A stretch of 64,000 nt of DNA, taken from positions 62,001-126,000 of the forward strand of contig CABZUW010000002.1 in assembly GCA_902529105.1 (NCBI GenBank), written 5' to 3'. The notes beneath the pieces were generated by a model. The model was not told the origin of the DNA. It was given only the letters and a program-made list of their open reading frames with translations, and did not search any database. The DNA comes from an uncultured Pelagibacteraceae bacterium (GTDB lineage Bacteria > Pseudomonadota > Alphaproteobacteria > Pelagibacterales > Pelagibacteraceae). This document shows, in pieces, positions 1 to 64,000 of the stretch. The stretch's first letter is position 1, and every line of letters begins with the position of its first letter. Both the position numbers and the translations under genes were made by a program.

Positions 1-1
1 T

Positions 2-46
2 TTAGGAGTTGCAGTTGAGGTTGATGCTATTTTTGAAGTAAATTAA
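2..46 (+). CDS. C-terminal fragment of a CDS cut by the window edge (...LGVAVEVDAIFEVN*)
   Basis: Open frame from position 2 to TAA at 44-46, ending 1 bp from the convergent ugd stop. Confidence 0.4.
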   Translation, partial: LGVAVEVDAIFEVN

Positions 47-47
47 T

Positions 48-1346
48 TTATCTTCCAACACCAAAATATTTAATATTTTGTTTTCTCATTTTTTCTGGTG
101 AATAAATATTACGCATGTCATAAACAATAAAATTTCTTTTTTTAACAATTCTTTTTAAATCTATTAACTTAAATTCATTCCACTCTGTATGAATAATAAT
201 TAAATCAGAATTAATACAAGCTTCTTTGATATTTGGTTTGTAATTAACATTTTTAAATTTATCAAATTCACTTTTTCTACCTGTGGGATCATAATAACGT
301 ATTTTAGCTCCTCGTTTATTTAGATATGGTATCATCTTCAAGCTTGAAGACTCCCTCATGTCATCTGTGTTAGCTTTAAATGTTACACCTAAAAAAGTAA
401 TTTTTTTATTCTTAATTTTTTTATTTAAAATACTATTAATTCTTTTTAATAATAGATCTGACCTTTTATTGTTTGATTTAATAACTGTTTTAATAAGAGA
501 TAAGTTTGTTTTAGATGCTTTTGAAGTATAAACTAAAGCCCTAGTGTCTTTAGGAAAGCACGAACCACCATAAGCAGGTCCAGCTCTTAAAAATCTACTC
601 CCTATTCTTTTATCAGAACCAATTCCTATAGAAACATCCTCAATATTTATGTCTAATTTTTCACTCAAATTAGCCAATTCATTTATAAATGTTATTTTTG
701 TCGCTAAAAATGCATTAGATGCATATTTAATTAATTCAGCGGCTCTACGTGAAGTATTCAAGTATTTTGCGCCCTTAGATATTAGAGGACTATAAAGATT
801 TTTTAAAATTCTATTAGATCTTTTATCAGATGTACCAATCACAACACGGTCAGGATATATGAAGTCTCTTATAGCTTCGCCCTCCCTTAGGAATTCGGGG
901 TTAGAAACTACACTGAAAAAATTTTTTTTTGTTTTTTTAGATATAATTTTTTCCAACTTATCACCTGTCATAACAGGAACTGTTGACTTATTAATTATAA
1001 TTTTAAAAGATTTTATATTCTTGCCTATTATATTTGCAACAGAATAAACTTGGGATAAATCTGCCTCATATTTATTTTTTTTTGTAGGAGTGCCTACGCA
1101 AATAAATATGATATCGGATTTTTGTATTGAGGTAGACAAATCTGTAGAGAATTTTAATCTACCCGATTTTGAATTTTTTCTAACAAGTTCTTCTAAACCT
1201 GGTTCATAAATAGGAATAATAGATTTTTGAAGACTATTAATTTTTGATAAATCTTTGTCTACACAAATTACATTATTTCCCAAATCAGCAAAACATACAC
1301 CGCTAACAAGGCCAACATAACCAGTTCCTATCATACATAATTTCAT
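48..1346 (-). CDS. ugd: UDP-glucose 6-dehydrogenase
   Basis: 432 aa; N-terminal MKLCMIGTGYVGLVSGVCFADLGNNVICVDKD Rossmann motif, GGSCFPKDTRAL active-site motif. Confidence 0.93.
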   Translation of the reverse strand: MKLCMIGTGYVGLVSGVCFADLGNNVICVDKDLSKINSLQKSIIPIYEPGLEELVRKNSKSGRLKFSTDLSTSIQKSDIIFICVGTPTKKNKYEADLSQVYSVANIIGKNIKSFKIIINKSTVPVMTGDKLEKIISKKTKKNFFSVVSNPEFLREGEAIRDFIYPDRVVIGTSDKRSNRILKNLYSPLISKGAKYLNTSRRAAELIKYASNAFLATKITFINELANLSEKLDINIEDVSIGIGSDKRIGSRFLRAGPAYGGSCFPKDTRALVYTSKASKTNLSLIKTVIKSNNKRSDLLLKRINSILNKKIKNKKITFLGVTFKANTDDMRESSSLKMIPYLNKRGAKIRYYDPTGRKSEFDKFKNVNYKPNIKEACINSDLIIIHTEWNEFKLIDLKRIVKKRNFIVYDMRNIYSPEKMRKQNIKYFGVGR

Positions 1347-2158
1347 AACTTTGATATTTCTAGTCCTGACTTAATATATCCATCCATACTTCCACAATCC
1401 AAATATTTACCCTTAAAGATATGTCCAATAAATACTTCATTTAAAAAAATAAGTTTTCTAAGTGTATCAGTAATATGGACTTCACCTCCTTGACCTTTTT
1501 TTTGTTTTCTTAACAATCCAAATACTTTTTTTGGAAGTATATATCTACCAATGACAGCATTATTTGACGGTGCATCTTTTTTATTTGGTTTTTCTATTAC
1601 GTCATCAATAATAAAATTACTATTATCTATTTTTTTTTTAATTTTATATATGCCCCATCTAGAAACAGTGTCTTTTTTAACCCTCATACTTGCCATAACA
1701 GATGAGTTGAACTTCTTATGTATCTTAATCATTTCTTTGGAGCAATTTTTCTCCATAATTAAATCATCAGGTAATAACATTAAAAAATATTTATCTTTTA
1801 TATATTTTGAGGTTTTTAATACTGCATCTCCAGTTCCTTTAGGGTAATTCTGATAAACAAATTTAATTTTTTTTTTGTATTTAAGAATTTTTTTATAAAT
1901 GTCTTTTATCCTTTTATCTTTTTTCTTTTTTATGATTTTTTTGTAAAATTTATCGTTAAAAAAATATTTTTTAATTACTTCTTTTTTTTTTGAAATGATA
2001 AAAATTATTTCTTTTATACCTGCATCATCACATTCATCTAGAATATATTCAATTCCAGGTCTGCCATTAATCGGTAGTAATTCTTTTGCAAAAACACTCG
2101 ATAAAGGTAATAATCTTGTACCAAGACCTGCAAGAGGTATTATAGCTTGTCTAATCAT
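1343..2158 (-). CDS. galU: UTP-glucose-1-phosphate uridylyltransferase
   Basis: IIPLAGLGTRLLPLS nucleotidyltransferase motif, KELLPI; start moved to the ATG at 2158 (track ORF extends to 2185). Confidence 0.9.
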   Translation of the reverse strand: MIRQAIIPLAGLGTRLLPLSSVFAKELLPINGRPGIEYILDECDDAGIKEIIFIISKKKEVIKKYFFNDKFYKKIIKKKKDKRIKDIYKKILKYKKKIKFVYQNYPKGTGDAVLKTSKYIKDKYFLMLLPDDLIMEKNCSKEMIKIHKKFNSSVMASMRVKKDTVSRWGIYKIKKKIDNSNFIIDDVIEKPNKKDAPSNNAVIGRYILPKKVFGLLRKQKKGQGGEVHITDTLRKLIFLNEVFIGHIFKGKYLDCGSMDGYIKSGLEISKL

Positions 2159-2187
2159 TAAATTTATAAGAATATCAACTATCATAA

Positions 2188-2997
2188 ATGATAATTTTTA
2201 AAAGTATTAATAATTTAAAAAAAAAGGTAAATTTTAGTAAAAATATTGGATTTGTTCCAACAATGGGTGCTATCCATGAGGGACATTTATCCTTAATTAA
2301 ACAGTCAAAAAAAAAATGTGAAAAAACTGTTGTAAGTATATTTATAAATCCAAAACAATTCAATAATAAGTTTGACTTTAGAAATTATCCTAGAAATTTA
2401 AGTAAAGACATCAAACTACTAAAAAAGAATAAAGTCGATTATTTACTTCTACCTAAATACGATGAATTATTTCGGATAAATTTAAAAAAAAAGATAAAAA
2501 TTAAAAAAAAAGATAGAATTTTATGTGCCAAATATAGACCAGGCCATTTCGAAGGTGTATTACATGTTATTAACCAATATTTAAACCTTATTCAACCAAA
2601 GCTTATATTTTTAGGAGAAAAGGACTATCAGCAATATTATTTAATATCAAATTTTATAAAAAATAAATTTATTACTAAATCATATTTATGCAAAACAATA
2701 AGACATAACTATTTATATGCATTATCATCAAGAAACAAATTATTAAACAATAAAGATTTACATATACTAGAATCTGTATCATTGATTATTAAAAAATTTT
2801 ATTTTTCTTTAAAAAAAAAAAAGAAAAATATTAAAAATTTAAATCATATTAAAAAGTTACTGAAAGAAACTGGTATAAATTTAGAATATTTAGAAATAAG
2901 AAATAAAATTAATTTTTCAAAAAAAATAAGTAAAGAAAATTTTAAAATATTTATAGCTTATTATTTTAAAAATATAAGGTTCATAGATAATTTCTAA
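2188..2997 (+). CDS. panC: Pantoate--beta-alanine ligase, divergent
   Basis: GFVPTMGAIHEGHLSLI, RPGHFEGV, FLGEKDYQQ, SSRN motifs. Confidence 0.85.
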   Translation: MIIFKSINNLKKKVNFSKNIGFVPTMGAIHEGHLSLIKQSKKKCEKTVVSIFINPKQFNNKFDFRNYPRNLSKDIKLLKKNKVDYLLLPKYDELFRINLKKKIKIKKKDRILCAKYRPGHFEGVLHVINQYLNLIQPKLIFLGEKDYQQYYLISNFIKNKFITKSYLCKTIRHNYLYALSSRNKLLNNKDLHILESVSLIIKKFYFSLKKKKKNIKNLNHIKKLLKETGINLEYLEIRNKINFSKKISKENFKIFIAYYFKNIRFIDNF

Positions 2998-2998
2998 T

Positions 2999-4375
2999 CT
3001 AAAGCAAAAAATAAGCTCCAATTCCTAAAAATGAAAGAAACCCAATTACATCTGTAATTGTTGTTACAAAAACACTTGATGCTATTGCTGGATCTATATT
3101 AAATTTTTTTAAAGATATAGGAATTAAAATACCAAATAAACCAGCTACTATCATGTTTAGAACCATTGAGATAGAAATTATTAACGATAGTGTATAATCT
3201 TTAAACCAAAACTGAACTACGATAGCACTAATTATTGCAAATATTACTCCATTTAGAATTCCAATTTTAAATTCTTTTAATACATTTTGTGTAAAATTAT
3301 TTTTTGTTAGTTGATTTGTTGCAATCGTTCTAATAGTGACTGCTAATGTTTGCATACCAGCGTTACCGCCCATAGATGCAACAATTGGCATAAGAACTGC
3401 TAATGCTACTACTTTTTCTATATCCTCCTTAAAAAAACCAATCACTACTGAAGCTACAATAGCGGTCAGTAAATTTAATAGTAGCCAATTAAACCTTCTT
3501 TTAGTCTTTTTAATTACACCATCTGTAATTTCTTCATCTCCTACACCTGCTAATCTTAAAGCATCTTCTTCAGCTTCCTCTTTTAAAACGGTTAAAACAT
3601 CGTCACTTGTAATCATCCCTACTAATTTATTATTTTTATCAATTACACATGCAGAGTTAAGATTATAGTTTTCAAAAATATTTGCTACTTCCTCTCTATC
3701 CATGTCAACCGGTATAGACAATTGAGACTCCTTCATTATTGACTGCATCTTAGTATCTCTAGATGTTCTTAAAACTTTTGAGGATGGTACTGAGCCAATT
3801 GGTTTAAAATCACTATCTACAATAAATATTTCAAGAAATTCCTCAGGTAGATCTTTATTCTCCCTTAAATAATCAATAGTTTGACCAACTGACCAATTAC
3901 TTGGTATAGCAGTGAACTCTCTTTGCATTATTCGTGCTGCAGAGTCCTCTGGATAACTTAAACTTTCTAATAAAGCAAATCTGTCTTTAGGTGGCAGTGA
4001 ACTTAAGATATTATTTTTATTTTTTTCATCAAGATTTTCTATAATTTTAATAGCATCATCCGACTCTAGATTCTTAAGTATAAATACAATAGAGTCTTTG
4101 GAAAGATAATTTACTATTTCTGTTTGAATAGATTCATTTAATTCAACAAAAACCTCAGGATCGATTTTAAAATTATTTAATTTTATAAGCTTTTCACGAT
4201 CACTATCATTTAAGTGTTCAATAATATCAGCTGCATCAGCAGGATGCATTTCTTTGAAGGAATTGCTTATAAAATTAGTATCATTACTAGATATTTTATC
4301 AGTTACTACCTTTATATATTCTTTGTTAAATTCAAAATTTACATTCTTGTCTTTAATTTTTCTTACTAAAGTCAT
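2999..4375 (-). CDS. mgtE: Magnesium transporter MgtE (MgtE_N, CBS pair, TM domain)
   Basis: 458 aa; MHPADAADIIEHL, CBS-like region, PIVASMGGNAGMQTLAVTIR TM motif. Confidence 0.92.
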   Translation of the reverse strand: MTLVRKIKDKNVNFEFNKEYIKVVTDKISSNDTNFISNSFKEMHPADAADIIEHLNDSDREKLIKLNNFKIDPEVFVELNESIQTEIVNYLSKDSIVFILKNLESDDAIKIIENLDEKNKNNILSSLPPKDRFALLESLSYPEDSAARIMQREFTAIPSNWSVGQTIDYLRENKDLPEEFLEIFIVDSDFKPIGSVPSSKVLRTSRDTKMQSIMKESQLSIPVDMDREEVANIFENYNLNSACVIDKNNKLVGMITSDDVLTVLKEEAEEDALRLAGVGDEEITDGVIKKTKRRFNWLLLNLLTAIVASVVIGFFKEDIEKVVALAVLMPIVASMGGNAGMQTLAVTIRTIATNQLTKNNFTQNVLKEFKIGILNGVIFAIISAIVVQFWFKDYTLSLIISISMVLNMIVAGLFGILIPISLKKFNIDPAIASSVFVTTITDVIGFLSFLGIGAYFLL

Positions 4376-4435
4376 AAAAAACTTTCATTTTATAATGGAC
4401 CTTTTAATCTATAATTTTTAGAATACAAACCTTTA

Positions 4436-5056
4436 ATGAATATAGAGATAAAAATATCAAAAAAACCAGTCAACTACGAAAAAGCCATAAAATATATGGA
4501 AAAAAGATTGAATGATATTTTATATAAAAACGCTAAAGATTTAATATGGATATTAGAACATACTGATATATACACCGCAGGAACATCGTTTAATGAAGAT
4601 GATATTTTAGATAAATCTATAAAAGTAAAGAAAACTAATAGAGGGGGAAGAATAACATTCCACGGCCCTGGACAAATAATGTTTTATTTCGTTATAAATT
4701 TAAATAAAAAAAAGAAAGATATTAGGTGGTTTATTAATGTAATAGAAAAAACTATTATTCAAACATTATCTGATTATAATATAACCTCTAAAGGAGATAA
4801 AAAAGATATAGGCATTTGGGTTAAATTAAATAATAAAGAAAGAAAAATTGCATCAATTGGAATTAAAATAAAAAAATGGATTGCTTATCATGGGTTTGCA
4901 TTAAATTATTCGGTTAACATTGAAAAATTCAAAAAAATAATTCCATGTGGGATTAAAAATAAAAAAATAATAAATATAATTGATATTAATAAAAGTAATT
5001 TTAATAGTTTAAAAAATAAACTTATTAAAAACTTTATTTATAATTTGAATAATTAA
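4436..5056 (+). CDS. lipB: Octanoyltransferase LipB
   Basis: RGGRITFHGPGQIMFY, IGIWV, IASIGIKIKKWIAYHGFALN motifs. Confidence 0.93.
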   Translation: MNIEIKISKKPVNYEKAIKYMEKRLNDILYKNAKDLIWILEHTDIYTAGTSFNEDDILDKSIKVKKTNRGGRITFHGPGQIMFYFVINLNKKKKDIRWFINVIEKTIIQTLSDYNITSKGDKKDIGIWVKLNNKERKIASIGIKIKKWIAYHGFALNYSVNIEKFKKIIPCGIKNKKIINIIDINKSNFNSLKNKLIKNFIYNLNN

Positions 5057-5939
5057 ACTTATTTGATTTTAATAACTTTTGAAAATAATCAGGTAGTTGT
5101 GCGTGATAATTATATTTTTTGCTATTGATCATGAATTTCAAGCTATAAGCGTGTAAAAATAAGTTTTTAAATTTATTTTTTTTTAAAGAGTATTTTTTAT
5201 CACCAATAATAGAGTGACTAATTAGGCTTGCTTGTTTTCTAAGTTGATGTTTTCTACCAGTTATAGGTTTAAACTCTACAAATGAATATTTGTGATTTTT
5301 ACTTATTACTCTGTAGTAAGTGATTGCTTTTTCAGATATTTTTTTATAACCATCATATCTAACTAGATTATGTTCTAGAAGGCCTTTATTATTTGTAAAC
5401 TCTCCCTCACAAACAGCAATATATGTCTTATAAATTTTTCGTAATCTAAATAATGATGTAAATAATTGAGCAGTCTTTCTATTTTTTCCAATGATTAAAA
5501 CCCCAGATGTATCTTTATCCAATCTATGAACCGCGTAAGGTTCAGAATTAGAAAAAAATATACTTTTTCTGAATATATCTATGACATTTTTATTTGATTT
5601 TGTCCCTTTTTGGGTAGGTAAGCCTGATATTTTATTTATTACAATATAATCCTCATTATCAAAAATTATTTCATTTTCTATTTCAGTTAATATTTTTTTT
5701 GACGGTATATAATTAATATTTTTACGATTTTGTTTTTCAATATTAACATTAAATAAACTAATTCTATCATCTTCTCGAACTTTATATGAACTTTTAATTT
5801 TTCTTTTATTTACTTTAATATTTCCATTTCTTAAAAATTTTTCAATTAATCCTTGTGGTAAATTATCAATGTTTTTTCGTAACCATCGATCAAGTCTCAT
5901 CAAGTCATGATCAGCAATAACATTATATGTTTTTTGCAT
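5034..5939 (-). CDS. rluC: RluA/RluC-family 23S rRNA pseudouridine synthase
   Basis: S4-like N-terminus, AVHRLDKDTSGVLIIGKN catalytic motif, GRKHQLRKQ. Confidence 0.85.
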   Translation of the reverse strand: MQKTYNVIADHDLMRLDRWLRKNIDNLPQGLIEKFLRNGNIKVNKRKIKSSYKVREDDRISLFNVNIEKQNRKNINYIPSKKILTEIENEIIFDNEDYIVINKISGLPTQKGTKSNKNVIDIFRKSIFFSNSEPYAVHRLDKDTSGVLIIGKNRKTAQLFTSLFRLRKIYKTYIAVCEGEFTNNKGLLEHNLVRYDGYKKISEKAITYYRVISKNHKYSFVEFKPITGRKHQLRKQASLISHSIIGDKKYSLKKNKFKNLFLHAYSLKFMINSKKYNYHAQLPDYFQKLLKSNKFNYSNYK

Positions 5940-5956
5940 TGTTATCTATTAAGAAA

Positions 5957-6391
5957 TTACTTAGTTTGAGATACTTTTTCTTGTTCTTTATTTTCTTTTG
6001 GTGACTTTTTTATATCTACTTTTTTTGCGTTAATATCTCTATCTACAAACTCAATTATCGCTATCGGAGCCTTGTCTCCATACCTAAATCCAGCTTTTAT
6101 TATTCTTGTGTAGCCACCTTTTCTACTCATATATCTTTTGGATAATATTTTTGTAACTTTATTAGCTGATTTGATATCTTGAAGCTTTGAAACTAAAGAT
6201 CTTGTGTTTTGTAAAGTATTTTTCTTTCCTAAAGTAATTATTTTATCTGCAACTGGTTTTAAGACTTTTGCTTTAGGTAAAGTTGTAGTTATTTGCTCAT
6301 ACTTAATTAATGAGTTAAGCATGTTTTTTATCATTGCTTTTCTGTGCTCTGAGGTTCTATTTAGCTTTTTATAACCTAGTTTATGCCTCAT
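5957..6391 (-). CDS. rplQ: 50S ribosomal protein L17
   Basis: [24 protein letters not shown]. Confidence 0.97.
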
Positions 6392-7419
6392 TATATTGAC
6401 TCTTCTAATTTTTTAGATAATTCAGCTATATTATCAGGTGGCCAATTTGGTATTTCCATACCTAAATATAAAGACATTCCAGTTAAAACTTCTTTAATTT
6501 CATTTAATGATTTTCTGCCAAAATTTGGTGTTCTTAACATTTCACCTTCTGATTTCTGAACAAGATCACCAATATAAATTATATTGTCATTTTTTAAACA
6601 ATTCATTGATCTGACTGAGAGCTCAAGCTCGTCAACCTTTCTTAATAGGTTTTTGTTAAATTCAGGCTCACTAGGTTTATCTCTTACTATAACTTCTTGA
6701 GGTTCATCGAAATTTACAAACATTCCAAGTTGGTCTTGGAAAATTCTAGCAGAATAAGCTACTGCATCCTCGGCTGAAATTGAACCATTCGTCTCAACCT
6801 CCATTGTCAATTTATCGTAATCTAAAGCCTTACCCTCTCTTGCAGTACTAACTGAATATGAAACTTTTTTTACAGGACTAAAAAGTGAGTCTATTGGAAT
6901 TAACCCTAATGGTGGTTCTTCAGGTTTATTTAAATCAGCGGATACATAACCTTTCCCAGAACCAATAATCATCTCCATATGAAAATTAGTATTTTCATCT
7001 AAGTTGCATATAACTAATTCAGGATTTAGAATTTCTATATCAGTTACAGATGTAATGTCAGAGGCTTTAATTTCTCCAGGTCCTTTAGCATCTAAAATAA
7101 GTTTTTTTGACGAATCTGTACTGCATTTAAGAGCTAAAGATTTAACATTTAAAACTATATCTGTAACATCTTCCCTAACTCCTTTAATAGATGTAAATTC
7201 ATGCAAAACACCGTCTATTTGTATAGCAGTCACAGCAGTTCCTCTTATTGATGACAGGAGAATTCTTCTTAATGAATTTCCTAGTGTAAGTCCATATCCT
7301 TTTTCTAAAGGTTCAGCGATAATTTTTGCATAAGATTTATCATCACTCAGTTTCACATCTAACTTAGATGGTTTGATTAATGATTTCCAATTTTTAATAT
7401 TCACATCAGCATTTTCCAT
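6391..7419 (-). CDS. rpoA: RNA polymerase subunit alpha
   Basis: [23 protein letters not shown]-terminal [14 protein letters not shown]. Confidence 0.98.
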
Positions 7420-7866
7420 TTATACTCTCCTTTTTTTTGGTGGTCTTGTTCCATTATGAGGTAATGGAGTTGTGTCTTTAATAGACAAAATTTTAAAACC
7501 TCTTGATTGAAGTGCTCGTAATGCAGTTTCACGTCCAGAACCTGGACCTTTTATTTCTACTGTCAAAACTTTCATTCCATACTCTAAAGCTTTTGCAGCT
7601 GCAGAGTCTGCTGCGACTTGAGCAGCGTAAGGAGTTGATTTTCGCGAACCCTTAAAACCCTTTTGACCTGAGGATGCCCAAGAAATTACGTTACCATTAG
7701 TATCAGCTATGGAAACTATTGTGTTGTTAAATGTAGATTGCACATATGCAATTCCATTTGTTATGACCTTTTTTATTTTTTTTTTTTTTGAATAGGTGCT
7801 TTTTTTTACTAATTTTCCTTTACTTTCTGTATCTTTAGTTTCAGTTTTTTTTTTTTCTATTGACAT
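7420..7866 (-). CDS. rpsK: 30S ribosomal protein S11 with Lys-rich N-terminal extension
   Basis: [16 protein letters not shown]...[11 protein letters not shown]. Confidence 0.97.
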
Positions 7867-7868
7867 TC

Positions 7869-8252
7869 TTATTTCTTTAATGGGGTTAATTTTTTGCCAG
7901 CAATTGCAATTGCTTTACCTTTTCGCGTTCTTGCATTACATCTCGTTCTTTGACCTCTAACAGGTAGTTTTTTTTTATGTCTTAGACCTCTATAAGATGC
8001 TAAATCAATTAATCTTTTAATACTAAATGATTTATCTCTTCTTAAGTCACCCTCCACTGTAAAGTTTTTATCAATGTATTCTCTAATTTTTAATATTTCT
8101 TCATCCGTTAATTCATTTACTCTTTTAGAATTAGGGATAGATAATGAATTACAAATATCGTCTGAAAATTTAACACCTATACCGTAGATATAGGTTAAAC
8201 CAACTTTAACTAATTTATTCTGAGGGATGTTTACACCTGCTATACGAGCCAT
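7869..8252 (-). CDS. rpsM: 30S ribosomal protein S13
   Basis: [13 protein letters not shown]...[25 protein letters not shown]. Confidence 0.97.
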
Positions 8253-8308
8253 AATTATGAGATTAAAATTTAGCCTTTTATATAAGAAGACATTTTAATG
8301 TCAATGTC

Positions 8309-8872
8309 TTAAACATTAAGTATTTCCTCAATTTTTTGGGATATTTTGTTAATTTCCATAGATCCATCCACTTCATAAAAATTTTTAATTTTAGAGTAAT
8401 AATCCAAAACCGGTTTTGTAACTTCCATATATGTATCATATCTTGTTAATATAGTTTGAGCATCATCATCTGTTCTTTTCTCTAATAATTTTCTTTTTTC
8501 AACTCTTTTTATTATTGAATTTTTGTTGACGTTTAAAAAAAAAATATAGTCTATTTTTTGTTGTGATTTGTTTAATAAATTATTTAGATTTTTAGCCTGA
8601 TTTATAGTTCTGGGATAGCCATCAAAAATTAATCTATTTTTTTTTGCTACGTCAAAAATTATATTTTCGAGAAGTTTATTTACAATTTCATCATCAACAA
8701 ATTTTCCTTCATTCATATTATCTATAATTTTTCTCCCAACTTCAGTATTTTTTTTTATTTCATCTCTCAGCATATCTCCAGTTGATACTTGAAAACCATT
8801 TAGCTTTTTGACTAAAAATTTTGCCTGAGTACCCTTTCCGGCACCAGGTGGACCAAAAATTATTATATTCAC
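8309..8872 (-). CDS. adk: Adenylate kinase
   Basis: MNIIIFGPPGAGKGTQAKFL, FDGYPRTINQA. Confidence 0.97.
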   Translation of the reverse strand: MNIIIFGPPGAGKGTQAKFLVKKLNGFQVSTGDMLRDEIKKNTEVGRKIIDNMNEGKFVDDEIVNKLLENIIFDVAKKNRLIFDGYPRTINQAKNLNNLLNKSQQKIDYIFFLNVNKNSIIKRVEKRKLLEKRTDDDAQTILTRYDTYMEVTKPVLDYYSKIKNFYEVDGSMEINKISQKIEEILNV

Positions 8873-10150
8873 TTATCTCCCAAATTTTGTCTTTTTTATT
8901 AGCTGCTCGTATTGAGAACTCATTAATCTAGTTTGAATTTGTGTAACTGTGTCAATAGCCACCACTACGACTATTAAAATTGAAGTGCCTCCTAAATAAA
9001 ATGGTATTGGATAATTCGCTATAAGAAATTCAGGCATTAAACAAACTAAGGTAAGATATAAAGCCCCTATAGTTGTTAGTTTAGTAAGTATATTATCTAT
9101 ATAGATTGCTGTACTCTCACCAGGCCTTATGCCAGGAATAAATCCTCCATACTTTCTTAAATTTTCAGCAGTTTCATTTGGATTAAAAGTTATAGAGGTA
9201 TAAAAAAATGTAAAAAATATTATTCCTGAAGCATATAAAAGCATGTAAAGAGGTTGTCCTTGAGAAAAATATGAGCTTATGTTTAAGAAAGTTTCATTTT
9301 CTGAAACATTGAAATTTGAAAACGTTACAGGTAATAATAAAAGAGCTGAGGCAAAAATAGCTGGTATGACTCCTGCAGAATTTATTTTAAGTGGTAAATG
9401 AGATGACTCACCCCCAAACATTCTGTTTCCTACCTGTCTTTTTGGATAATTAATTAAAATTTTTCTTAAAGCTCTTTCCATAAAAACAATAAACATAATA
9501 GTAGCTATTAATAATATAAATATTCCAATGATCATTGTGGTAGATATAGCTCCAGTTCTACCTAGTTCAAAAGTAGTTACTAGCGCCCTTGGTATTTCAG
9601 CAACAATTCCTGAAAATATAATTAAAGAGATCCCATTTCCAATACCCCTCTGAGTAATTTGTTCTCCTAACCACATCAAAAAAATAGTTCCTGCAACAAT
9701 GGTTGTAACTGTTGAAATTTTGAAAAATAATCCAGGATTAATTACTAAATTTGCTGATGACTCTAAACCTACAGCTAAACCAAAACCTTGTATAGTAGCA
9801 AGTAAAACAGTTCCATATCTCGTTATCTGAGTAATTTTTTGTCTTCCACTTTCTCCTTGGGATTTTAAATTTTTAAAATAATCGGATACACCAGTTAACA
9901 ATTGTACTATAATTGATGACGAAATATAAGGCATTATTCCAAGAGCAAAGATTGCCATTCTACTCACAGCACCACCAGCAAAAACATTGAACATTCCAAG
10001 TAGTCCTTTTTGATTGCCCTCCATCATTAATTTTAGTTGCTCTGGATCGATACCAGGCAATGGAATAAATGTTCCAAGTCTATAAATGGACAAAACTAAT
10101 ATAGTGAAAAGAACTCTATTCTTTAAATCACTATTTGAAGAATTACTCAT
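8873..10150 (-). CDS. secY: Protein translocase subunit SecY
   Basis: 425 aa, [31 protein letters not shown]. Confidence 0.97.
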
Positions 10151-10610
10151 TTGATATTTTTTTTATTGATATAGAACAACCAATTTTATTTAGTTTATCC
10201 TCAGCGCTTTTTGACACGAAATCAGCCTCAATATTCAATTTATTTTTAAGATCTCCATTTCCTAGTATTTTTAAAAAATTAAAAGTTTTTTTTACTATCT
10301 TATTTTTAACTAAATAATCTAAGTTAATAGTATTTTCAGTATTTAATTTTTTAGTTTCAACTAAGTTTTGAAGTTTATTTAAATTTAGTATTGCTATTTT
10401 TTTTTTGGATATTGATTTAAAACCTCTTTTTGGTAATCTTCTATACAAAGGCATTTGTCCACCTTCAAAACTTTTAATTGCAACACCTGACCTAGATTTT
10501 TGTCCCTTTACTCCTCTACCAGAGGTTTTGCCTTTACCTGAGCCTATTCCTCTACCAACTCGTAATTTCCTACGTTTTATTTTTATTGTTGAATTTAATA
10601 TGTTCATCAT
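10143..10610 (-). CDS. rplO: 50S ribosomal protein L15
   Basis: [29 protein letters not shown]. Confidence 0.96.
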
Positions 10611-11107
10611 CCTCTTTTCTCAACAATTTCAGAAATTTTTTGGTTTCTTAAATTCGATATACTTTTAGGAGAATTTTGCTTAGAAAGTGCTTTCATGCAT
10701 GCACGAATTACGTTATGTGGATTAGATGTTCCAATAGATTTTGCTACAATGTCTTTGATGCCTAAAACTTCACATACTGCCCTAACTGGTCCACCTGCAA
10801 TAATACCAGTTCCTTTAGGTGCATACCGAAGTTTAATCTTACCTGCTCCATCTTTACCGAAAATATCATGATGAATTGTTCTACCTTCTCTTAGAGGTAT
10901 GTGAATTAAGTTTCTTTTTGCTAATTCATTCGCTTTCTTAATTGCATCAGGCACTTGTTTAGCTTTAGCATGAGCTATTCCAATTTTACCATTTTGATTA
11001 CCTACGACAACCAGTGCTGAAAAACCAAATCTTCTTCCACCTTTTACAACTTTTGTAATTCTATTTATATGAACTAATTTTTCTACTAATTCGTTATTTT
11101 TTTCCAT
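10607..11107 (-). CDS. rpsE: 30S ribosomal protein S5
   Basis: [30 protein letters not shown]. Confidence 0.97.
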
Positions 11108-11110
11108 AAA

Positions 11111-11464
11111 TTAAAACTCCATTCCATTTTTTCTAAGCGTTTCTGCAAAAATTTTAACTCTCCCATGATATTTATAGATACCTCGATCAAAGTAAATTTT
11201 ACTAATATTTAATTCCTTAGCTTTCTTAGCTAATTTCTCAGCTACTATAGTTGAAACTTCGCTTTTTGATTTTTTTATGTTTTTGATGTTTTTGTCATTT
11301 GAAGTCGCTGATAAAAGGGTTATATTTTTTTTGTCATCTACTATTTGTGCGCTAATATTTTTTAATGATCTCGAAACGGTTAGTCTATATCTTTGATTTG
11401 AGGAAACTTTTTTAAGTTTATTTCTAACTCTAAATTTTTTTCTGGCAGTTGTTGATAGTTTCAT
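11111..11464 (-). CDS. rplR: 50S ribosomal protein L18
   Basis: [31 protein letters not shown]. Confidence 0.95.
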
Positions 11465-12003
11465 TACTTTTTCTTACCTTCTTTTCTTAAAACATATTGA
11501 CCTTTTTCTTTGATACCCTTGCCTTTGTAAGGCTCTGGTGGTCTTATTGATTTTATCTTAGCAGCAATCATTCCTACTAATTGCTTGTCACTTCCGTTTA
11601 TTTTAATTATTGTTTGTTTTTCTACTGTAATTTTTAACTCATCTGGAATATCAAAATTTATATCGTGACTAAAACCTAGTTGTAAATTTAATATTTTGCC
11701 TTTAATTGATGCTCTGTAACCGACACCTGATAATTCTAAGACCTTTTCATATCCTTTGCTGGCTCCAATTATCGCATTATTAAGCAGACTTCTATTCATG
11801 CCCCATAATTTTTTTGTATTATCATCAATTATTTTTGGTTTAATAGATAGTTCTTTTCCTTCTAAAATACTTAAATCAAACATTTTAAGATCTAAATTAA
11901 TTATTTTCTTTCCTAAAGGACCCTCTATATTTAAAATATTACCACTTAATGCAACCTTGACTTTGTCTGGAATTGATATGCTTAATTTTCCTATTTTTGA
12001 CAT
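11464..12003 (-). CDS. rplF: 50S ribosomal protein L6
   Basis: [29 protein letters not shown]. Confidence 0.96.
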
Positions 12004-12398
12004 TAAAATACCTTACAAATTATTTCTCCCCCAACTTTATGCTTCCTGGCACTCACATCAGTCATAACACCTTTGGGGGTTGAAATTATTGCTATTCCTA
12101 AACCATTATTTATTTTTGGCAAACTTTCAGCACTAGAAAAAATTCTTCTTCCTGGCCTTGAAACTCTTTCAATTGAATTAATGACAGGATTGCCATAATT
12201 ATACTTTAACGAAATTTGAATTTCAGGTTTTTTTTCAATATCTAAAATTTTAAAATCTTTTATAAAACCTTCAGTTCTTAATACTTCAGCGATTTTGACT
12301 TTAAATTTAGATGAAGGCATGCTTACTATATTATGAGCTCTTAATTGAGCGTTTTTTATTCTTGCTAACATATCTCCTATAGGATCACTAAAACTCAT
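12003..12398 (-). CDS. rpsH: 30S ribosomal protein S8
   Basis: DPIGDMLARIKNAQ, ISTPKGVMTDVSARKHKVGGEIICKVF. Confidence 0.97.
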   Translation of the reverse strand: MSFSDPIGDMLARIKNAQLRAHNIVSMPSSKFKVKIAEVLRTEGFIKDFKILDIEKKPEIQISLKYNYGNPVINSIERVSRPGRRIFSSAESLPKINNGLGIAIISTPKGVMTDVSARKHKVGGEIICKVF

Positions 12399-12410
12399 AT
12401 ATTTTCCTTT

Positions 12411-12716
12411 CTACCAACTTGATTTTACCATTCCCGGTATTTTGCCCTCAAGACCAAGTTTTCTTAATGCTATTCTTGATATTTTTAATTTTCTATAAAC
12501 TCCGTGAGGTCTACCAGTAATTTGACATCTATTCATAACTCTCGTTTTTGACGAATTCCTTGGAAGTTTAGAGAGTTTCTGTTGAGCTTTAAATCTTTCC
12601 TCTAAATCTAATTTTTTATTCATTATTATTTTTTTCAATTTTTTTCTTTTTTCAAAAAATTTATTTGAAAGTTTTATTCTTCGATTATTTTTATTTATAG
12701 AGCTTAACTTAGCCAT
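12411..12716 (-). CDS. rpsN: 30S ribosomal protein S14
   Basis: [23 protein letters not shown]. Confidence 0.96.
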
Positions 12717-12717
12717 A

Positions 12718-13272
12718 TCAATTACCCTTTCTCTCTAAAAATGGAAAATTAAATTTCTTTAACAATTCGTAGCTGTCATTTACATTATTACATTTAATTA
12801 CTATAGTAATATCTAGCCCCCTAATTCTGTCAACTTTTTCAAAATTGACTTCAGGAAATATTATATGTTCTTTAACACCAAAAGTGAAATTACCAAATTT
12901 ATCAAATCCTTTTATGCTCAGTCCTCTAAAATCTTTTATCCGAGGAAGTGCAATATTTACAAGTCTATCAATAAATTCGTACATTTTATTTTTTCTTAGT
13001 GTTGTTTTTATTCCAGCGTTAGTATTTTTTCTTGTTTTAAAGTTTGATATTGATTTTTTAAATTTTGTTATAACAGGTTTTTGTCCAGTAATTTTAGCCA
13101 TATCCTCTTCACAACCTTTTAGTATTTTATTATCATTTCCATCTAAACCAAGGCCCATATTTATAACTACTTTCTTTATCTCAGGAACCATAAACATATT
13201 TTTATAGCCAAATTTATTTTTTAATTCAGGCTGAATTTCTTTTTTAAATATTTCTTTTAATCTTGGTGTCAT
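12718..13272 (-). CDS. rplE: 50S ribosomal protein L5
   Basis: [27 protein letters not shown]. Confidence 0.96.
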
Positions 13273-13514
13273 TTATTTGCTCCAGATTTTTTTTGTTTTT
13301 TCTCGTCTATTATTTTTAAGTTTGAGAGATTTATGAAATTTTCTTTATCAAAAATCCCTCCTTTTTGCTCTTTTGTTGTTTTAACATGTTTTTTTACAAT
13401 ATTTAGTCCCTTTACTTTTGCTCTATAGTTACTTCTATCAATTTCTATTATCTCGCCTTCTTTGTTTTTATCCTTACCAACTAAAACTTTAACTTTGAAA
13501 CCTTTTTTGTACAT
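13269..13514 (-). CDS. rplX: 50S ribosomal protein L24 (short)
   Basis: [25 protein letters not shown]. Confidence 0.92.
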
Positions 13515-13883
13515 TTATAAAACCTCCGGAGCTAAAGAAATAATTTTCATTTGACCTTTGCTTCTTAATTCTCTTGTTACTGGACCAAAAATTCTTGTTC
13601 CAATTGGCTCTCCTTTATCATCTGTTAAAACTGCAGCATTATTGTCAAACTTTACTTTTGATCCATCACTTCTGTGAATACCCTTTTTGACTCTAACAAC
13701 TACGGCTTTATGAACTGCTCCTTTTTTTACCTTACCTTTAGGAATGGCTTCTTTGACAGCAACTACAATAGTATCACCTATACTTGCGTACCTCCTCTTA
13801 GATCCACCTAAAACTTTTATACATTCAATTCTTTTTGCACCTGTGTTATCTGCTACTAATAATTCTGTTTGAATCTGTATCAT
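13515..13883 (-). CDS. rplN: 50S ribosomal protein L14
   Basis: [33 protein letters not shown]. Confidence 0.98.
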
Positions 13884-14116
13884 TATAATTCTCCCATAAC
13901 TTCAAATTTTTTTGTTTTTGAACGTGGCTTACACTCAATAATTTTAACCTTATCACCATTTTTAAATTTATTTTGTTCATCATGAACATTATACTTTTTT
14001 TTTGATTTGATGACTTTTTTAAGTAGTGGATGTTGATATTTTCTTTCAACTAATACAGTAATTGATTTATTCGGTTTATCACTAACCACAACTCCCGATA
14101 ATATTTTTTTAGGCAT
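13883..14116 (-). CDS. rpsQ: 30S ribosomal protein S17
   Basis: [35 protein letters not shown]. Confidence 0.95.
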
Positions 14117-14294
14117 TATTCTTCTCCAAATAAGTTTTTAATTGTGCAATAGATCTTTTTGTCTCCGAAACTTTAGCATAATTTTTTAATTGACCATTAA
14201 TTTTTTGAAATCTAAAATTAAATAAATCTTTTTTTAATTTATCTATCTCTTTAAAAGCTTGATCTTTTGTCATTTGTTTATTTTTTTTCTTCAT
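14109..14294 (-). CDS. rpmC: 50S ribosomal protein L29
   Basis: [35 protein letters not shown]. Confidence 0.92.
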
Positions 14295-14299
14295 CTCTC

Positions 14300-14707
14300 T
14301 TAAATTCTTTTAATAAATTTACATTTAATAGGTAGCTTTGCTGACGCTTTGTATAAAGCTTCTTTAGCTATTTCCTCTGAAACTCCATCAACCTCAAACA
14401 TTATTCTACCAGGTTTAACTCTACATGCCCAATATTCTGGTGAACCTTTACCTTTACCCATTCTAACTTCAGTAGGTTTCTTAGAAACCGGAATGTTTGG
14501 AAATACTCTAGTCCAAACTCTTCCTTGTCTTTTCATATGTCTTGTTAAAGCAACTCTTGCTGCCTCTATTTGACGAGAAATAACCCTTTCAGGTTGAAGG
14601 GCTTTAAGGCCATAAGCACCATAATTCATCACATTACACCTTGACGCATTTCCATGTATTCTACCTTTGTGAGCTTTCCTGTATTTTGTTCGAGTTGGTT
14701 GTAGCAT
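14300..14707 (-). CDS. rplP: 50S ribosomal protein L16
   Basis: [45 protein letters not shown]. Confidence 0.98.
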
Positions 14708-14710
14708 AAT

Positions 14711-15370
14711 CTATTTTTTATTTGTTTCCTGACTAAATTCTTTTGTGAAAATTTCTCCTTTATATATCCAAACCTTTATTCCTAAAATACCATATGTTGT
14801 TAAGGCCTCTGCTTCAGCATAATCAATATCTGCCCTTAAAGTATGCGAAGGTATACTCCCCTCTCTGAGCCATTCTGTTCTAGCGATTTCATTACCACCA
14901 AGTCTTCCACTAATTGAAACTTTAATTCCTCTAGCACCAAGTCTTAGAGCGGATTGCATAGCTCGTTTCATAGCTCTCCTGTATGAAACTCTTTTTACCA
15001 ATTGTTGGGCAATATTTTCTGCAACTAGATAGCTGTTAGTTTCGGGTTTTTTAATTTCTTTTATGTTTAAAATAACTTCATTTGAAGTGATTTTAGATAT
15101 GTTATTTTTAATTTTTTCTATATCGCTACCTTTTTTTCCAATTACAAAACCTGGTCTAGAAGTATAAATTGTCACAAAGCATTTTTTTGATGTTCGTTCT
15201 ATCATAACTTTTGATACGCCTGAATTAACGACATTTTTTTTTACAAATTCTCTAATTTTATAATCCTCAATTAAATAATTACCAAAATCTTTTTTCTTAG
15301 CGTACCAAACAGAGTCCCATCCTCTATTTATTCCAAGTCTAAGGCCTACTGGATTAACTTTTTGACCCAT
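14711..15370 (-). CDS. rpsC: 30S ribosomal protein S3
   Basis: [22 protein letters not shown] motif [15 protein letters not shown]. Confidence 0.98.
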
Positions 15371-15755
15371 GATTTTCCTCTTTATTATTTTTTTCTTTTA
15401 ATATAATAGTCAAATTAGAATATGGTTTAAGTATTGGCGCAGCTCTACCTTTTGCCCTTGCCCTAAATCTTTTCATGATTACTTGTTTTCCACAATAGGC
15501 TTCTTTTACAAATAGTTTATCAATATCATATTGAAAATTATTCTCAGCATTTGCAATTGCAGATGATATAGTTTTTTTTATATCTTTAGATACTCTCTTT
15601 TCAGAAAATGAGAGATTTCTTATAGCTAACTCAACTTTTTTTCCAACTATTGATTTAAGAATAGGCTTTAGTTTTCTTACACTGGATCTGATATTTTTAT
15701 TTATAGATTTAACTTCTTTAATATTTTCTTTTTTTTTTTTCATTTTATCTAACAA
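15354..15755 (-). CDS. rplV: 50S ribosomal protein L22
   Basis: [19 protein letters not shown]...[23 protein letters not shown]. Confidence 0.93.
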
Positions 15756-16061
15756 TTATTTTTTTTCTCCACCTTTTGTCTCTTCTGCTTTTGCTTTTTT
15801 ATCCGCTGGAGTATGTCCAAAAAATTGTCTTGTTGGGGCGAATTCTCCAAACTTATGTCCAACCATATCCTCCGAAATAGTAAGTGGTATAAATTTTTTT
15901 CCATTATAAATTAAAAAACTAAATCCAACGAAATCTGGTATTATTGTAGACTTTCTAGACCAAGTCTTAATCGGTTTTCTATTTGGGTCATTTTTTGATT
16001 TATCAACTTTTTTGATTAAGCTTTCTTCTACAAACGGACCTTTCCAAACTGATCGAGCCAT
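15756..16061 (-). CDS. rpsS: 30S ribosomal protein S19
   Basis: [26 protein letters not shown]. Confidence 0.98.
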
Positions 16062-16897
16062 TATTTTTTCCCTCTTTTCTTTCTTCGTCGAATTATAAAT
16101 TTATCGGTTCTTTTATTATCTCTTGTTTTTAGACCTTTTGCAGATTGACCGGTTGGTGATACAGGATGTCTTCCTCCTGCAGATTTACCTTCACCACCTC
16201 CATGAGGATGATCAACAGGATTTTTTACAACGCCCCTTGTATGTGGTCTTTTACCAAGCCATCTTGATCTTCCCGCTTTTCCAATTTTTATATTTTTCTT
16301 ATCGGGATTTGATAAAACGCCAATAGTAGCCATAGATCTAGAGTCTATTTTTCTTATCTCTCCAGAGACCATTTTTATAATTGAGTAGTTGCCATCTATT
16401 CCAGATATAGTTACTGAAGATCCAGCTGCTCTGGCTATTTTTCCACCAGAACCAGGTTGAATTTCTACATTATGTATATCCATACCAGTGGGAATATCTT
16501 TTAGTTGTAGTGAATTTCCTATTCTAATTTCAGCTTGTGGTCCACTTTCAATTTCATCTCCTATGTTAATTTTCTGAGGCGCCAAATAATATCTCATTTC
16601 ATTGTCCTCAAATTTAATCAACATAATATGGCATGACCTGTTTGGATCATACTCTATCCTAACAACAGAACCCTTAACTCCAATTTTGTTTCTATGAAAA
16701 TCAATTATTCTATATTTATGCTTATGCCCACCACCATGATTTCTAGATGTTATTCGTCCAAGATTATTTCTACCTTTTGACGATCTATTAACAGATGTAA
16801 GTGACTTAAAAGGTTTGCCCTTCCACAAATTAGATTTATCTACAAGAACTGTACCTCTTGTGGTCTTTGTATACGGTTTAAAAGTTTTTAATGTCAT
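16061..16897 (-). CDS. rplB: 50S ribosomal protein L2
   Basis: [51 protein letters not shown]. Confidence 0.98.
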
Positions 16898-16900
16898 TTA

Positions 16901-17197
16901 TTATAATCCAGTAGTTAAATCAATATTTTGGCCTTTTTTTAAAGTTATTATAGCCTTCTTATATCCTTTTTTAGAAATTTTTTTTCCTCTTGAAATTTTA
17001 TATCTAGTTTTTTTATTTATAATATTTATCTTTATAACGTTAACCTTAAATAATTTTTCAACACTATTTTTTAAACTTTTTTTATTTGAACCTAAAGGAA
17101 CTTTAAAAGTAATCTTATTTAATTCCGACATATTTGTAGATTTTTCCGTCACTACTGGGAACAAAATTTTATCATAAATATTAAGTTTATTTTTCAT
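16901..17197 (-). CDS. rplW: 50S ribosomal protein L23
   Basis: ILFPVVTEKSTN...VNVIKINIINKK. Confidence 0.95.
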   Translation of the reverse strand: MKNKLNIYDKILFPVVTEKSTNMSELNKITFKVPLGSNKKSLKNSVEKLFKVNVIKINIINKKTRYKISRGKKISKKGYKKAIITLKKGQNIDLTTGL

Positions 17198-17817
17198 GAG
17201 TATTTTTTTTCTAATTCTTTTATTGAGCTAGTGGTTAACAGCAATTTTTTATATTTAGCTAAATCGTAGGAGCTAAAATGATTAACGTCACTTACTTTTA
17301 TATTGGGTATATTTCTTGATGATCTTAATACTTTTTCTTTTGACAATCTATCTAATATCATCAAAGAGTTATCTGCATTTATTTTTTTTAAAAATTTTAC
17401 CATTTCTCTAGTCTTGTTTATTTCTTTATCAAAATCATCTATTACAATTAAATTATTAAGTTTATTTTTTTCTGTAATAAGAGATATTACACTTAATTTT
17501 TTTTCACTTTTATTAAGTTTTCTAATTTTGTATCTAGTTTCCCCTTTAGGACCGTGTGCTACACCACCTCCAATAAATATTGGAGCTTTTCTGCTTGCGT
17601 GACGTGCGTTACCAGTGCCTTTTTGTGCATATATTTTTGATGTTGACCCTGTAATTTCATTTTTTTGTTTGGTTTTTGCTTTTCTGCCTTTAAAATTTGC
17701 ATTTGATTTATATAAAACTCTACTCACGAGTTCTTTGTTAATTTTGGATGCAAATATCTTGTCGGCAACATCAATTGACTGTTTTTTTCCATTAATATCT
17801 ATTTTTTCAATTTTCAT
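17194..17817 (-). CDS. rplD: 50S ribosomal protein L4
   Basis: EITGSTSKIYAQKGTGNARHASRKAPIFIGGGVAHGPKGETRY. Confidence 0.96.
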   Translation of the reverse strand: MKIEKIDINGKKQSIDVADKIFASKINKELVSRVLYKSNANFKGRKAKTKQKNEITGSTSKIYAQKGTGNARHASRKAPIFIGGGVAHGPKGETRYKIRKLNKSEKKLSVISLITEKNKLNNLIVIDDFDKEINKTREMVKFLKKINADNSLMILDRLSKEKVLRSSRNIPNIKVSDVNHFSSYDLAKYKKLLLTTSSIKELEKKYS

Positions 17818-18528
17818 TTATTTTTTTTTCTTTTCTGGTATTTTCTTAAGTTTTTCAAACTTTTCAATTTTTTCAGAAATCGTTAGCCTTGAAATATTTT
17901 TTACAGCTTTTTTTACTAAAATTTGAGTATTTTTAGAACCAGGTATAGACCCTTTTAGATATAACAAATTATTATTTATATCTGACTTTATAATCTCTAT
18001 GTTTTGAATAGTTCTAGATTTATCACCCATATGTCCAGCCATTTTTTTATTTTTAAAAACCTTTCCAGGATCTTGTCTTTGACCCGTTGATCCATGAGAT
18101 CTATGAGATATAGAAACACCATGTGACGCTCTTAGTCCACTAAAATTATGTCTTTTCATAGCACCAGCAAAACCTTTCCCAATAGTTTTAGATCTCACAT
18201 CCACGAACTTCGTCTCATTAAATATTTCTAATCCTAGTTCATTCCCCTCTTTATAATCCTCAATATTTTTTACTCTAAATTCCTTTAAAACTTTTTTTGG
18301 TTCAGTATTTTTTTTTGCAAAATATCCCTTCATTGATTTTGTTAATTTTGAGCTTTTTATACTGCCAAATCCAATTTGTATTGCATTATAACCTCTTTTT
18401 TCATCACTAATTATTTGGACAACTCTGCCTTTTTCCATTTTCAAAACAGTTACAGGAACAGATTGACCTGTTTTTAGAAATTCTCTAGTCATACCAATTT
18501 TTTTTCCTATTAAAGCTATTTTATTCAT
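17818..18528 (-). CDS. rplC: 50S ribosomal protein L3
   Basis: LIGKKIGMTREF, GKGFAGAMKRHNFSGLRASHGVSISHRSHGSTGQRQDPGKVFKNKKMAGHMG. Confidence 0.97.
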   Translation of the reverse strand: MNKIALIGKKIGMTREFLKTGQSVPVTVLKMEKGRVVQIISDEKRGYNAIQIGFGSIKSSKLTKSMKGYFAKKNTEPKKVLKEFRVKNIEDYKEGNELGLEIFNETKFVDVRSKTIGKGFAGAMKRHNFSGLRASHGVSISHRSHGSTGQRQDPGKVFKNKKMAGHMGDKSRTIQNIEIIKSDINNNLLYLKGSIPGSKNTQILVKKAVKNISRLTISEKIEKFEKLKKIPEKKKK

Positions 18529-18533
18529 AAAAT

Positions 18534-18842
18534 TTAAATTTTTATCTCCACATCAACACCTGAGGCTAAATCTAGCTTCATTAATGCTTCAACTGTTTGT
18601 GGTGTTGGTTCAATAATGTCTATAAGTCTTTTATGAGTTCTTGTCTCAAATTGCTCTCGGCTTTTTTTATCTATATGTGGAGATCTTAAAACTGTATATC
18701 TCTCGATCTTTGTGGGTAGTGGAATTGGGCCTTTAATATTTGCGCCAGTTCTTTTAACAGTGTTTACAATTTCCTCTGTTGATTGATCCAAAACTTTATT
18801 ATCGTAAGCTTTTAGTTTGATTCTGATGTTTTGTTTATCCAT
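18534..18842 (-). CDS. rpsJ: 30S ribosomal protein S10
   Basis: [21 protein letters not shown]; true start taken as ATG 18842 (track ORF overextends into fusA). Confidence 0.95.
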
Positions 18843-18843
18843 A

Positions 18844-20919
18844 TTAACCTGTTTTTTTAACAACCTCATCTTGAATGTTTTGTGGAACCTTGTCATAATG
18901 GTCAAAAAACATTGAGTACTGTGCTCTACCTTGTGACATTGATCTTAAACTATTAATATAGCCAAACATATTCGCTAAGGGTACCATAGCTGTAATTACT
19001 GTTGCATTACCACGCTGCTCTTGGGTATTAATTTGACCTCTCCTACTATTTAAGTCGCCTATAACGTCACCCATGTAATCTTCGGGAGTGACCACTTCAA
19101 CTCTCATTATTGGTTCTAAAAGTTTCAAATTTCCTCGTGCACAGACTTCTTTAAAACATTGCCTAGAGGCTAATTCAAAAGCTAATACGCTAGAGTCAAC
19201 ATCATGATGCAACCCGTCTAAAATAGTAACTTTATAATCTATTATTGGAAAACCAGCTAAAATTCCTGAGTCAGAAATTGTCTCTACACCTTTTTCTACT
19301 CCTGGAATAAACTCTTTAGGTATAGCACCGCCTTTAATTTTACTTTCAATCTCTCTACCTTTGCCTGGCTCCAACGGCTCTATAGATAATTTTACTCTAG
19401 CAAATTGCCCAGCACCACCACTTTGTTTTTTGTGAGTATAGTCAAATTCAGCAGGATTTAATATGGTTTCTCTATAAGCAACCTGCGGCGCACCAACATT
19501 GGCCTCAACTTTGAATTCTCTTTTCATTCTATCAACAATAATATCCAAATGAAGTTCACCCATTCCCTTTATAATAGTCTGTCCCGACTCTTCGTCAGAT
19601 GAAACTCTAAATGAAGGGTCCTCTTTCGCTAATCTACCAAGTGCCTCTCCCATTTTTTCTTGATCACCTTTTGTTTTTGGTTCAACCGCAATTTCGATAA
19701 CTGGGTCTGGAAACTCCATTGGCTCTAATAGAACTGGATTATCCTCATTAGAAAGGGTATGACCTGTGATGGTATGTTTTAAACCAGCTAAAGCTACAAT
19801 ATCTCCAGAATTAGCCTCTTTAATATCCTCTCTTGAATTAGCATGCATTAATAGCATTCTGCCAACTCTTTCCTCTTTCTCTTTTGATGTATTGTATATG
19901 CCTGTTCCGGACTTTAGTGTTCCAGAATAAATTCTAATAAATGTCAATGAACCTACAAATGGATCGTTTGCAACTTTAAATGCTAAAGCTGAAAAAGGTT
20001 CATTATCCTCAAATTTCATCTCAATTTCCTCATTTGAGTTTGGTTTTGTGCCTTTAATTAATCCAATATCTTTAGGGCTTGGTAAATAATTAACAACAGC
20101 ATCTAATAATGGTTGCACACCTTTATTTTTAAAAGCTGACCCAGTTAAAACTGGAACAAAGCTGAAGTTAAGACAGCCTTTTCTAACACAACTTATTAAA
20201 TCATCATTTTTAATATCTTCTCCATTTAAATAAGCTTCCATATGTTTTTCATCTTGTTCAACTGCTGTTTCAATTAGTTCTTTACGATATTTCTCTGATA
20301 TTTCTTTAAGTTCATCTGGTATATCTTTTTCTTCCCACTCGGCACCTAAATCCTCATTTTTCCACTCAATAGCTTTCATTTTAATTAAATCAATAACTCC
20401 CTTTAACGAAGACTCAATACCTATGGGGATCTGCATAACTAAAGGTTTTGCCCCTAATCTATCTTTAATCATTTCTACACATCTAAAAAAATCTGCACCA
20501 GTTCTATCTAATTTATTTACAAAGCAAATTCTTGGGACCTTGTATTTATCAGCTTGTCTCCATACCGTTTCAGATTGTGGCTCAACACCTGCAACCCCAT
20601 CAAAAACAGCAACCGCCCCATCTAAAACCTTTAAGGATCTTTCTACTTCAATTGTAAAATCAACGTGTCCAGGAGTATCTATTATATTTATTCTATGATC
20701 ATTCCAAAAACATGTTGTTGCTGCAGAAGTTATTGTTATTCCTCTTTCTTGTTCTTGCTCCATCCAATCCATTGTAGCTGCACCGTCATGTACCTCACCT
20801 ATCTTGTGACTTTTGCCTGTATAATATAAAATTCTTTCAGTGGTAGTGGTTTTACCAGCATCAATATGAGCCATGATACCTATGTTTCGATATTTTTCTA
20901 ATGTGTGAGATCTTGACAT
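18844..20919 (-). CDS. fusA: Elongation factor G
   Basis: [37 protein letters not shown]. Confidence 0.98.
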
Positions 20920-20925
20920 AATTTA

Positions 20926-21396
20926 TTACCACCTGAAATGAGCAAAAGCTTTATTAGACTCTGCCATTTTGTGTGTATCTTCCTTTTTTTTAATTGCAGT
21001 TCCTCGATTTTGATATGCGTCGAATATTTCGTTAAAAATTTTATCTGACATTTTTTTATCTTTTCTTTTTCTTGAAGCATCGATTAGCCATCTAAGAGCA
21101 AGAGCCTGTGATCTTTTAGACTTAACTTCAACTGGAACTTGATACGTAGCACCTCCTACTCTTCTTGACCTCACTTCAACAGTTGGTTTAATATTATTTA
21201 TCGCCTCATTAAAAACTATAATTGGTTCCTCTTTAGATTTTGATTTTATTTTATCAATTGCTTCGTATACAATTTTTTCTGCTATAGTTTTTTTTCCATC
21301 ATACATAATTGAATTTATAAGTTTTGGAATTATTGCAGATTTATACTTGGGATCTAATACTGCTATTTTTTTTGGTAATTTTCTTTTTCTAGACAT
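20926..21396 (-). CDS. rpsG: 30S ribosomal protein S7
   Basis: MSRKRKLPKK, NIKPTVEVRSRRVGGATYQVPVEV. Confidence 0.97.
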   Translation of the reverse strand: MSRKRKLPKKIAVLDPKYKSAIIPKLINSIMYDGKKTIAEKIVYEAIDKIKSKSKEEPIIVFNEAINNIKPTVEVRSRRVGGATYQVPVEVKSKRSQALALRWLIDASRKRKDKKMSDKIFNEIFDAYQNRGTAIKKKEDTHKMAESNKAFAHFRW

Positions 21397-21398
21397 TT

Positions 21399-21770
21399 TT
21401 ATTTACCTTTTTTAGTACCATACAAAGAACGTCTTTGCTTACGATTTGCAACTCCTTGAGTGTCTAGATTTCCTCTTAAAATATGATACCTTACGCCTGG
21501 TAGATCCTTAACTCTACCACCTCTGATTAAAACAACTGAATGTTCTTGAAGATTATGTCCTTCGCCCGGAATGTAGGCAGTTACTTCAAATCCATTTGAC
21601 AATCTTACTCTTGCAACCTTTCTTAGAGCTGAATTAGGTTTTTTTGGTGTAGTTGTATAGACTTTAACACATACACCCCTTTTTAAAGGTTGCTTTTGAA
21701 GTGCAGGCACTTTGTTTCTTGACAATTGTCTATATCTTTTTTTTCTTAATAACTGGTTTATAGTAGGCAT
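21399..21770 (-). CDS. rpsL: 30S ribosomal protein S12
   Basis: [39 protein letters not shown]. Confidence 0.98.
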
Positions 21771-21851
21771 AATAAAAAATTTTAGTGAAATTAACTGTCA
21801 GGGTTAATGGCAGCGTTTAGCACTTAGTGCTACATTCCAACCAAAATTATC

Positions 21852-21880
21852 GACAAATTACTTAAATATTTAAGTTTGTC
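21852..21880 (-). terminator. Hairpin in the rpoC-rpsL spacer; possible attenuator/terminator
   Basis: GACAA-att-ACTTAAAT/ATTTAAGT-TTGTC inverted repeat; no strong U-tract in the minus direction, so function is uncertain. Confidence 0.35.
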
Positions 21881-21911
21881 AATTTATAATCTATAAAAAT
21901 ATGTCTATTTT

Positions 21912-24900
21912 TTATTGATTTACTTGATCTTTTGACGTTTCTAACTTTTCTTGCTGAGACAAAAAATTTTCATCATCTTTATCTGCTGTTTTGTTCCATA
22001 AATTTTTGATTGAACCTGTGCCAGCTGGTACTAGCCTTCCAACTATAACATTTTCCTTTAATCCAGATAATTTATCAACTTTTCCCTTTATTGCAGCATC
22101 TGTTAGAACTCTAGTAGTCTCTTGGAAGGATGCTGCAGAAATAAATGACTCAGTTTGCAAAGATGCTTTTGTTATACCCATTAAAACCCTTTCACCTATA
22201 GCCTCTTTTTTTCCATCTTTAATTAATTGCTCATTCATATTTATAAACTTAATTCTATCTATAATTTCCCCAGGTAGTAAATTAGAATCACCGGCATCCT
22301 TAACCTCAATTTTCTTTAACATTTGTCTAAGTATTACCTCGATATGTTTATCGTTTATTATAACACCTTGTAATCTATAAACTTCTTGAACTTGATTTAC
22401 AAAATACTCTGTTAATTCTTCAATTCCAAGAATACGTAGTATATCGTGCGGTAAAGGTTGGCCATCTAATAAATACTCACCCTTTTTAATTTTTTCACCT
22501 TGATTAAAGTTAATATGTTTACCTTTCGGAATTAAATAAGAAGATGACTCACCATTATCTGATTCTATTGTTACCCTTTGTTTTCCTCTAACTTCTTTAC
22601 CAAAAAGCACTTTACCGTCATTTTCGGCAATTATTGCGCTGTCCTTTGCTTTTCTGGCCTCAAATAATTCCGCAACTCTAGGTAATCCACCTGTAATATC
22701 TTTTGTCTTAGAAGTTTCTTTAGGAAGTCTCGCAATAACATCTCCTGCATATATCTTTTGTCCATCTTTCACAGATAATATAGAATCTGGAACTAAATAA
22801 TATCTAGCTTCATTGTCATCAGCTTTTTTAATTACATTCCCCTTTTCATCTCTTAAGGTAATTCTTGGTTTTAAGTCGGTATTTTTTGATTGTGTTTTCC
22901 AATCAATTACGGTTTTAATAGATATTCCAGTAGCGTCGTCTACAGTTTCAGCTAATGAAACTCCATCAATTAAATCTACAAAATTAACATTGCCACTAGT
23001 TTCTGCTATTACTGGGGTAGTATAAGGATCCCATTCACAGATTCTGGAATTTTTTTTAATTTTATCACCATTTTGAAAAAATAATTTTGATCCATAAGGA
23101 ACTTTGTAGACTGCTTTTTGCATACCGTTTTCATCCTCAATCGATAATTGTGTATTTCTACCCATCACAACAAGATTTTTTTTCGAATCCTCTATTAAAT
23201 TAGTATTAATTATTTTTAACACTCCGTCTGTTTTAGTAACTATTTGGGAATCTTGCTTTATCGATGCTGTACCTCCGACATGAAATGTTCTCATTGTAAG
23301 CTGTGTTCCAGGCTCACCAATGGACTGTGCGGAAATCATTCCAATTGCTTCACCAACATGTACCATTTTCCCTCTAGATAAATCTCTGCCATATGACATC
23401 GCACAAACACCTTCTTTAGATTGACATGTTATGACTGAATAAACTCTTATTAACTTCACGCCCGCTGCATCAATTTTCTCACATCCCGCCTCATCAATCA
23501 TCTGATCCTTTTTTATTATAGTTTCTCCAGTAATTGGATTTTTGATATCGCTGGCTGCAATTCTTCCTAAAGCTCTCTCTGATAAAGCCACAACCACATT
23601 TCCTCCCTCAATAATTTCTGATAAAGCTATACTTCCCGCTTTACCGCAATCACAAGCTTTTTTTGTTATGGTCAAGTCTTGAGCCACATCGCATAATCTC
23701 CTAGTTAAATATCCTGAATTTGCAGTTTTTAAGGCTGTATCAGCTAACCCTTTTCTAGCACCATGAGTAGAGTTAAAATATTCTAATGCAGTTAATCCCT
23801 CTTTAAAATTTGACGTTATCGGAGATTCTATAATCTCACCTGATGGCTTAGCGATTAAACCTCTCATACCGGCAAGTTGCTTCATTTGTGCTGCTGATCC
23901 TCTTGCACCACTATCTGCCATCATAAATACTGAATTTATCTTAAGTCCATCTTTTGTTACCTCAGTAGCAGAAATTCTTTTCATCATTTCTGAAGCGACC
24001 TTGTCAGTGCACTTAGACCAAGCATCTACTACTTTATTATATCTTTCACCCCTTGTGATTAAACCTTCAGAATATTGATTCTCGTAATCTGAAATAAGTT
24101 TTTTTGTTTCATCGATTAATTGTTCTTTGTTTTCTGGAATGATCAAGTCATCTTTTCCAAATGAAATGCCTGCCTTAAATGCATGTTTAAAACCAAGATC
24201 TTTTAATTTGTCACAGAAAATTACTGTGCTTTTTTGTCCAGAAAATCTGAAGACATGATCTATAATTTCAGATACGATTTTTTTTGGCAACAGTCTATCG
24301 ACCAAAGTAAATTTATTATTAAGATTTTTGGGAAGTAAATTTGCTAATAAAAATCTTCCAGCAGTACTTATATGTTTTTCAAGTTTTTTCTTGCCATCTT
24401 TATCAACTGTCTCAAACCTAGACACTATACGTGAATGTACTTTTATTTGACCTGTCTCAAGTGCATGCTCTATTTCTGATGTATTCACAAAATAACCCTC
24501 AACTTTTTCTGTTTGTGCAGGAGGTTGTGACAAGTAATAAATTCCTAGTATCATATCTTGGCTTGGAACAATAATTGGTTTTCCATTTGATGGACTTAAA
24601 ATATTATTTGTTGACATCATTAAAACTCTTGCCTCTAATTGAGCTTCTAAACTTAACGGAATATGAACAGCCATTTGATCTCCATCAAAATCAGCATTAA
24701 AAGCTGCACAAGTAAGAGGATGAAGTTCTATTGCGTCTCCCTCAATTAATTTTGGCTCAAATGCTTGCACGCCCAATCTATGAAGTGTAGGCGCTCTATT
24801 AAGTAATATTGGATGCTCTCTTACAATTAATTCCAATGAGTCCCATACTTCTGGTCTTTCCTTTTCAACAAATTTTTTTGCTTGTTTAATTGTTGATGCA

Positions 24901-26081
24901 AGACCTAATTTATTTAATCTAGCATATAAAAATGGTTTAAATAATTCTAAAGCCATTTTCTTTGGTAGGCCACATTCGTGTAATTTTAAATCTGGCCCTA
25001 CAACAATTACAGATCTCCCTGAGTAATCAACTCTTTTTCCTAACAAATTTTGTCTAAATCTTCCTTGCTTACCTTTAAGCATTTCTGCTAAAGATTTAAG
25101 AGGTCTTTTTCCTGTGCCTGTTATAACTCTACCTCTTCTTCCATTATCAAAAAGCGCATCTACTGACTCTTGAAGCATTCTTTTTTCATTTCTTACAATT
25201 ATATCGGGAGCCTTTAAGTCCATAAGTCTTTTTAATCTATTGTTTCGATTAATAACTCTCCTATATAGGTCGTTTAAATCAGATGTTGCAAATCTTCCGC
25301 CGTCTAAGGGAACTAAAGGCCTTAATTCTGGTGGAATTACTGGCACAGTCGTTAAAATCATCCATTCCGGTTTATTTCCTGTTTCTATAAATGATTCAAT
25401 TAATTTAAGTCTTTTTATAGATCTTTCTTCAGCGACTTTGGACTTTGTCTCCTTTATAGTTGTAACTAATTTATTTTTTTCTTCCTCCAAATTAATTGAT
25501 TTTAAAATCTCCAATATCGCCTCCGCACCAATCCCAGCAGTAAAAGATTCTTCCCCATATTGATCTTGATATTTTATAAGTTCCTCCTCACTCAAAAGTT
25601 GATTTTTTTTGAGACCGGTTAAACCAGGTTCAATAACAATAAAATTCTCAAAATATAAAACTCTTTCTACCTCTTTTAATTTCATATCTATTACAAGAGA
25701 TATTCTGCTTGGAAGAGATTTTAAAAACCATATGTGGGCCACAGGTGTGGCTAAATTTATATGACCCATTCTCTCTCTTCTTACATTAGATTTTGTAACT
25801 TCAACTCCACATTTTTCACATATAATTCCTCTAAATTTCATTCTTTTGTATTTGCCACAAAGGCACTCATAATCTTTAATGGGTCCAAATATTCTAGCAC
25901 AAAACAAACCGTCTTTTTCAGGTCTAAAAGTTCTATAGTTTATAGTTTCAGGTTTTTTAATTTCTCCAAATGTCCAAGATTTAATTTTTTCTGGGCTTGC
26001 TAAAGTTATTTTTATACTATTAAAATTTTGAGCGTCACTAATTTCAGAACTTTTAAATAAATCTGATATTTCTTTACTCAT
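21912..26081 (-). CDS. rpoC: RNA polymerase subunit beta'
   Basis: [24 protein letters not shown] zinc motif, [12 protein letters not shown] catalytic motif. Confidence 0.99.
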
Positions 26082-29000
26082 TTAATTTAACTCCACGTTC
26101 AACGCTAACGATTTTATTTCTTTCACTAAAACGTTAAATGATTCAGGTATACCTGACTCAAAGTTTTCTTCACCTTTAACAATTGTCTCATAAACCTTCA
26201 CTCTTCCAGCAACATCATCGGATTTTACTGTAAGTATTTCTTGCAATGTATAAGATGCTCCATAAGCTTCGAGTGCCCAAACCTCCATCTCACCAAACCT
26301 TTGTCCTCCTAATTGAGCTTTTCCACCTAAAGGTTGTTGAGTTACTAAACTATATGGACCAGTTGATCTAGCATGGATTTTATCTTCAACCAAATGATGT
26401 AGCTTTAACATATATATTGTACCAACTGTAACAGGTCTATCAAATTTTTCGCCAGTTCTACCATCCCACAAAAATGTTTGTCCTGATTTTGGTAAATCTG
26501 ATATTTCTAGCATTTTTGTAACATCAGACTCTTTCGCGCCATCAAAAACTGGAGTAGAAATTGGAATACCATTTTGAATATTTTCACAAAGATCTTTAAA
26601 CTCTATATCAGATAGTTTAGATATCTTATTTTCGTAAACATCTTTGCCGTAAACAGTTTTGAGAATATTTAAAATTTTTTCGTTTTTCTCAATTAGTTTG
26701 TTATTTTCGTTAATTAGTTTTTTTATTTTTTCGCCCAATTCTGTGCATGACCATCCAAGGTGTGTTTCTAATATTTGACCCACATTCATTCTACTTGGCA
26801 CTCCTAAAGGGTTTAGAACTATATCGACAGGTTTTCCATTCTCTTGATATGGCATATCTTCAACCGGCACTATTTTACTCACAACTCCTTTATTGCCATG
26901 TCTGCCTGACATTTTATCACCAGGTCTTAATCTCCTTTTAATCGCTACAAAAACTTTTACCATTTTCATTACACTCGGCAGAAGGTCGTCACCTTGTTTT
27001 ATTTTTAACACCTTGTCCTCAAATCTTTCGATTATATCTGATTTTGCTAAATCATATTGATCCTTTAATTTTAAGAGCCCATTACTTTTGCTTTGATCCT
27101 CAATTGATAATTTAAATATTTCACTTACTGATAAATTAAATATTTTTTCCGAGGTAAGATTTTCTCCTAGATTAATATCCTTAATTTTTTTTAAAACAGA
27201 AACACCTTCCAGAATTTGTGACGCTCTTTGCTTAATACTTCTTTCTAAAATTTCTTCCTCAACATTTTTATCTTGTTGCACGCTTTCAATTTCAGATCTT
27301 TCTATTGTAATCGATCTTTCATCTTTTTCTATTCCATGTCTATTAAATACTCTAACATCAACAACAATTCCTCCACTACCACTTGGCATTTTTAGTGATG
27401 TGTCAGTAACATCTATTGCTTTTTCACCAAATATAGATCTTAGTAATTTTTCTTCGGCACCAGAGGCTGAGTCACCTTTTGGAGTAACCTTGCCTACTAG
27501 TATATCTCCTGGTTTTACTTCTGCTCCAATGTAAACTATACCAGACTCGTCTAAATTTTTTAATGCTTCTTCATTAACATTGGGAATATCTCTAGTAATA
27601 TCTTCCTCTCCTAGTTTAGTGTCTCTAGCCATAACCTCATATTCTTCTATGTGAATAGATGTAAATACATCGTCTGTAACACATCTTTCTGATATGAGGA
27701 TAGAATCTTCAAAATTGTACCCCTGCCACGGCATAAATGCTACAGTAACATTTTTTCCTAAAGCTAATTCTCCAATTTTTGTTGATGGTCCATCAGCAAT
27801 AATATCTCCTGTTTTTACTTTATCACCTACCCTAACTAATGGTTTTTGATTTATACAAGTGTTTTGATTAGATCTTTTAAACTTTTGTAGATTATAAATA
27901 TCGACACCAGATTTAGAATAGTCTTTATCATCTCTAGCCTTTATTACTATCCTTTTTCCATCTATTTTATCAACTACGCCATCTCTTTTTGCAACTATGG
28001 TTACTCCTGAGTCTAAAGCTACATCACTTTCAATTCCTGTACCTACTAAAGGTGCCTCCGGCTTTAGTAACGGAACAGCTTGACGCATCATATTGGAACC
28101 CATTAAAGCTCTGTTTGCATCATCATTCTCCAAAAATGGAATTAGAGATGCTGCTACTGAAACTAATTGTTTAGGAGAAACATCAATGTAATCTATATTT
28201 TCAGGTTTCGATAATATGAAATCAAGGTTTTGTCTGCACGAAACAAGCTCCTCTTTAAATTTTCCATTTTTGTCTATTAAAGAATTTGCTTGGGCTATAG
28301 TATATTTTGACTCTTCCATTGCCGATAAATATTGTATTTCATCTTGCACAACGCCGTTATTCACTTTTTTGTAAGGACTTTCGATAAATCCATATTTATT
28401 TATTTTTGAGTAAGTTGATAAACTGTTAATCAAACCTATGTTAGGACCTTCTGGTGTTTCTATAGGACATATTCTTCCATAATGAGTGGGATGAACATCT
28501 CTAACCTCAAAACCAGCTCTCTCTCTTGTTAAACCTCCTGGACCAAGAGCAGATACCCTTCTTTTGTGAGTTATTTCTGATAATGGATTTGTTTGATCCA
28601 TAAACTGTGATAATTGAGAAGTTGCAAAAAAATCCTTCAGTGAAATTGTTAAAGGTTTTGCATTAATTAAATCTTGAGGCATTGCTGACTCAACATCAAG
28701 AGTAGTCATTTTTTCTTTAATCGCTCTTTCCATTCTATAAACACCAATTCTAGCCTGATTTTCAACTAACTCACCAACCGATCTTACTCTTCTGTTTCCT
28801 AAATGATCAATATCATCAACATCATCTTTGCCATCTCTCAAATCTAACATTTTTTTAACAATCGAAATTATATCATCATTCCTTAAGATAGTTATTTTAT
28901 CTGAACATGTTAAATCTAACCTTGAATTCATTTTTACTCTACCTACGTCTGATAAATCATATCTTTCTGAACTAAAAAATAAATTGTTGAAAATTTGAGA

Positions 29001-30164
29001 AGCAATTTCAATTGTTGGCGGTTCACCGGGTCTTAAAACTTTATAAATTTCTGTAATTGAGTCATTTTTATTTTCGTTTTTATCGTTAAATAAAGACAAC
29101 AGGATATAAGGACCTTTATTAATTGAGTTTGTTTTTGAAATTACAATTGAATTAATTTTATTAGAAACTATTTTTTCAACAATAGTATCATTTAATTCAG
29201 TTCCAATTTTAAACTCTTCATCTTGCAGAATTAATTTTTTATGTAAAAATTTTCCTCTTAAAAACTCGTTTGAAACAAAAATTTCTTTTAATCCATCATT
29301 ATAAAGCTTTTTTGCTTGTAAAAAGTTAGTTTTTTGACCTGTCTTTATAATAACTTTATTTGTTCTAGCATCAATAACTTCCTCTGAGATATTTTTTGAT
29401 TTATAATTTTCTGGATCAAATTTTGTTTTCCACTTATTTTTATCTTTATCAAAATTTAAAGTTTCTTTTTCATAGAATTCATTTACGATATCATCTTTTG
29501 AGTAACCTAATGCTTGAAGAAGTGTAGTAACAAGTAATTTTTTTTTTCTATCAATTCTAAAATACAATAAGTCTTTAACATCAAATTCAAAGTCTAACCA
29601 TGAACCTCTATTAGGAATTACTCTACAATTAAATAATAGTTTACCACTGGCATGTGATTTGCCGTTATCATGATCAAAAAATACTCCAGGGCTTCTATGC
29701 ATTTGATTAACAACAACTCTTTGAACTCCATTTGTTATAAATGTTCCACTGTTAGTCATCATGGGAACTTCGCCCATATAAACCTCTTGTTCTTTGGCGG
29801 ATAAAATATCTTTAGTATTTTCTTCTTGATTTATGTCAAAGACAACGAGTCTAAGTGTGCATTTAAGTGCTGCAGAATAAGTTAGTCCTCTAGCTATACA
29901 CTCATCAACATCAAATTTAGGTTTTTCTAATCTATAAGATACATACTCTAAAGATGCTTTATCGTTTAAATCATCAATTGGAAAAATGCTTGTAAATACT
30001 CTATCAAAACCTTTTATAAGAAAGCTTTCTTCATTTTTTTTATTATCTGTCAATTCTTTATAAGAATTTTTCTGGACTTCTATAAGGTTTGGAATTGATA
30101 AACTTTCTTTTAATTTTCCAAAGTTTTTTCTAATATTTTTTTTTTCAGTAAAAGATAATTCCAT
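26082..30164 (-). CDS. rpoB: RNA polymerase subunit beta
   Basis: [32 protein letters not shown]; start taken as ATG 30164 (track gives TTG at 30170). Confidence 0.98.
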
Positions 30165-30172
30165 TAACAATT

Positions 30173-30197
30173 CTGGTTTATTTTTTTTATAAACCAG
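30173..30197 (-). promoter_or_regulatory. Perfect 9-bp-stem hairpin in the rplL-rpoB spacer, next to the rpoB start codon
   Basis: ctggtttat-ttttttt-ataaaccag; 8 nt separate it from ATG 30164. Confidence 0.5.
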
Positions 30198-30215
30198 TTT
30201 CTAATTCTAATTAAT

Positions 30216-30584
30216 TTATTTAAGTTCTACTTTAGCACCAGCGGCTTCTAGTTTTTTCTTTATCTCTTCAGCCTCTTGTTTTTTTACACCAGTTTTTACA
30301 TCTTTAGGTGCACCTTCAACTAAATCTTTTGCTTCTTTAAGTCCTAAAGATGTTACTGCTCTAACTTCTTTAATGACATTAATCTTTTTGTCCCCTGCTG
30401 CCGTAAGCACAATTGTAAATTCATCTTTTTCCTCTGCTGGAGCTGCAGTTGCACTAGTTGGAGCGGCTGCTACAGCGGCTGCTGCGGTCACTCCCCATTT
30501 TTCCTCAAGTTGTTTTGAAAGTTCAGCAGCTTCAACAACTGTTAAACTTGATAATTCATCTATAATTTTATTTAAATCCGCCAT
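30216..30584 (-). CDS. rplL: 50S ribosomal protein L7/L12
   Basis: [19 protein letters not shown], Ala-rich hinge, [19 protein letters not shown]. Confidence 0.98.
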
Positions 30585-30600
30585 ATAATTTTGCCCTAAG

Positions 30601-31110
30601 TTATTTTTTTGATTTTTCGAGCGCTAAAATAGCGATTTTTGAGGCAGGTGCAAGTAAAATACTTGCGATTTTTTGAGCTGGGGATCTCAAAATTCCTATA
30701 ATTTTAGCTCTTGCTTCGTCTAAAGTAGGTAATGTTGCAACATTTTGTACTCCAGAGACATCTAAAATATCATTACCCATGATTCCCCCTAATATTTTAA
30801 GTTTTTCATTATCCTTAGAGAATTTTGTGAGTATTTTTGCTGATGTGATAGCATCGTTTGACAATGCTATCGCTGTAGGACCTTTAAACAAATTTGTTAA
30901 GTCTTTACATTTAGTATTTTCTAATGCTATTTTAGTTATTCTATTTTTAGTTATTTTAAATTGAATTCCATGCTCACGCATCTTTGCCCTTAAATCGTCT
31001 AATTGCGAAACTGTTAGACCTTGATAATGAGCTACAATTACAGCCTCGGATTTATCAAATGTATTTTTCATTTCCTTAATATAGACTTGCTTTTTTTCTT
31101 TACTCATCAT
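30601..31110 (-). CDS. rplJ: 50S ribosomal protein L10
   Basis: [30 protein letters not shown]. Confidence 0.95.
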
Positions 31111-31112
31111 AA

Positions 31113-31799
31113 CTAAATACTTTTCTCCAATTTTAATTTAAAAGAAGTTCCCATTGTTGAGGTTATAAAACTACTTTTAATTAAATTTCCTTTAACATTA
31201 TTATTTACTTTTTCTTTATCTAATGATTCTAATATTGCATTTAAATTTTTATTTAAATTTTCATCGGTAAAAGATTTCTTCCCAATACTTACTCCGATAT
31301 TTCCATCTTTATCATTTCTTATTTCTACCTGACCAGACTTTGCATTTTTGACTGCAGTAACAACATCATCATTAACAGTGCCTAATTTAGGGTTTGGCAT
31401 TAATCCCTTCGGACCAAGTATTTTTCCGAGTTTTGCAAGTTTAGGCATCATAGATGAGGTGCATATAAGTTTTTCAAAATTTAAATCTCCAGATTTGATT
31501 TTTTCAATCATATCATCTCCACCAACAATTTCTGCGCCAGCATTTTTAGCTTCTTGCTGTTTAGCTTCTTCGCAAACTACACCAATTTTAATTGATTTAC
31601 CTGTTCCACTAGGTAGATTGACCGATGTTCTTATGTTTATCTCATTTTTTTTTTGTTTATTATTAATTTGTAAACTTAAATCGATGCTTTCATCAAATTT
31701 AGTTGTACAATTTTTTTTAACCTCAGTAATTAGCGCTGAGAATATTAATCCTTTTTCGTTTGTGTCAACCAATAATTTTTTAAATCGCTTTGAAGACAT
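31113..31799 (-). CDS. rplA: 50S ribosomal protein L1
   Basis: LGKILGPKGLMPNPKLGTV. Confidence 0.97.
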   Translation of the reverse strand: MSSKRFKKLLVDTNEKGLIFSALITEVKKNCTTKFDESIDLSLQINNKQKKNEINIRTSVNLPSGTGKSIKIGVVCEEAKQQEAKNAGAEIVGGDDMIEKIKSGDLNFEKLICTSSMMPKLAKLGKILGPKGLMPNPKLGTVNDDVVTAVKNAKSGQVEIRNDKDGNIGVSIGKKSFTDENLNKNLNAILESLDKEKVNNNVKGNLIKSSFITSTMGTSFKLKLEKSI

Positions 31800-32227
31800 T
31801 AATCCTTAACCTCAATTCCCATCGATCTAGCTGAACCAGCAATTATTTTAGAGGCCTCTTGTAAGTCATGCGCATTAAGATCGCTCATTTTTTTTTTGGC
31901 TATTTCTTGAATCTGTTTCATTGTAATTGATGCAACTATATTTCTTCCTGGCTCACTTGATCCACTTTTAAGTTTAACTGCCTCTTTGATGAAATGGCTA
32001 GCTGGTGGGGATTTAATTACAAAATCAAACTTCTTGTCCTTATAAACAGTTATTATGACAGGAACAGGTTTACCCATAAAAGATTTAGTTTTTTCATTAA
32101 ATGCTTTACAAAACTCCATAATGTTTATACCTCTTTGACCTAGGGCTGGTCCTACTGGTGGTGCTGGGTTTGCTTGACCACCATTAATTTGTAATTTTAC
32201 GTATCCTGCTATCTCTTTTTTAGCCAT
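31799..32227 (-). CDS. rplK: 50S ribosomal protein L11
   Basis: [35 protein letters not shown]. Confidence 0.98.
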
Positions 32228-32757
32228 TAACTTACCTTTTCAACTTGATTATATTCTAAATCTACTGGTGTTGGTCTTCCGAATATAGAAACTGAAACTT
32301 TTAGTCTTGATTTTTCCTCATCTATATCTTCTACTAACCCGCTAAATGATGCAAATGGACCATCTATAACTTGAACCTTTTCTCCTACGTTATATTCCAT
32401 ACTTGACTTAGGTTGCGCAACACCATCTTTTATTTGTCCTAAAATTTTTTCTATTTCTTTGTCAGAAACTGGCACTGGTGTACCTCTAGAACCCAAAAAT
32501 CCGCTTACTTTTTTTATATTTTTAATCATATGATATATATTATTATCCATTTCACTTTTAATTAAAACATATCCAGGGAAATATTTTCTTTTTCTCTGAA
32601 CTCTTTTCCCCCTCTTTACTTCTGTTATATCATGCGTGGGTACAATTATTTCTTCAATTTTTTCTGAAATTTTTGCTTTCTCAGCTTCCTCTTTAATATT
32701 TTGAGCTACTTTATTTTCAAAACTTGAATATGACTGAACAATATACCAATTTTTCAT
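32227..32757 (-). CDS. nusG: Transcription termination/antitermination factor NusG
   Basis: [18 protein letters not shown] region [17 protein letters not shown]. Confidence 0.96.
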
Positions 32758-32948
32758 TAAAAACTTACCTTCAATATAATATCAAGAAAAAACTTAAATA
32801 TTTGATCAACTAATAAGAAAAATAATGACGCTATTATAGCCATTGCTGCAACCATTAGAGTGCCTTGTAATGTTTCCTTTCTAGTAGGCCATGTTACTTT
32901 AAAAGCCTCTTGTTTAACTTCTTGAATAAATTTTAACGGGTTTTTCAT
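32757..32948 (-). CDS. secE: Preprotein translocase SecE
   Basis: FIQEVKQEAFKVTWPTRKETLQGTLMV. Confidence 0.94.
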   Translation of the reverse strand: MKNPLKFIQEVKQEAFKVTWPTRKETLQGTLMVAAMAIIASLFFLLVDQIFKFFLDIILKVSF

Positions 32949-32964
32949 ATCGTTCTCACTTTTT

Positions 32965-33040
32965 TGGCAGGAGCGGAGGGAATCGAACCCCCAACCTCCG
33001 GTTTTGGAGACCGGCGCTCTACCAATTGAGCTACACTCCT
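32965..33040 (-). tRNA. trnW: tRNA-Trp (CCA anticodon), CCA end encoded
   Basis: AGGAGTGTAGCTCAATTGGTAGAGCGCCGGTCTCCAAAACCGGAGGTTGGGGGTTCGATTCCCTCCGCTCCTGCCA folds as a cloverleaf. Confidence 0.96.
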
Positions 33041-33061
33041 TCTTTCTTAATTTTTTGGAGC

Positions 33062-34252
33062 TTACTCTATAATTTTTGTTACTACTCCAGCTCCTACAGT
33101 TCTTCCACCTTCTCTAATGGCAAAATTTAATTTTTCACTCATAGCTATAGGTGTAATTAATTTTACTGTGAATTTTGCATCATCACCGGGCATCACCATT
33201 TCTGTACCTGACGGTAATTCAACTTCACCAGTTACATCTGTTGTTCTAAAATAAAATTGAGGTCTATATTTAGTAAAAAAAGGAGTGTGTCTTCCACCTT
33301 CCTCTTTTTTTAATACATAAGCTTGAGCCTCAAATTTTGTATGCGGGGTAACAGATCCAGGTTTAGCAAGAACTTGTCCTCTTTCTACATCTGTTCTCTC
33401 TATTCCTCTCAGCAATGCACCAATGTTGTCGCCTGCTTCACCAGTATCAAGTATTTTTCTAAACATTTCAACACCTGTACAAACTGATTTTTTTGTTTCT
33501 CTTATGCCAACTATCTCAATCTCTTCTCCAGTTTTTACTACGCCTTGCTCTACTCTGCCTGTTACGACAGTTCCTCTTCCAGAAATCGAAAACACATCCT
33601 CTACTGGCATCAAAAAAGGTTTATCTTTTGGTCTATCTGGCTGAGGAATGTGCTCATCTACAGCCTTCATTAGTTCCATAATTGCATTTTTACCAACAGC
33701 TTCGTCTTTACCCTCAACTGCAGCTAATGCAGAACCCTTGATGATTGGAGTTTTATCTCCCGGAAATTTATATGAGTTTAGTAAATCTCTTATTTCCTCT
33801 TCTACTAAATCAATCATTTCTTTATCGTCTACTTGATCAACTTTATTTAAAAATACAACAATAGCTGGAACTCCTACTTGTCTTGCTAACAAAATATGTT
33901 CCCTTGTTTGAGGCATAGGTCCATCAGCTGCATTCACAACTAATATTGCTCCGTCCATTTGAGCTGCACCAGTGATCATATTTTTTACATAGTCAGCATG
34001 ACCTGGGCAATCTACATGCGCGTAATGTCTTTTATCGGTTTCATACTCTACGTGAGCTGTTGAAATTGTAATTCCTCTTTCTTTTTCTTCAGGTGCTTTA
34101 TCAATCTGATCATAAGCTACAAATTGTGCTCCACCTGCTTCAGCTAAAACTTTTGTGATAGCTGCGGTTAATGTTGTTTTACCATGGTCCACGTGTCCAA
34201 TTGTACCAATGTTACAATGTGGTTTACTTCTATTAAATTTTTCTTTCGACAT
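33062..34252 (-). CDS. tuf: Elongation factor Tu
   Basis: [50 protein letters not shown]. Confidence 0.99.
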
Positions 34253-34287
34253 TACTATTTTACCTCATTTTAATAATTGTTTAAAAT

Positions 34288-34361
34288 TGGAGCGGGTAAA
34301 GGGAATCGAACCCTTACATCCAGCTTGGAAGGCTAGCGTTCTACCATTGAACTACACCCGC
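34288..34361 (-). tRNA. trnG: tRNA-Gly (TCC anticodon), CCA end encoded
   Basis: GCGGGTGTAGTTCAATGGTAGAACGCTAGCCTTCCAAGCTGGATGTAAGGGTTCGATTCCCTTTACCCGCTCCA. Confidence 0.96.
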
Positions 34362-34397
34362 AACACCCAAGTTTAACACTCCGTTGTTTAACAATTG

Positions 34398-34485
<88 letters not shown>

Positions 34486-34612
34486 TAAAGCAGGGGAAGC
34501 GTCCCCAAGTTCAATTTGTTTAAACAACATGGGTTTTATATATTTTTATTGTATAAATGCAATACGTGAAATAGAGGTAAAATAAAGAGAAAATACTATA
34601 TAACTAAGATAA

Positions 34613-35353
34613 ATGGATAATAAATCGTCTTTTTTTATTGTTGGAAAACATGCTGTAATTGAAGCTTTAAAAAACCCACAAAGAAAAGTCTTGAGAGTAT
34701 TTTTAACAGAGGAAAGTAAAAAATTAATTCATAGGAACAGTCCAAGAAAAAATCTATTAACAGATAAAAAAGTTTATTTTAGAACTAAAAAGGAGTTAGA
34801 TAAATATTGTTCAAAAGAGGATCTATTGCATCAAGGTTTCGTTGCAGAGATAGAGCACATAGAAAATGTAGAAATTAAGGAATTTATTAAGGATAAAAAA
34901 AATATTAATTTCGTTTGTTTAGAGGGAGTCACTGATCCTAGAAATATTGGGTCTATAATTAGGAGCGCGGTATCATTCAAAATTGATGGTTTAATTGTAA
35001 AAGAGAGGAATTTTCCAAAAAATAGTAAGCTATTATATAAATCTGCAAGTGGCTCTATGGAATATATTAATATATTTCAGGTTTCTAACATTAAAACTAC
35101 TATGAAATTTCTAAAAGATAAAAACTTTTGGGTATATGGTTTTGATTCAAGTAGTCAAAAAGATTTTACTGAAGTTAATTGGAGTGGAAATAATATTTTA
35201 CTATTTGGTTCTGAGGGGGATGGGATAAAAAAACACACAGAAAAATATGCAGATTACTTAGTAAAAATTAAAATGAATGAAAAGATTGAAAGCTTAAATA
35301 TTTCAAATAGTGCTGCAATAGTATTTCATCATATTAACAAACATCAAAAATAA
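34613..35353 (+). CDS. rlmB: SpoU-family 23S rRNA (guanosine-2'-O-)-methyltransferase, RlmB type
   Basis: VCLEGVTDPRNIGSIIRSA, LLFGSEGDGI, SLNISNSAAIVFH motifs. Confidence 0.9.
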   Translation: MDNKSSFFIVGKHAVIEALKNPQRKVLRVFLTEESKKLIHRNSPRKNLLTDKKVYFRTKKELDKYCSKEDLLHQGFVAEIEHIENVEIKEFIKDKKNINFVCLEGVTDPRNIGSIIRSAVSFKIDGLIVKERNFPKNSKLLYKSASGSMEYINIFQVSNIKTTMKFLKDKNFWVYGFDSSSQKDFTEVNWSGNNILLFGSEGDGIKKHTEKYADYLVKIKMNEKIESLNISNSAAIVFHHINKHQK

Positions 35354-35391
35354 CTTGATAATATTTATTTTCATATTAAAAAAGCTAATAT

Positions 35392-35467
35392 GCCCTTGTA
35401 GCTCAGTTGGTAGAGCAATTGATTTGTAATCAATAGGTCCGCGGTTCGAATCCGTGCGGGGGCACCA
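35392..35467 (+). tRNA. trnT: tRNA-Thr (TGT anticodon), CCA end encoded
   Basis: GCCCTTGTAGCTCAGTTGGTAGAGCAATTGATTTGTAATCAATAGGTCCGCGGTTCGAATCCGTGCGGGGGCACCA. Confidence 0.96.
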
Positions 35468-35475
35468 CTAAAAAA

Positions 35476-36510
35476 TTATTCCAATGCTTTTCCGACAATT
35501 GTTGCAGAACCTTCTAATCTCTCGATAGATTCTATGTAAGTTTGTGTTTGACTTTTACCACCAACTGGTGCCATTGTTCCTGTACCGGCTTCAAGGTCAT
35601 GTGCACCTTCAATAATGATCTGTCCATTACCTGTTGATCCCGAAGCATCAACAGTTGTAAATTTACCGTAGAAAAATAATCTTTTATCTGCATCAGAATT
35701 ATTTGTGTCATGATTATACCAATCCATTAACTCTTGTTTACTTTTACAACCAGTATCACAAGTATAGTTGGCTGCAAGTTCTGTTGGTGAAATTTGCATT
35801 GATGAATTTATATCCACAAATTCGTCGAAGTCGGTGTTTCCATCTGACTTTAAACCTCTAACCGTAGATGCTACAACTGGTAGAGAGGTTATGCCTGCTG
35901 AGCCTGTGTTCCATTCATGTTGAACTTGTGATGCACCTTTTAAAGTTATTCTTGTATACATATCGGCACTCATTTCTTTTTTGTTAAAGTTAACATAAAC
36001 TTTTCCTCTTCCCTCTTGAACTGCATCTGCAAACACATCTGAAGTAGATGGTTTATTATAAGTTAATCCATTAGATCCAGTCTCAACTCTTTCTAATGCA
36101 AACCAACCTGAGTCATAAACAACTACATCTTGGTCTAATGTCATTACATAGTCATGATCTTTTTCTTCGATGTTATCTTTCATCTTTTCCATTTCTTTAG
36201 CAATTTCTTTAGAATCTGATGACACATTAGACAAAGCTGACAGGGCACCCTCGTCGACTTTTAAATCTAATTTCTCAGCATTTTCTTTTATATCTTGTTT
36301 TAGATTTGTTGAATTTATTAAATTAGATGTAACATTTTGAGAGTTGTTTATAACATTGCTTGAATTAACTACGGAATGACTCATTGAACTGGACATTTGA
36401 TTTACTATGTTTGTTGTGGCGGGAGTTGGTGTCGATACAACTGCATAAGAATAACTAAAATAAGTTGCAATAAATAAAATAGATTTAAATATAATTTTAA
36501 AATTTTTCAT
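35476..36510 (-). CDS. Secreted hypothetical protein; Ser/Asn-rich N-terminal segment
   Basis: Signal-peptide-like N-terminus (MKNFKIIFKSILFIATYFSYSYA); adjoins the FecR-domain gene. Confidence 0.75.
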   Translation of the reverse strand: MKNFKIIFKSILFIATYFSYSYAVVSTPTPATTNIVNQMSSSMSHSVVNSSNVINNSQNVTSNLINSTNLKQDIKENAEKLDLKVDEGALSALSNVSSDSKEIAKEMEKMKDNIEEKDHDYVMTLDQDVVVYDSGWFALERVETGSNGLTYNKPSTSDVFADAVQEGRGKVYVNFNKKEMSADMYTRITLKGASQVQHEWNTGSAGITSLPVVASTVRGLKSDGNTDFDEFVDINSSMQISPTELAANYTCDTGCKSKQELMDWYNHDTNNSDADKRLFFYGKFTTVDASGSTGNGQIIIEGAHDLEAGTGTMAPVGGKSQTQTYIESIERLEGSATIVGKALE

Positions 36511-37080
36511 TTAATTTTTTATCATTGCTTGAAAACCGGGTTTAGTTATATCAGTCATATTTATTCCGTCTGAAAGTTGAACATTGCCAGGGATCATTCC
36601 TAGTGTATTATTTGGACCAGGGCCTAATAATAATACTGTACTTTCTTTATCTGAATTTGAAGATATAAGAAATTCTGTCCCTCTTGCACCTAAAGTTCCC
36701 GCAGGCATTTTAACTTCTAAGTTGTCTGGATTTTTCTTGCTGATTTTACCAGTAATAAACTTTACTGTTCCTGACTTTATATTTGTAACAAAATTTCCAT
36801 CATCAGTTTTTGGGTCATAAACAAAATCATCTATTGTTAATTCAGTATTTTCTCCGACAGTCATTACTGTTTCATCTAAAAATAATATTTGAGCATTAGA
36901 TTTTGACCTTACAAATATTGTATCACCAAAAAATACTTTGGAACCGTTTATTAATTTTTCATTTTTTTGATTGTTTATATCTCCGACAGCAACCCCTATT
37001 ACGCCTATGAATTCACTACTAATAGATTTAGTTATGAAGCTAAAAAATATAAAAATTGTTAATAAAAATTTTTTATTCAT
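36511..37080 (-). CDS. Secreted FecR-domain protein
   Basis: Signal peptide; NAQILFLDETVMTVGENTELTIDDFVYDP...MPAGTLGARGTEFLI FecR signature. Confidence 0.85.
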   Translation of the reverse strand: MNKKFLLTIFIFFSFITKSISSEFIGVIGVAVGDINNQKNEKLINGSKVFFGDTIFVRSKSNAQILFLDETVMTVGENTELTIDDFVYDPKTDDGNFVTNIKSGTVKFITGKISKKNPDNLEVKMPAGTLGARGTEFLISSNSDKESTVLLLGPGPNNTLGMIPGNVQLSDGINMTDITKPGFQAMIKN

Positions 37081-38455
37081 TAAAATTTACTCTTTTTGTT
37101 ATCCCTATAGTTTTAAATGCTCTTTTAATTTCGTAGTTGGGTAAACTTGAATTTACATTAGATTCTCTAAAACTCAAAGTATAAAAGGTTGTGTTATCCT
37201 TATTTATCTTTCTTAAAAAAGGCAATATTTGATTAATGTCACCTCTCAAAGAAATATTTGTTACTAAACTTCTGTCATTTCTATAACGCAACATAGATAT
37301 AGCATTATTTTTGGCTTGATAAGTATTATATAAGTAAGTTGCTGACGCTGATAATGTGCCAAAAGAAAAAATTCTAGAGGCTCGAAAATTTACACCATTA
37401 GACTCGTAACTGTGGAATTCTTTTGCATGATCTGTTTTGCCATATATTAATTTTGTACTTATTTGTGTTCTATTAGATATGTTATGATTTAGCCTGATTG
37501 ATGCAGAGTAAGCCTCATTATTATTATTATCACCTGCCTCTTTAAACAATTGAATACCGCCAACAACAGGATTCGGTCTTGAATGATATCTCGAGTCTGT
37601 ATAACTCAAAGCATAATTTAAATTAAATTTATCATTAAAAATATATGTATTATTAATTCCTACCCCTTTTACCTGATAGTCTTCTTGTCTTCTATAATTT
37701 GGATTATTGAAATAAATGTATGGTGAAAAATAATGATTTTTATAAGCTTTAAAATAACTTATTGAGCTTGAATATATATCACTCTCACCTTTGTGTTTTT
37801 TGTTGTTGGTATTAAAAGTTGATCCAAGATTTAAATACAAAGAAGAAGTTTGATCTAAAATTCTTCCTATGGTAAGTGAGGTTCCCCTTGTGTAAGTTTT
37901 ATCGTATTCCATTGTGCTTTTGTGATGTCCACTATCATTTTTAATAAAGGGCAATAAGATTTCATTTTCATCATTATCAACAGCTAAAGTTTTTCCAGAT
38001 TTAGTTCTACCGCTTATATTATCCTCTTCAGTACCTGAATAAGTAAAATCCATGTATGCAAACCATTTTTTTGGCTCTTCTTTCTCAAATTTTTCATCAG
38101 TTAACAATTCAGCAATTAATTTTTTAGTCTCATCAGAAGTATTAGGATCGTTGAGCATAGTGCTAACCATCAAATCAACTTTTACTTTTGAGTCCATTTT
38201 TAATAAAATAGATAAAAGGTATAGTTTGATATCTGCATTTTTTGGATAAAGAATGCTTAGTCTTTCCAAAGTTGCTATTGTTGATTTAATATTGCCTGAT
38301 TTCTCTTGCTGCTTTGCGTAATTCAAATTTAATTCTAAATCTGTTGGATTATCTAATATTTCTTTGTATGTAATGATTGAGGATATCGCTTTTGAATTAA
38401 TAATTAATAATATGAAGATAATAAAAAAAATAGGCTTAGCATTTATTAATTTCAT
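37073..38455 (-). CDS. TPR-like N-terminus plus predicted outer-membrane beta-barrel C-terminus (Slam/DUF560-like architecture)
   Basis: Signal peptide, ELNLNYAKQQEKSGNIKSTIATLERLSILYPKNADIKLYL TPR-like pattern, then ~300 aa of alternating amphipathic strands. Confidence 0.65.
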   Translation of the reverse strand: MKLINAKPIFFIIFILLIINSKAISSIITYKEILDNPTDLELNLNYAKQQEKSGNIKSTIATLERLSILYPKNADIKLYLLSILLKMDSKVKVDLMVSTMLNDPNTSDETKKLIAELLTDEKFEKEEPKKWFAYMDFTYSGTEEDNISGRTKSGKTLAVDNDENEILLPFIKNDSGHHKSTMEYDKTYTRGTSLTIGRILDQTSSLYLNLGSTFNTNNKKHKGESDIYSSSISYFKAYKNHYFSPYIYFNNPNYRRQEDYQVKGVGINNTYIFNDKFNLNYALSYTDSRYHSRPNPVVGGIQLFKEAGDNNNNEAYSASIRLNHNISNRTQISTKLIYGKTDHAKEFHSYESNGVNFRASRIFSFGTLSASATYLYNTYQAKNNAISMLRYRNDRSLVTNISLRGDINQILPFLRKINKDNTTFYTLSFRESNVNSSLPNYEIKRAFKTIGITKRVNFNE

Positions 38456-38498
38456 AAAATTTTATGATAACCTTATATTAATTTAAATTTTAAAATAA

Positions 38499-39290
38499 CT
38501 ACTTAATGTCGCGACGAAGTTGTTCTATTTTAATTTTCTTTTGTAAGCTCCGATTTTTATCATATAACAGATTAAATTTTATTTTTTTATTTGTTCTAAC
38601 ATAAATTGTCTTTGCATTTCTCACCTCTACGTTATCGGCTACAGCACTTAAAGGTCTCTTTTTAAAATCTAAATTTTTAATCAATATTTTTGAATTATCA
38701 CTAATAATTTTACCCTTCCATCTTCTTGGTCTAAACGCGCTAATCGGAGAAATAGATAATTTTTTTGAATTTAAACTTAAAATAGGTCCATGTACTGACA
38801 AATTATAAGCTGTACTACCTGCGGGAGTTGAAACTAAAACACCATCGGACATTAATTCTTTTATAATTGGTTTCGAGCCATTATAGATTGAAATTGATGC
38901 AGCTTGTCTACTTTGTCTCAAAATAGAAACTTCATTTATTGCAAGATACTTTTTAATTTTATTATATTTATTTTTAACCTTCATTTCTAATGGAGATATA
39001 GAAATTAACTTTGAATTATTTAATTTATTTAATAAATTTTTTGTAGAAAACTTATTCATAAGGAACCCATAATTACCAGAGTTAATTCCATAAAAATATT
39101 TATTTTTACTAATGTGCTTTTTCAAAGTTTGTAACATGAAACCATCACCACCTATTACAATTATAATATTAAATTTGTGTTTAAAGTTTTTAAGAATTTT
39201 CTGAGATATAAAATTTTTAATTTTTACAGATTTCTTATTGTTATCTGAAATAATTTGAACTTTATTTTTAATAAATAAATTGGTTTTCAT
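38499..39290 (-). CDS. nadK: NAD kinase
   Basis: IIVIGGDGFMLQTL, NSGNYGFLMN, SDGVLVSTPAGSTAYNLS. Confidence 0.92.
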   Translation of the reverse strand: MKTNLFIKNKVQIISDNNKKSVKIKNFISQKILKNFKHKFNIIIVIGGDGFMLQTLKKHISKNKYFYGINSGNYGFLMNKFSTKNLLNKLNNSKLISISPLEMKVKNKYNKIKKYLAINEVSILRQSRQAASISIYNGSKPIIKELMSDGVLVSTPAGSTAYNLSVHGPILSLNSKKLSISPISAFRPRRWKGKIISDNSKILIKNLDFKKRPLSAVADNVEVRNAKTIYVRTNKKIKFNLLYDKNRSLQKKIKIEQLRRDIK

Positions 39291-39296
39291 ATATAA

Positions 39297-40235
39297 TTAT
39301 TTAATACCACTAAATGTATTTATCAATTTAATTTGGTTAGATATTCTTTTTCTATGGTTATTTTGAAATGATAATTTGTAATAGTTTCTAAGGATTTCGT
39401 AAAACATATTCTCAAAATGGTCTACATTATTTTTAAATTTAATTGACTTAATCTTGTCGTTTTCAAATATTTTAATATAAGTGAATTGATTTTTTAATTT
39501 GCTAAAAAATCTGTCTACATAAATGGACGAATTGTTGAAAAAAAATTCAATATTGTTTGTATAATTTTGTCCTTCTCCCCAGAAATAAAATCTATTAAAG
39601 TTTTTATTTTTTATTACAAAGTATCCTTTTAAATCTACCTTTTCTCTAATTTTTAATTGTTCTATATTCTTTTTATTTATTGAGATGTTATTAAATAAAT
39701 AGTTTTCAACTGAAAGCTGGTATACCGCTGCATCATAAAAAAAGCCATCACCTAATTTTTTTTTATATCTCTGATTATCTTTACTTAGCGAAGGAAATCT
39801 AAAGTTTGATACTACGTATCTTAGTTTTCCTCTTTTTTTTTCATTTATTAATTTTTTTAATTTATAAAAAAGAGGATGATATAAATACATAAAAGATTCA
39901 AAAATTAGTTTTTTTTTCTTTTTTGATAAAGTTAATATTTCTTTTAATTTATTATCACTAGTCAAAAATGGTTTTTCACAAATTACATGAAAACCAGATT
40001 TTAATGATTTAATGATATACTTTTCATGTAGTTTGTTGGGACAACTTATGTATACAAAATCAAAGTTTTCTTTAAAAAATTTGTCTTCATTAAATATTTT
40101 ATAAATTTTAAATTTTTTTTTTTTATTTCGTAAGATGCCCCCAATTTTAAAGGAGCTATTATTTACTAGAACCGGCATTATATTCTTTTCGAAGTGATAT
40201 CCGGGACCAATAATTCCTATTATTTTTTTTTTCAT
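39297..40235 (-). CDS. Gfo/Idh/MocA-family oxidoreductase (candidate NDP-sugar 3-ketoreductase)
   Basis: GIIGPGYHFEKNIMPVL, CEKPF motif. Confidence 0.8.
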   Translation of the reverse strand: MKKKIIGIIGPGYHFEKNIMPVLVNNSSFKIGGILRNKKKKFKIYKIFNEDKFFKENFDFVYISCPNKLHEKYIIKSLKSGFHVICEKPFLTSDNKLKEILTLSKKKKKLIFESFMYLYHPLFYKLKKLINEKKRGKLRYVVSNFRFPSLSKDNQRYKKKLGDGFFYDAAVYQLSVENYLFNNISINKKNIEQLKIREKVDLKGYFVIKNKNFNRFYFWGEGQNYTNNIEFFFNNSSIYVDRFFSKLKNQFTYIKIFENDKIKSIKFKNNVDHFENMFYEILRNYYKLSFQNNHRKRISNQIKLINTFSGIK

Positions 40236-40238
40236 TAT

Positions 40239-41000
40239 TTATAACAAACTTAATATAGCTCTTAAGTGTGGACCTACTATTGGTCCATGCTTAATTAATT
40301 TGTCTATTTCCCAAAGTGTTAACCACTTATATCTATTACTTGGTAAAGTTGGTTTGCCATAATATTCTATGATCCAGTGCAGATTTCTTTTTTTAAATAA
40401 CCGACCTCCATCTTCAGTTACCCACATTTTTTTAATGGTTTTAAATTTTTTTCTAAAAAATTTATTTAATACTTTATTTCTTTCACCGTGGTGAACGCGG
40501 TCTAAGTTAGAATAGGTCCCTTGCAATGATGGACTTAATTGTATCTCATTATAATTACCTGGTTCAAATTTTGCATCGATTAAATAATGTGGTATTTTAT
40601 TTATTTTACACCTAACCAGTCCTATAACACCCCCCTTGTAACCAACTTGTGTTAGGAAGGGTTGGTCCCAACTCGCTATTTCTCTTTTTGAGTTTGTTAT
40701 TCTTTTGCCTTGTACTATAAAAAATTTTTTACTTTTGTGTGTTATGATTCCTTTTTGTTTATTATAACTCCATTTAATTAATTTTTCTAAATGAATATTA
40801 GTAACTTTACTACTATCAATTTTTCTAACATTTTCGTACCACTTAATTATTTTATTTATGTCTGAATTTTTCCAATTATTTAATCTCTCAATGTTTACCT
40901 CATAAGATATTTGGTTTTTTTTTTTGAAAATTTTTTTATTTTTTAAATAACCAATATAGTCTTCTAACATATGTTGATATTTAAATTTTTTTAATTGCAT
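40239..41000 (-). CDS. NDP-hexose 2,3-dehydratase family protein, single-domain (253 aa)
   Basis: WDQPFLTQVGYKGGVIGLV, DAKFEPGNYNEIQLSPSLQGTYSNLDRVHHG, TEDGGRLFKKRNLHWIIEY. Confidence 0.8.
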   Translation of the reverse strand: MQLKKFKYQHMLEDYIGYLKNKKIFKKKNQISYEVNIERLNNWKNSDINKIIKWYENVRKIDSSKVTNIHLEKLIKWSYNKQKGIITHKSKKFFIVQGKRITNSKREIASWDQPFLTQVGYKGGVIGLVRCKINKIPHYLIDAKFEPGNYNEIQLSPSLQGTYSNLDRVHHGERNKVLNKFFRKKFKTIKKMWVTEDGGRLFKKRNLHWIIEYYGKPTLPSNRYKWLTLWEIDKLIKHGPIVGPHLRAILSLL

Positions 41001-41004
41001 TTAA

Positions 41005-41886
41005 CTATTTTTCCAGCCATGCTTTGTATTTTTCAAAATTATCAATAACATATTTTGGTAGTTGATCATTGTTTAATTTAGATAAATTTACACTTGGATC
41101 ATCAGGTTTCCTGTTGTGAGCAAATATAACTTTTTTTTCATTAATCATTGACTTTATATCTTTCAAACCTATTCCACTATCTTCTATTTCATTGTGATGG
41201 CCAAAATTTAACATTTTGTCCTCAATTTCCTCTGGTGTCTTCAAATTAGAGAAGTGCCAACCACCGTCATCTATTATTTCAACATTAGAGTATTTAGTTT
41301 TAGAAAAAAAAGTATCAAATCGCCAAAAAGAATACTTTTTAGGCTTAATATACTTTAACCACTTTGGGCTTAGTAAATTTTTAATTTTGCATGCCCTAGT
41401 TCCATACCAAGGATGTAAATCATAATATAAATTAAATTTAAAATAACAAAGTTTGAGTTTTGCTATAAGCAATTTATTTTTTATGTTATTAAAATTAAAA
41501 TTTTCATATTTTGGTATCTCATCGCTGTCATTTAAGGTAAAAATATCTTCTGAACTTGCATCTTTTAAACAGTCTATAGCTGCATCATAAGATTGGTCAA
41601 TTCTTTTTAAACTGTTAAACCTTTTTTGGTTACTTTGATTTAAAAGGGTGTCCGAGGGATTGATATGTACAATTCCTTCTGGCTCATCCTCAATTACTTT
41701 ATAGATAATCTTATCTTTAAAATTTTTATAACTATTTATATCAAAATTCAGTTTTTTTTTCTTTCCACTGTGAGAATGTTTTGCTTCAATTACTATAAAT
41801 TTATCAACATATTTGTTAAGAACATTGAGCCTTAAGTCAAATAGCATAGGCTCATTATAATATGTAATACAATCGTAAATTTTCAC
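41005..41886 (-). CDS. Glycosyltransferase family 17 (MGAT3-like)
   Basis: IYDCITYYNEPMLFDLRLNVLNKYVDKFIVIEAKHSHSG, NDSDEIP, GGWHFSNLKTPEEIEDKM. Confidence 0.85.
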   Translation of the reverse strand: MKIYDCITYYNEPMLFDLRLNVLNKYVDKFIVIEAKHSHSGKKKKLNFDINSYKNFKDKIIYKVIEDEPEGIVHINPSDTLLNQSNQKRFNSLKRIDQSYDAAIDCLKDASSEDIFTLNDSDEIPKYENFNFNNIKNKLLIAKLKLCYFKFNLYYDLHPWYGTRACKIKNLLSPKWLKYIKPKKYSFWRFDTFFSKTKYSNVEIIDDGGWHFSNLKTPEEIEDKMLNFGHHNEIEDSGIGLKDIKSMINEKKVIFAHNRKPDDPSVNLSKLNNDQLPKYVIDNFEKYKAWLEK

Positions 41887-41890
41887 TTAG

Positions 41891-41976
41891 TGGTGCCCTC
41901 GGCCAGACTCGAACTGGCACTCCCAAAAGGGCAAGGATTTTAAGTCCTTTGTGTCTACCAATTTCACCACGAGGGC
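41891..41976 (-). tRNA. trnL: tRNA-Leu (TAA anticodon), CCA end encoded
   Basis: GCCCTCGTGGTGAAATTGGTAGACACAAAGGACTTAAAATCCTTGCCCTTTTGGGAGTGCCAGTTCGAGTCTGGCCGAGGGCACCA. Confidence 0.95.
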
Positions 41977-42048
41977 ATGAGTTATTTTCATGAGTGTTTA
42001 TGCTAATATTTATAATTGAACAAGATGAATAAGTAAATTTTTTTTATT
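41938..42048. repeat. 111-bp direct repeat, copy 1 (tRNA-Leu 5' half plus upstream region)
   Basis: 109/111 identity by eye to 44427..44537 at constant offset 2489. Confidence 0.95.
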
Positions 42049-42050
42049 TT

Positions 42051-42080
42051 ATCTCCCTAGGTTCTAGTCTAGTTCTAGTT
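42051..42080. repeat. 30-bp direct repeat, copy 1, downstream of the autotransporter stop
   Basis: atctccctaggttctagtctagttctagtt vs atctcaccaggttctagtctagttctagtt at 44272..44301 (28/30). Confidence 0.9.
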
Positions 42081-42116
42081 ATCCCATATTATCCTATAGA
42101 GTTTTAGTTATATTTA

Positions 42117-44234
42117 CTAAAATGTATTTACAATTTCTAGGGTTGCACCATATTCAGGTATTTGACTCATCAAGCTATAATTCGAACTCATTCTGATATC
42201 AAAACCATTTAAATCTCTCTTATAACTTAAAGATGCTTTGTTATTATCTAAAGTCATAGCATATTCAATATCGTCTGTTGGTATAAAACCAAATCCAAAA
42301 TATAAAGTATCGCTATGGGCATTATCACTTTGATTTCTCTCATAAATAGTCATTATAGAAAAACCATTATCGGTTACTAAATCAAATCCAATATTTGCTC
42401 TTAAATTTTTAGAATCTTGATCAATTGATTTTGTATATTCTGTAGTTTCCGATAGGTAACGATAAGTAGCATCTGAAGACGGACTAAAATCTACTCCAAG
42501 CTCTAATCCACCATTTGGTTTAAACGTGAAAGAATTATAATCTAAAATATCACTTATGGTAAAACCAGCAGATATCATTCCAGTTTCAATTGTTTGAGCT
42601 TTGTAAACTAAGGCTGCAGGACCTTTTTCTCTATATTTGGATAATTCTGTATAGCTTAAATCAATTCTTAAATTAGGAGTAATATTAAAATCTTCTTTTT
42701 TATATGTTGTTAAGTAGTTAAGTGAACCAAATATTTGTGCACCATCTCTTTCTCCTGTTCTAGTACTACCTCCCTCTTTCCTAACATGATCAGTCTTTAA
42801 AGTGCTCACTCCAATGATACCTTCGGTAAATTTTTCATCATCATGAGGAAAAGTTCCATAAACAGATAAACTAAAAGACTCTGTATCTAAATTAGTCCCA
42901 GATGTACCGACATCAACATCATCATTACCAAATCTAAGAGCATAACCATATAATCTATTTTTGCTTATCTTTTTATCTATGCCAAGTGTAATACCTTTGG
43001 TATTAATTTTCTTTGATGATGAAGTAGATGTATCTCCAGTTCTACCAATACTTAAGCTACCCTCACTCCAAAATGACCAATCATCTGATAATTTATCTAG
43101 AACTTCATTTGTTTTATTTGATATGGGAATAATGTTAGAAAGCGATGCCACCATTGAATTAGAAAAGTTTAATCTAATATTTTGGTTACTTAATTGATCA
43201 TTATTTCTATGTCTTCTTAACCAATACATACGGTTAAGAACTGGAGTACTTGCTTGAATAGCAATTTGTTTTGCTGTTGCAGTTTGAGATTCGATTGAGC
43301 TTAAAATATCTTTACCCCCATCGGAAGTAGTTATTGGATCATCACAAGCACCATCGATTATGCTCCAATTACAACTTAGGTTAAATTCATGAACTTTTTT
43401 ATTACTATTATCAAGGATAAACATTTTACTTCCATCATTACTAAAGACAAGTTCTCTTGACTCTGCACTAACAGAACTTACAATGAAGGTACCCTCAAGG
43501 GATAAAGTAGAAACATCATAAGGTGTAGTTAATTTAAACTGAGAAATCTTTTTTTCTCCACCATCAATGGTATACATTTTAGTACCATCGTAATTAAAAG
43601 TAACTCCATCTATGTGATCGTGAAAAGAAATTAGGTCTTCAGTATTAAGATGAGTAGTTTCTGAGCTAAGATCAAATGCTTTATCTAGTGAATATTCATG
43701 AATACGCACTTGTGTATCATCTCCTACACCAGCAACAAACATTCTGGTACCATCATTATTAAATGCAACTGAATTTGCTCTTATTTCTTGGCCAGAAATA
43801 TCATATCTACCATCAAGGTTAGCAGTTGAAATATCAAATGCAGTGGTTAGTGACCAGTAATCTATATTTTTATTACCGGCATGGCCAGCAATAAACATTT
43901 TTGTACCATCGTTATTGAACACTACTTGTGTTGGTAAAAGAGCATTTTTATTATCTGAGTGAACTCCAGTTACATGTATTATTTTAGTATTATTTACGGC
44001 TGCCGTTGAAATGTCATAAGCGGTAGTTAATATAAATTCTACAACTGCATCCAATTTATTATTTGGGTTTCTTGTAATATACATTTTTGTACCATCATTA
44101 TTAAATGTAAGTCCAAGGTCTTGGGTGCCTGTCTCGATTGATTTACTTTGCACAAAGGTTGGCTCCGCTATAGCTTTAGAAAAAAATAAAGCTAAAAAAA
44201 ATATGATGTAATGAATTTTATAAATATTTTTCAC
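42117..44234 (-). CDS. Autotransporter-like protein: beta-propeller-repeat passenger plus C-terminal beta-barrel
   Basis: Signal peptide; repeated F-NNDGT-M(F/Y)...(Y/F)D(I/V)STA units; barrel module WSFWSEGSLSIGR...; C-terminal Phe. Confidence 0.8.
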   Translation of the reverse strand: MKNIYKIHYIIFFLALFFSKAIAEPTFVQSKSIETGTQDLGLTFNNDGTKMYITRNPNNKLDAVVEFILTTAYDISTAAVNNTKIIHVTGVHSDNKNALLPTQVVFNNDGTKMFIAGHAGNKNIDYWSLTTAFDISTANLDGRYDISGQEIRANSVAFNNDGTRMFVAGVGDDTQVRIHEYSLDKAFDLSSETTHLNTEDLISFHDHIDGVTFNYDGTKMYTIDGGEKKISQFKLTTPYDVSTLSLEGTFIVSSVSAESRELVFSNDGSKMFILDNSNKKVHEFNLSCNWSIIDGACDDPITTSDGGKDILSSIESQTATAKQIAIQASTPVLNRMYWLRRHRNNDQLSNQNIRLNFSNSMVASLSNIIPISNKTNEVLDKLSDDWSFWSEGSLSIGRTGDTSTSSSKKINTKGITLGIDKKISKNRLYGYALRFGNDDVDVGTSGTNLDTESFSLSVYGTFPHDDEKFTEGIIGVSTLKTDHVRKEGGSTRTGERDGAQIFGSLNYLTTYKKEDFNITPNLRIDLSYTELSKYREKGPAALVYKAQTIETGMISAGFTISDILDYNSFTFKPNGGLELGVDFSPSSDATYRYLSETTEYTKSIDQDSKNLRANIGFDLVTDNGFSIMTIYERNQSDNAHSDTLYFGFGFIPTDDIEYAMTLDNNKASLSYKRDLNGFDIRMSSNYSLMSQIPEYGATLEIVNTF

Positions 44235-44271
44235 AACAAATAATCATTAATAAATTTATTTTCATATATTT

Positions 44272-44301
44272 ATCTCACCAGGTTCTAGTCTAGTTCTAGT
44301 T
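44272..44301. repeat. 30-bp direct repeat, copy 2, upstream of the autotransporter start
   Basis: See 42051..42080. Confidence 0.9.
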
Positions 44302-44426
44302 TGACAAAATTTATTATTCATATTTTCCAATAAAAATAAATATAGGTTTTATAAAAGTGTAGGATTATATGGGATTTGAGGCTGAATGAGACTATATGAG
44401 ATTATGAATTAACCCTACCCTATGTT

Positions 44427-44537
44427 TTTTAAGTCCTTTGTGTCTACCAATTTCACCACGAGGGCATGAGTTATTTTCATGAATGTTTATGCGAATATTT
44501 ATAATTGAACAAGATGAATAAGTAAATTTTTTTTATT
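44427..44537. repeat. 111-bp direct repeat, copy 2, containing a tRNA-Leu 5'-half fragment (44427..44465)
   Basis: Matches the tRNA from its 5' end through the anticodon-loop sequence, then diverges. Confidence 0.95.
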
Positions 44538-44561
44538 CCCCTATGTTCAAGTCTATACAAA

Positions 44562-45011
44562 TTAATTAAGACCTTTATTTATTTTGTTAATTTCATCACT
44601 ATTGTTCCACTTATTAATATTTTCTATTTTACATTTTCCATTATAACCTGCAATTTTCTTTAATTTTTGTTCACGAATTGATGCAGGCCCTTTTAATAAA
44701 CATTTAATAAGTGTTGTACGATTTGCAGAAACATCTATTTGACCATTTGATATCTTGCCAGGTTTGTTATTATTTTGTATCTCGTCTTGAAAAAGACCAC
44801 AAACGACAAACCATCTTAAAATACCATCATCAGTTTTAATATTACTTGCACTGACTTCATCTAAGTCTACAGACCTGATGCAAACATTTACTTCATGATG
44901 TTCGTATTTTTTAAATATATCAAAAAAACCACCGAAATATAATACTAATGATATACATATAACTGGTATTAAAAATTGAGGATTAATAAAAAATAATAAA
45001 ATTTTTTTCAC
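44562..45011 (-). CDS. Hypothetical protein with N-terminal TM segment
   Basis: 149 aa ORF abutting the next gene (45012); hydrophobic FLIPVICISLVLYFGGFF. Confidence 0.6.
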   Translation of the reverse strand: MKKILLFFINPQFLIPVICISLVLYFGGFFDIFKKYEHHEVNVCIRSVDLDEVSASNIKTDDGILRWFVVCGLFQDEIQNNNKPGKISNGQIDVSANRTTLIKCLLKGPASIREQKLKKIAGYNGKCKIENINKWNNSDEINKINKGLN

Positions 45012-45644
45012 TTAAGAGTCTATATGGTTTATAAGTGGTAATAAAATTTTTTTTCCATTTGTTTCTAGTAATCCATAAGTAACACTTTGATTTTCACGTC
45101 CCATACTACCACCATCCCACCAAGTTATTTTCACTTTTTTTATAGTTTCAAATTTTATTTCTATATAGGGAGCTAAATCTTTTCCTTTATCTATCTTGTA
45201 TGTTTCTAAGACCTCATATCCAACTTCAGATCTGCCAAATTTATGCTCAATCCTGATTTTTGTTTCTGGTTTTATTCTCATACAATCATCAAGTTTTCTT
45301 GATAAAGAAATACCTTCTGGATATTCCTCCCAACCGTCTTTAATTGAATGATTTAAAGGAACTTCTTTGTTTAAATATTTTCCAATTTCTACGATGAAAT
45401 TTTGAAATCGTGGATCTCTCCAATGAGATGTATCTAATTTTTCTATATACTCATCAAAGAAAGCCTCATATCTATCACCAGAAGACCAAACATAGTCAAA
45501 ACATTCTGGCATTATAAATTTATCATCTACTTTCCAAGCAATATTATCATTCTCCTCGATAACAGTTCTTTTTATGTCTTCCTGCGTATAGGCATTTGAT
45601 TTGAAAACTAAAAACAGCAATAAAATAATAAGAAAGTTTTTCAT
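45012..45644 (-). CDS. Secreted hypothetical protein
   Basis: 210 aa with signal-peptide-like MKNFLIILLLFLVFKSNAYTQ. Confidence 0.65.
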   Translation of the reverse strand: MKNFLIILLLFLVFKSNAYTQEDIKRTVIEENDNIAWKVDDKFIMPECFDYVWSSGDRYEAFFDEYIEKLDTSHWRDPRFQNFIVEIGKYLNKEVPLNHSIKDGWEEYPEGISLSRKLDDCMRIKPETKIRIEHKFGRSEVGYEVLETYKIDKGKDLAPYIEIKFETIKKVKITWWDGGSMGRENQSVTYGLLETNGKKILLPLINHIDS

Positions 45645-45655
45645 AATTATAGTTG

Positions 45656-47788
45656 TTAAAACTTACTTACCACTTGTAATGTAGCTCCGTATTCTGGTAT
45701 TTGACTAAGCAATTTATAATTTGATCCTAATTTGATATTAAAACCACTTATATTTTTATTATAATTTAGTGAAGCATTATCATTTTTTAAAGCCATTACA
45801 AATTTAATATTTTCTGTTGGCACATAACCAGCTGAAAAAAAGATCTCATTTATGTATCCACTGCTCATAGCATGAAATCTTTCAAAATTAGCAATTAATG
45901 ACCATCCACTTTCATAAGTTACATCAAAACCATAACCTATTCTAAAATTTTGATGTGCTTCTTCATCAATATTAATTGAGAACATTGTGTTCGGGTCATT
46001 TACATAATAAAAATCTGCATCTGATGTAGGACTAAAATCAATTATATATTCAAATCTTCCGGAATGATTAATTATTCTATCTTCATAATGTCTAATTGTA
46101 TTGTCTAAAAGTAAACCAACAGTTCCAAAACCATTAATTATCTCATGTTTTTTAAATAATAAAGTATCTGATGTTGTTCCAAATTCGTTTTCTTCCTCAT
46201 ACTCATCCAACCTTGTATATCCTAAATCAAATTTGATGTTTGGGCTTAAATTGTAGTTTTCTTTATTAATTCTTTTGCCTAAGTTAATAGTTCCATAAAT
46301 TTGATTTCCATTTCTGCTACCTTTGAGAATAGTGCTGTTTTCTTCCCGCTTAGTATTAAGATCAATATGGCTTATTCCGATTATTGCATTCGTAAATAAA
46401 TGGGATTCTATTAATCTTGTTCCATACATAGATATACTGTATGTTTTTGCAAAAACACCGGATAAAGACGGAATTATATCTATATTCTCTGTTCCAAATT
46501 GGAATGCGTAACCGTGCATAAAATCTTTATTTTTTTTTCTATCTGCACCAATAACAAAACCAGATGTATGAATATTTCTAGAAAAAGAACCTGATTTAGC
46601 ATTAGTTTTACCGATTCCGATTCTTCCTTCATTCCATTTAAACCACTCATCATCATTTTGTCTTTTTTCTCGTTTTATATTAGGTTTAATTGTTTCAACT
46701 AATTTAGCTAATCTTTGATCTGAAAAACTAATTTGAGCTTGTAAATTATTTAACTCATCATAATTTTTATGACGTCTTAACCATTTTATACGTCGCATTA
46801 TTGGTAAAGTATTATGTAGAATAACTCGTTTTGAAAGTTCTACTTGTGAATCTATTAAAGCAACTACATTTTGATCTTGACTTGCATCTTCGCAACTTAT
46901 TGTAGTTGCACAAGAATGAGTGTACTCAAATATTTTATTATTACCTACACCACCATTGTCATTTGTTACATATAGTCTAGAGAAGGAGGATGTAAAAATA
47001 AAACCTCGCATATTAGTTATTCTATTACCTAAATCAAATGTGGTAGCAGATGACGACAATGTACTAACATCCCAAGCTGTACTTAAAGTAAACTTGTGCA
47101 TATCGTTACTACCATTACCAGCATAGTATAATTCTGTACCCTCATTACTAAATTGAATGTTTCTTGGATTATTATCAGTCGAGGTCAATGCTGCAGAATC
47201 TCTAACATGTGTAACATTTGATGTTGTTACATCCCATGGTGTTGACAAAGAATACTCTTTTATTTTTTCAAATTGATTTCCAGTTACGTACATTCTTGAC
47301 CCGTCTGGTTTAAAATCTAAACTTCTTAATTGATCCTCACCAGAAACATCATATTTTGCACTAAAGCTAATTGTTGAAACATCCCAAGCTGTTGAAAGGT
47401 CATACTGGTAAACTAGTGTACCTGTATTTTTTATAACGAACATTCGTGTGCCATCAGGTTTAAATTCAATCGCATGAGGTAAAAATGCAAATTCATCATC
47501 GTCTTCACCTGGCTCTGTTAATTGTGTGGTTGATATTAAGTTTGCAGTGTTAATGTCAAATGCAGTACTTAAACTATACTGGTCAATAAAACCTCTTCTA
47601 CCGGCATCATTATTACCCCCACCAGTGATTCTTCTTGTTATATACATTATTGTTCCATCTGGTTTAAAATTAATTCCCCTTACTCCATCTATATCGGATA
47701 AAGTAATTTTTTGTTTAAAATTTGGTATCGCGAAAACTTCTGTTATAAGTATGAAGCTAAAAAATATAAATAGAAATATTTTTTTCAT
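45656..47788 (-). CDS. Autotransporter-like protein, paralogue of 42117..44234
   Basis: Signal peptide, repeated FKPDGT(R)M(Y/F)V...LSTAWDVST units, conserved barrel ending PEYGATLQVVSKF. Confidence 0.8.
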   Translation of the reverse strand: MKKIFLFIFFSFILITEVFAIPNFKQKITLSDIDGVRGINFKPDGTIMYITRRITGGGNNDAGRRGFIDQYSLSTAFDINTANLISTTQLTEPGEDDDEFAFLPHAIEFKPDGTRMFVIKNTGTLVYQYDLSTAWDVSTISFSAKYDVSGEDQLRSLDFKPDGSRMYVTGNQFEKIKEYSLSTPWDVTTSNVTHVRDSAALTSTDNNPRNIQFSNEGTELYYAGNGSNDMHKFTLSTAWDVSTLSSSATTFDLGNRITNMRGFIFTSSFSRLYVTNDNGGVGNNKIFEYTHSCATTISCEDASQDQNVVALIDSQVELSKRVILHNTLPIMRRIKWLRRHKNYDELNNLQAQISFSDQRLAKLVETIKPNIKREKRQNDDEWFKWNEGRIGIGKTNAKSGSFSRNIHTSGFVIGADRKKNKDFMHGYAFQFGTENIDIIPSLSGVFAKTYSISMYGTRLIESHLFTNAIIGISHIDLNTKREENSTILKGSRNGNQIYGTINLGKRINKENYNLSPNIKFDLGYTRLDEYEEENEFGTTSDTLLFKKHEIINGFGTVGLLLDNTIRHYEDRIINHSGRFEYIIDFSPTSDADFYYVNDPNTMFSINIDEEAHQNFRIGYGFDVTYESGWSLIANFERFHAMSSGYINEIFFSAGYVPTENIKFVMALKNDNASLNYNKNISGFNIKLGSNYKLLSQIPEYGATLQVVSKF

Positions 47789-47918
47789 ATCAGATGTTCA
47801 ATTTTTTAAATTTTTAAATAAATTATATATAACTCACAATCTTTTTATAATCGCTTAAAAATCGGTTATTTTTCCTCAATTATTTAGTATTTTTTTGTTT
47901 TATATTCACGAATTCATA

Positions 47919-47945
47919 ATCTCAAGTTTAAATTTAAATTGAGAT
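47919..47945. repeat. Palindromic inverted repeat, possible terminator or regulatory site
   Basis: ATCTCAA-g-TTTAAATTTAAA-TTGAGAT. Confidence 0.4.
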
Positions 47946-48004
47946 AAACATAATAAATTGAATACCCGGGTAATTTTTTGTGTGTTTTTTAAAAACAATT
48001 TGTT

Positions 48005-48592
48005 TTAAATTTTTTTAACGAAATAGCTACAAGGATAGATATAGTTAGTTCTTTTTACTTCTTTAAATCTATTTTTCAAATATCTTTTTTTCACACTTTT
48101 TAGTTTTGAATTTACACATACAAAATATTTATCTATTTTATTTTTTTTGTAGTCTTTTTCCATTGCAATAAGAGCATTTTTTGTAAAAGGATAATTGTAA
48201 GTAGGAAGTTTAGCAATGGCTACAAATTCGGATTTTGGTAAGAGGATTTTATGCCTAACAACACTGAATAAAAAAAGTTTTATTAACACAATAATTTTTG
48301 ATGAAAAAAAATTTTTCAAGAAAAAAAAAGTTAAATAAATAAAATTTGTTCTAAAAAAGTAATCATTTACTTTATTTGTGTCATAAACCCAACAACAATA
48401 TCCTAAAATTTTTTTGTTATTTTTTTTACAATAAAATAAGCCATTTTTATTTACAGATTCATAGTATTTTTGTATAAATTCAATTCCTAATTTTGAAAAT
48501 ACACCTCTCATTAAATTGTAATGAATTTTAGACACATCAAGAATTTCAGAATAATTTAATTTTCCAATTTTAGTAATTATTTTTTTTGACAT
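48005..48592 (-). CDS. GNAT-like N-acetyltransferase
   Basis: Weak GNAT pattern (IHYNLMRGVFSKLGIEFIQKYYE...ILGYCCW...VAIAKLPTY); next to the sugar aminotransferase. Confidence 0.55.
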   Translation of the reverse strand: MSKKIITKIGKLNYSEILDVSKIHYNLMRGVFSKLGIEFIQKYYESVNKNGLFYCKKNNKKILGYCCWVYDTNKVNDYFFRTNFIYLTFFFLKNFFSSKIIVLIKLFLFSVVRHKILLPKSEFVAIAKLPTYNYPFTKNALIAMEKDYKKNKIDKYFVCVNSKLKSVKKRYLKNRFKEVKRTNYIYPCSYFVKKI

Positions 48593-48598
48593 ATATAT

Positions 48599-49705
48599 TT
48601 ATGATTTTCTTAAACTTAAAAGGCTTTTAACTATATATTTAATTTGAAAATTATTAATCCCGTTAAATAACGGAAGACAAATAACTTGCTTTGATAAATA
48701 GTCAGAATTTTTCAAATCTTTTGAATGAAATTTTTTAAAAATACTTAGCCTGTTAGTAGAGTAAAAACCATTTCTAGTTTCAATTTTCTTTTTAAGCATT
48801 TTTTTAATTATAATGTCTCTAGATCCATAGAATTTTTTATCTAGAACGATTGCCATTGTCCAGACCAGTGGCTTCACATTATGATTAAACTGTTGTAACT
48901 TAATACCTTTTTCATTTATCAATAACTTTTTGTATAAATTGTAACTTTTAACTCTACTCTTATAAATTTTATTGAAATTTTTTAATTGTGTATACCCAAT
49001 AGCTGCTTGCAAATTTGTTAAACGAAAATTATGCCCTGGAACTAGGTGCATATACCTTTTGGTTTTAATCCCGTGATTTCTATAAAGATTTAATAGATTT
49101 TTGAATTTATTCTTTTTTTTAGTAACAACAATTCCCCCTTCACCAGTTGTTACTGTTTTTGTAGCCTGAAAGCTAAAAGTTCCTATATCTGCTATTGTTC
49201 CAGAATTTTTATTATAATATTTTGAACCTAATGACTCAGCTGAGTCTTCTAAAACATTTATTTTTTTTGATTTTGCCAATTTTATAATTGGTTTTAGTTC
49301 GCAAACATTTCCATATGTATTAATTGCTACTATAAGCTTGGTTTTTTTTGTTATTTTTTTTTTTATCGAATTTACATCTATACAAAATGTATTCTGATCA
49401 ACATCTGCAAAAACAGGTTTTAAACCCATTTGCAAAGCTAAATTTGCTGCAGCCAGATAACCAAAACTTGGTATTATAATTTCATCACCTTTTTTTAAAT
49501 TTAGAGCTAAATAAACTAAATGTATTGCTGAAGTTCCGTTATTAACAGTTATAGCAAAATTTGATTTAATATATTTGCAAAATTCATTCTCAAATTTTTT
49601 TATATACAGTCCACCGGATATCCATGTTGAATTAAATGCATTGTTTAAGTGATATTTTTCATTACTTACAAAATATGCCTGCGACCATGGAATCAATTTT
49701 TTCAT
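48599..49705 (-). CDS. DegT/DnrJ/EryC1/StrS-family sugar aminotransferase
   Basis: TVNNGTSAIHLVYLALNLKKGDEIIIPSFGYLAAANLAL, EDSAESLGSKY, GTFSFQATKTVTTGEGGIVVT (PLP lysine). Confidence 0.92.
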   Translation of the reverse strand: MKKLIPWSQAYFVSNEKYHLNNAFNSTWISGGLYIKKFENEFCKYIKSNFAITVNNGTSAIHLVYLALNLKKGDEIIIPSFGYLAAANLALQMGLKPVFADVDQNTFCIDVNSIKKKITKKTKLIVAINTYGNVCELKPIIKLAKSKKINVLEDSAESLGSKYYNKNSGTIADIGTFSFQATKTVTTGEGGIVVTKKKNKFKNLLNLYRNHGIKTKRYMHLVPGHNFRLTNLQAAIGYTQLKNFNKIYKSRVKSYNLYKKLLINEKGIKLQQFNHNVKPLVWTMAIVLDKKFYGSRDIIIKKMLKKKIETRNGFYSTNRLSIFKKFHSKDLKNSDYLSKQVICLPLFNGINNFQIKYIVKSLLSLRKS

Positions 49706-49721
49706 TTGATCATTTAATATA

Positions 49722-50417
49722 TTAATTTTTAATAAATCTCAATTTAACAGCAGCAAAAAAATATTTAAACAACATAGCAAAAAAATTTGACTTAGATTTT
49801 CCATACAACCTTTGTTTATACAAGGCTGGAATTTCAATAATCTTACCGTTAGCCTTTCTTCCGAAGTATAACAATCTAAAAAAATATTCTCCATATCCGT
49901 AAAAAATTTTATCAAATTCTAATTTATATAAAAAATCTCTTTTTATTAAAAAAAAACCACCAAGATTATCATTAATTTTTGTGCTGAGTATAAATTTTAA
50001 CAACATATTATAATAATAACTCAATTTTCCATGCAGTTGATTTTCCATTGATCCACCATCAATATACCTTGATCCGCTAATAATTTCATATTTTGTCACT
50101 AATGAAATCATTTTATTAATTAACATTGGATCATGCGTAAAATCAGTATCCATAACAACTATTGAATGTCCTGAAGAGTTTTCTATACCTTCTCGGATAG
50201 AGTAAGCTAAGCCTCTATTATTTAATCTTAGTATTATTTTAATATTTTCTTTATTTTTAAAATTTTGTTCACAAAATTTATAAGTTCCATCAGGACTATT
50301 GTCATCTACAATGATGATTTCATAGGATAAATTTGTAAATAAATCCTCAATATTATTAACAAGTTTAAGAATATTATCTCTTTCATTATAGGTAGGTAAG
50401 ATAATAGATAAATCCAT
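49722..50417 (-). CDS. Family 2 glycosyltransferase, dolichyl/polyprenyl-phosphate mannosyltransferase-like
   Basis: LSIILPTYNERDNI, IIIVDDNSPDGT, VVMDTDFTHDP. Confidence 0.9.
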   Translation of the reverse strand: MDLSIILPTYNERDNILKLVNNIEDLFTNLSYEIIIVDDNSPDGTYKFCEQNFKNKENIKIILRLNNRGLAYSIREGIENSSGHSIVVMDTDFTHDPMLINKMISLVTKYEIISGSRYIDGGSMENQLHGKLSYYYNMLLKFILSTKINDNLGGFFLIKRDFLYKLEFDKIFYGYGEYFFRLLYFGRKANGKIIEIPALYKQRLYGKSKSNFFAMLFKYFFAAVKLRFIKN

Positions 50418-50418
50418 T

Positions 50419-51666
50419 TTATAACTTATTTAATAATACATAAATATTAATAATTTTTGCAATATAAAAAATAAATAAATAGCAGAATAAAATATTAATT
50501 TTGAACAAAATTTTATTTTTAAAAAAATTCTTTATAATTGTTGTGTCAAAAAGTAAAAATAAACAAATTAAAAATAATGGGTCGTACGTTTCCATGTAGA
50601 AGTATGAGTCTAACTCAAAAAGAATTAAAATTATTAACAATAAAAAATTACTAGTCTTTTTAATATTTAATATGACATTAGAAATATAAAATGATATTGC
50701 AAATACTAAACACATAAAAATATTTCCGGTAAAAAAATATTTTTGAGACATAAAGATTATGCCACCTCCATGGGATAAATCATAATTAAAGAAAAAATAA
50801 ACAATAAATGTTAATAAAATAGTCAATAATAGGTTGAGATAGTTTATTTTGTGATTTTTAACTAAATTTTTAAATTCAAATAAAATGAATGGAACTAAAA
50901 AAAAGATAAAAACACTATAGGCTAATGGAAAAGAATTGAACAGGTTAAATCTTTGTAATGAGCCATAAAAAAAATTTATTTTAAGAATAAAAACATAATG
51001 TATTGCAGGATATGCTAATAGCGCACTCACAATAATATATATAAAAAAATTTTTATAACCAAACTTTTTTAAAACTAACTCATAGAAAAAAAAAATTGAA
51101 AATAATGAGTAGTTTGGTCTAAAATATGAAGCTATTGCAACAAACAAAATATTACCAATTATAAAAAGATTTTTATCTTTTTCTGAATTTGAATTCTTGT
51201 ACAAAATATAAAAATATATAGAACAAAGAAAAAATAATATAGCTAAGTTTTCGTCACCTGGCCATATAGCTGTTGATCTAAAATAAGGCGAAATAAAAAA
51301 AAAACAGCTTATCAATAAAATAATTGATTTATCTAAATCTACTATTTTTTTTAGAGATAGATAAAAAATTATAGGTATCAATATTGAAATATTTAAAAAA
51401 ATAAATCTTCCGATTGTTTCATTGAAAGCTAATAAATATTTTAAAAAAATATAAAAAATTGGGGAATGAAATGCATTCGCATTTAGGAAGTTTTTTAAGG
51501 CATTCAAGGTATCACTTAAAAAAAAGTCTCTTACTTCTAAATGAAAATTATAATCATATTTAGCACCACCAGCAGTGTCTTCCCCGATTAGAAAGCCTAT
51601 AAATAAGGATAAATAAAATAAAATAAATATTAATATGCTGTATGTAGAAGATTTTGATAATTTCAT
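50419..51666 (-). CDS. Polytopic membrane protein, probable GT-C glycosyltransferase
   Basis: 415 aa with many TM segments; early acidic loop GEDTAGGAKYDYNFH; abuts the GT2 gene. Confidence 0.6.
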   Translation of the reverse strand: MKLSKSSTYSILIFILFYLSLFIGFLIGEDTAGGAKYDYNFHLEVRDFFLSDTLNALKNFLNANAFHSPIFYIFLKYLLAFNETIGRFIFLNISILIPIIFYLSLKKIVDLDKSIILLISCFFFISPYFRSTAIWPGDENLAILFFLCSIYFYILYKNSNSEKDKNLFIIGNILFVAIASYFRPNYSLFSIFFFYELVLKKFGYKNFFIYIIVSALLAYPAIHYVFILKINFFYGSLQRFNLFNSFPLAYSVFIFFLVPFILFEFKNLVKNHKINYLNLLLTILLTFIVYFFFNYDLSHGGGIIFMSQKYFFTGNIFMCLVFAISFYISNVILNIKKTSNFLLLIILILFELDSYFYMETYDPLFLICLFLLFDTTIIKNFFKNKILFKINILFCYLFIFYIAKIINIYVLLNKL

Positions 51667-51736
51667 CTTAAAATTTTTTTAATATTTAATATTTAATATC
51701 TAAATTAATTTCAATATATTCAAAAATAAAGATTGG

Positions 51737-52138
51737 TTAATTTCTTAAAACTTTTATCAAATATTCCATATCTAGCTTACAATCTTTATATCCTTGTTTA
51801 ATAGTTTTTAAATATCGCTCTCTTGGGTAAGTGAATGGAGATTTTTTTACCATTGTATAAGTCATAACTTTTTCATTATTATACATGAAATAATATTTTT
51901 TATATAAAATCGGAAAATCTTCATATAAATCTAATTTTTTTTCGTCACTTTTTGATATATTAAATAATGCTCCTGGGACTATAGAATTTTTTTTAGGTTC
52001 TATATCAGCAGCACGATAAATACTTCTAAAAGTTAGTTTGAAATTATTAAGTATTAATGTTGTAAGAAATTTACTATCTTTACATCTTTTTTTCATCTGA
52101 AAATGATTAAGATTACTTCCATATGCAAAATAAAGCAT
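51737..52138 (-). CDS. Gamma-glutamylcyclotransferase-like (AIG2/GGCT fold)
   Basis: LYFAYGSNLNHFQMKKRC; VPGALFNISKSDEKKLDLYED. Confidence 0.85.
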   Translation of the reverse strand: MLYFAYGSNLNHFQMKKRCKDSKFLTTLILNNFKLTFRSIYRAADIEPKKNSIVPGALFNISKSDEKKLDLYEDFPILYKKYYFMYNNEKVMTYTMVKKSPFTYPRERYLKTIKQGYKDCKLDMEYLIKVLRN

Positions 52139-52890
52139 TATTCTCTATTGACCACTTCTATTTTTTTTTCATTCACAAAATTCATAACTTCTGAGCTACA
52201 TTCCTTTATCAGTTTTTTATCGTCTGATCTTATAACAATCGATACACCAAGTTTGCCTGCTTGAAAAAATGGATAACTGCCAATTTCAACATTTTTATAT
52301 TTATTTTGTACTGCTGTTAAAGACTCAGCAATATGGCTTTCAAAAGTTCTTAAACTAATTGTTTGACTAATAATAGGATTTCCTCCAACTATTTTATTCT
52401 TTATTCCACCTAACATAGATTTTAGTATTGATGGTACGCCTGGCAAAACAAAAACATTTTCAATATAAAATCCTGGAGCTCCGCTAGTGGGGTTTAAAAT
52501 TAATTTTGCCCCTCTTGGCATCCATATCATTTTTTGTCTTCCATCATTAAATTCCCCAGGTTTATAATATGCTTCAAGAATCTTATAGCCTTCTTCATGT
52601 TTTTCATAAGGAACATTGAATGCCTTTGATACCGACTCTGAGGTTATATCATCATGGGTTGGACCAATACCTCCAGAAGTAAATACATAATTGTATTCTT
52701 TTCTTAATAAATTTACTGAGTTTATGATTGTGTTCTCTATATCCGGTATGACCCTTACCTCGCCCACTTTAACCCCCAAAGTATTTAACCAAGTGGCAAG
52801 GGTACTTGTGTTTGTGTCTTGTGTTCTACCAGATAAAATTTCATTACCAATTATCAGTATTGCGGCATTAGATTTTGAATTTTCAATCAT
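52138..52890 (-). CDS. CinA-like molybdopterin-binding domain protein
   Basis: AILIIGNEILSGRTQDTN, FTSGGIGPTHDDIT, VLPGVPSILKSML. Confidence 0.88.
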   Translation of the reverse strand: MIENSKSNAAILIIGNEILSGRTQDTNTSTLATWLNTLGVKVGEVRVIPDIENTIINSVNLLRKEYNYVFTSGGIGPTHDDITSESVSKAFNVPYEKHEEGYKILEAYYKPGEFNDGRQKMIWMPRGAKLILNPTSGAPGFYIENVFVLPGVPSILKSMLGGIKNKIVGGNPIISQTISLRTFESHIAESLTAVQNKYKNVEIGSYPFFQAGKLGVSIVIRSDDKKLIKECSSEVMNFVNEKKIEVVNRE

Positions 52891-52913
52891 TTTATATATA
52901 TTTATTTTTCTAT

Positions 52914-53612
52914 ATGAAATTTACCAAAGCATTAATTAAAGGCAAATTATTGAAAAGATATAAAAGGTTTTTTGTAGATGTTAAAGTAAATAAAGACATA
53001 ATAACAGCACACTGCCCTAATACTGGGTCTATGCTGGGTTTATTAGATAAAAATAATGATGCTTGGGTTTCAAAAAACGATGATCCTAAAAGAAAACTAA
53101 AGTATACTCTACAAATATTGAGAACTTCAAAAAATACAATTGGAGTAAATACACATCTCGCAAATAGACTAGTAAAAGAAGGTCTGCAAAATAATGCTAT
53201 TTTTGAGTTTACAAATTTAGATAAAATTAATTCAGAAGTATTTTATAATAAAGAAACTCGTTTTGACTTTCTTGTCGAAAAAAATAATACAAAATCTTTT
53301 ATTGAGGTCAAGAACGTTACGCTTATTCGCGATGGAAAAACGTCAGAGTTTCCTGACGCTGTAACTACTAGAGGTAGTAAACACATAAAAACTTTAATTG
53401 AGGCGCGTAAAAAAGGTTACGAATGTTATGTTTTATTTTTAGTACAAATAGAAGATTGTAAGTATTTTAAAATAGCAAATGACATAGATAAAGAATATTA
53501 TGAAAAATATAAAGAAGCTAAGAAATTAGGTGTTAAGTTTATTGGTTATAATTGTAAAATAGGGCCAAAAGAAATTAAAATAAACAAAAGTGTTAAAGTT
53601 CTAAATGAGTAA
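52914..53612 (+). CDS. sfsA: Sugar fermentation stimulation protein SfsA family
   Basis: HCPNTGSMLGLL, FIEVKNVTLIRDGKTSEFPDAVTTRGSKHIKTL; start taken as ATG 52914. Confidence 0.92.
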   Translation: MKFTKALIKGKLLKRYKRFFVDVKVNKDIITAHCPNTGSMLGLLDKNNDAWVSKNDDPKRKLKYTLQILRTSKNTIGVNTHLANRLVKEGLQNNAIFEFTNLDKINSEVFYNKETRFDFLVEKNNTKSFIEVKNVTLIRDGKTSEFPDAVTTRGSKHIKTLIEARKKGYECYVLFLVQIEDCKYFKIANDIDKEYYEKYKEAKKLGVKFIGYNCKIGPKEIKINKSVKVLNE

Positions 53613-54375
53613 CTATAAAGAAAAATTTGAAAAGATGAAGATTGCTGGAAATCTTGCGTCTAATACTTTAGATATGCTTACTAAAGAAATTAAGGCTGGA
53701 ATATCAACTAACAAAATCGATAAGTTAGGTTATGAATATATAAGAGATCATGGCGGATACTCTGCTCCACTATTTTATAGGGGTTTTAAAAAATCTCTAT
53801 GTACATCATTAAATCATGTCATTTGTCATGGAATACCAAGCGAAAGAATATTAGATGAGGGAGATATTTTGAATGTTGATGTGACTGCAATTGTAGATGG
53901 TTATTATGGAGACACAAGTAGGATGTATTCCATTGGAAAAATTTCAGTCAAAGCACAAAATTTAATTGATGCAACATATGAATCTTTAATGAAATCAATT
54001 AAAATTCTAAAACCTGGAATAAAACTTGGAGATATTGGTCATGAAATTCAAACCTATGTTGAGGCTAAAGGCTTTTCAGTTGTAAGAGATTTTTGTGGTC
54101 ATGGTATTGGAGACAATTTTCATCAACCACCTAATATTCTTCATTACGGAAAAAAAAATACTGGTGTTGAGTTAAGACCAGGAATGACCTTTACAATAGA
54201 ACCAATGATTAATTCAGGTAAATACGAAGTTAAAATTTTAGATGATGGATGGACAGCAGTTTCTAAAGATAAATCATTGTCTGCACAATTTGAACATACT
54301 GTTGGAATAAAAGATAATGGATATGAAATATTCACAGAATCTGTTAATGATTATGTTAAGCCCCCTTTTAATTAA
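53605..54375 (+). CDS. map: Methionine aminopeptidase type I
   Basis: HVICHGIPSERILDEGDILNVDVTAIVDGYYGDTSRMY, CGHGIGDNFHQPP. Confidence 0.96.
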   Translation: MSNYKEKFEKMKIAGNLASNTLDMLTKEIKAGISTNKIDKLGYEYIRDHGGYSAPLFYRGFKKSLCTSLNHVICHGIPSERILDEGDILNVDVTAIVDGYYGDTSRMYSIGKISVKAQNLIDATYESLMKSIKILKPGIKLGDIGHEIQTYVEAKGFSVVRDFCGHGIGDNFHQPPNILHYGKKNTGVELRPGMTFTIEPMINSGKYEVKILDDGWTAVSKDKSLSAQFEHTVGIKDNGYEIFTESVNDYVKPPFN

Positions 54376-55667
54376 TGATAGAAAGATATTCTAGAAAAGA
54401 ACTTAAAGATATTTGGTCCGAAGAGAATAAATACAAAATATGGTTAGAAGTAGAGATTGCTGCAGCAGAGGCAATGGAAAAATTCAAAATAATACCAAAA
54501 GGAGTTTCCTCGATTGTTAAAAAGAAAGGCAAAATTAAAGTCAAAAGAATCCATAATATAGAAGCAAAGGTTAAACATGATGTAATTGCATTTTTAACTT
54601 CAATTACTGAACAGGCAGGTATCAAAGCTAGGTATCTTCATCAAGGCATGACGTCATCTGACGTATTGGACACAAGTTTTAATATTCAGCTTATGCAATC
54701 AGGTAAAATTTTATTAAATGATATAGATAAAATTTTAATTGTTTTAAAAAGACAAGCTAAAAAATATAAAATGACTCCTTGTATTGGAAGAAGTCATGGA
54801 ATTCATGCGGAACCAATAACTTTTGGTTTAAAATTGGCGTCATTTTATGAGGAATTTAAAAGAAATAAAAAAAGACTTAAAGATGCAGTAGATAATATAT
54901 CTACTTGTGCAATTTCTGGAGCGGTTGGCACATTTGCAAACATCAGTCCTAAAATTGAAATTTATGTAGCCAAAAAATTAAAATTAAGACCAGAGCCAAT
55001 ATCAACGCAAATTATACCTAGGGACAGACATGCTCATTATTTTACTACACTAGGGATTATTTCTGGATCTATAGAAAGAGTTGCAACAGAAATAAGACAT
55101 TTACAAAGATCTGAAGTTTACGAATTACAGGAATACTTCTCTAAAGATCAAAAGGGTTCCTCGGCAATGCCTCATAAAAAAAATCCTATTCTCTCAGAAA
55201 ACCTAACTGGACTTGCAAGAATTGTAAGAGGCCACGTAATACCTGCATTAGAAAATATTTCATTGTGGCACGAAAGAGATATTTCTCATTCAAGTGTTGA
55301 AAGAAGTATTGGTCCTGACGCAAACATTACTTTAGATTTTGCACTGGTAAGATTAAGCAATCTTCTTGATAAAATGGTTGTGTATCCAAAAAAAATGTTA
55401 GAAAATTTAAATATAACTAGAGGTTTAGTTTTTTCTCAAGAAGTAATGCTTGAATTGACTAAAACTGGTATGGCTAGAGAAAAAGCTTATAGATTAGTTC
55501 AAGGACATGCTAAGAAAAGCATATCTAATCACATAAATTTAATAGAGTTATTAAAAAAAGATAAAAATGTTACAAAAAGAATTTCAGAAAATAAGATTAA
55601 TAAAATTTTTACTTATAAAAAACATTTTAGAAATATTAATTACATATTTAATAGGGTTTTTAAATAA
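54375..55667 (+). CDS. purB: Adenylosuccinate lyase
   Basis: MIERYSRKELKDIWSEENKY, HQGMTSSDVLDT, QKGSSAMPHKKNPILSENLTGLAR. Confidence 0.96.
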   Translation: MIERYSRKELKDIWSEENKYKIWLEVEIAAAEAMEKFKIIPKGVSSIVKKKGKIKVKRIHNIEAKVKHDVIAFLTSITEQAGIKARYLHQGMTSSDVLDTSFNIQLMQSGKILLNDIDKILIVLKRQAKKYKMTPCIGRSHGIHAEPITFGLKLASFYEEFKRNKKRLKDAVDNISTCAISGAVGTFANISPKIEIYVAKKLKLRPEPISTQIIPRDRHAHYFTTLGIISGSIERVATEIRHLQRSEVYELQEYFSKDQKGSSAMPHKKNPILSENLTGLARIVRGHVIPALENISLWHERDISHSSVERSIGPDANITLDFALVRLSNLLDKMVVYPKKMLENLNITRGLVFSQEVMLELTKTGMAREKAYRLVQGHAKKSISNHINLIELLKKDKNVTKRISENKINKIFTYKKHFRNINYIFNRVFK

Positions 55668-56452
55668 TGAAAAAAGGAAAAAAGTTATATGAAGGGAAAG
55701 CAAAAATTATATACGCCACAAGTGAGAAAAATTTAGTAATCCAGCATTTTAAAGATGATGCGACAGCTTTCAATAACAAAAAGAGAGCAAAGATTGATGG
55801 AAAAGGTATTTTAAATAACAGAATATCTGAACATATTCTTAAAAATCTTGGACAAGTTGGAATTAAAAATCATTTAGTGAAAAGATTAAATATGAGAGAA
55901 CAATTAATAAAATCTGTAGAAATTGTGCCTATAGAATTTATAGTAAGGAATATTGCCACCGGATCTTTAACAAATAGATTGGGAATTGAGGATGGTACAG
56001 TTTTAGAAAGTCCTTTAATAGAGTATTGCTATAAGAGTGATAAACTTGGGGATCCTTTAATTTCTAAGGAACATATTTTTTCTTTTAACTGGGCTACGAG
56101 AAAAGAAATAGAAAAAATTGATAAATATTTACATAGAATAAATGATTTTATGATTGGGATGTTTAGAGGTATTGGAATAAAGCTAGTAGATTTTAAAGTT
56201 GAATTTGGAAGATATAAAAGCGGTAATAAAAGTGAGATCATTTTAGCTGACGAAATTAGCCCAGATACTTGCAGATTATGGGACATAAATTCAGAAAAAA
56301 AACTTGATAAAGACAGATTTAGAAAAAATTTAGGTAATGTTATGCAGGCATATCAAGATGTGGCTAGAAGACTGGGTATTCTTCATGAAGAATCGAATAT
56401 AAGAGCTGTTAAGTTTCCAAAACCTAAAGCAGTAAAAATAAAAAGAAAATGA
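55667..56452 (+). CDS. purC: SAICAR synthase
   Basis: LYEGKAKIIYAT, VPIEFIVRNIATGSLTNR, DEISPDTCRLWD. Confidence 0.97.
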   Translation: MKKGKKLYEGKAKIIYATSEKNLVIQHFKDDATAFNNKKRAKIDGKGILNNRISEHILKNLGQVGIKNHLVKRLNMREQLIKSVEIVPIEFIVRNIATGSLTNRLGIEDGTVLESPLIEYCYKSDKLGDPLISKEHIFSFNWATRKEIEKIDKYLHRINDFMIGMFRGIGIKLVDFKVEFGRYKSGNKSEIILADEISPDTCRLWDINSEKKLDKDRFRKNLGNVMQAYQDVARRLGILHEESNIRAVKFPKPKAVKIKRK

Positions 56453-56682
56453 AGATTAAAGTAATTGTAACTTTAAAAAACGGTGTTCTTGATCCTCAAG
56501 GTAAAGCTATACAGCAAACATTAAATGGAATGGGTTTTCCCGAGGTAAATGAGGTTAGACAAGGAAAATATTTTGATATTGAAGTTGATGATGCAGATGA
56601 AAATAAAGCTAAAAATAAAGTGGATGAAATGTGTAAAAAGCTTTTAGCAAACTTAGTTATTGAGAATTATAAAATATTATAA
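56449..56682 (+). CDS. purS: FGAM synthase subunit PurS
   Basis: VTLKNGVLDPQGKAIQQTLNGMGF. Confidence 0.95.
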   Translation: MKIKVIVTLKNGVLDPQGKAIQQTLNGMGFPEVNEVRQGKYFDIEVDDADENKAKNKVDEMCKKLLANLVIENYKIL

Positions 56683-56685
56683 TTG

Positions 56686-57369
56686 ATGAAATCTTCAGTA
56701 ATAATTTTTCCAGGCTCAAATTGTGATAGAGATATGGATGTTGCTCTTAAAAAGTATGGTTTTAAAAATCATATGGTTTGGCACAATGATAAAAAGTTAC
56801 CAAAATCTGACTTGGTAGTTCTTCCAGGAGGTTTTTCTTACGGAGACTATCTAAGATGTGGAAGTATTGCTGGAAAATCAAAAATTATTAAGTCTGTAAT
56901 CGATTTTGCAAATTCCGGTGGTTTAGTTTTAGGAATTTGTAATGGTTTTCAAATTTTAACCGAAACAGGTTTATTGCCAGGGGTATTACAACAAAATAAA
57001 TTTCTAAATTTTATTTGTAGAAATGTTCATGTAAAAATAAATGATAAAGATAACAAGTATTTTAAAAATATAAAAAAAGATGTTTTAGAATTACATATAG
57101 CACATAATGAAGGAAATTATTTTTGTTCAGAGGAGGAGTTGAAATCAATTAATCAAAATAATCAAATTGCATTAACCTATTGTAGCCTTGACGGAGCTGA
57201 TGATGAAGAATTTAATCCTAATGGAGCAATTAAAAATATAGCTGGAGTATTTAATAAAAATAAGAATGTATTAGGTATGATGCCACATCCTGAGAGAATG
57301 ATAGATAAATACCTGTCTGGAGAAGATGGATCTATCTTTTTTGAAAATCTTTTAAAAATCAATAATTAA
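56686..57369 (+). CDS. purQ: FGAM synthase subunit PurQ
   Basis: VIIFPGSNCDRD, GFSYGDYLRCGSIA, LGICNGFQILTE, MMPHPERM. Confidence 0.97.
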   Translation: MKSSVIIFPGSNCDRDMDVALKKYGFKNHMVWHNDKKLPKSDLVVLPGGFSYGDYLRCGSIAGKSKIIKSVIDFANSGGLVLGICNGFQILTETGLLPGVLQQNKFLNFICRNVHVKINDKDNKYFKNIKKDVLELHIAHNEGNYFCSEEELKSINQNNQIALTYCSLDGADDEEFNPNGAIKNIAGVFNKNKNVLGMMPHPERMIDKYLSGEDGSIFFENLLKINN

Positions 57370-59561
57370 TGGAAGTAAACGAACAAACAGCAGTAGATCA
57401 CGGTTTAAGTAAAGATGAGTTTAAAAAAATAAATGATCTTCTTAAAAGAAAACCAAACCTGACTGAATTAGCAATATTTTCAGCTATGTGGAATGAACAT
57501 TGCTCATATAAATCTTCAAGAAAACATCTTAAAAATTTACACACAGAAGGGTCTCAAGTTATTCAAGGACCAGGTGAAAATGCCGGTGTAGTTGATATTG
57601 GAGACGACGAGGCAATAGTTTTTAAAATAGAAAGTCACAACCATCCTTCTTTTATTGAGCCCTATCAAGGTGCTGCTACAGGCGTTGGAGGAATTATGAG
57701 AGATGTATTTACTATGGGCGCAAGACCTATAGCAAATCTAAATTCTATTCATTTCGGATCTACTCAAAATAAAAAAACAAAAAATTTATTAAGAGGCGTT
57801 GTAAAAGGAATTGGTGGATATGGAAATTGTATTGGTGTACCAACAATTGCAGGACAAACTCATTTTGACGAATCTTATAATGGTAATATTTTAGTAAATG
57901 CAATGACACTTGGTCTTGTTAATAAAAATAAGATTTTTTATTCTAAAGCTGCTGGATTAAATAAACCTGTAATATACGTTGGTTCCAAAACGGGTAGAGA
58001 TGGAATTCACGGTGCAAGTATGGCGTCTGCTGTGTTTGATGATAAAATTGAGGAAAAGAAACCTACAGTTCAGGTAGGTGATCCATTTACAGAAAAGTTA
58101 TTACTTGAAGCATGTTTAGAGTTAATGAAAGAAGACTCTATAATTTCTATTCAAGATATGGGAGCCGCAGGGTTAACTTCTTCTAGTGTAGAGATGGCAT
58201 CAAAAGGTAAACTTGGCATAGAGTTAGATCTTAGTAAAGTTCCTTGTAGAGAAACAGAAATGACTCCCTATGAGATCATGTTATCTGAGAGTCAAGAAAG
58301 AATGTTAATTATATTAGAAAATGGTAAAGAGGATAAGGCTAAAGAAATTTTTGATAAATGGAATTTAGATTTTGCAGTAATTGGAAAAACAACAAATACT
58401 AAAAATTTAGAACTAATTTTTAAAAACAAAATGGTAGCTGAAATACCAATAGATTTTTTAGCAGAAAATGCGCCGATGTATGACAGAAAGTGGAAAAAGG
58501 CTAAACTTCCACAAAAAATTGATTACCCGAAAGAAACATTTAAATCACTTAAACTAGAAAACTGCTTAATTAAAATTTTGTCTAATCCTAATGTTTGTGA
58601 AAAGAAATGGATTTGGGAACAATATGATCATACTGTAATGGGAGATACAATTCAGAAACCAGGCGGTGATTCTGGAGTTGTTAGAGTGCATGGTACAAAT
58701 AAAGCGGTGGCCGCGTGTGTAGACTCCTCAGCAATTTATTGTTTTGCCCATCCATTGACAGGTGGAAAGCAGGTCGTAAGCGAAAGTTGGAGAAATTTAA
58801 TTTCAGTAGGAGCTAAACCAATTGCAATAACTAACTGTTTAAATTTTGGTAATCCAGAAAAAGAAAAAAATATGGGAGAATTTGTTGAATGTGTGAACGG
58901 TATTTCCGAAGCTGCCAAATATCTGAATTTTCCTGTAGTTTCAGGTAATGTATCTTTTTATAATGAGACTAGAGATAAAGGAATTAAACCAACTCCCTCT
59001 ATAGGTGGAATTGGTCTGATCGAAGACTATAAGAATATGATAACTATGAAACTGAAAAAGGAAGGTAACATAGTTTTGGTTATAGGAAAAACTGAGGGTT
59101 ATTTAGATCAAAGTATTTTCTCAAGAACTGTATTATTAGAAAAAAAAGGACCACCTCCAGAAGTTAACTTATTTAATGAAAAAAATAATGGTGAAACAAT
59201 ATTAAAGCTAATAGATAAAAAATTAATACTTTCGTGCCACGATGTATCAGTTGGAGGTATTCTTACTGCAGTTTCAAAAATGTGCATAAAGGGTAAAAAA
59301 GGTGTCAAAATTAACCCACAAATAAATTTCCTGAATAAATTTAGTTATTTTTTTGCTGAAGACCAAGGAAGATATGTAATTGAAATTGAAAAGAAAAATT
59401 TAGATTCAGTTAAAAAATTATTGAAAGAAAATTCTGTGCATTTTGACGAATTTGGTGTTGTAACAAAAGAAAAACTACAATTTAAAGATGAATTAAATAT
59501 AAGTATTGTAGATTTAAGCAAAAAGTATAAATCTTGGTTAGAAAATTATATGGCTAATTAA
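57369..59561 (+). CDS. purL: FGAM synthase subunit PurL (small type)
   Basis: 730 aa; MWNEHCSYKSSRKHL, ESHNHPSFIEPYQGAATGVGGIMRD. Confidence 0.97.
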   Translation: MEVNEQTAVDHGLSKDEFKKINDLLKRKPNLTELAIFSAMWNEHCSYKSSRKHLKNLHTEGSQVIQGPGENAGVVDIGDDEAIVFKIESHNHPSFIEPYQGAATGVGGIMRDVFTMGARPIANLNSIHFGSTQNKKTKNLLRGVVKGIGGYGNCIGVPTIAGQTHFDESYNGNILVNAMTLGLVNKNKIFYSKAAGLNKPVIYVGSKTGRDGIHGASMASAVFDDKIEEKKPTVQVGDPFTEKLLLEACLELMKEDSIISIQDMGAAGLTSSSVEMASKGKLGIELDLSKVPCRETEMTPYEIMLSESQERMLIILENGKEDKAKEIFDKWNLDFAVIGKTTNTKNLELIFKNKMVAEIPIDFLAENAPMYDRKWKKAKLPQKIDYPKETFKSLKLENCLIKILSNPNVCEKKWIWEQYDHTVMGDTIQKPGGDSGVVRVHGTNKAVAACVDSSAIYCFAHPLTGGKQVVSESWRNLISVGAKPIAITNCLNFGNPEKEKNMGEFVECVNGISEAAKYLNFPVVSGNVSFYNETRDKGIKPTPSIGGIGLIEDYKNMITMKLKKEGNIVLVIGKTEGYLDQSIFSRTVLLEKKGPPPEVNLFNEKNNGETILKLIDKKLILSCHDVSVGGILTAVSKMCIKGKKGVKINPQINFLNKFSYFFAEDQGRYVIEIEKKNLDSVKKLLKENSVHFDEFGVVTKEKLQFKDELNISIVDLSKKYKSWLENYMAN

Positions 59562-59562
59562 T

Positions 59563-59808
59563 ATGGCAATGGATTTAAAAGAAATAGAAAGATTAATTAG
59601 AGAGGCATTTCCTGATGCAACAGTGGATATTCAAGATTTAGCTGGTGATGGAAATCATTATTCAGCTACGGTCATTTCGTCCCAATTTGAAGGAAAATCT
59701 AAAATTCAACAACATAAAATGGTATATAATTCTCTTAAGGGTAAAATGGGTAATGAGTTGCATGCTTTAGCTTTAAAAACAAAGGAAAAAAATGGATCAA
59801 CAAATTAA
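59563..59808 (+). CDS. bolA: BolA family protein
   Basis: IERLIREAFPDATVDIQDLAGDGNHYSATVIS...KMGNELHALALKT. Confidence 0.93.
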   Translation: MAMDLKEIERLIREAFPDATVDIQDLAGDGNHYSATVISSQFEGKSKIQQHKMVYNSLKGKMGNELHALALKTKEKNGSTN

Positions 59809-60127
59809 AGATTTAATTACAAATGAAATAAACGAAAATGAAATTTGTTTATTTATGAAAGGCACACCGGATGCTCCTGAATGTGGTTTTTCAATGGCTG
59901 TCGCTAATATTTTAAAAGTTATGGAAGTTAAGTTTAAAGGAGTTAATGTCCTTACTGACCAAAACTTAAGGCAAGGAATTAAAGAGTATAGTGAATGGCC
60001 AACTATACCTCAATTGTACGTCAAGAAAGAATTTGTTGGTGGATGTGATATTATAAAAGAAATGTATGCTAGTGGAGAACTTGCAAAACACTTTGACGAT
60101 AAGCAGATATCTTATAAAAAATCCTGA
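59792..60127 (+). CDS. grxD: Monothiol glutaredoxin, Grx4/GrxD type
   Basis: FMKGTPDAPECGFSMAVANIL (CGFS), EWPTIPQLYVKKEFVGGCDI. Confidence 0.96.
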   Translation: MDQQIKDLITNEINENEICLFMKGTPDAPECGFSMAVANILKVMEVKFKGVNVLTDQNLRQGIKEYSEWPTIPQLYVKKEFVGGCDIIKEMYASGELAKHFDDKQISYKKS

Positions 60128-62548
60128 CTAAAACTTGCTAGCAGCGTTTAAATTTATTTCATAATTCGGGTATTCCTCAAATACATCATATTCAGAATTC
60201 AAGGAAATATCTAAACCATTTATTGTTTTTTTGTAAGATGCTGAAGCTGTTTGATCGACTAATCCTAAAGCAAATTCATCTTTTCTATGCGTAACATAAC
60301 CTGTTGTAAAATAATAAGTATCGCTATGACTATCTTCGGTTTCAACTCTCTCATAAAAAAACATCATTGATGGTCCAGTGTCATTAACCACATCAAATCC
60401 AATTTTACCTTTAATACTTTTATCGTCTTCTTGATCAATTGATTTTGTATACTTTGTGTTTGGATCAGAAACATAATTTAAAGAAACATCTGAATTAGGA
60501 CTTAAATCATATCCCAGTTCTAAAGCAAAAGCAGGTCTAATAGTATAATCTTCTTTAGAGATTTCATTACTAAAGTTAAATCCACCGTATAATCCAACGG
60601 TCTCTACTGTCTGTTCGTCGTATTTTAATGGATTAGTTCCTTTCTCGCTATATTCATCCAATATTGTATAACCAAGATCTAGTCTCAAATTAGGAGATAA
60701 TTCTGTTTGTTTGTTTTTAAAAGTCTTTATAGCTTGTAATGAGCCAAAAATTTGTTTTCCATTTCTAGACCCAGTTAAAGTATTGCTTCCACTTTTTCTT
60801 ATATTTTTAATATCTAATTTACTTAGTCCGAGAACTCCTTCAAAGTAATTATTACTACCTTGATTAAATGCTCTATATAATGAAAAACTATAAGAATCTA
60901 TATTACTAGACGTACCTTTGTTTCCTACTTTAGCATCCTCTTGAATATACGTTATCGTATATCCATGCACTGATTGATTATTAATTTTTTTATCCATTCC
61001 TAATGTAACGGCATTAGTATCAATATCTTTTTTAGATGATGTTGTTGATGAATCTACTTTACCGACACTCACACTTCCCTCACTCCAAAAGAGCCAGCTG
61101 TCTGAGATTTTCTTTTCAGATTTGGTGGTAGCAACGGATTGTGAAATTAATTTTGAAAGATCATTTAATTTAGGATCACTGAAATTAAAATTAATTTTTT
61201 GAGCCAATAATTCATCACCCAAACTATATCTTCTGATCCAATTAAGTCTGTTAAATATAGGCGTTGTAACGCCTGTTGCTATTTTTTTTGGAGCTTCTGT
61301 TTGTGCCTCTATCAGTCCAACAACATCTTTATCATCTAGAGGGTTTGTAGGTAAAGTTCCTGTAGTAAAATTAAGTGTGGTTGTATCACTAATACCAGCA
61401 TATGAATTATTAGATAAATCAACAATTGCAGTAGAAGCAATTTTTACATAATAATCAACCTCTTTTTCTAAATCTGCCGATGGATTAATAGTTATTTCAG
61501 TCGACTCTGATCCGCTAACATCACTTGTTACATCAAAAGTTTGAACAACAGAGTCATCGCTGGCTTTATGTAAAACTATATTTCCAGTTCCAACTCTAAC
61601 AATTTCGCTAAATGTTAAAACTATATTTGTATCGATAGGGACATCTGTTTGACCATCTGAAGGATTAGAAGATGATAATGTTGGGAGGGTACCCGGGACA
61701 TCATTACTCCATGAAGGAGCGCCTTCAAAACTACCGTCATTATTTCCTTCATCATCAGTTAATGTTGTGCCACTTCCGTTATCACTATCCATTGTGTAGT
61801 AAGCTACTAGATTATCTTTTGAGGAATAATCTCCATAATTTTCCTTTGCATAAAGTGTTTCACCACTATTATACAAAGCTGAAATTTCTGCGTCTGTCAG
61901 AGCCTCATCCCAAACAGCAATATCATCTATTTTCCCATTAAAAAAAAATTGAGCAGTATCGCTTTCTGTAGTACCAGCACCAAATCTCGTAGGTCTAGTT
62001 GTGTTTTGACGATTTATGTTTCTTTCAGAAGTTATAGATTTTATTAATGATCCATCTAAAAATAAATCCATTTCATCAGAACCGTTAAATCTTATTACCC
62101 AATAATTCCAACCAGGTGTTCCTGGGTCTCCACCTCCATTTGCTTTCCATGTACTTAATGAGTTAGTTGCATTAATTTCCCAACCACTAGATGGAGGACC
62201 ACCATCGTGTCCTTTCCAATATTGTAGTTTATTATCAACTGGATCGCCATTTAAATACATCACATAACCTTTCGCAATACCAGCACCCGAACTCGACCGA
62301 GAAGTGATAACTGATTGCCATGTGCCTACTGTATTATCGCCCTCTTGTTTAAACCAAGCTGCAACTGTGTAATCACCTGTAGGATTTAGAACGTTATTAG
62401 CTGCAATTTCTACAAAATCATCAGTACCATCAAATGAAAGAGATTTGTCAGCTGCATAAAGATTTTTATTATAACTTATGAGCAAACATAAGATAATAAA
62501 ATTTAAGACGAGATTAGAAATTACAAACTTTCTTAATAAGATTTTCAT
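60128..62548 (-). CDS. Autotransporter-like protein: LamG-like plus Big_5/SbsA Ig-like passenger and the conserved barrel
   Basis: SLSFDGTDDFVEIAANNVLNPTGDYTVAAWFKQEG...FNGKIDDIAVWDEALTDAEISALYNSG; SSNPSDGQTDVPIDTNIVLTFSEIV; barrel homologous to 42117 and 45656. Confidence 0.82.
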   Translation of the reverse strand: MKILLRKFVISNLVLNFIILCLLISYNKNLYAADKSLSFDGTDDFVEIAANNVLNPTGDYTVAAWFKQEGDNTVGTWQSVITSRSSSGAGIAKGYVMYLNGDPVDNKLQYWKGHDGGPPSSGWEINATNSLSTWKANGGGDPGTPGWNYWVIRFNGSDEMDLFLDGSLIKSITSERNINRQNTTRPTRFGAGTTESDTAQFFFNGKIDDIAVWDEALTDAEISALYNSGETLYAKENYGDYSSKDNLVAYYTMDSDNGSGTTLTDDEGNNDGSFEGAPSWSNDVPGTLPTLSSSNPSDGQTDVPIDTNIVLTFSEIVRVGTGNIVLHKASDDSVVQTFDVTSDVSGSESTEITINPSADLEKEVDYYVKIASTAIVDLSNNSYAGISDTTTLNFTTGTLPTNPLDDKDVVGLIEAQTEAPKKIATGVTTPIFNRLNWIRRYSLGDELLAQKINFNFSDPKLNDLSKLISQSVATTKSEKKISDSWLFWSEGSVSVGKVDSSTTSSKKDIDTNAVTLGMDKKINNQSVHGYTITYIQEDAKVGNKGTSSNIDSYSFSLYRAFNQGSNNYFEGVLGLSKLDIKNIRKSGSNTLTGSRNGKQIFGSLQAIKTFKNKQTELSPNLRLDLGYTILDEYSEKGTNPLKYDEQTVETVGLYGGFNFSNEISKEDYTIRPAFALELGYDLSPNSDVSLNYVSDPNTKYTKSIDQEDDKSIKGKIGFDVVNDTGPSMMFFYERVETEDSHSDTYYFTTGYVTHRKDEFALGLVDQTASASYKKTINGLDISLNSEYDVFEEYPNYEINLNAASKF

Positions 62549-62766
62549 ATCATATTATTTTTAAATTTTATTGTTAATTCTGTAATAATGGTACATTGTA
62601 GATTATCTTTAATAATATTCAATAAATGAGTTTAGCTCCACAATAATTTGATAATGTATGCAAATTGAGGACCTAAAAAAAAACCTAAAGCAAAATTATG
62701 CTGATTTTAAAATTATTTACTTCAATTGTGGTCATACCATAATTATTAAATTTCATATAAAATTAT

Positions 62767-63378
62767 TTATTTTGAATAAATACTTCTAATTTTTTTTGAT
62801 ATGAATTTTTTTATTAGATTTAAGTTAGAAATTTTTTCTATTTTATTTTCATTATCGGAAATAATTTTAAAATCTATTTTATCCTTCCACAATAATTGTA
62901 TAATAAGACTATCACTAAAATATTTTCTTAATTTATTTATTGCTGAAACAGTTAATATTGGCTCAAAAACTTGTATTTTTTTTTTTATAATTAGCTGTTG
63001 ATCAATATCATCAAACTCTAAATGCCATAAATGTGCTTTTTTATTTTCAAAAACTAAATTATCCTCTAATTTCGTTGGAACCTCGATATACCCAGATTTA
63101 CCGACCCTTACAATTTCTTTAATAAATAATTCTGGATCATCTACATGTTCGATTACATGACTCGTAACCACAAAATCGAACTCTTTATCTTTAAAGGGTA
63201 ATTCATTTCCTAAGATTTGAACAAAATCTCTTTCTTGATAAAAGCTACTAAAGTCTTGCACGTCTGCTATGACATTTGCATACTCATTCGGACTATAGCC
63301 ACAACCAATATCCAAAACTTTAAGATTTTCATTTTTTAAAAAATTGTTAACAAATAACTTAGTCGTTCTTTTAATCAA
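62767..63378 (-). CDS. Class I SAM-dependent methyltransferase
   Basis: LKVLDIGCGYSPNEYANVIADVQDFS...ELPFKDKEFDFVVTSHVIEHVDDPELFIKEIVRVGK. Confidence 0.88.
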   Translation of the reverse strand: MIKRTTKLFVNNFLKNENLKVLDIGCGYSPNEYANVIADVQDFSSFYQERDFVQILGNELPFKDKEFDFVVTSHVIEHVDDPELFIKEIVRVGKSGYIEVPTKLEDNLVFENKKAHLWHLEFDDIDQQLIIKKKIQVFEPILTVSAINKLRKYFSDSLIIQLLWKDKIDFKIISDNENKIEKISNLNLIKKFISKKIRSIYSK

Positions 63379-63379
63379 T

Positions 63380-63997
63380 TTATCTTGAATAGTACTCGAT
63401 TACTAAATTTGGCTCCATTGTTACAGGATAAGGAACTTCTTCAAATTTTGGAATCCTTACAAATTTAACTTTTTTATTTTTTTCATCTACTTGTAGATAC
63501 TCCGGAACATCTCTCTCTTTATTAGCCATTGCTATATCTATAATAGCTAATTGTTTTGACTTATCTCTTATTTCAATACTATCTTCAGCTTTAACTTGAT
63601 AGCTAGATATATCAACTTTTTTCCCGTTAACTTTGACGTGACCGTGGTTAATTAATTGTCTTGAGGAAAAAATTGTATTTGAAAATTTTGACCTGTAAAT
63701 TACAGCATCAAGTCTTCTTTCTAGTAACCCAATAAGATTCTCAGCAGTATCACCTTTTTTCATTATGGCTTTTTTATATGCATTTCTAAATTGTCTCTCA
63801 TTCATGTTCCCATAATATGATTTTAATTTTTGTTTTGCTTGTAACTGAACTCCATAATCAGATGGTTTTGCACTTTTAGTTTGCCCATGTTGGCCCGGAG
63901 GATAAGCCCTTGTATTAAATGGACTCTTTGGTCTACCCCAAAGGTTTACCTTAAGTCTTCTATCAACTTTATGTTTAGAATTTAATCTTTTAGTCAT
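63380..63997 (-). CDS. rpsD: 30S ribosomal protein S4
   Basis: [30 protein letters not shown]4 domain [18 protein letters not shown]. Confidence 0.97.
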
Positions 63998-64000
63998 TTA

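Follow-up and report, generated by a model that had tools for sequence, protein, structure and literature searches.

This locus raises the question of how the first half of a tRNA gene came to be present twice, with an autotransporter gene enclosed between the two copies. Within the window (the whole 64,000-nucleotide stretch of an uncultured Pelagibacteraceae bacterium that we analyzed), positions 41938..42048 and 44427..44537 are identical at 109 of 111 positions in a gapless pairwise alignment, so the duplication reported in the preliminary description of this DNA is real. ARAGORN and Rfam agree that an intact tRNA-Leu gene with anticodon UAA occupies 41891..41976 of the minus strand, and the repeat therefore consists of the 72 bp upstream of this gene (41977..42048) and its first 39 nucleotides (41938..41976). 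The repeat stops at the 3' border of the 7-nucleotide anticodon loop CTTAAAA, and relatives break there too, which agrees with the breakpoint originally proposed. Duplication of the 5' half rather than the 3' half had been called unusual; we confirm it, and a review describes the 5'-half mode as rarely met in bacteria (PMC8371274). In the direction of tRNA transcription, the displaced 5' half (44537..44427) comes first and the rebuilt tRNA last, and the insert with the autotransporter gene lies between them. Chance origin of the repeat is ruled out because dozens of other genomes have the identical junction.

A search of 60 relatives found many same-genus genomes with 1 to 3 extra copies of the upstream region and 5' half before the intact tRNA, and none in G012 or in the genomes of a second family. 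In nearly all relatives with copies the breakpoint is identical, directly after ..GGACTTAAAA, and the genes between stacked copies are unrelated to one another, so the alternative cargo that the preliminary description proposed to look for does exist. The two 111-bp copies are the ends of one element of ~2.5 kb, with further conserved end sequence inside and outside the 111 bp. If the tRNA 5' half and the neighboring autotransporter paralogue (45656..47788) had been duplicated in tandem and a deletion had followed, the second autotransporter just upstream would be accounted for, but the best segment of the two paralogues has 72% DNA identity over 196 nucleotides, compared with 98% for the repeat, and elsewhere unrelated cargo occupies the same place. 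With paralogues far more diverged than the repeat, we reject this candidate as highly improbable. Many of the supporting genomes are single-cell or metagenome-assembled drafts, which speaks for an assembly artefact; even so, because the structure recurs in dozens of independent, mostly single-cell assemblies, and the displaced half is also present in a one-contig genome (G322), an artefact is very unlikely.

Across these genomes we delimited 87 distinct complete cassettes, ranging from 275 bp to 5.7 kb with a median of ~2 kb. In the junction alignment, the left end consists of 23 nucleotides, three 10-bp iterons (AGTCY) and then, usually, an ATCCYAT-like motif, and the right end consists of TAGGATTTTATAGGAT, a doubled 8- to 9-mer and then GAGATAAA. 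A clear left arm is present in 81 of the 87. The right-arm 8-mers are paired at a spacing of 11 in 78 of 81 cassettes and the pair is perfect in 70 of 81, against 1% of random internal control windows. In 59 of 70 cases an element also has its right-arm 8-mer close to its left end, as against 54 of 1,567 trials with 8-mers from other elements; measured from the crossover, these left copies usually lie at +125 to +128 and +136 to +139. There are ~40 different 8-mers among the cassettes. They are element specific, with two direct pairs per element, each at a constant distance from the crossover at its end. Left-arm type and 8-mer sequence are not significantly associated (417 of 2,000 permutations were as low). 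Like the 8-mers, arm-type sites of a tyrosine integrase would be expected to be constant in position, variable in sequence and identical within one element, and the 8-mers may well be such sites. The paired DR2 repeats of Tn916 are comparable.

The window holds one complete integrated cassette of this kind, 2,489 bp on the minus strand (41938..44426, with its left end at 44426 and its right end at 41938), as defined by the 111-bp repeat and by alignment of element ends in relatives. All of the following features are likewise on the minus strand. According to the repeat borders, the rebuilt tRNA-Leu(UAA) at 41891..41976 combines a chromosomal 3' half (41891..41937) with a 5' half supplied by the cassette (41938..41976). 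The right junction at 41938..41944 is the anticodon loop itself, the putative 7-bp crossover (overlap), where the identity block ends both in the window and in relatives; the displaced copy of this core forms the left junction at 44427..44433, as seen in the sequence and in the junction alignment of relatives. Inside the right junction are the 72 bp upstream of the tRNA (41977..42048), a part of the repeat that is conserved in cassettes and is presumed to act as a replacement promoter, and then the right arm (42049..42104), composed of the TAGGATAATATGGGATA motif, an iteron pair and GGGAGATAA, which matches a right-arm profile of 81 cassettes (nhmmer, 1.8e-15). The pair itself (42061..42079) is two copies of ACTAGAAC at a spacing of 11, located at -142 and -131 from the right crossover, and the same sequence is found twice at 44282..44300, again at a spacing of 11, at +126 and +137 from the left crossover. 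The left arm (44353..44424; nhmmer, 1.8e-10 against the left-arm profile) includes three 10-bp iterons, AATCT/AGTCT/AGCCT (44379..44403), followed by CCCATATAATCC, and the junction alignment places the 23-nucleotide spacer at 44404..44426. Beyond the left end, the repeat continues as nucleotides 1 to 39 of the displaced tRNA half (44427..44465) and the displaced 72-bp upstream region (44466..44537). A promoter and terminator scan of 41800..44700 gave sites no more numerous than in shuffled sequence.

The cargo is a single open reading frame (42117..44234) for a 705-amino-acid autotransporter with a β-barrel domain (PF03797, 4e-31) and a propeller-like N-terminal part; the preliminary description, too, had an autotransporter gene between the repeats. 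That description left open whether the locus reflects unusual integration or a decayed element. Our results favor the former: a site-specific integration of an unusual type stands, while decay does not, since the family is regularly without an integrase and its arms are complete and conserved. Were the locus the remnant of a prophage or genomic island, with the integrase lost through decay and the autotransporter left over, the 5'-half repeat and the missing integrase of this one element would be explained; dozens of cassettes with different cargo, all integrase-less and yet with complete arms, do not fit this view, and we recognized no phage-gene remnants or integrase fragments between the att sites of the window cassette. 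We regard this explanation as very unlikely and conclude that the window element is an intact family member. Elsewhere in the family the cargo is diverse, including trypsin-like proteases (7), autotransporters (5), MORN-repeat proteins (5) and caspase-like peptidases (4), as well as type I and type IIG restriction-modification systems, polysaccharide lyases and SHOCT proteins. The first cargo open reading frame usually begins at +165 to +200, and 140 of 147 are in the direction of the tRNA. A satellite-integrase profile has no match among these 147.

The left-junction pattern occurs in at least 120 genome stretches, all of them Pelagibacterales records and mostly single-cell genomes; the spacer was allowed to vary from 20 to 26 nucleotides and is 23 in every match listed. 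A strict form is present in 49 of 300 same-genus genomes (reversed control, 0), a count that leaves out the window cassette, with AATCT as its first iteron. The displaced 5' half is found in 67 of the 300 genomes (species), a count that misses the left-end type starting with T. When AGTC iterons were searched for in 121 genomes with no anchor at the tRNA, all 16 matches lay 23 nucleotides after a tRNA-Leu(UAA) 5' half. An empty site with one tRNA-Leu copy, also sought on the suggestion of the preliminary description, is found in G033, where a gene ends 76 bp before the tRNA; in G017 the same gene (80% identity between the two genomes over ~1 kb up to the stop codon) is 5.7 kb from the tRNA. 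Stacks reach four copies. The autotransporter cassette of the window is also present in G017, L118, L129, L177 and L180, at varying depths in the stack and with 88 to 95% identity over the longer aligned pieces. In L177 a cargo-less cassette of 275 bp lies between the autotransporter cassette and the tRNA, which fits newer insertions entering beside the tRNA.

Alternatively, homologous recombination, acting on the 111-bp repeats and on flanking genes, could reshuffle such stacks, and the cassettes would then be relics of old integrations with no site-specific enzyme needed now. Repeats of ~110 bp with 83 to 100% identity could recombine, and recombination is held to be frequent in SAR11 (PMC7542561). 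However, homologous recombination fails to explain the exact anticodon-loop breakpoints or the arms and 8-mers at fixed positions relative to both crossovers, and the near-intact arms of most cassettes suggest selection for mobility. Homologous recombination may contribute to reshuffling, but as the whole explanation we consider it unlikely.

No integrase gene lies in or near the window cassette. The preliminary description had noted no integrase nearby, and the host draft genome indeed has one PF00589 match, a 311-amino-acid open frame ~100 kb away on the same contig, which is presumably Xer; most relatives have one PF00589 frame of ~325 amino acids. A chromosomal or nearby integrase as the mover was rejected, as only this presumed Xer recombinase was found. 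Viral contigs have the same tRNA 5' half mainly in T7-like phages and in satellites, each with an integrase beside an attP with this anticodon-loop core, which answers the earlier call for such integrases.

The satellites L051, L068, L074 and L076 encode an integrase of 545 to 549 amino acids, ~100 bp past the left arm, and a primase-like protein of 779 to 835 amino acids. L051 is a free circular satellite of 7.7 kb with a cassette-type attP at both contig ends, and in G144 (8.8 kb) and G192 (7.8 kb) an integrated satellite is bordered by a displaced half on one side and an intact tRNA-Leu on the other. Arms of the cassette kind are common to G144, G192, L051, L068 and L076, two of which have an 8-mer exactly as in cassettes. 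Cassettes such as the one in G009 have exactly the left arm of G144, GCCGAGGGATTCACAGACGAGTCAGTCCGTGGTAGTC; the G144 8-mer ACCAGCAC occurs in several cassettes, and the G192 8-mer ACTAGAAA likewise occurs in cassettes. An 8-mer identical to that of a cassette is found in only some satellites, and the left 8-mer copies of satellites are at +140/+165, within the integrase gene, compared with +126/+137 in cassettes. Profile searches assign the satellite proteins to phage integrase (phrog_1, 2e-21; PF00589, 3e-10) and primase families, and we found no named relatives of the integrase in phage records. An AlphaFold model of the integrase is poor overall (pLDDT 54) and is taken here solely as backing for the fold class. 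It matches lambda integrase, and the N-terminal part of the model matches P4-like arm-binding domains (TM-score of 0.66 to 0.79 on the target, ~2 Å). With an integrase and a primase-helicase, these satellites are like P4-like satellites. A PHROGs scan of 10 proteins of G144, part of its open reading frames, found no capsid or terminase genes. The occurrence of satellites in viral contig sets is only suggestive of packaging by a helper phage. Satellite integrases are scarce (6 of 300 genomes, and 4 of 297 in a second search), and helper and cassette are therefore found together in only a few genomes, e.g., in G226, where the stack contains two cassettes and an integrase-bearing element with a left arm of another type.

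The T7-like phages offer another source of recombinase, since their integrases could move cassettes through the same tRNA-Leu anticodon loop. These phage contigs have an integrase of 286 to 296 amino acids directly upstream of the tRNA 5' half (in L057, at 4631-5491; PF00589, 9e-24) and downstream an ~830-amino-acid gene product that is presumably an RNA polymerase, and in L066 the integrase gene is followed by a complete tRNA-Leu, as at the end of an integrated phage. A T7-like pelagiphage with 46 bp of tRNA-Leu in its attP is on record (PMC3861242), and related HTVC019P-type phages use tRNA-Leu(TAG) (PMC6811365). Nevertheless, the flanks of the phage core have neither AGTC iterons at 23 nucleotides nor paired 8-mers, while satellites have both, and among viral contigs the left-arm pattern is found in satellites only. 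T7-like pelagiphages share with the cassettes a SAR11 tRNA-Leu and, in the contigs found here, the anticodon-loop core and the 5'-half orientation, but they are whole phages with a different integrase of their own and other arm sequences, and there is only a small chance that they are the movers.

Based on the cassette ends, the stacks and the arms held in common with satellites, we consider it probable that the region is an integrated, non-autonomous cassette without an integrase whose recombinase is most likely supplied in trans by P4-like satellites. A circular form of the cassette would carry an attP in which the anticodon-loop core joins the 72 bp and tRNA 5' half to the left arm. This attP would recombine with the anticodon loop of tRNA-Leu(UAA), catalyzed by the satellite tyrosine integrase (~550 amino acids) acting in trans, with its predicted arm-binding domain presumably reading the element-specific 8-mers, one pair near each end. 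The old 5' half would be displaced to one side and the tRNA rebuilt with the 5' half and upstream sequence of the cassette, whose 72 bp would then provide the tRNA promoter; in recombinant bacterial tRNA genes generally, the original promoter drives expression, with very few exceptions (PMC8371274). The rebuilt gene would again be an attB, and therefore later cassettes would enter between the previous cassette and the tRNA 3' half and stacks would form with the newest member beside the tRNA. For the integrase-less cassettes we have seen neither a circular form nor excision. It is possible, although in our estimate slightly short of an even chance, that the 8-mer is an address code that decides which satellite integrase moves a cassette, so that numerous satellite lineages existing side by side run parallel, mutually selective networks of gene shuttling that feed a last-in stack at one SAR11 tRNA gene.

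Several elements of this arrangement have precedents. Tycheposons of Prochlorococcus and other marine bacteria occur in cargo and satellite versions that share tRNA sites. The SAR11 system likewise combines cargo and satellite versions at common tRNA sites in streamlined marine bacteria. Tycheposons are described as 4 to 200 kb in size with a tyrosine recombinase (PMC10872708), and by that description they are set apart from SAR11 cassettes, which are 0.28 to 5.7 kb with no recombinase, only the satellites having one. Flexible genomic islands of the additive kind, marked by direct repeats of tRNA sequence, are known from 'Ca. Actinomarinales' (PMC7771536), and fGI-2 of Methylophilaceae has additive cassettes in which the final 20 bp of tRNA-Lys are repeated (PMC10872708). 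As in SAR11, small cassettes are added singly at tRNA genes in streamlined aquatic bacteria with a piece of tRNA repeated; the SAR11 repeat is instead a 5' half with 72 bp upstream, not the 3' 20 bp of tRNA-Lys, and the passages on these islands mention neither arm sites nor element-specific iterons nor a helper. CIMEs (cis-mobilizable elements) are integrase-less relatives of ICEs, flanked by att sites, that are moved in trans by a related element and accrete in tandem. SAR11 cassettes also are att flanked, lack a recombination module and accrete in tandem, and they may also be moved in trans, but a P4-like satellite takes the place of the ICE as putative helper, and the cassettes are much smaller, mostly of 1 to 2 genes, far outnumber their helpers and have element-specific paired iterons. 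To judge from their sequences, with both att ends, no recombinase and att sites matching an autonomous element, they would be CIME-like (the term is found in PMC7563491), but in principle only, as we saw no ICE at the site. The putative helper has in common with P4-like satellites an integrase with a predicted arm-binding domain, a primase-helicase, a small circle and a tRNA site, and differs from them in its 5'-half mode of integration; general protein-family searches recognized no capsid-hijacking genes in it. Integron arrays are mostly single-gene cassettes in one orientation, the newest beside a fixed site, with the recombinase outside the cassette. These properties are shared by SAR11 cassettes, except that we found no integron integrase in the hosts, where most genomes have only the one PF00589 protein of ~311 to 325 amino acids (presumably Xer), and an attP-like site with arms at a tRNA would take the place of a folded attC. 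For pTN3-type archaeal integrases, attB is a tRNA 5' half and the element's own promoter drives the reconstituted tRNA gene (PMC8371274), but these elements are archaeal and autonomous, and the integrase gene is split upon integration. A literature search, with most subscription papers outside its scope, found no account of the SAR11 cassette family or its arms. Additive cassettes anchored at tRNA genes, integrase-less elements mobilized in trans and a tRNA-Leu pelagiphage are already known.

SAR11 bacteria combine streamlined genomes with a large flexible gene pool, and the route by which genes enter is poorly explained. The tRNA-Leu locus offers a concrete, testable route of entry, with tiny integrase-less cassettes and a candidate helper, and the cassettes carry surface proteins, proteases and restriction-modification genes. 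The likeness of docking sites between cassettes and satellites points to a way in which these abundant, streamlined bacteria may swap genes, and the same route may explain additive tRNA cassettes in other streamlined marine bacteria. With their diagnostic ends, the cassettes can be sought in any genome or metagenome of SAR11, and if the 8-mers are integrase arm sites, integrase specificity could be read directly from sequence. The arm-profile search found no remnants of older cassettes further upstream in the window. By eye, the 23 bp immediately adjoining the displaced upstream region (44538..44560, minus strand; ATAGACTTGAACATAGGGG), which the profile misses, resemble other right arms; tentatively, an older cassette upstream may have left its right arm here in degenerate form.

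In the P4-like satellites that occupy the same tRNA-Leu site as the cassettes, the left 8-mer copies fall within the start of the integrase gene itself (L206:9113-9200 and the left end of L207), so the putative arm sites and the integrase N terminus must co-evolve. A 104-aa ORF in one relative's genome (L301, G086:C12:21817-22056) matches the satellite integrase in its N-terminal arm-binding part only and may be a remnant or a stand-alone DNA-binding protein. A second type of satellite is represented by L071 and L073, in which a 538-aa integrase-like ORF adjoins the same tRNA core and the arms differ, with the core flanked on either side by paired repeats (AGTTGCCCA or AGTTACCCA). A Pfam search with the 538-aa protein of L071 gave zero matches.

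Two relatives' genomes suggest that tRNA-Ser may be used by sibling elements. Upstream of a tRNA-Ser gene in one of them (L213:700-900, G008:C2) is TAGGATTTTATAGGATAACTAGGACCAAACTAGGA, which resembles the cassette right arm, and the other (L201, G182:C37) carries a distant relative of the satellite integrase that ends just short of tRNA-Ser(GCT).

A different contig of the genome to which the window belongs also has a displaced tRNA-Leu 5' half, and a TAGTTTGAG-type left arm comes directly after it (L031:7865-7905, equivalent to G000:C7:12864-12904). No intact tRNA-Leu was found beside this half, and the half with its arm would be a remnant or a relocated end. Within the window, a second autotransporter gene (45656..47788) belongs to the same family as the cassette's cargo, and the two ORFs between it and the displaced half (210 and 149 aa) have no Pfam match. 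This gene and the ORFs may represent an earlier cassette with degraded ends. Elsewhere in the window, positions 21775..21856 (minus strand) match the rpsL sRNA (Rfam RF01823, 60 bits).

Cassette-like DNA is also present in a 5,129-bp IMG/VR contig (L059) from a T4-like phage (PhoH). At 3765-5129, a phage gene continues in frame into sequence resembling the cargo of the SAR11 cassette L107. Next comes a right arm of the cassette kind, and then the 72-bp region with the 5' half of tRNA-Leu behind it. This contig may be a phage genome containing cassette DNA, or else it may be chimeric. In two other viral contigs (L053 and L065) the tRNA-Leu(UAA) gene appears to be whole, not halved.
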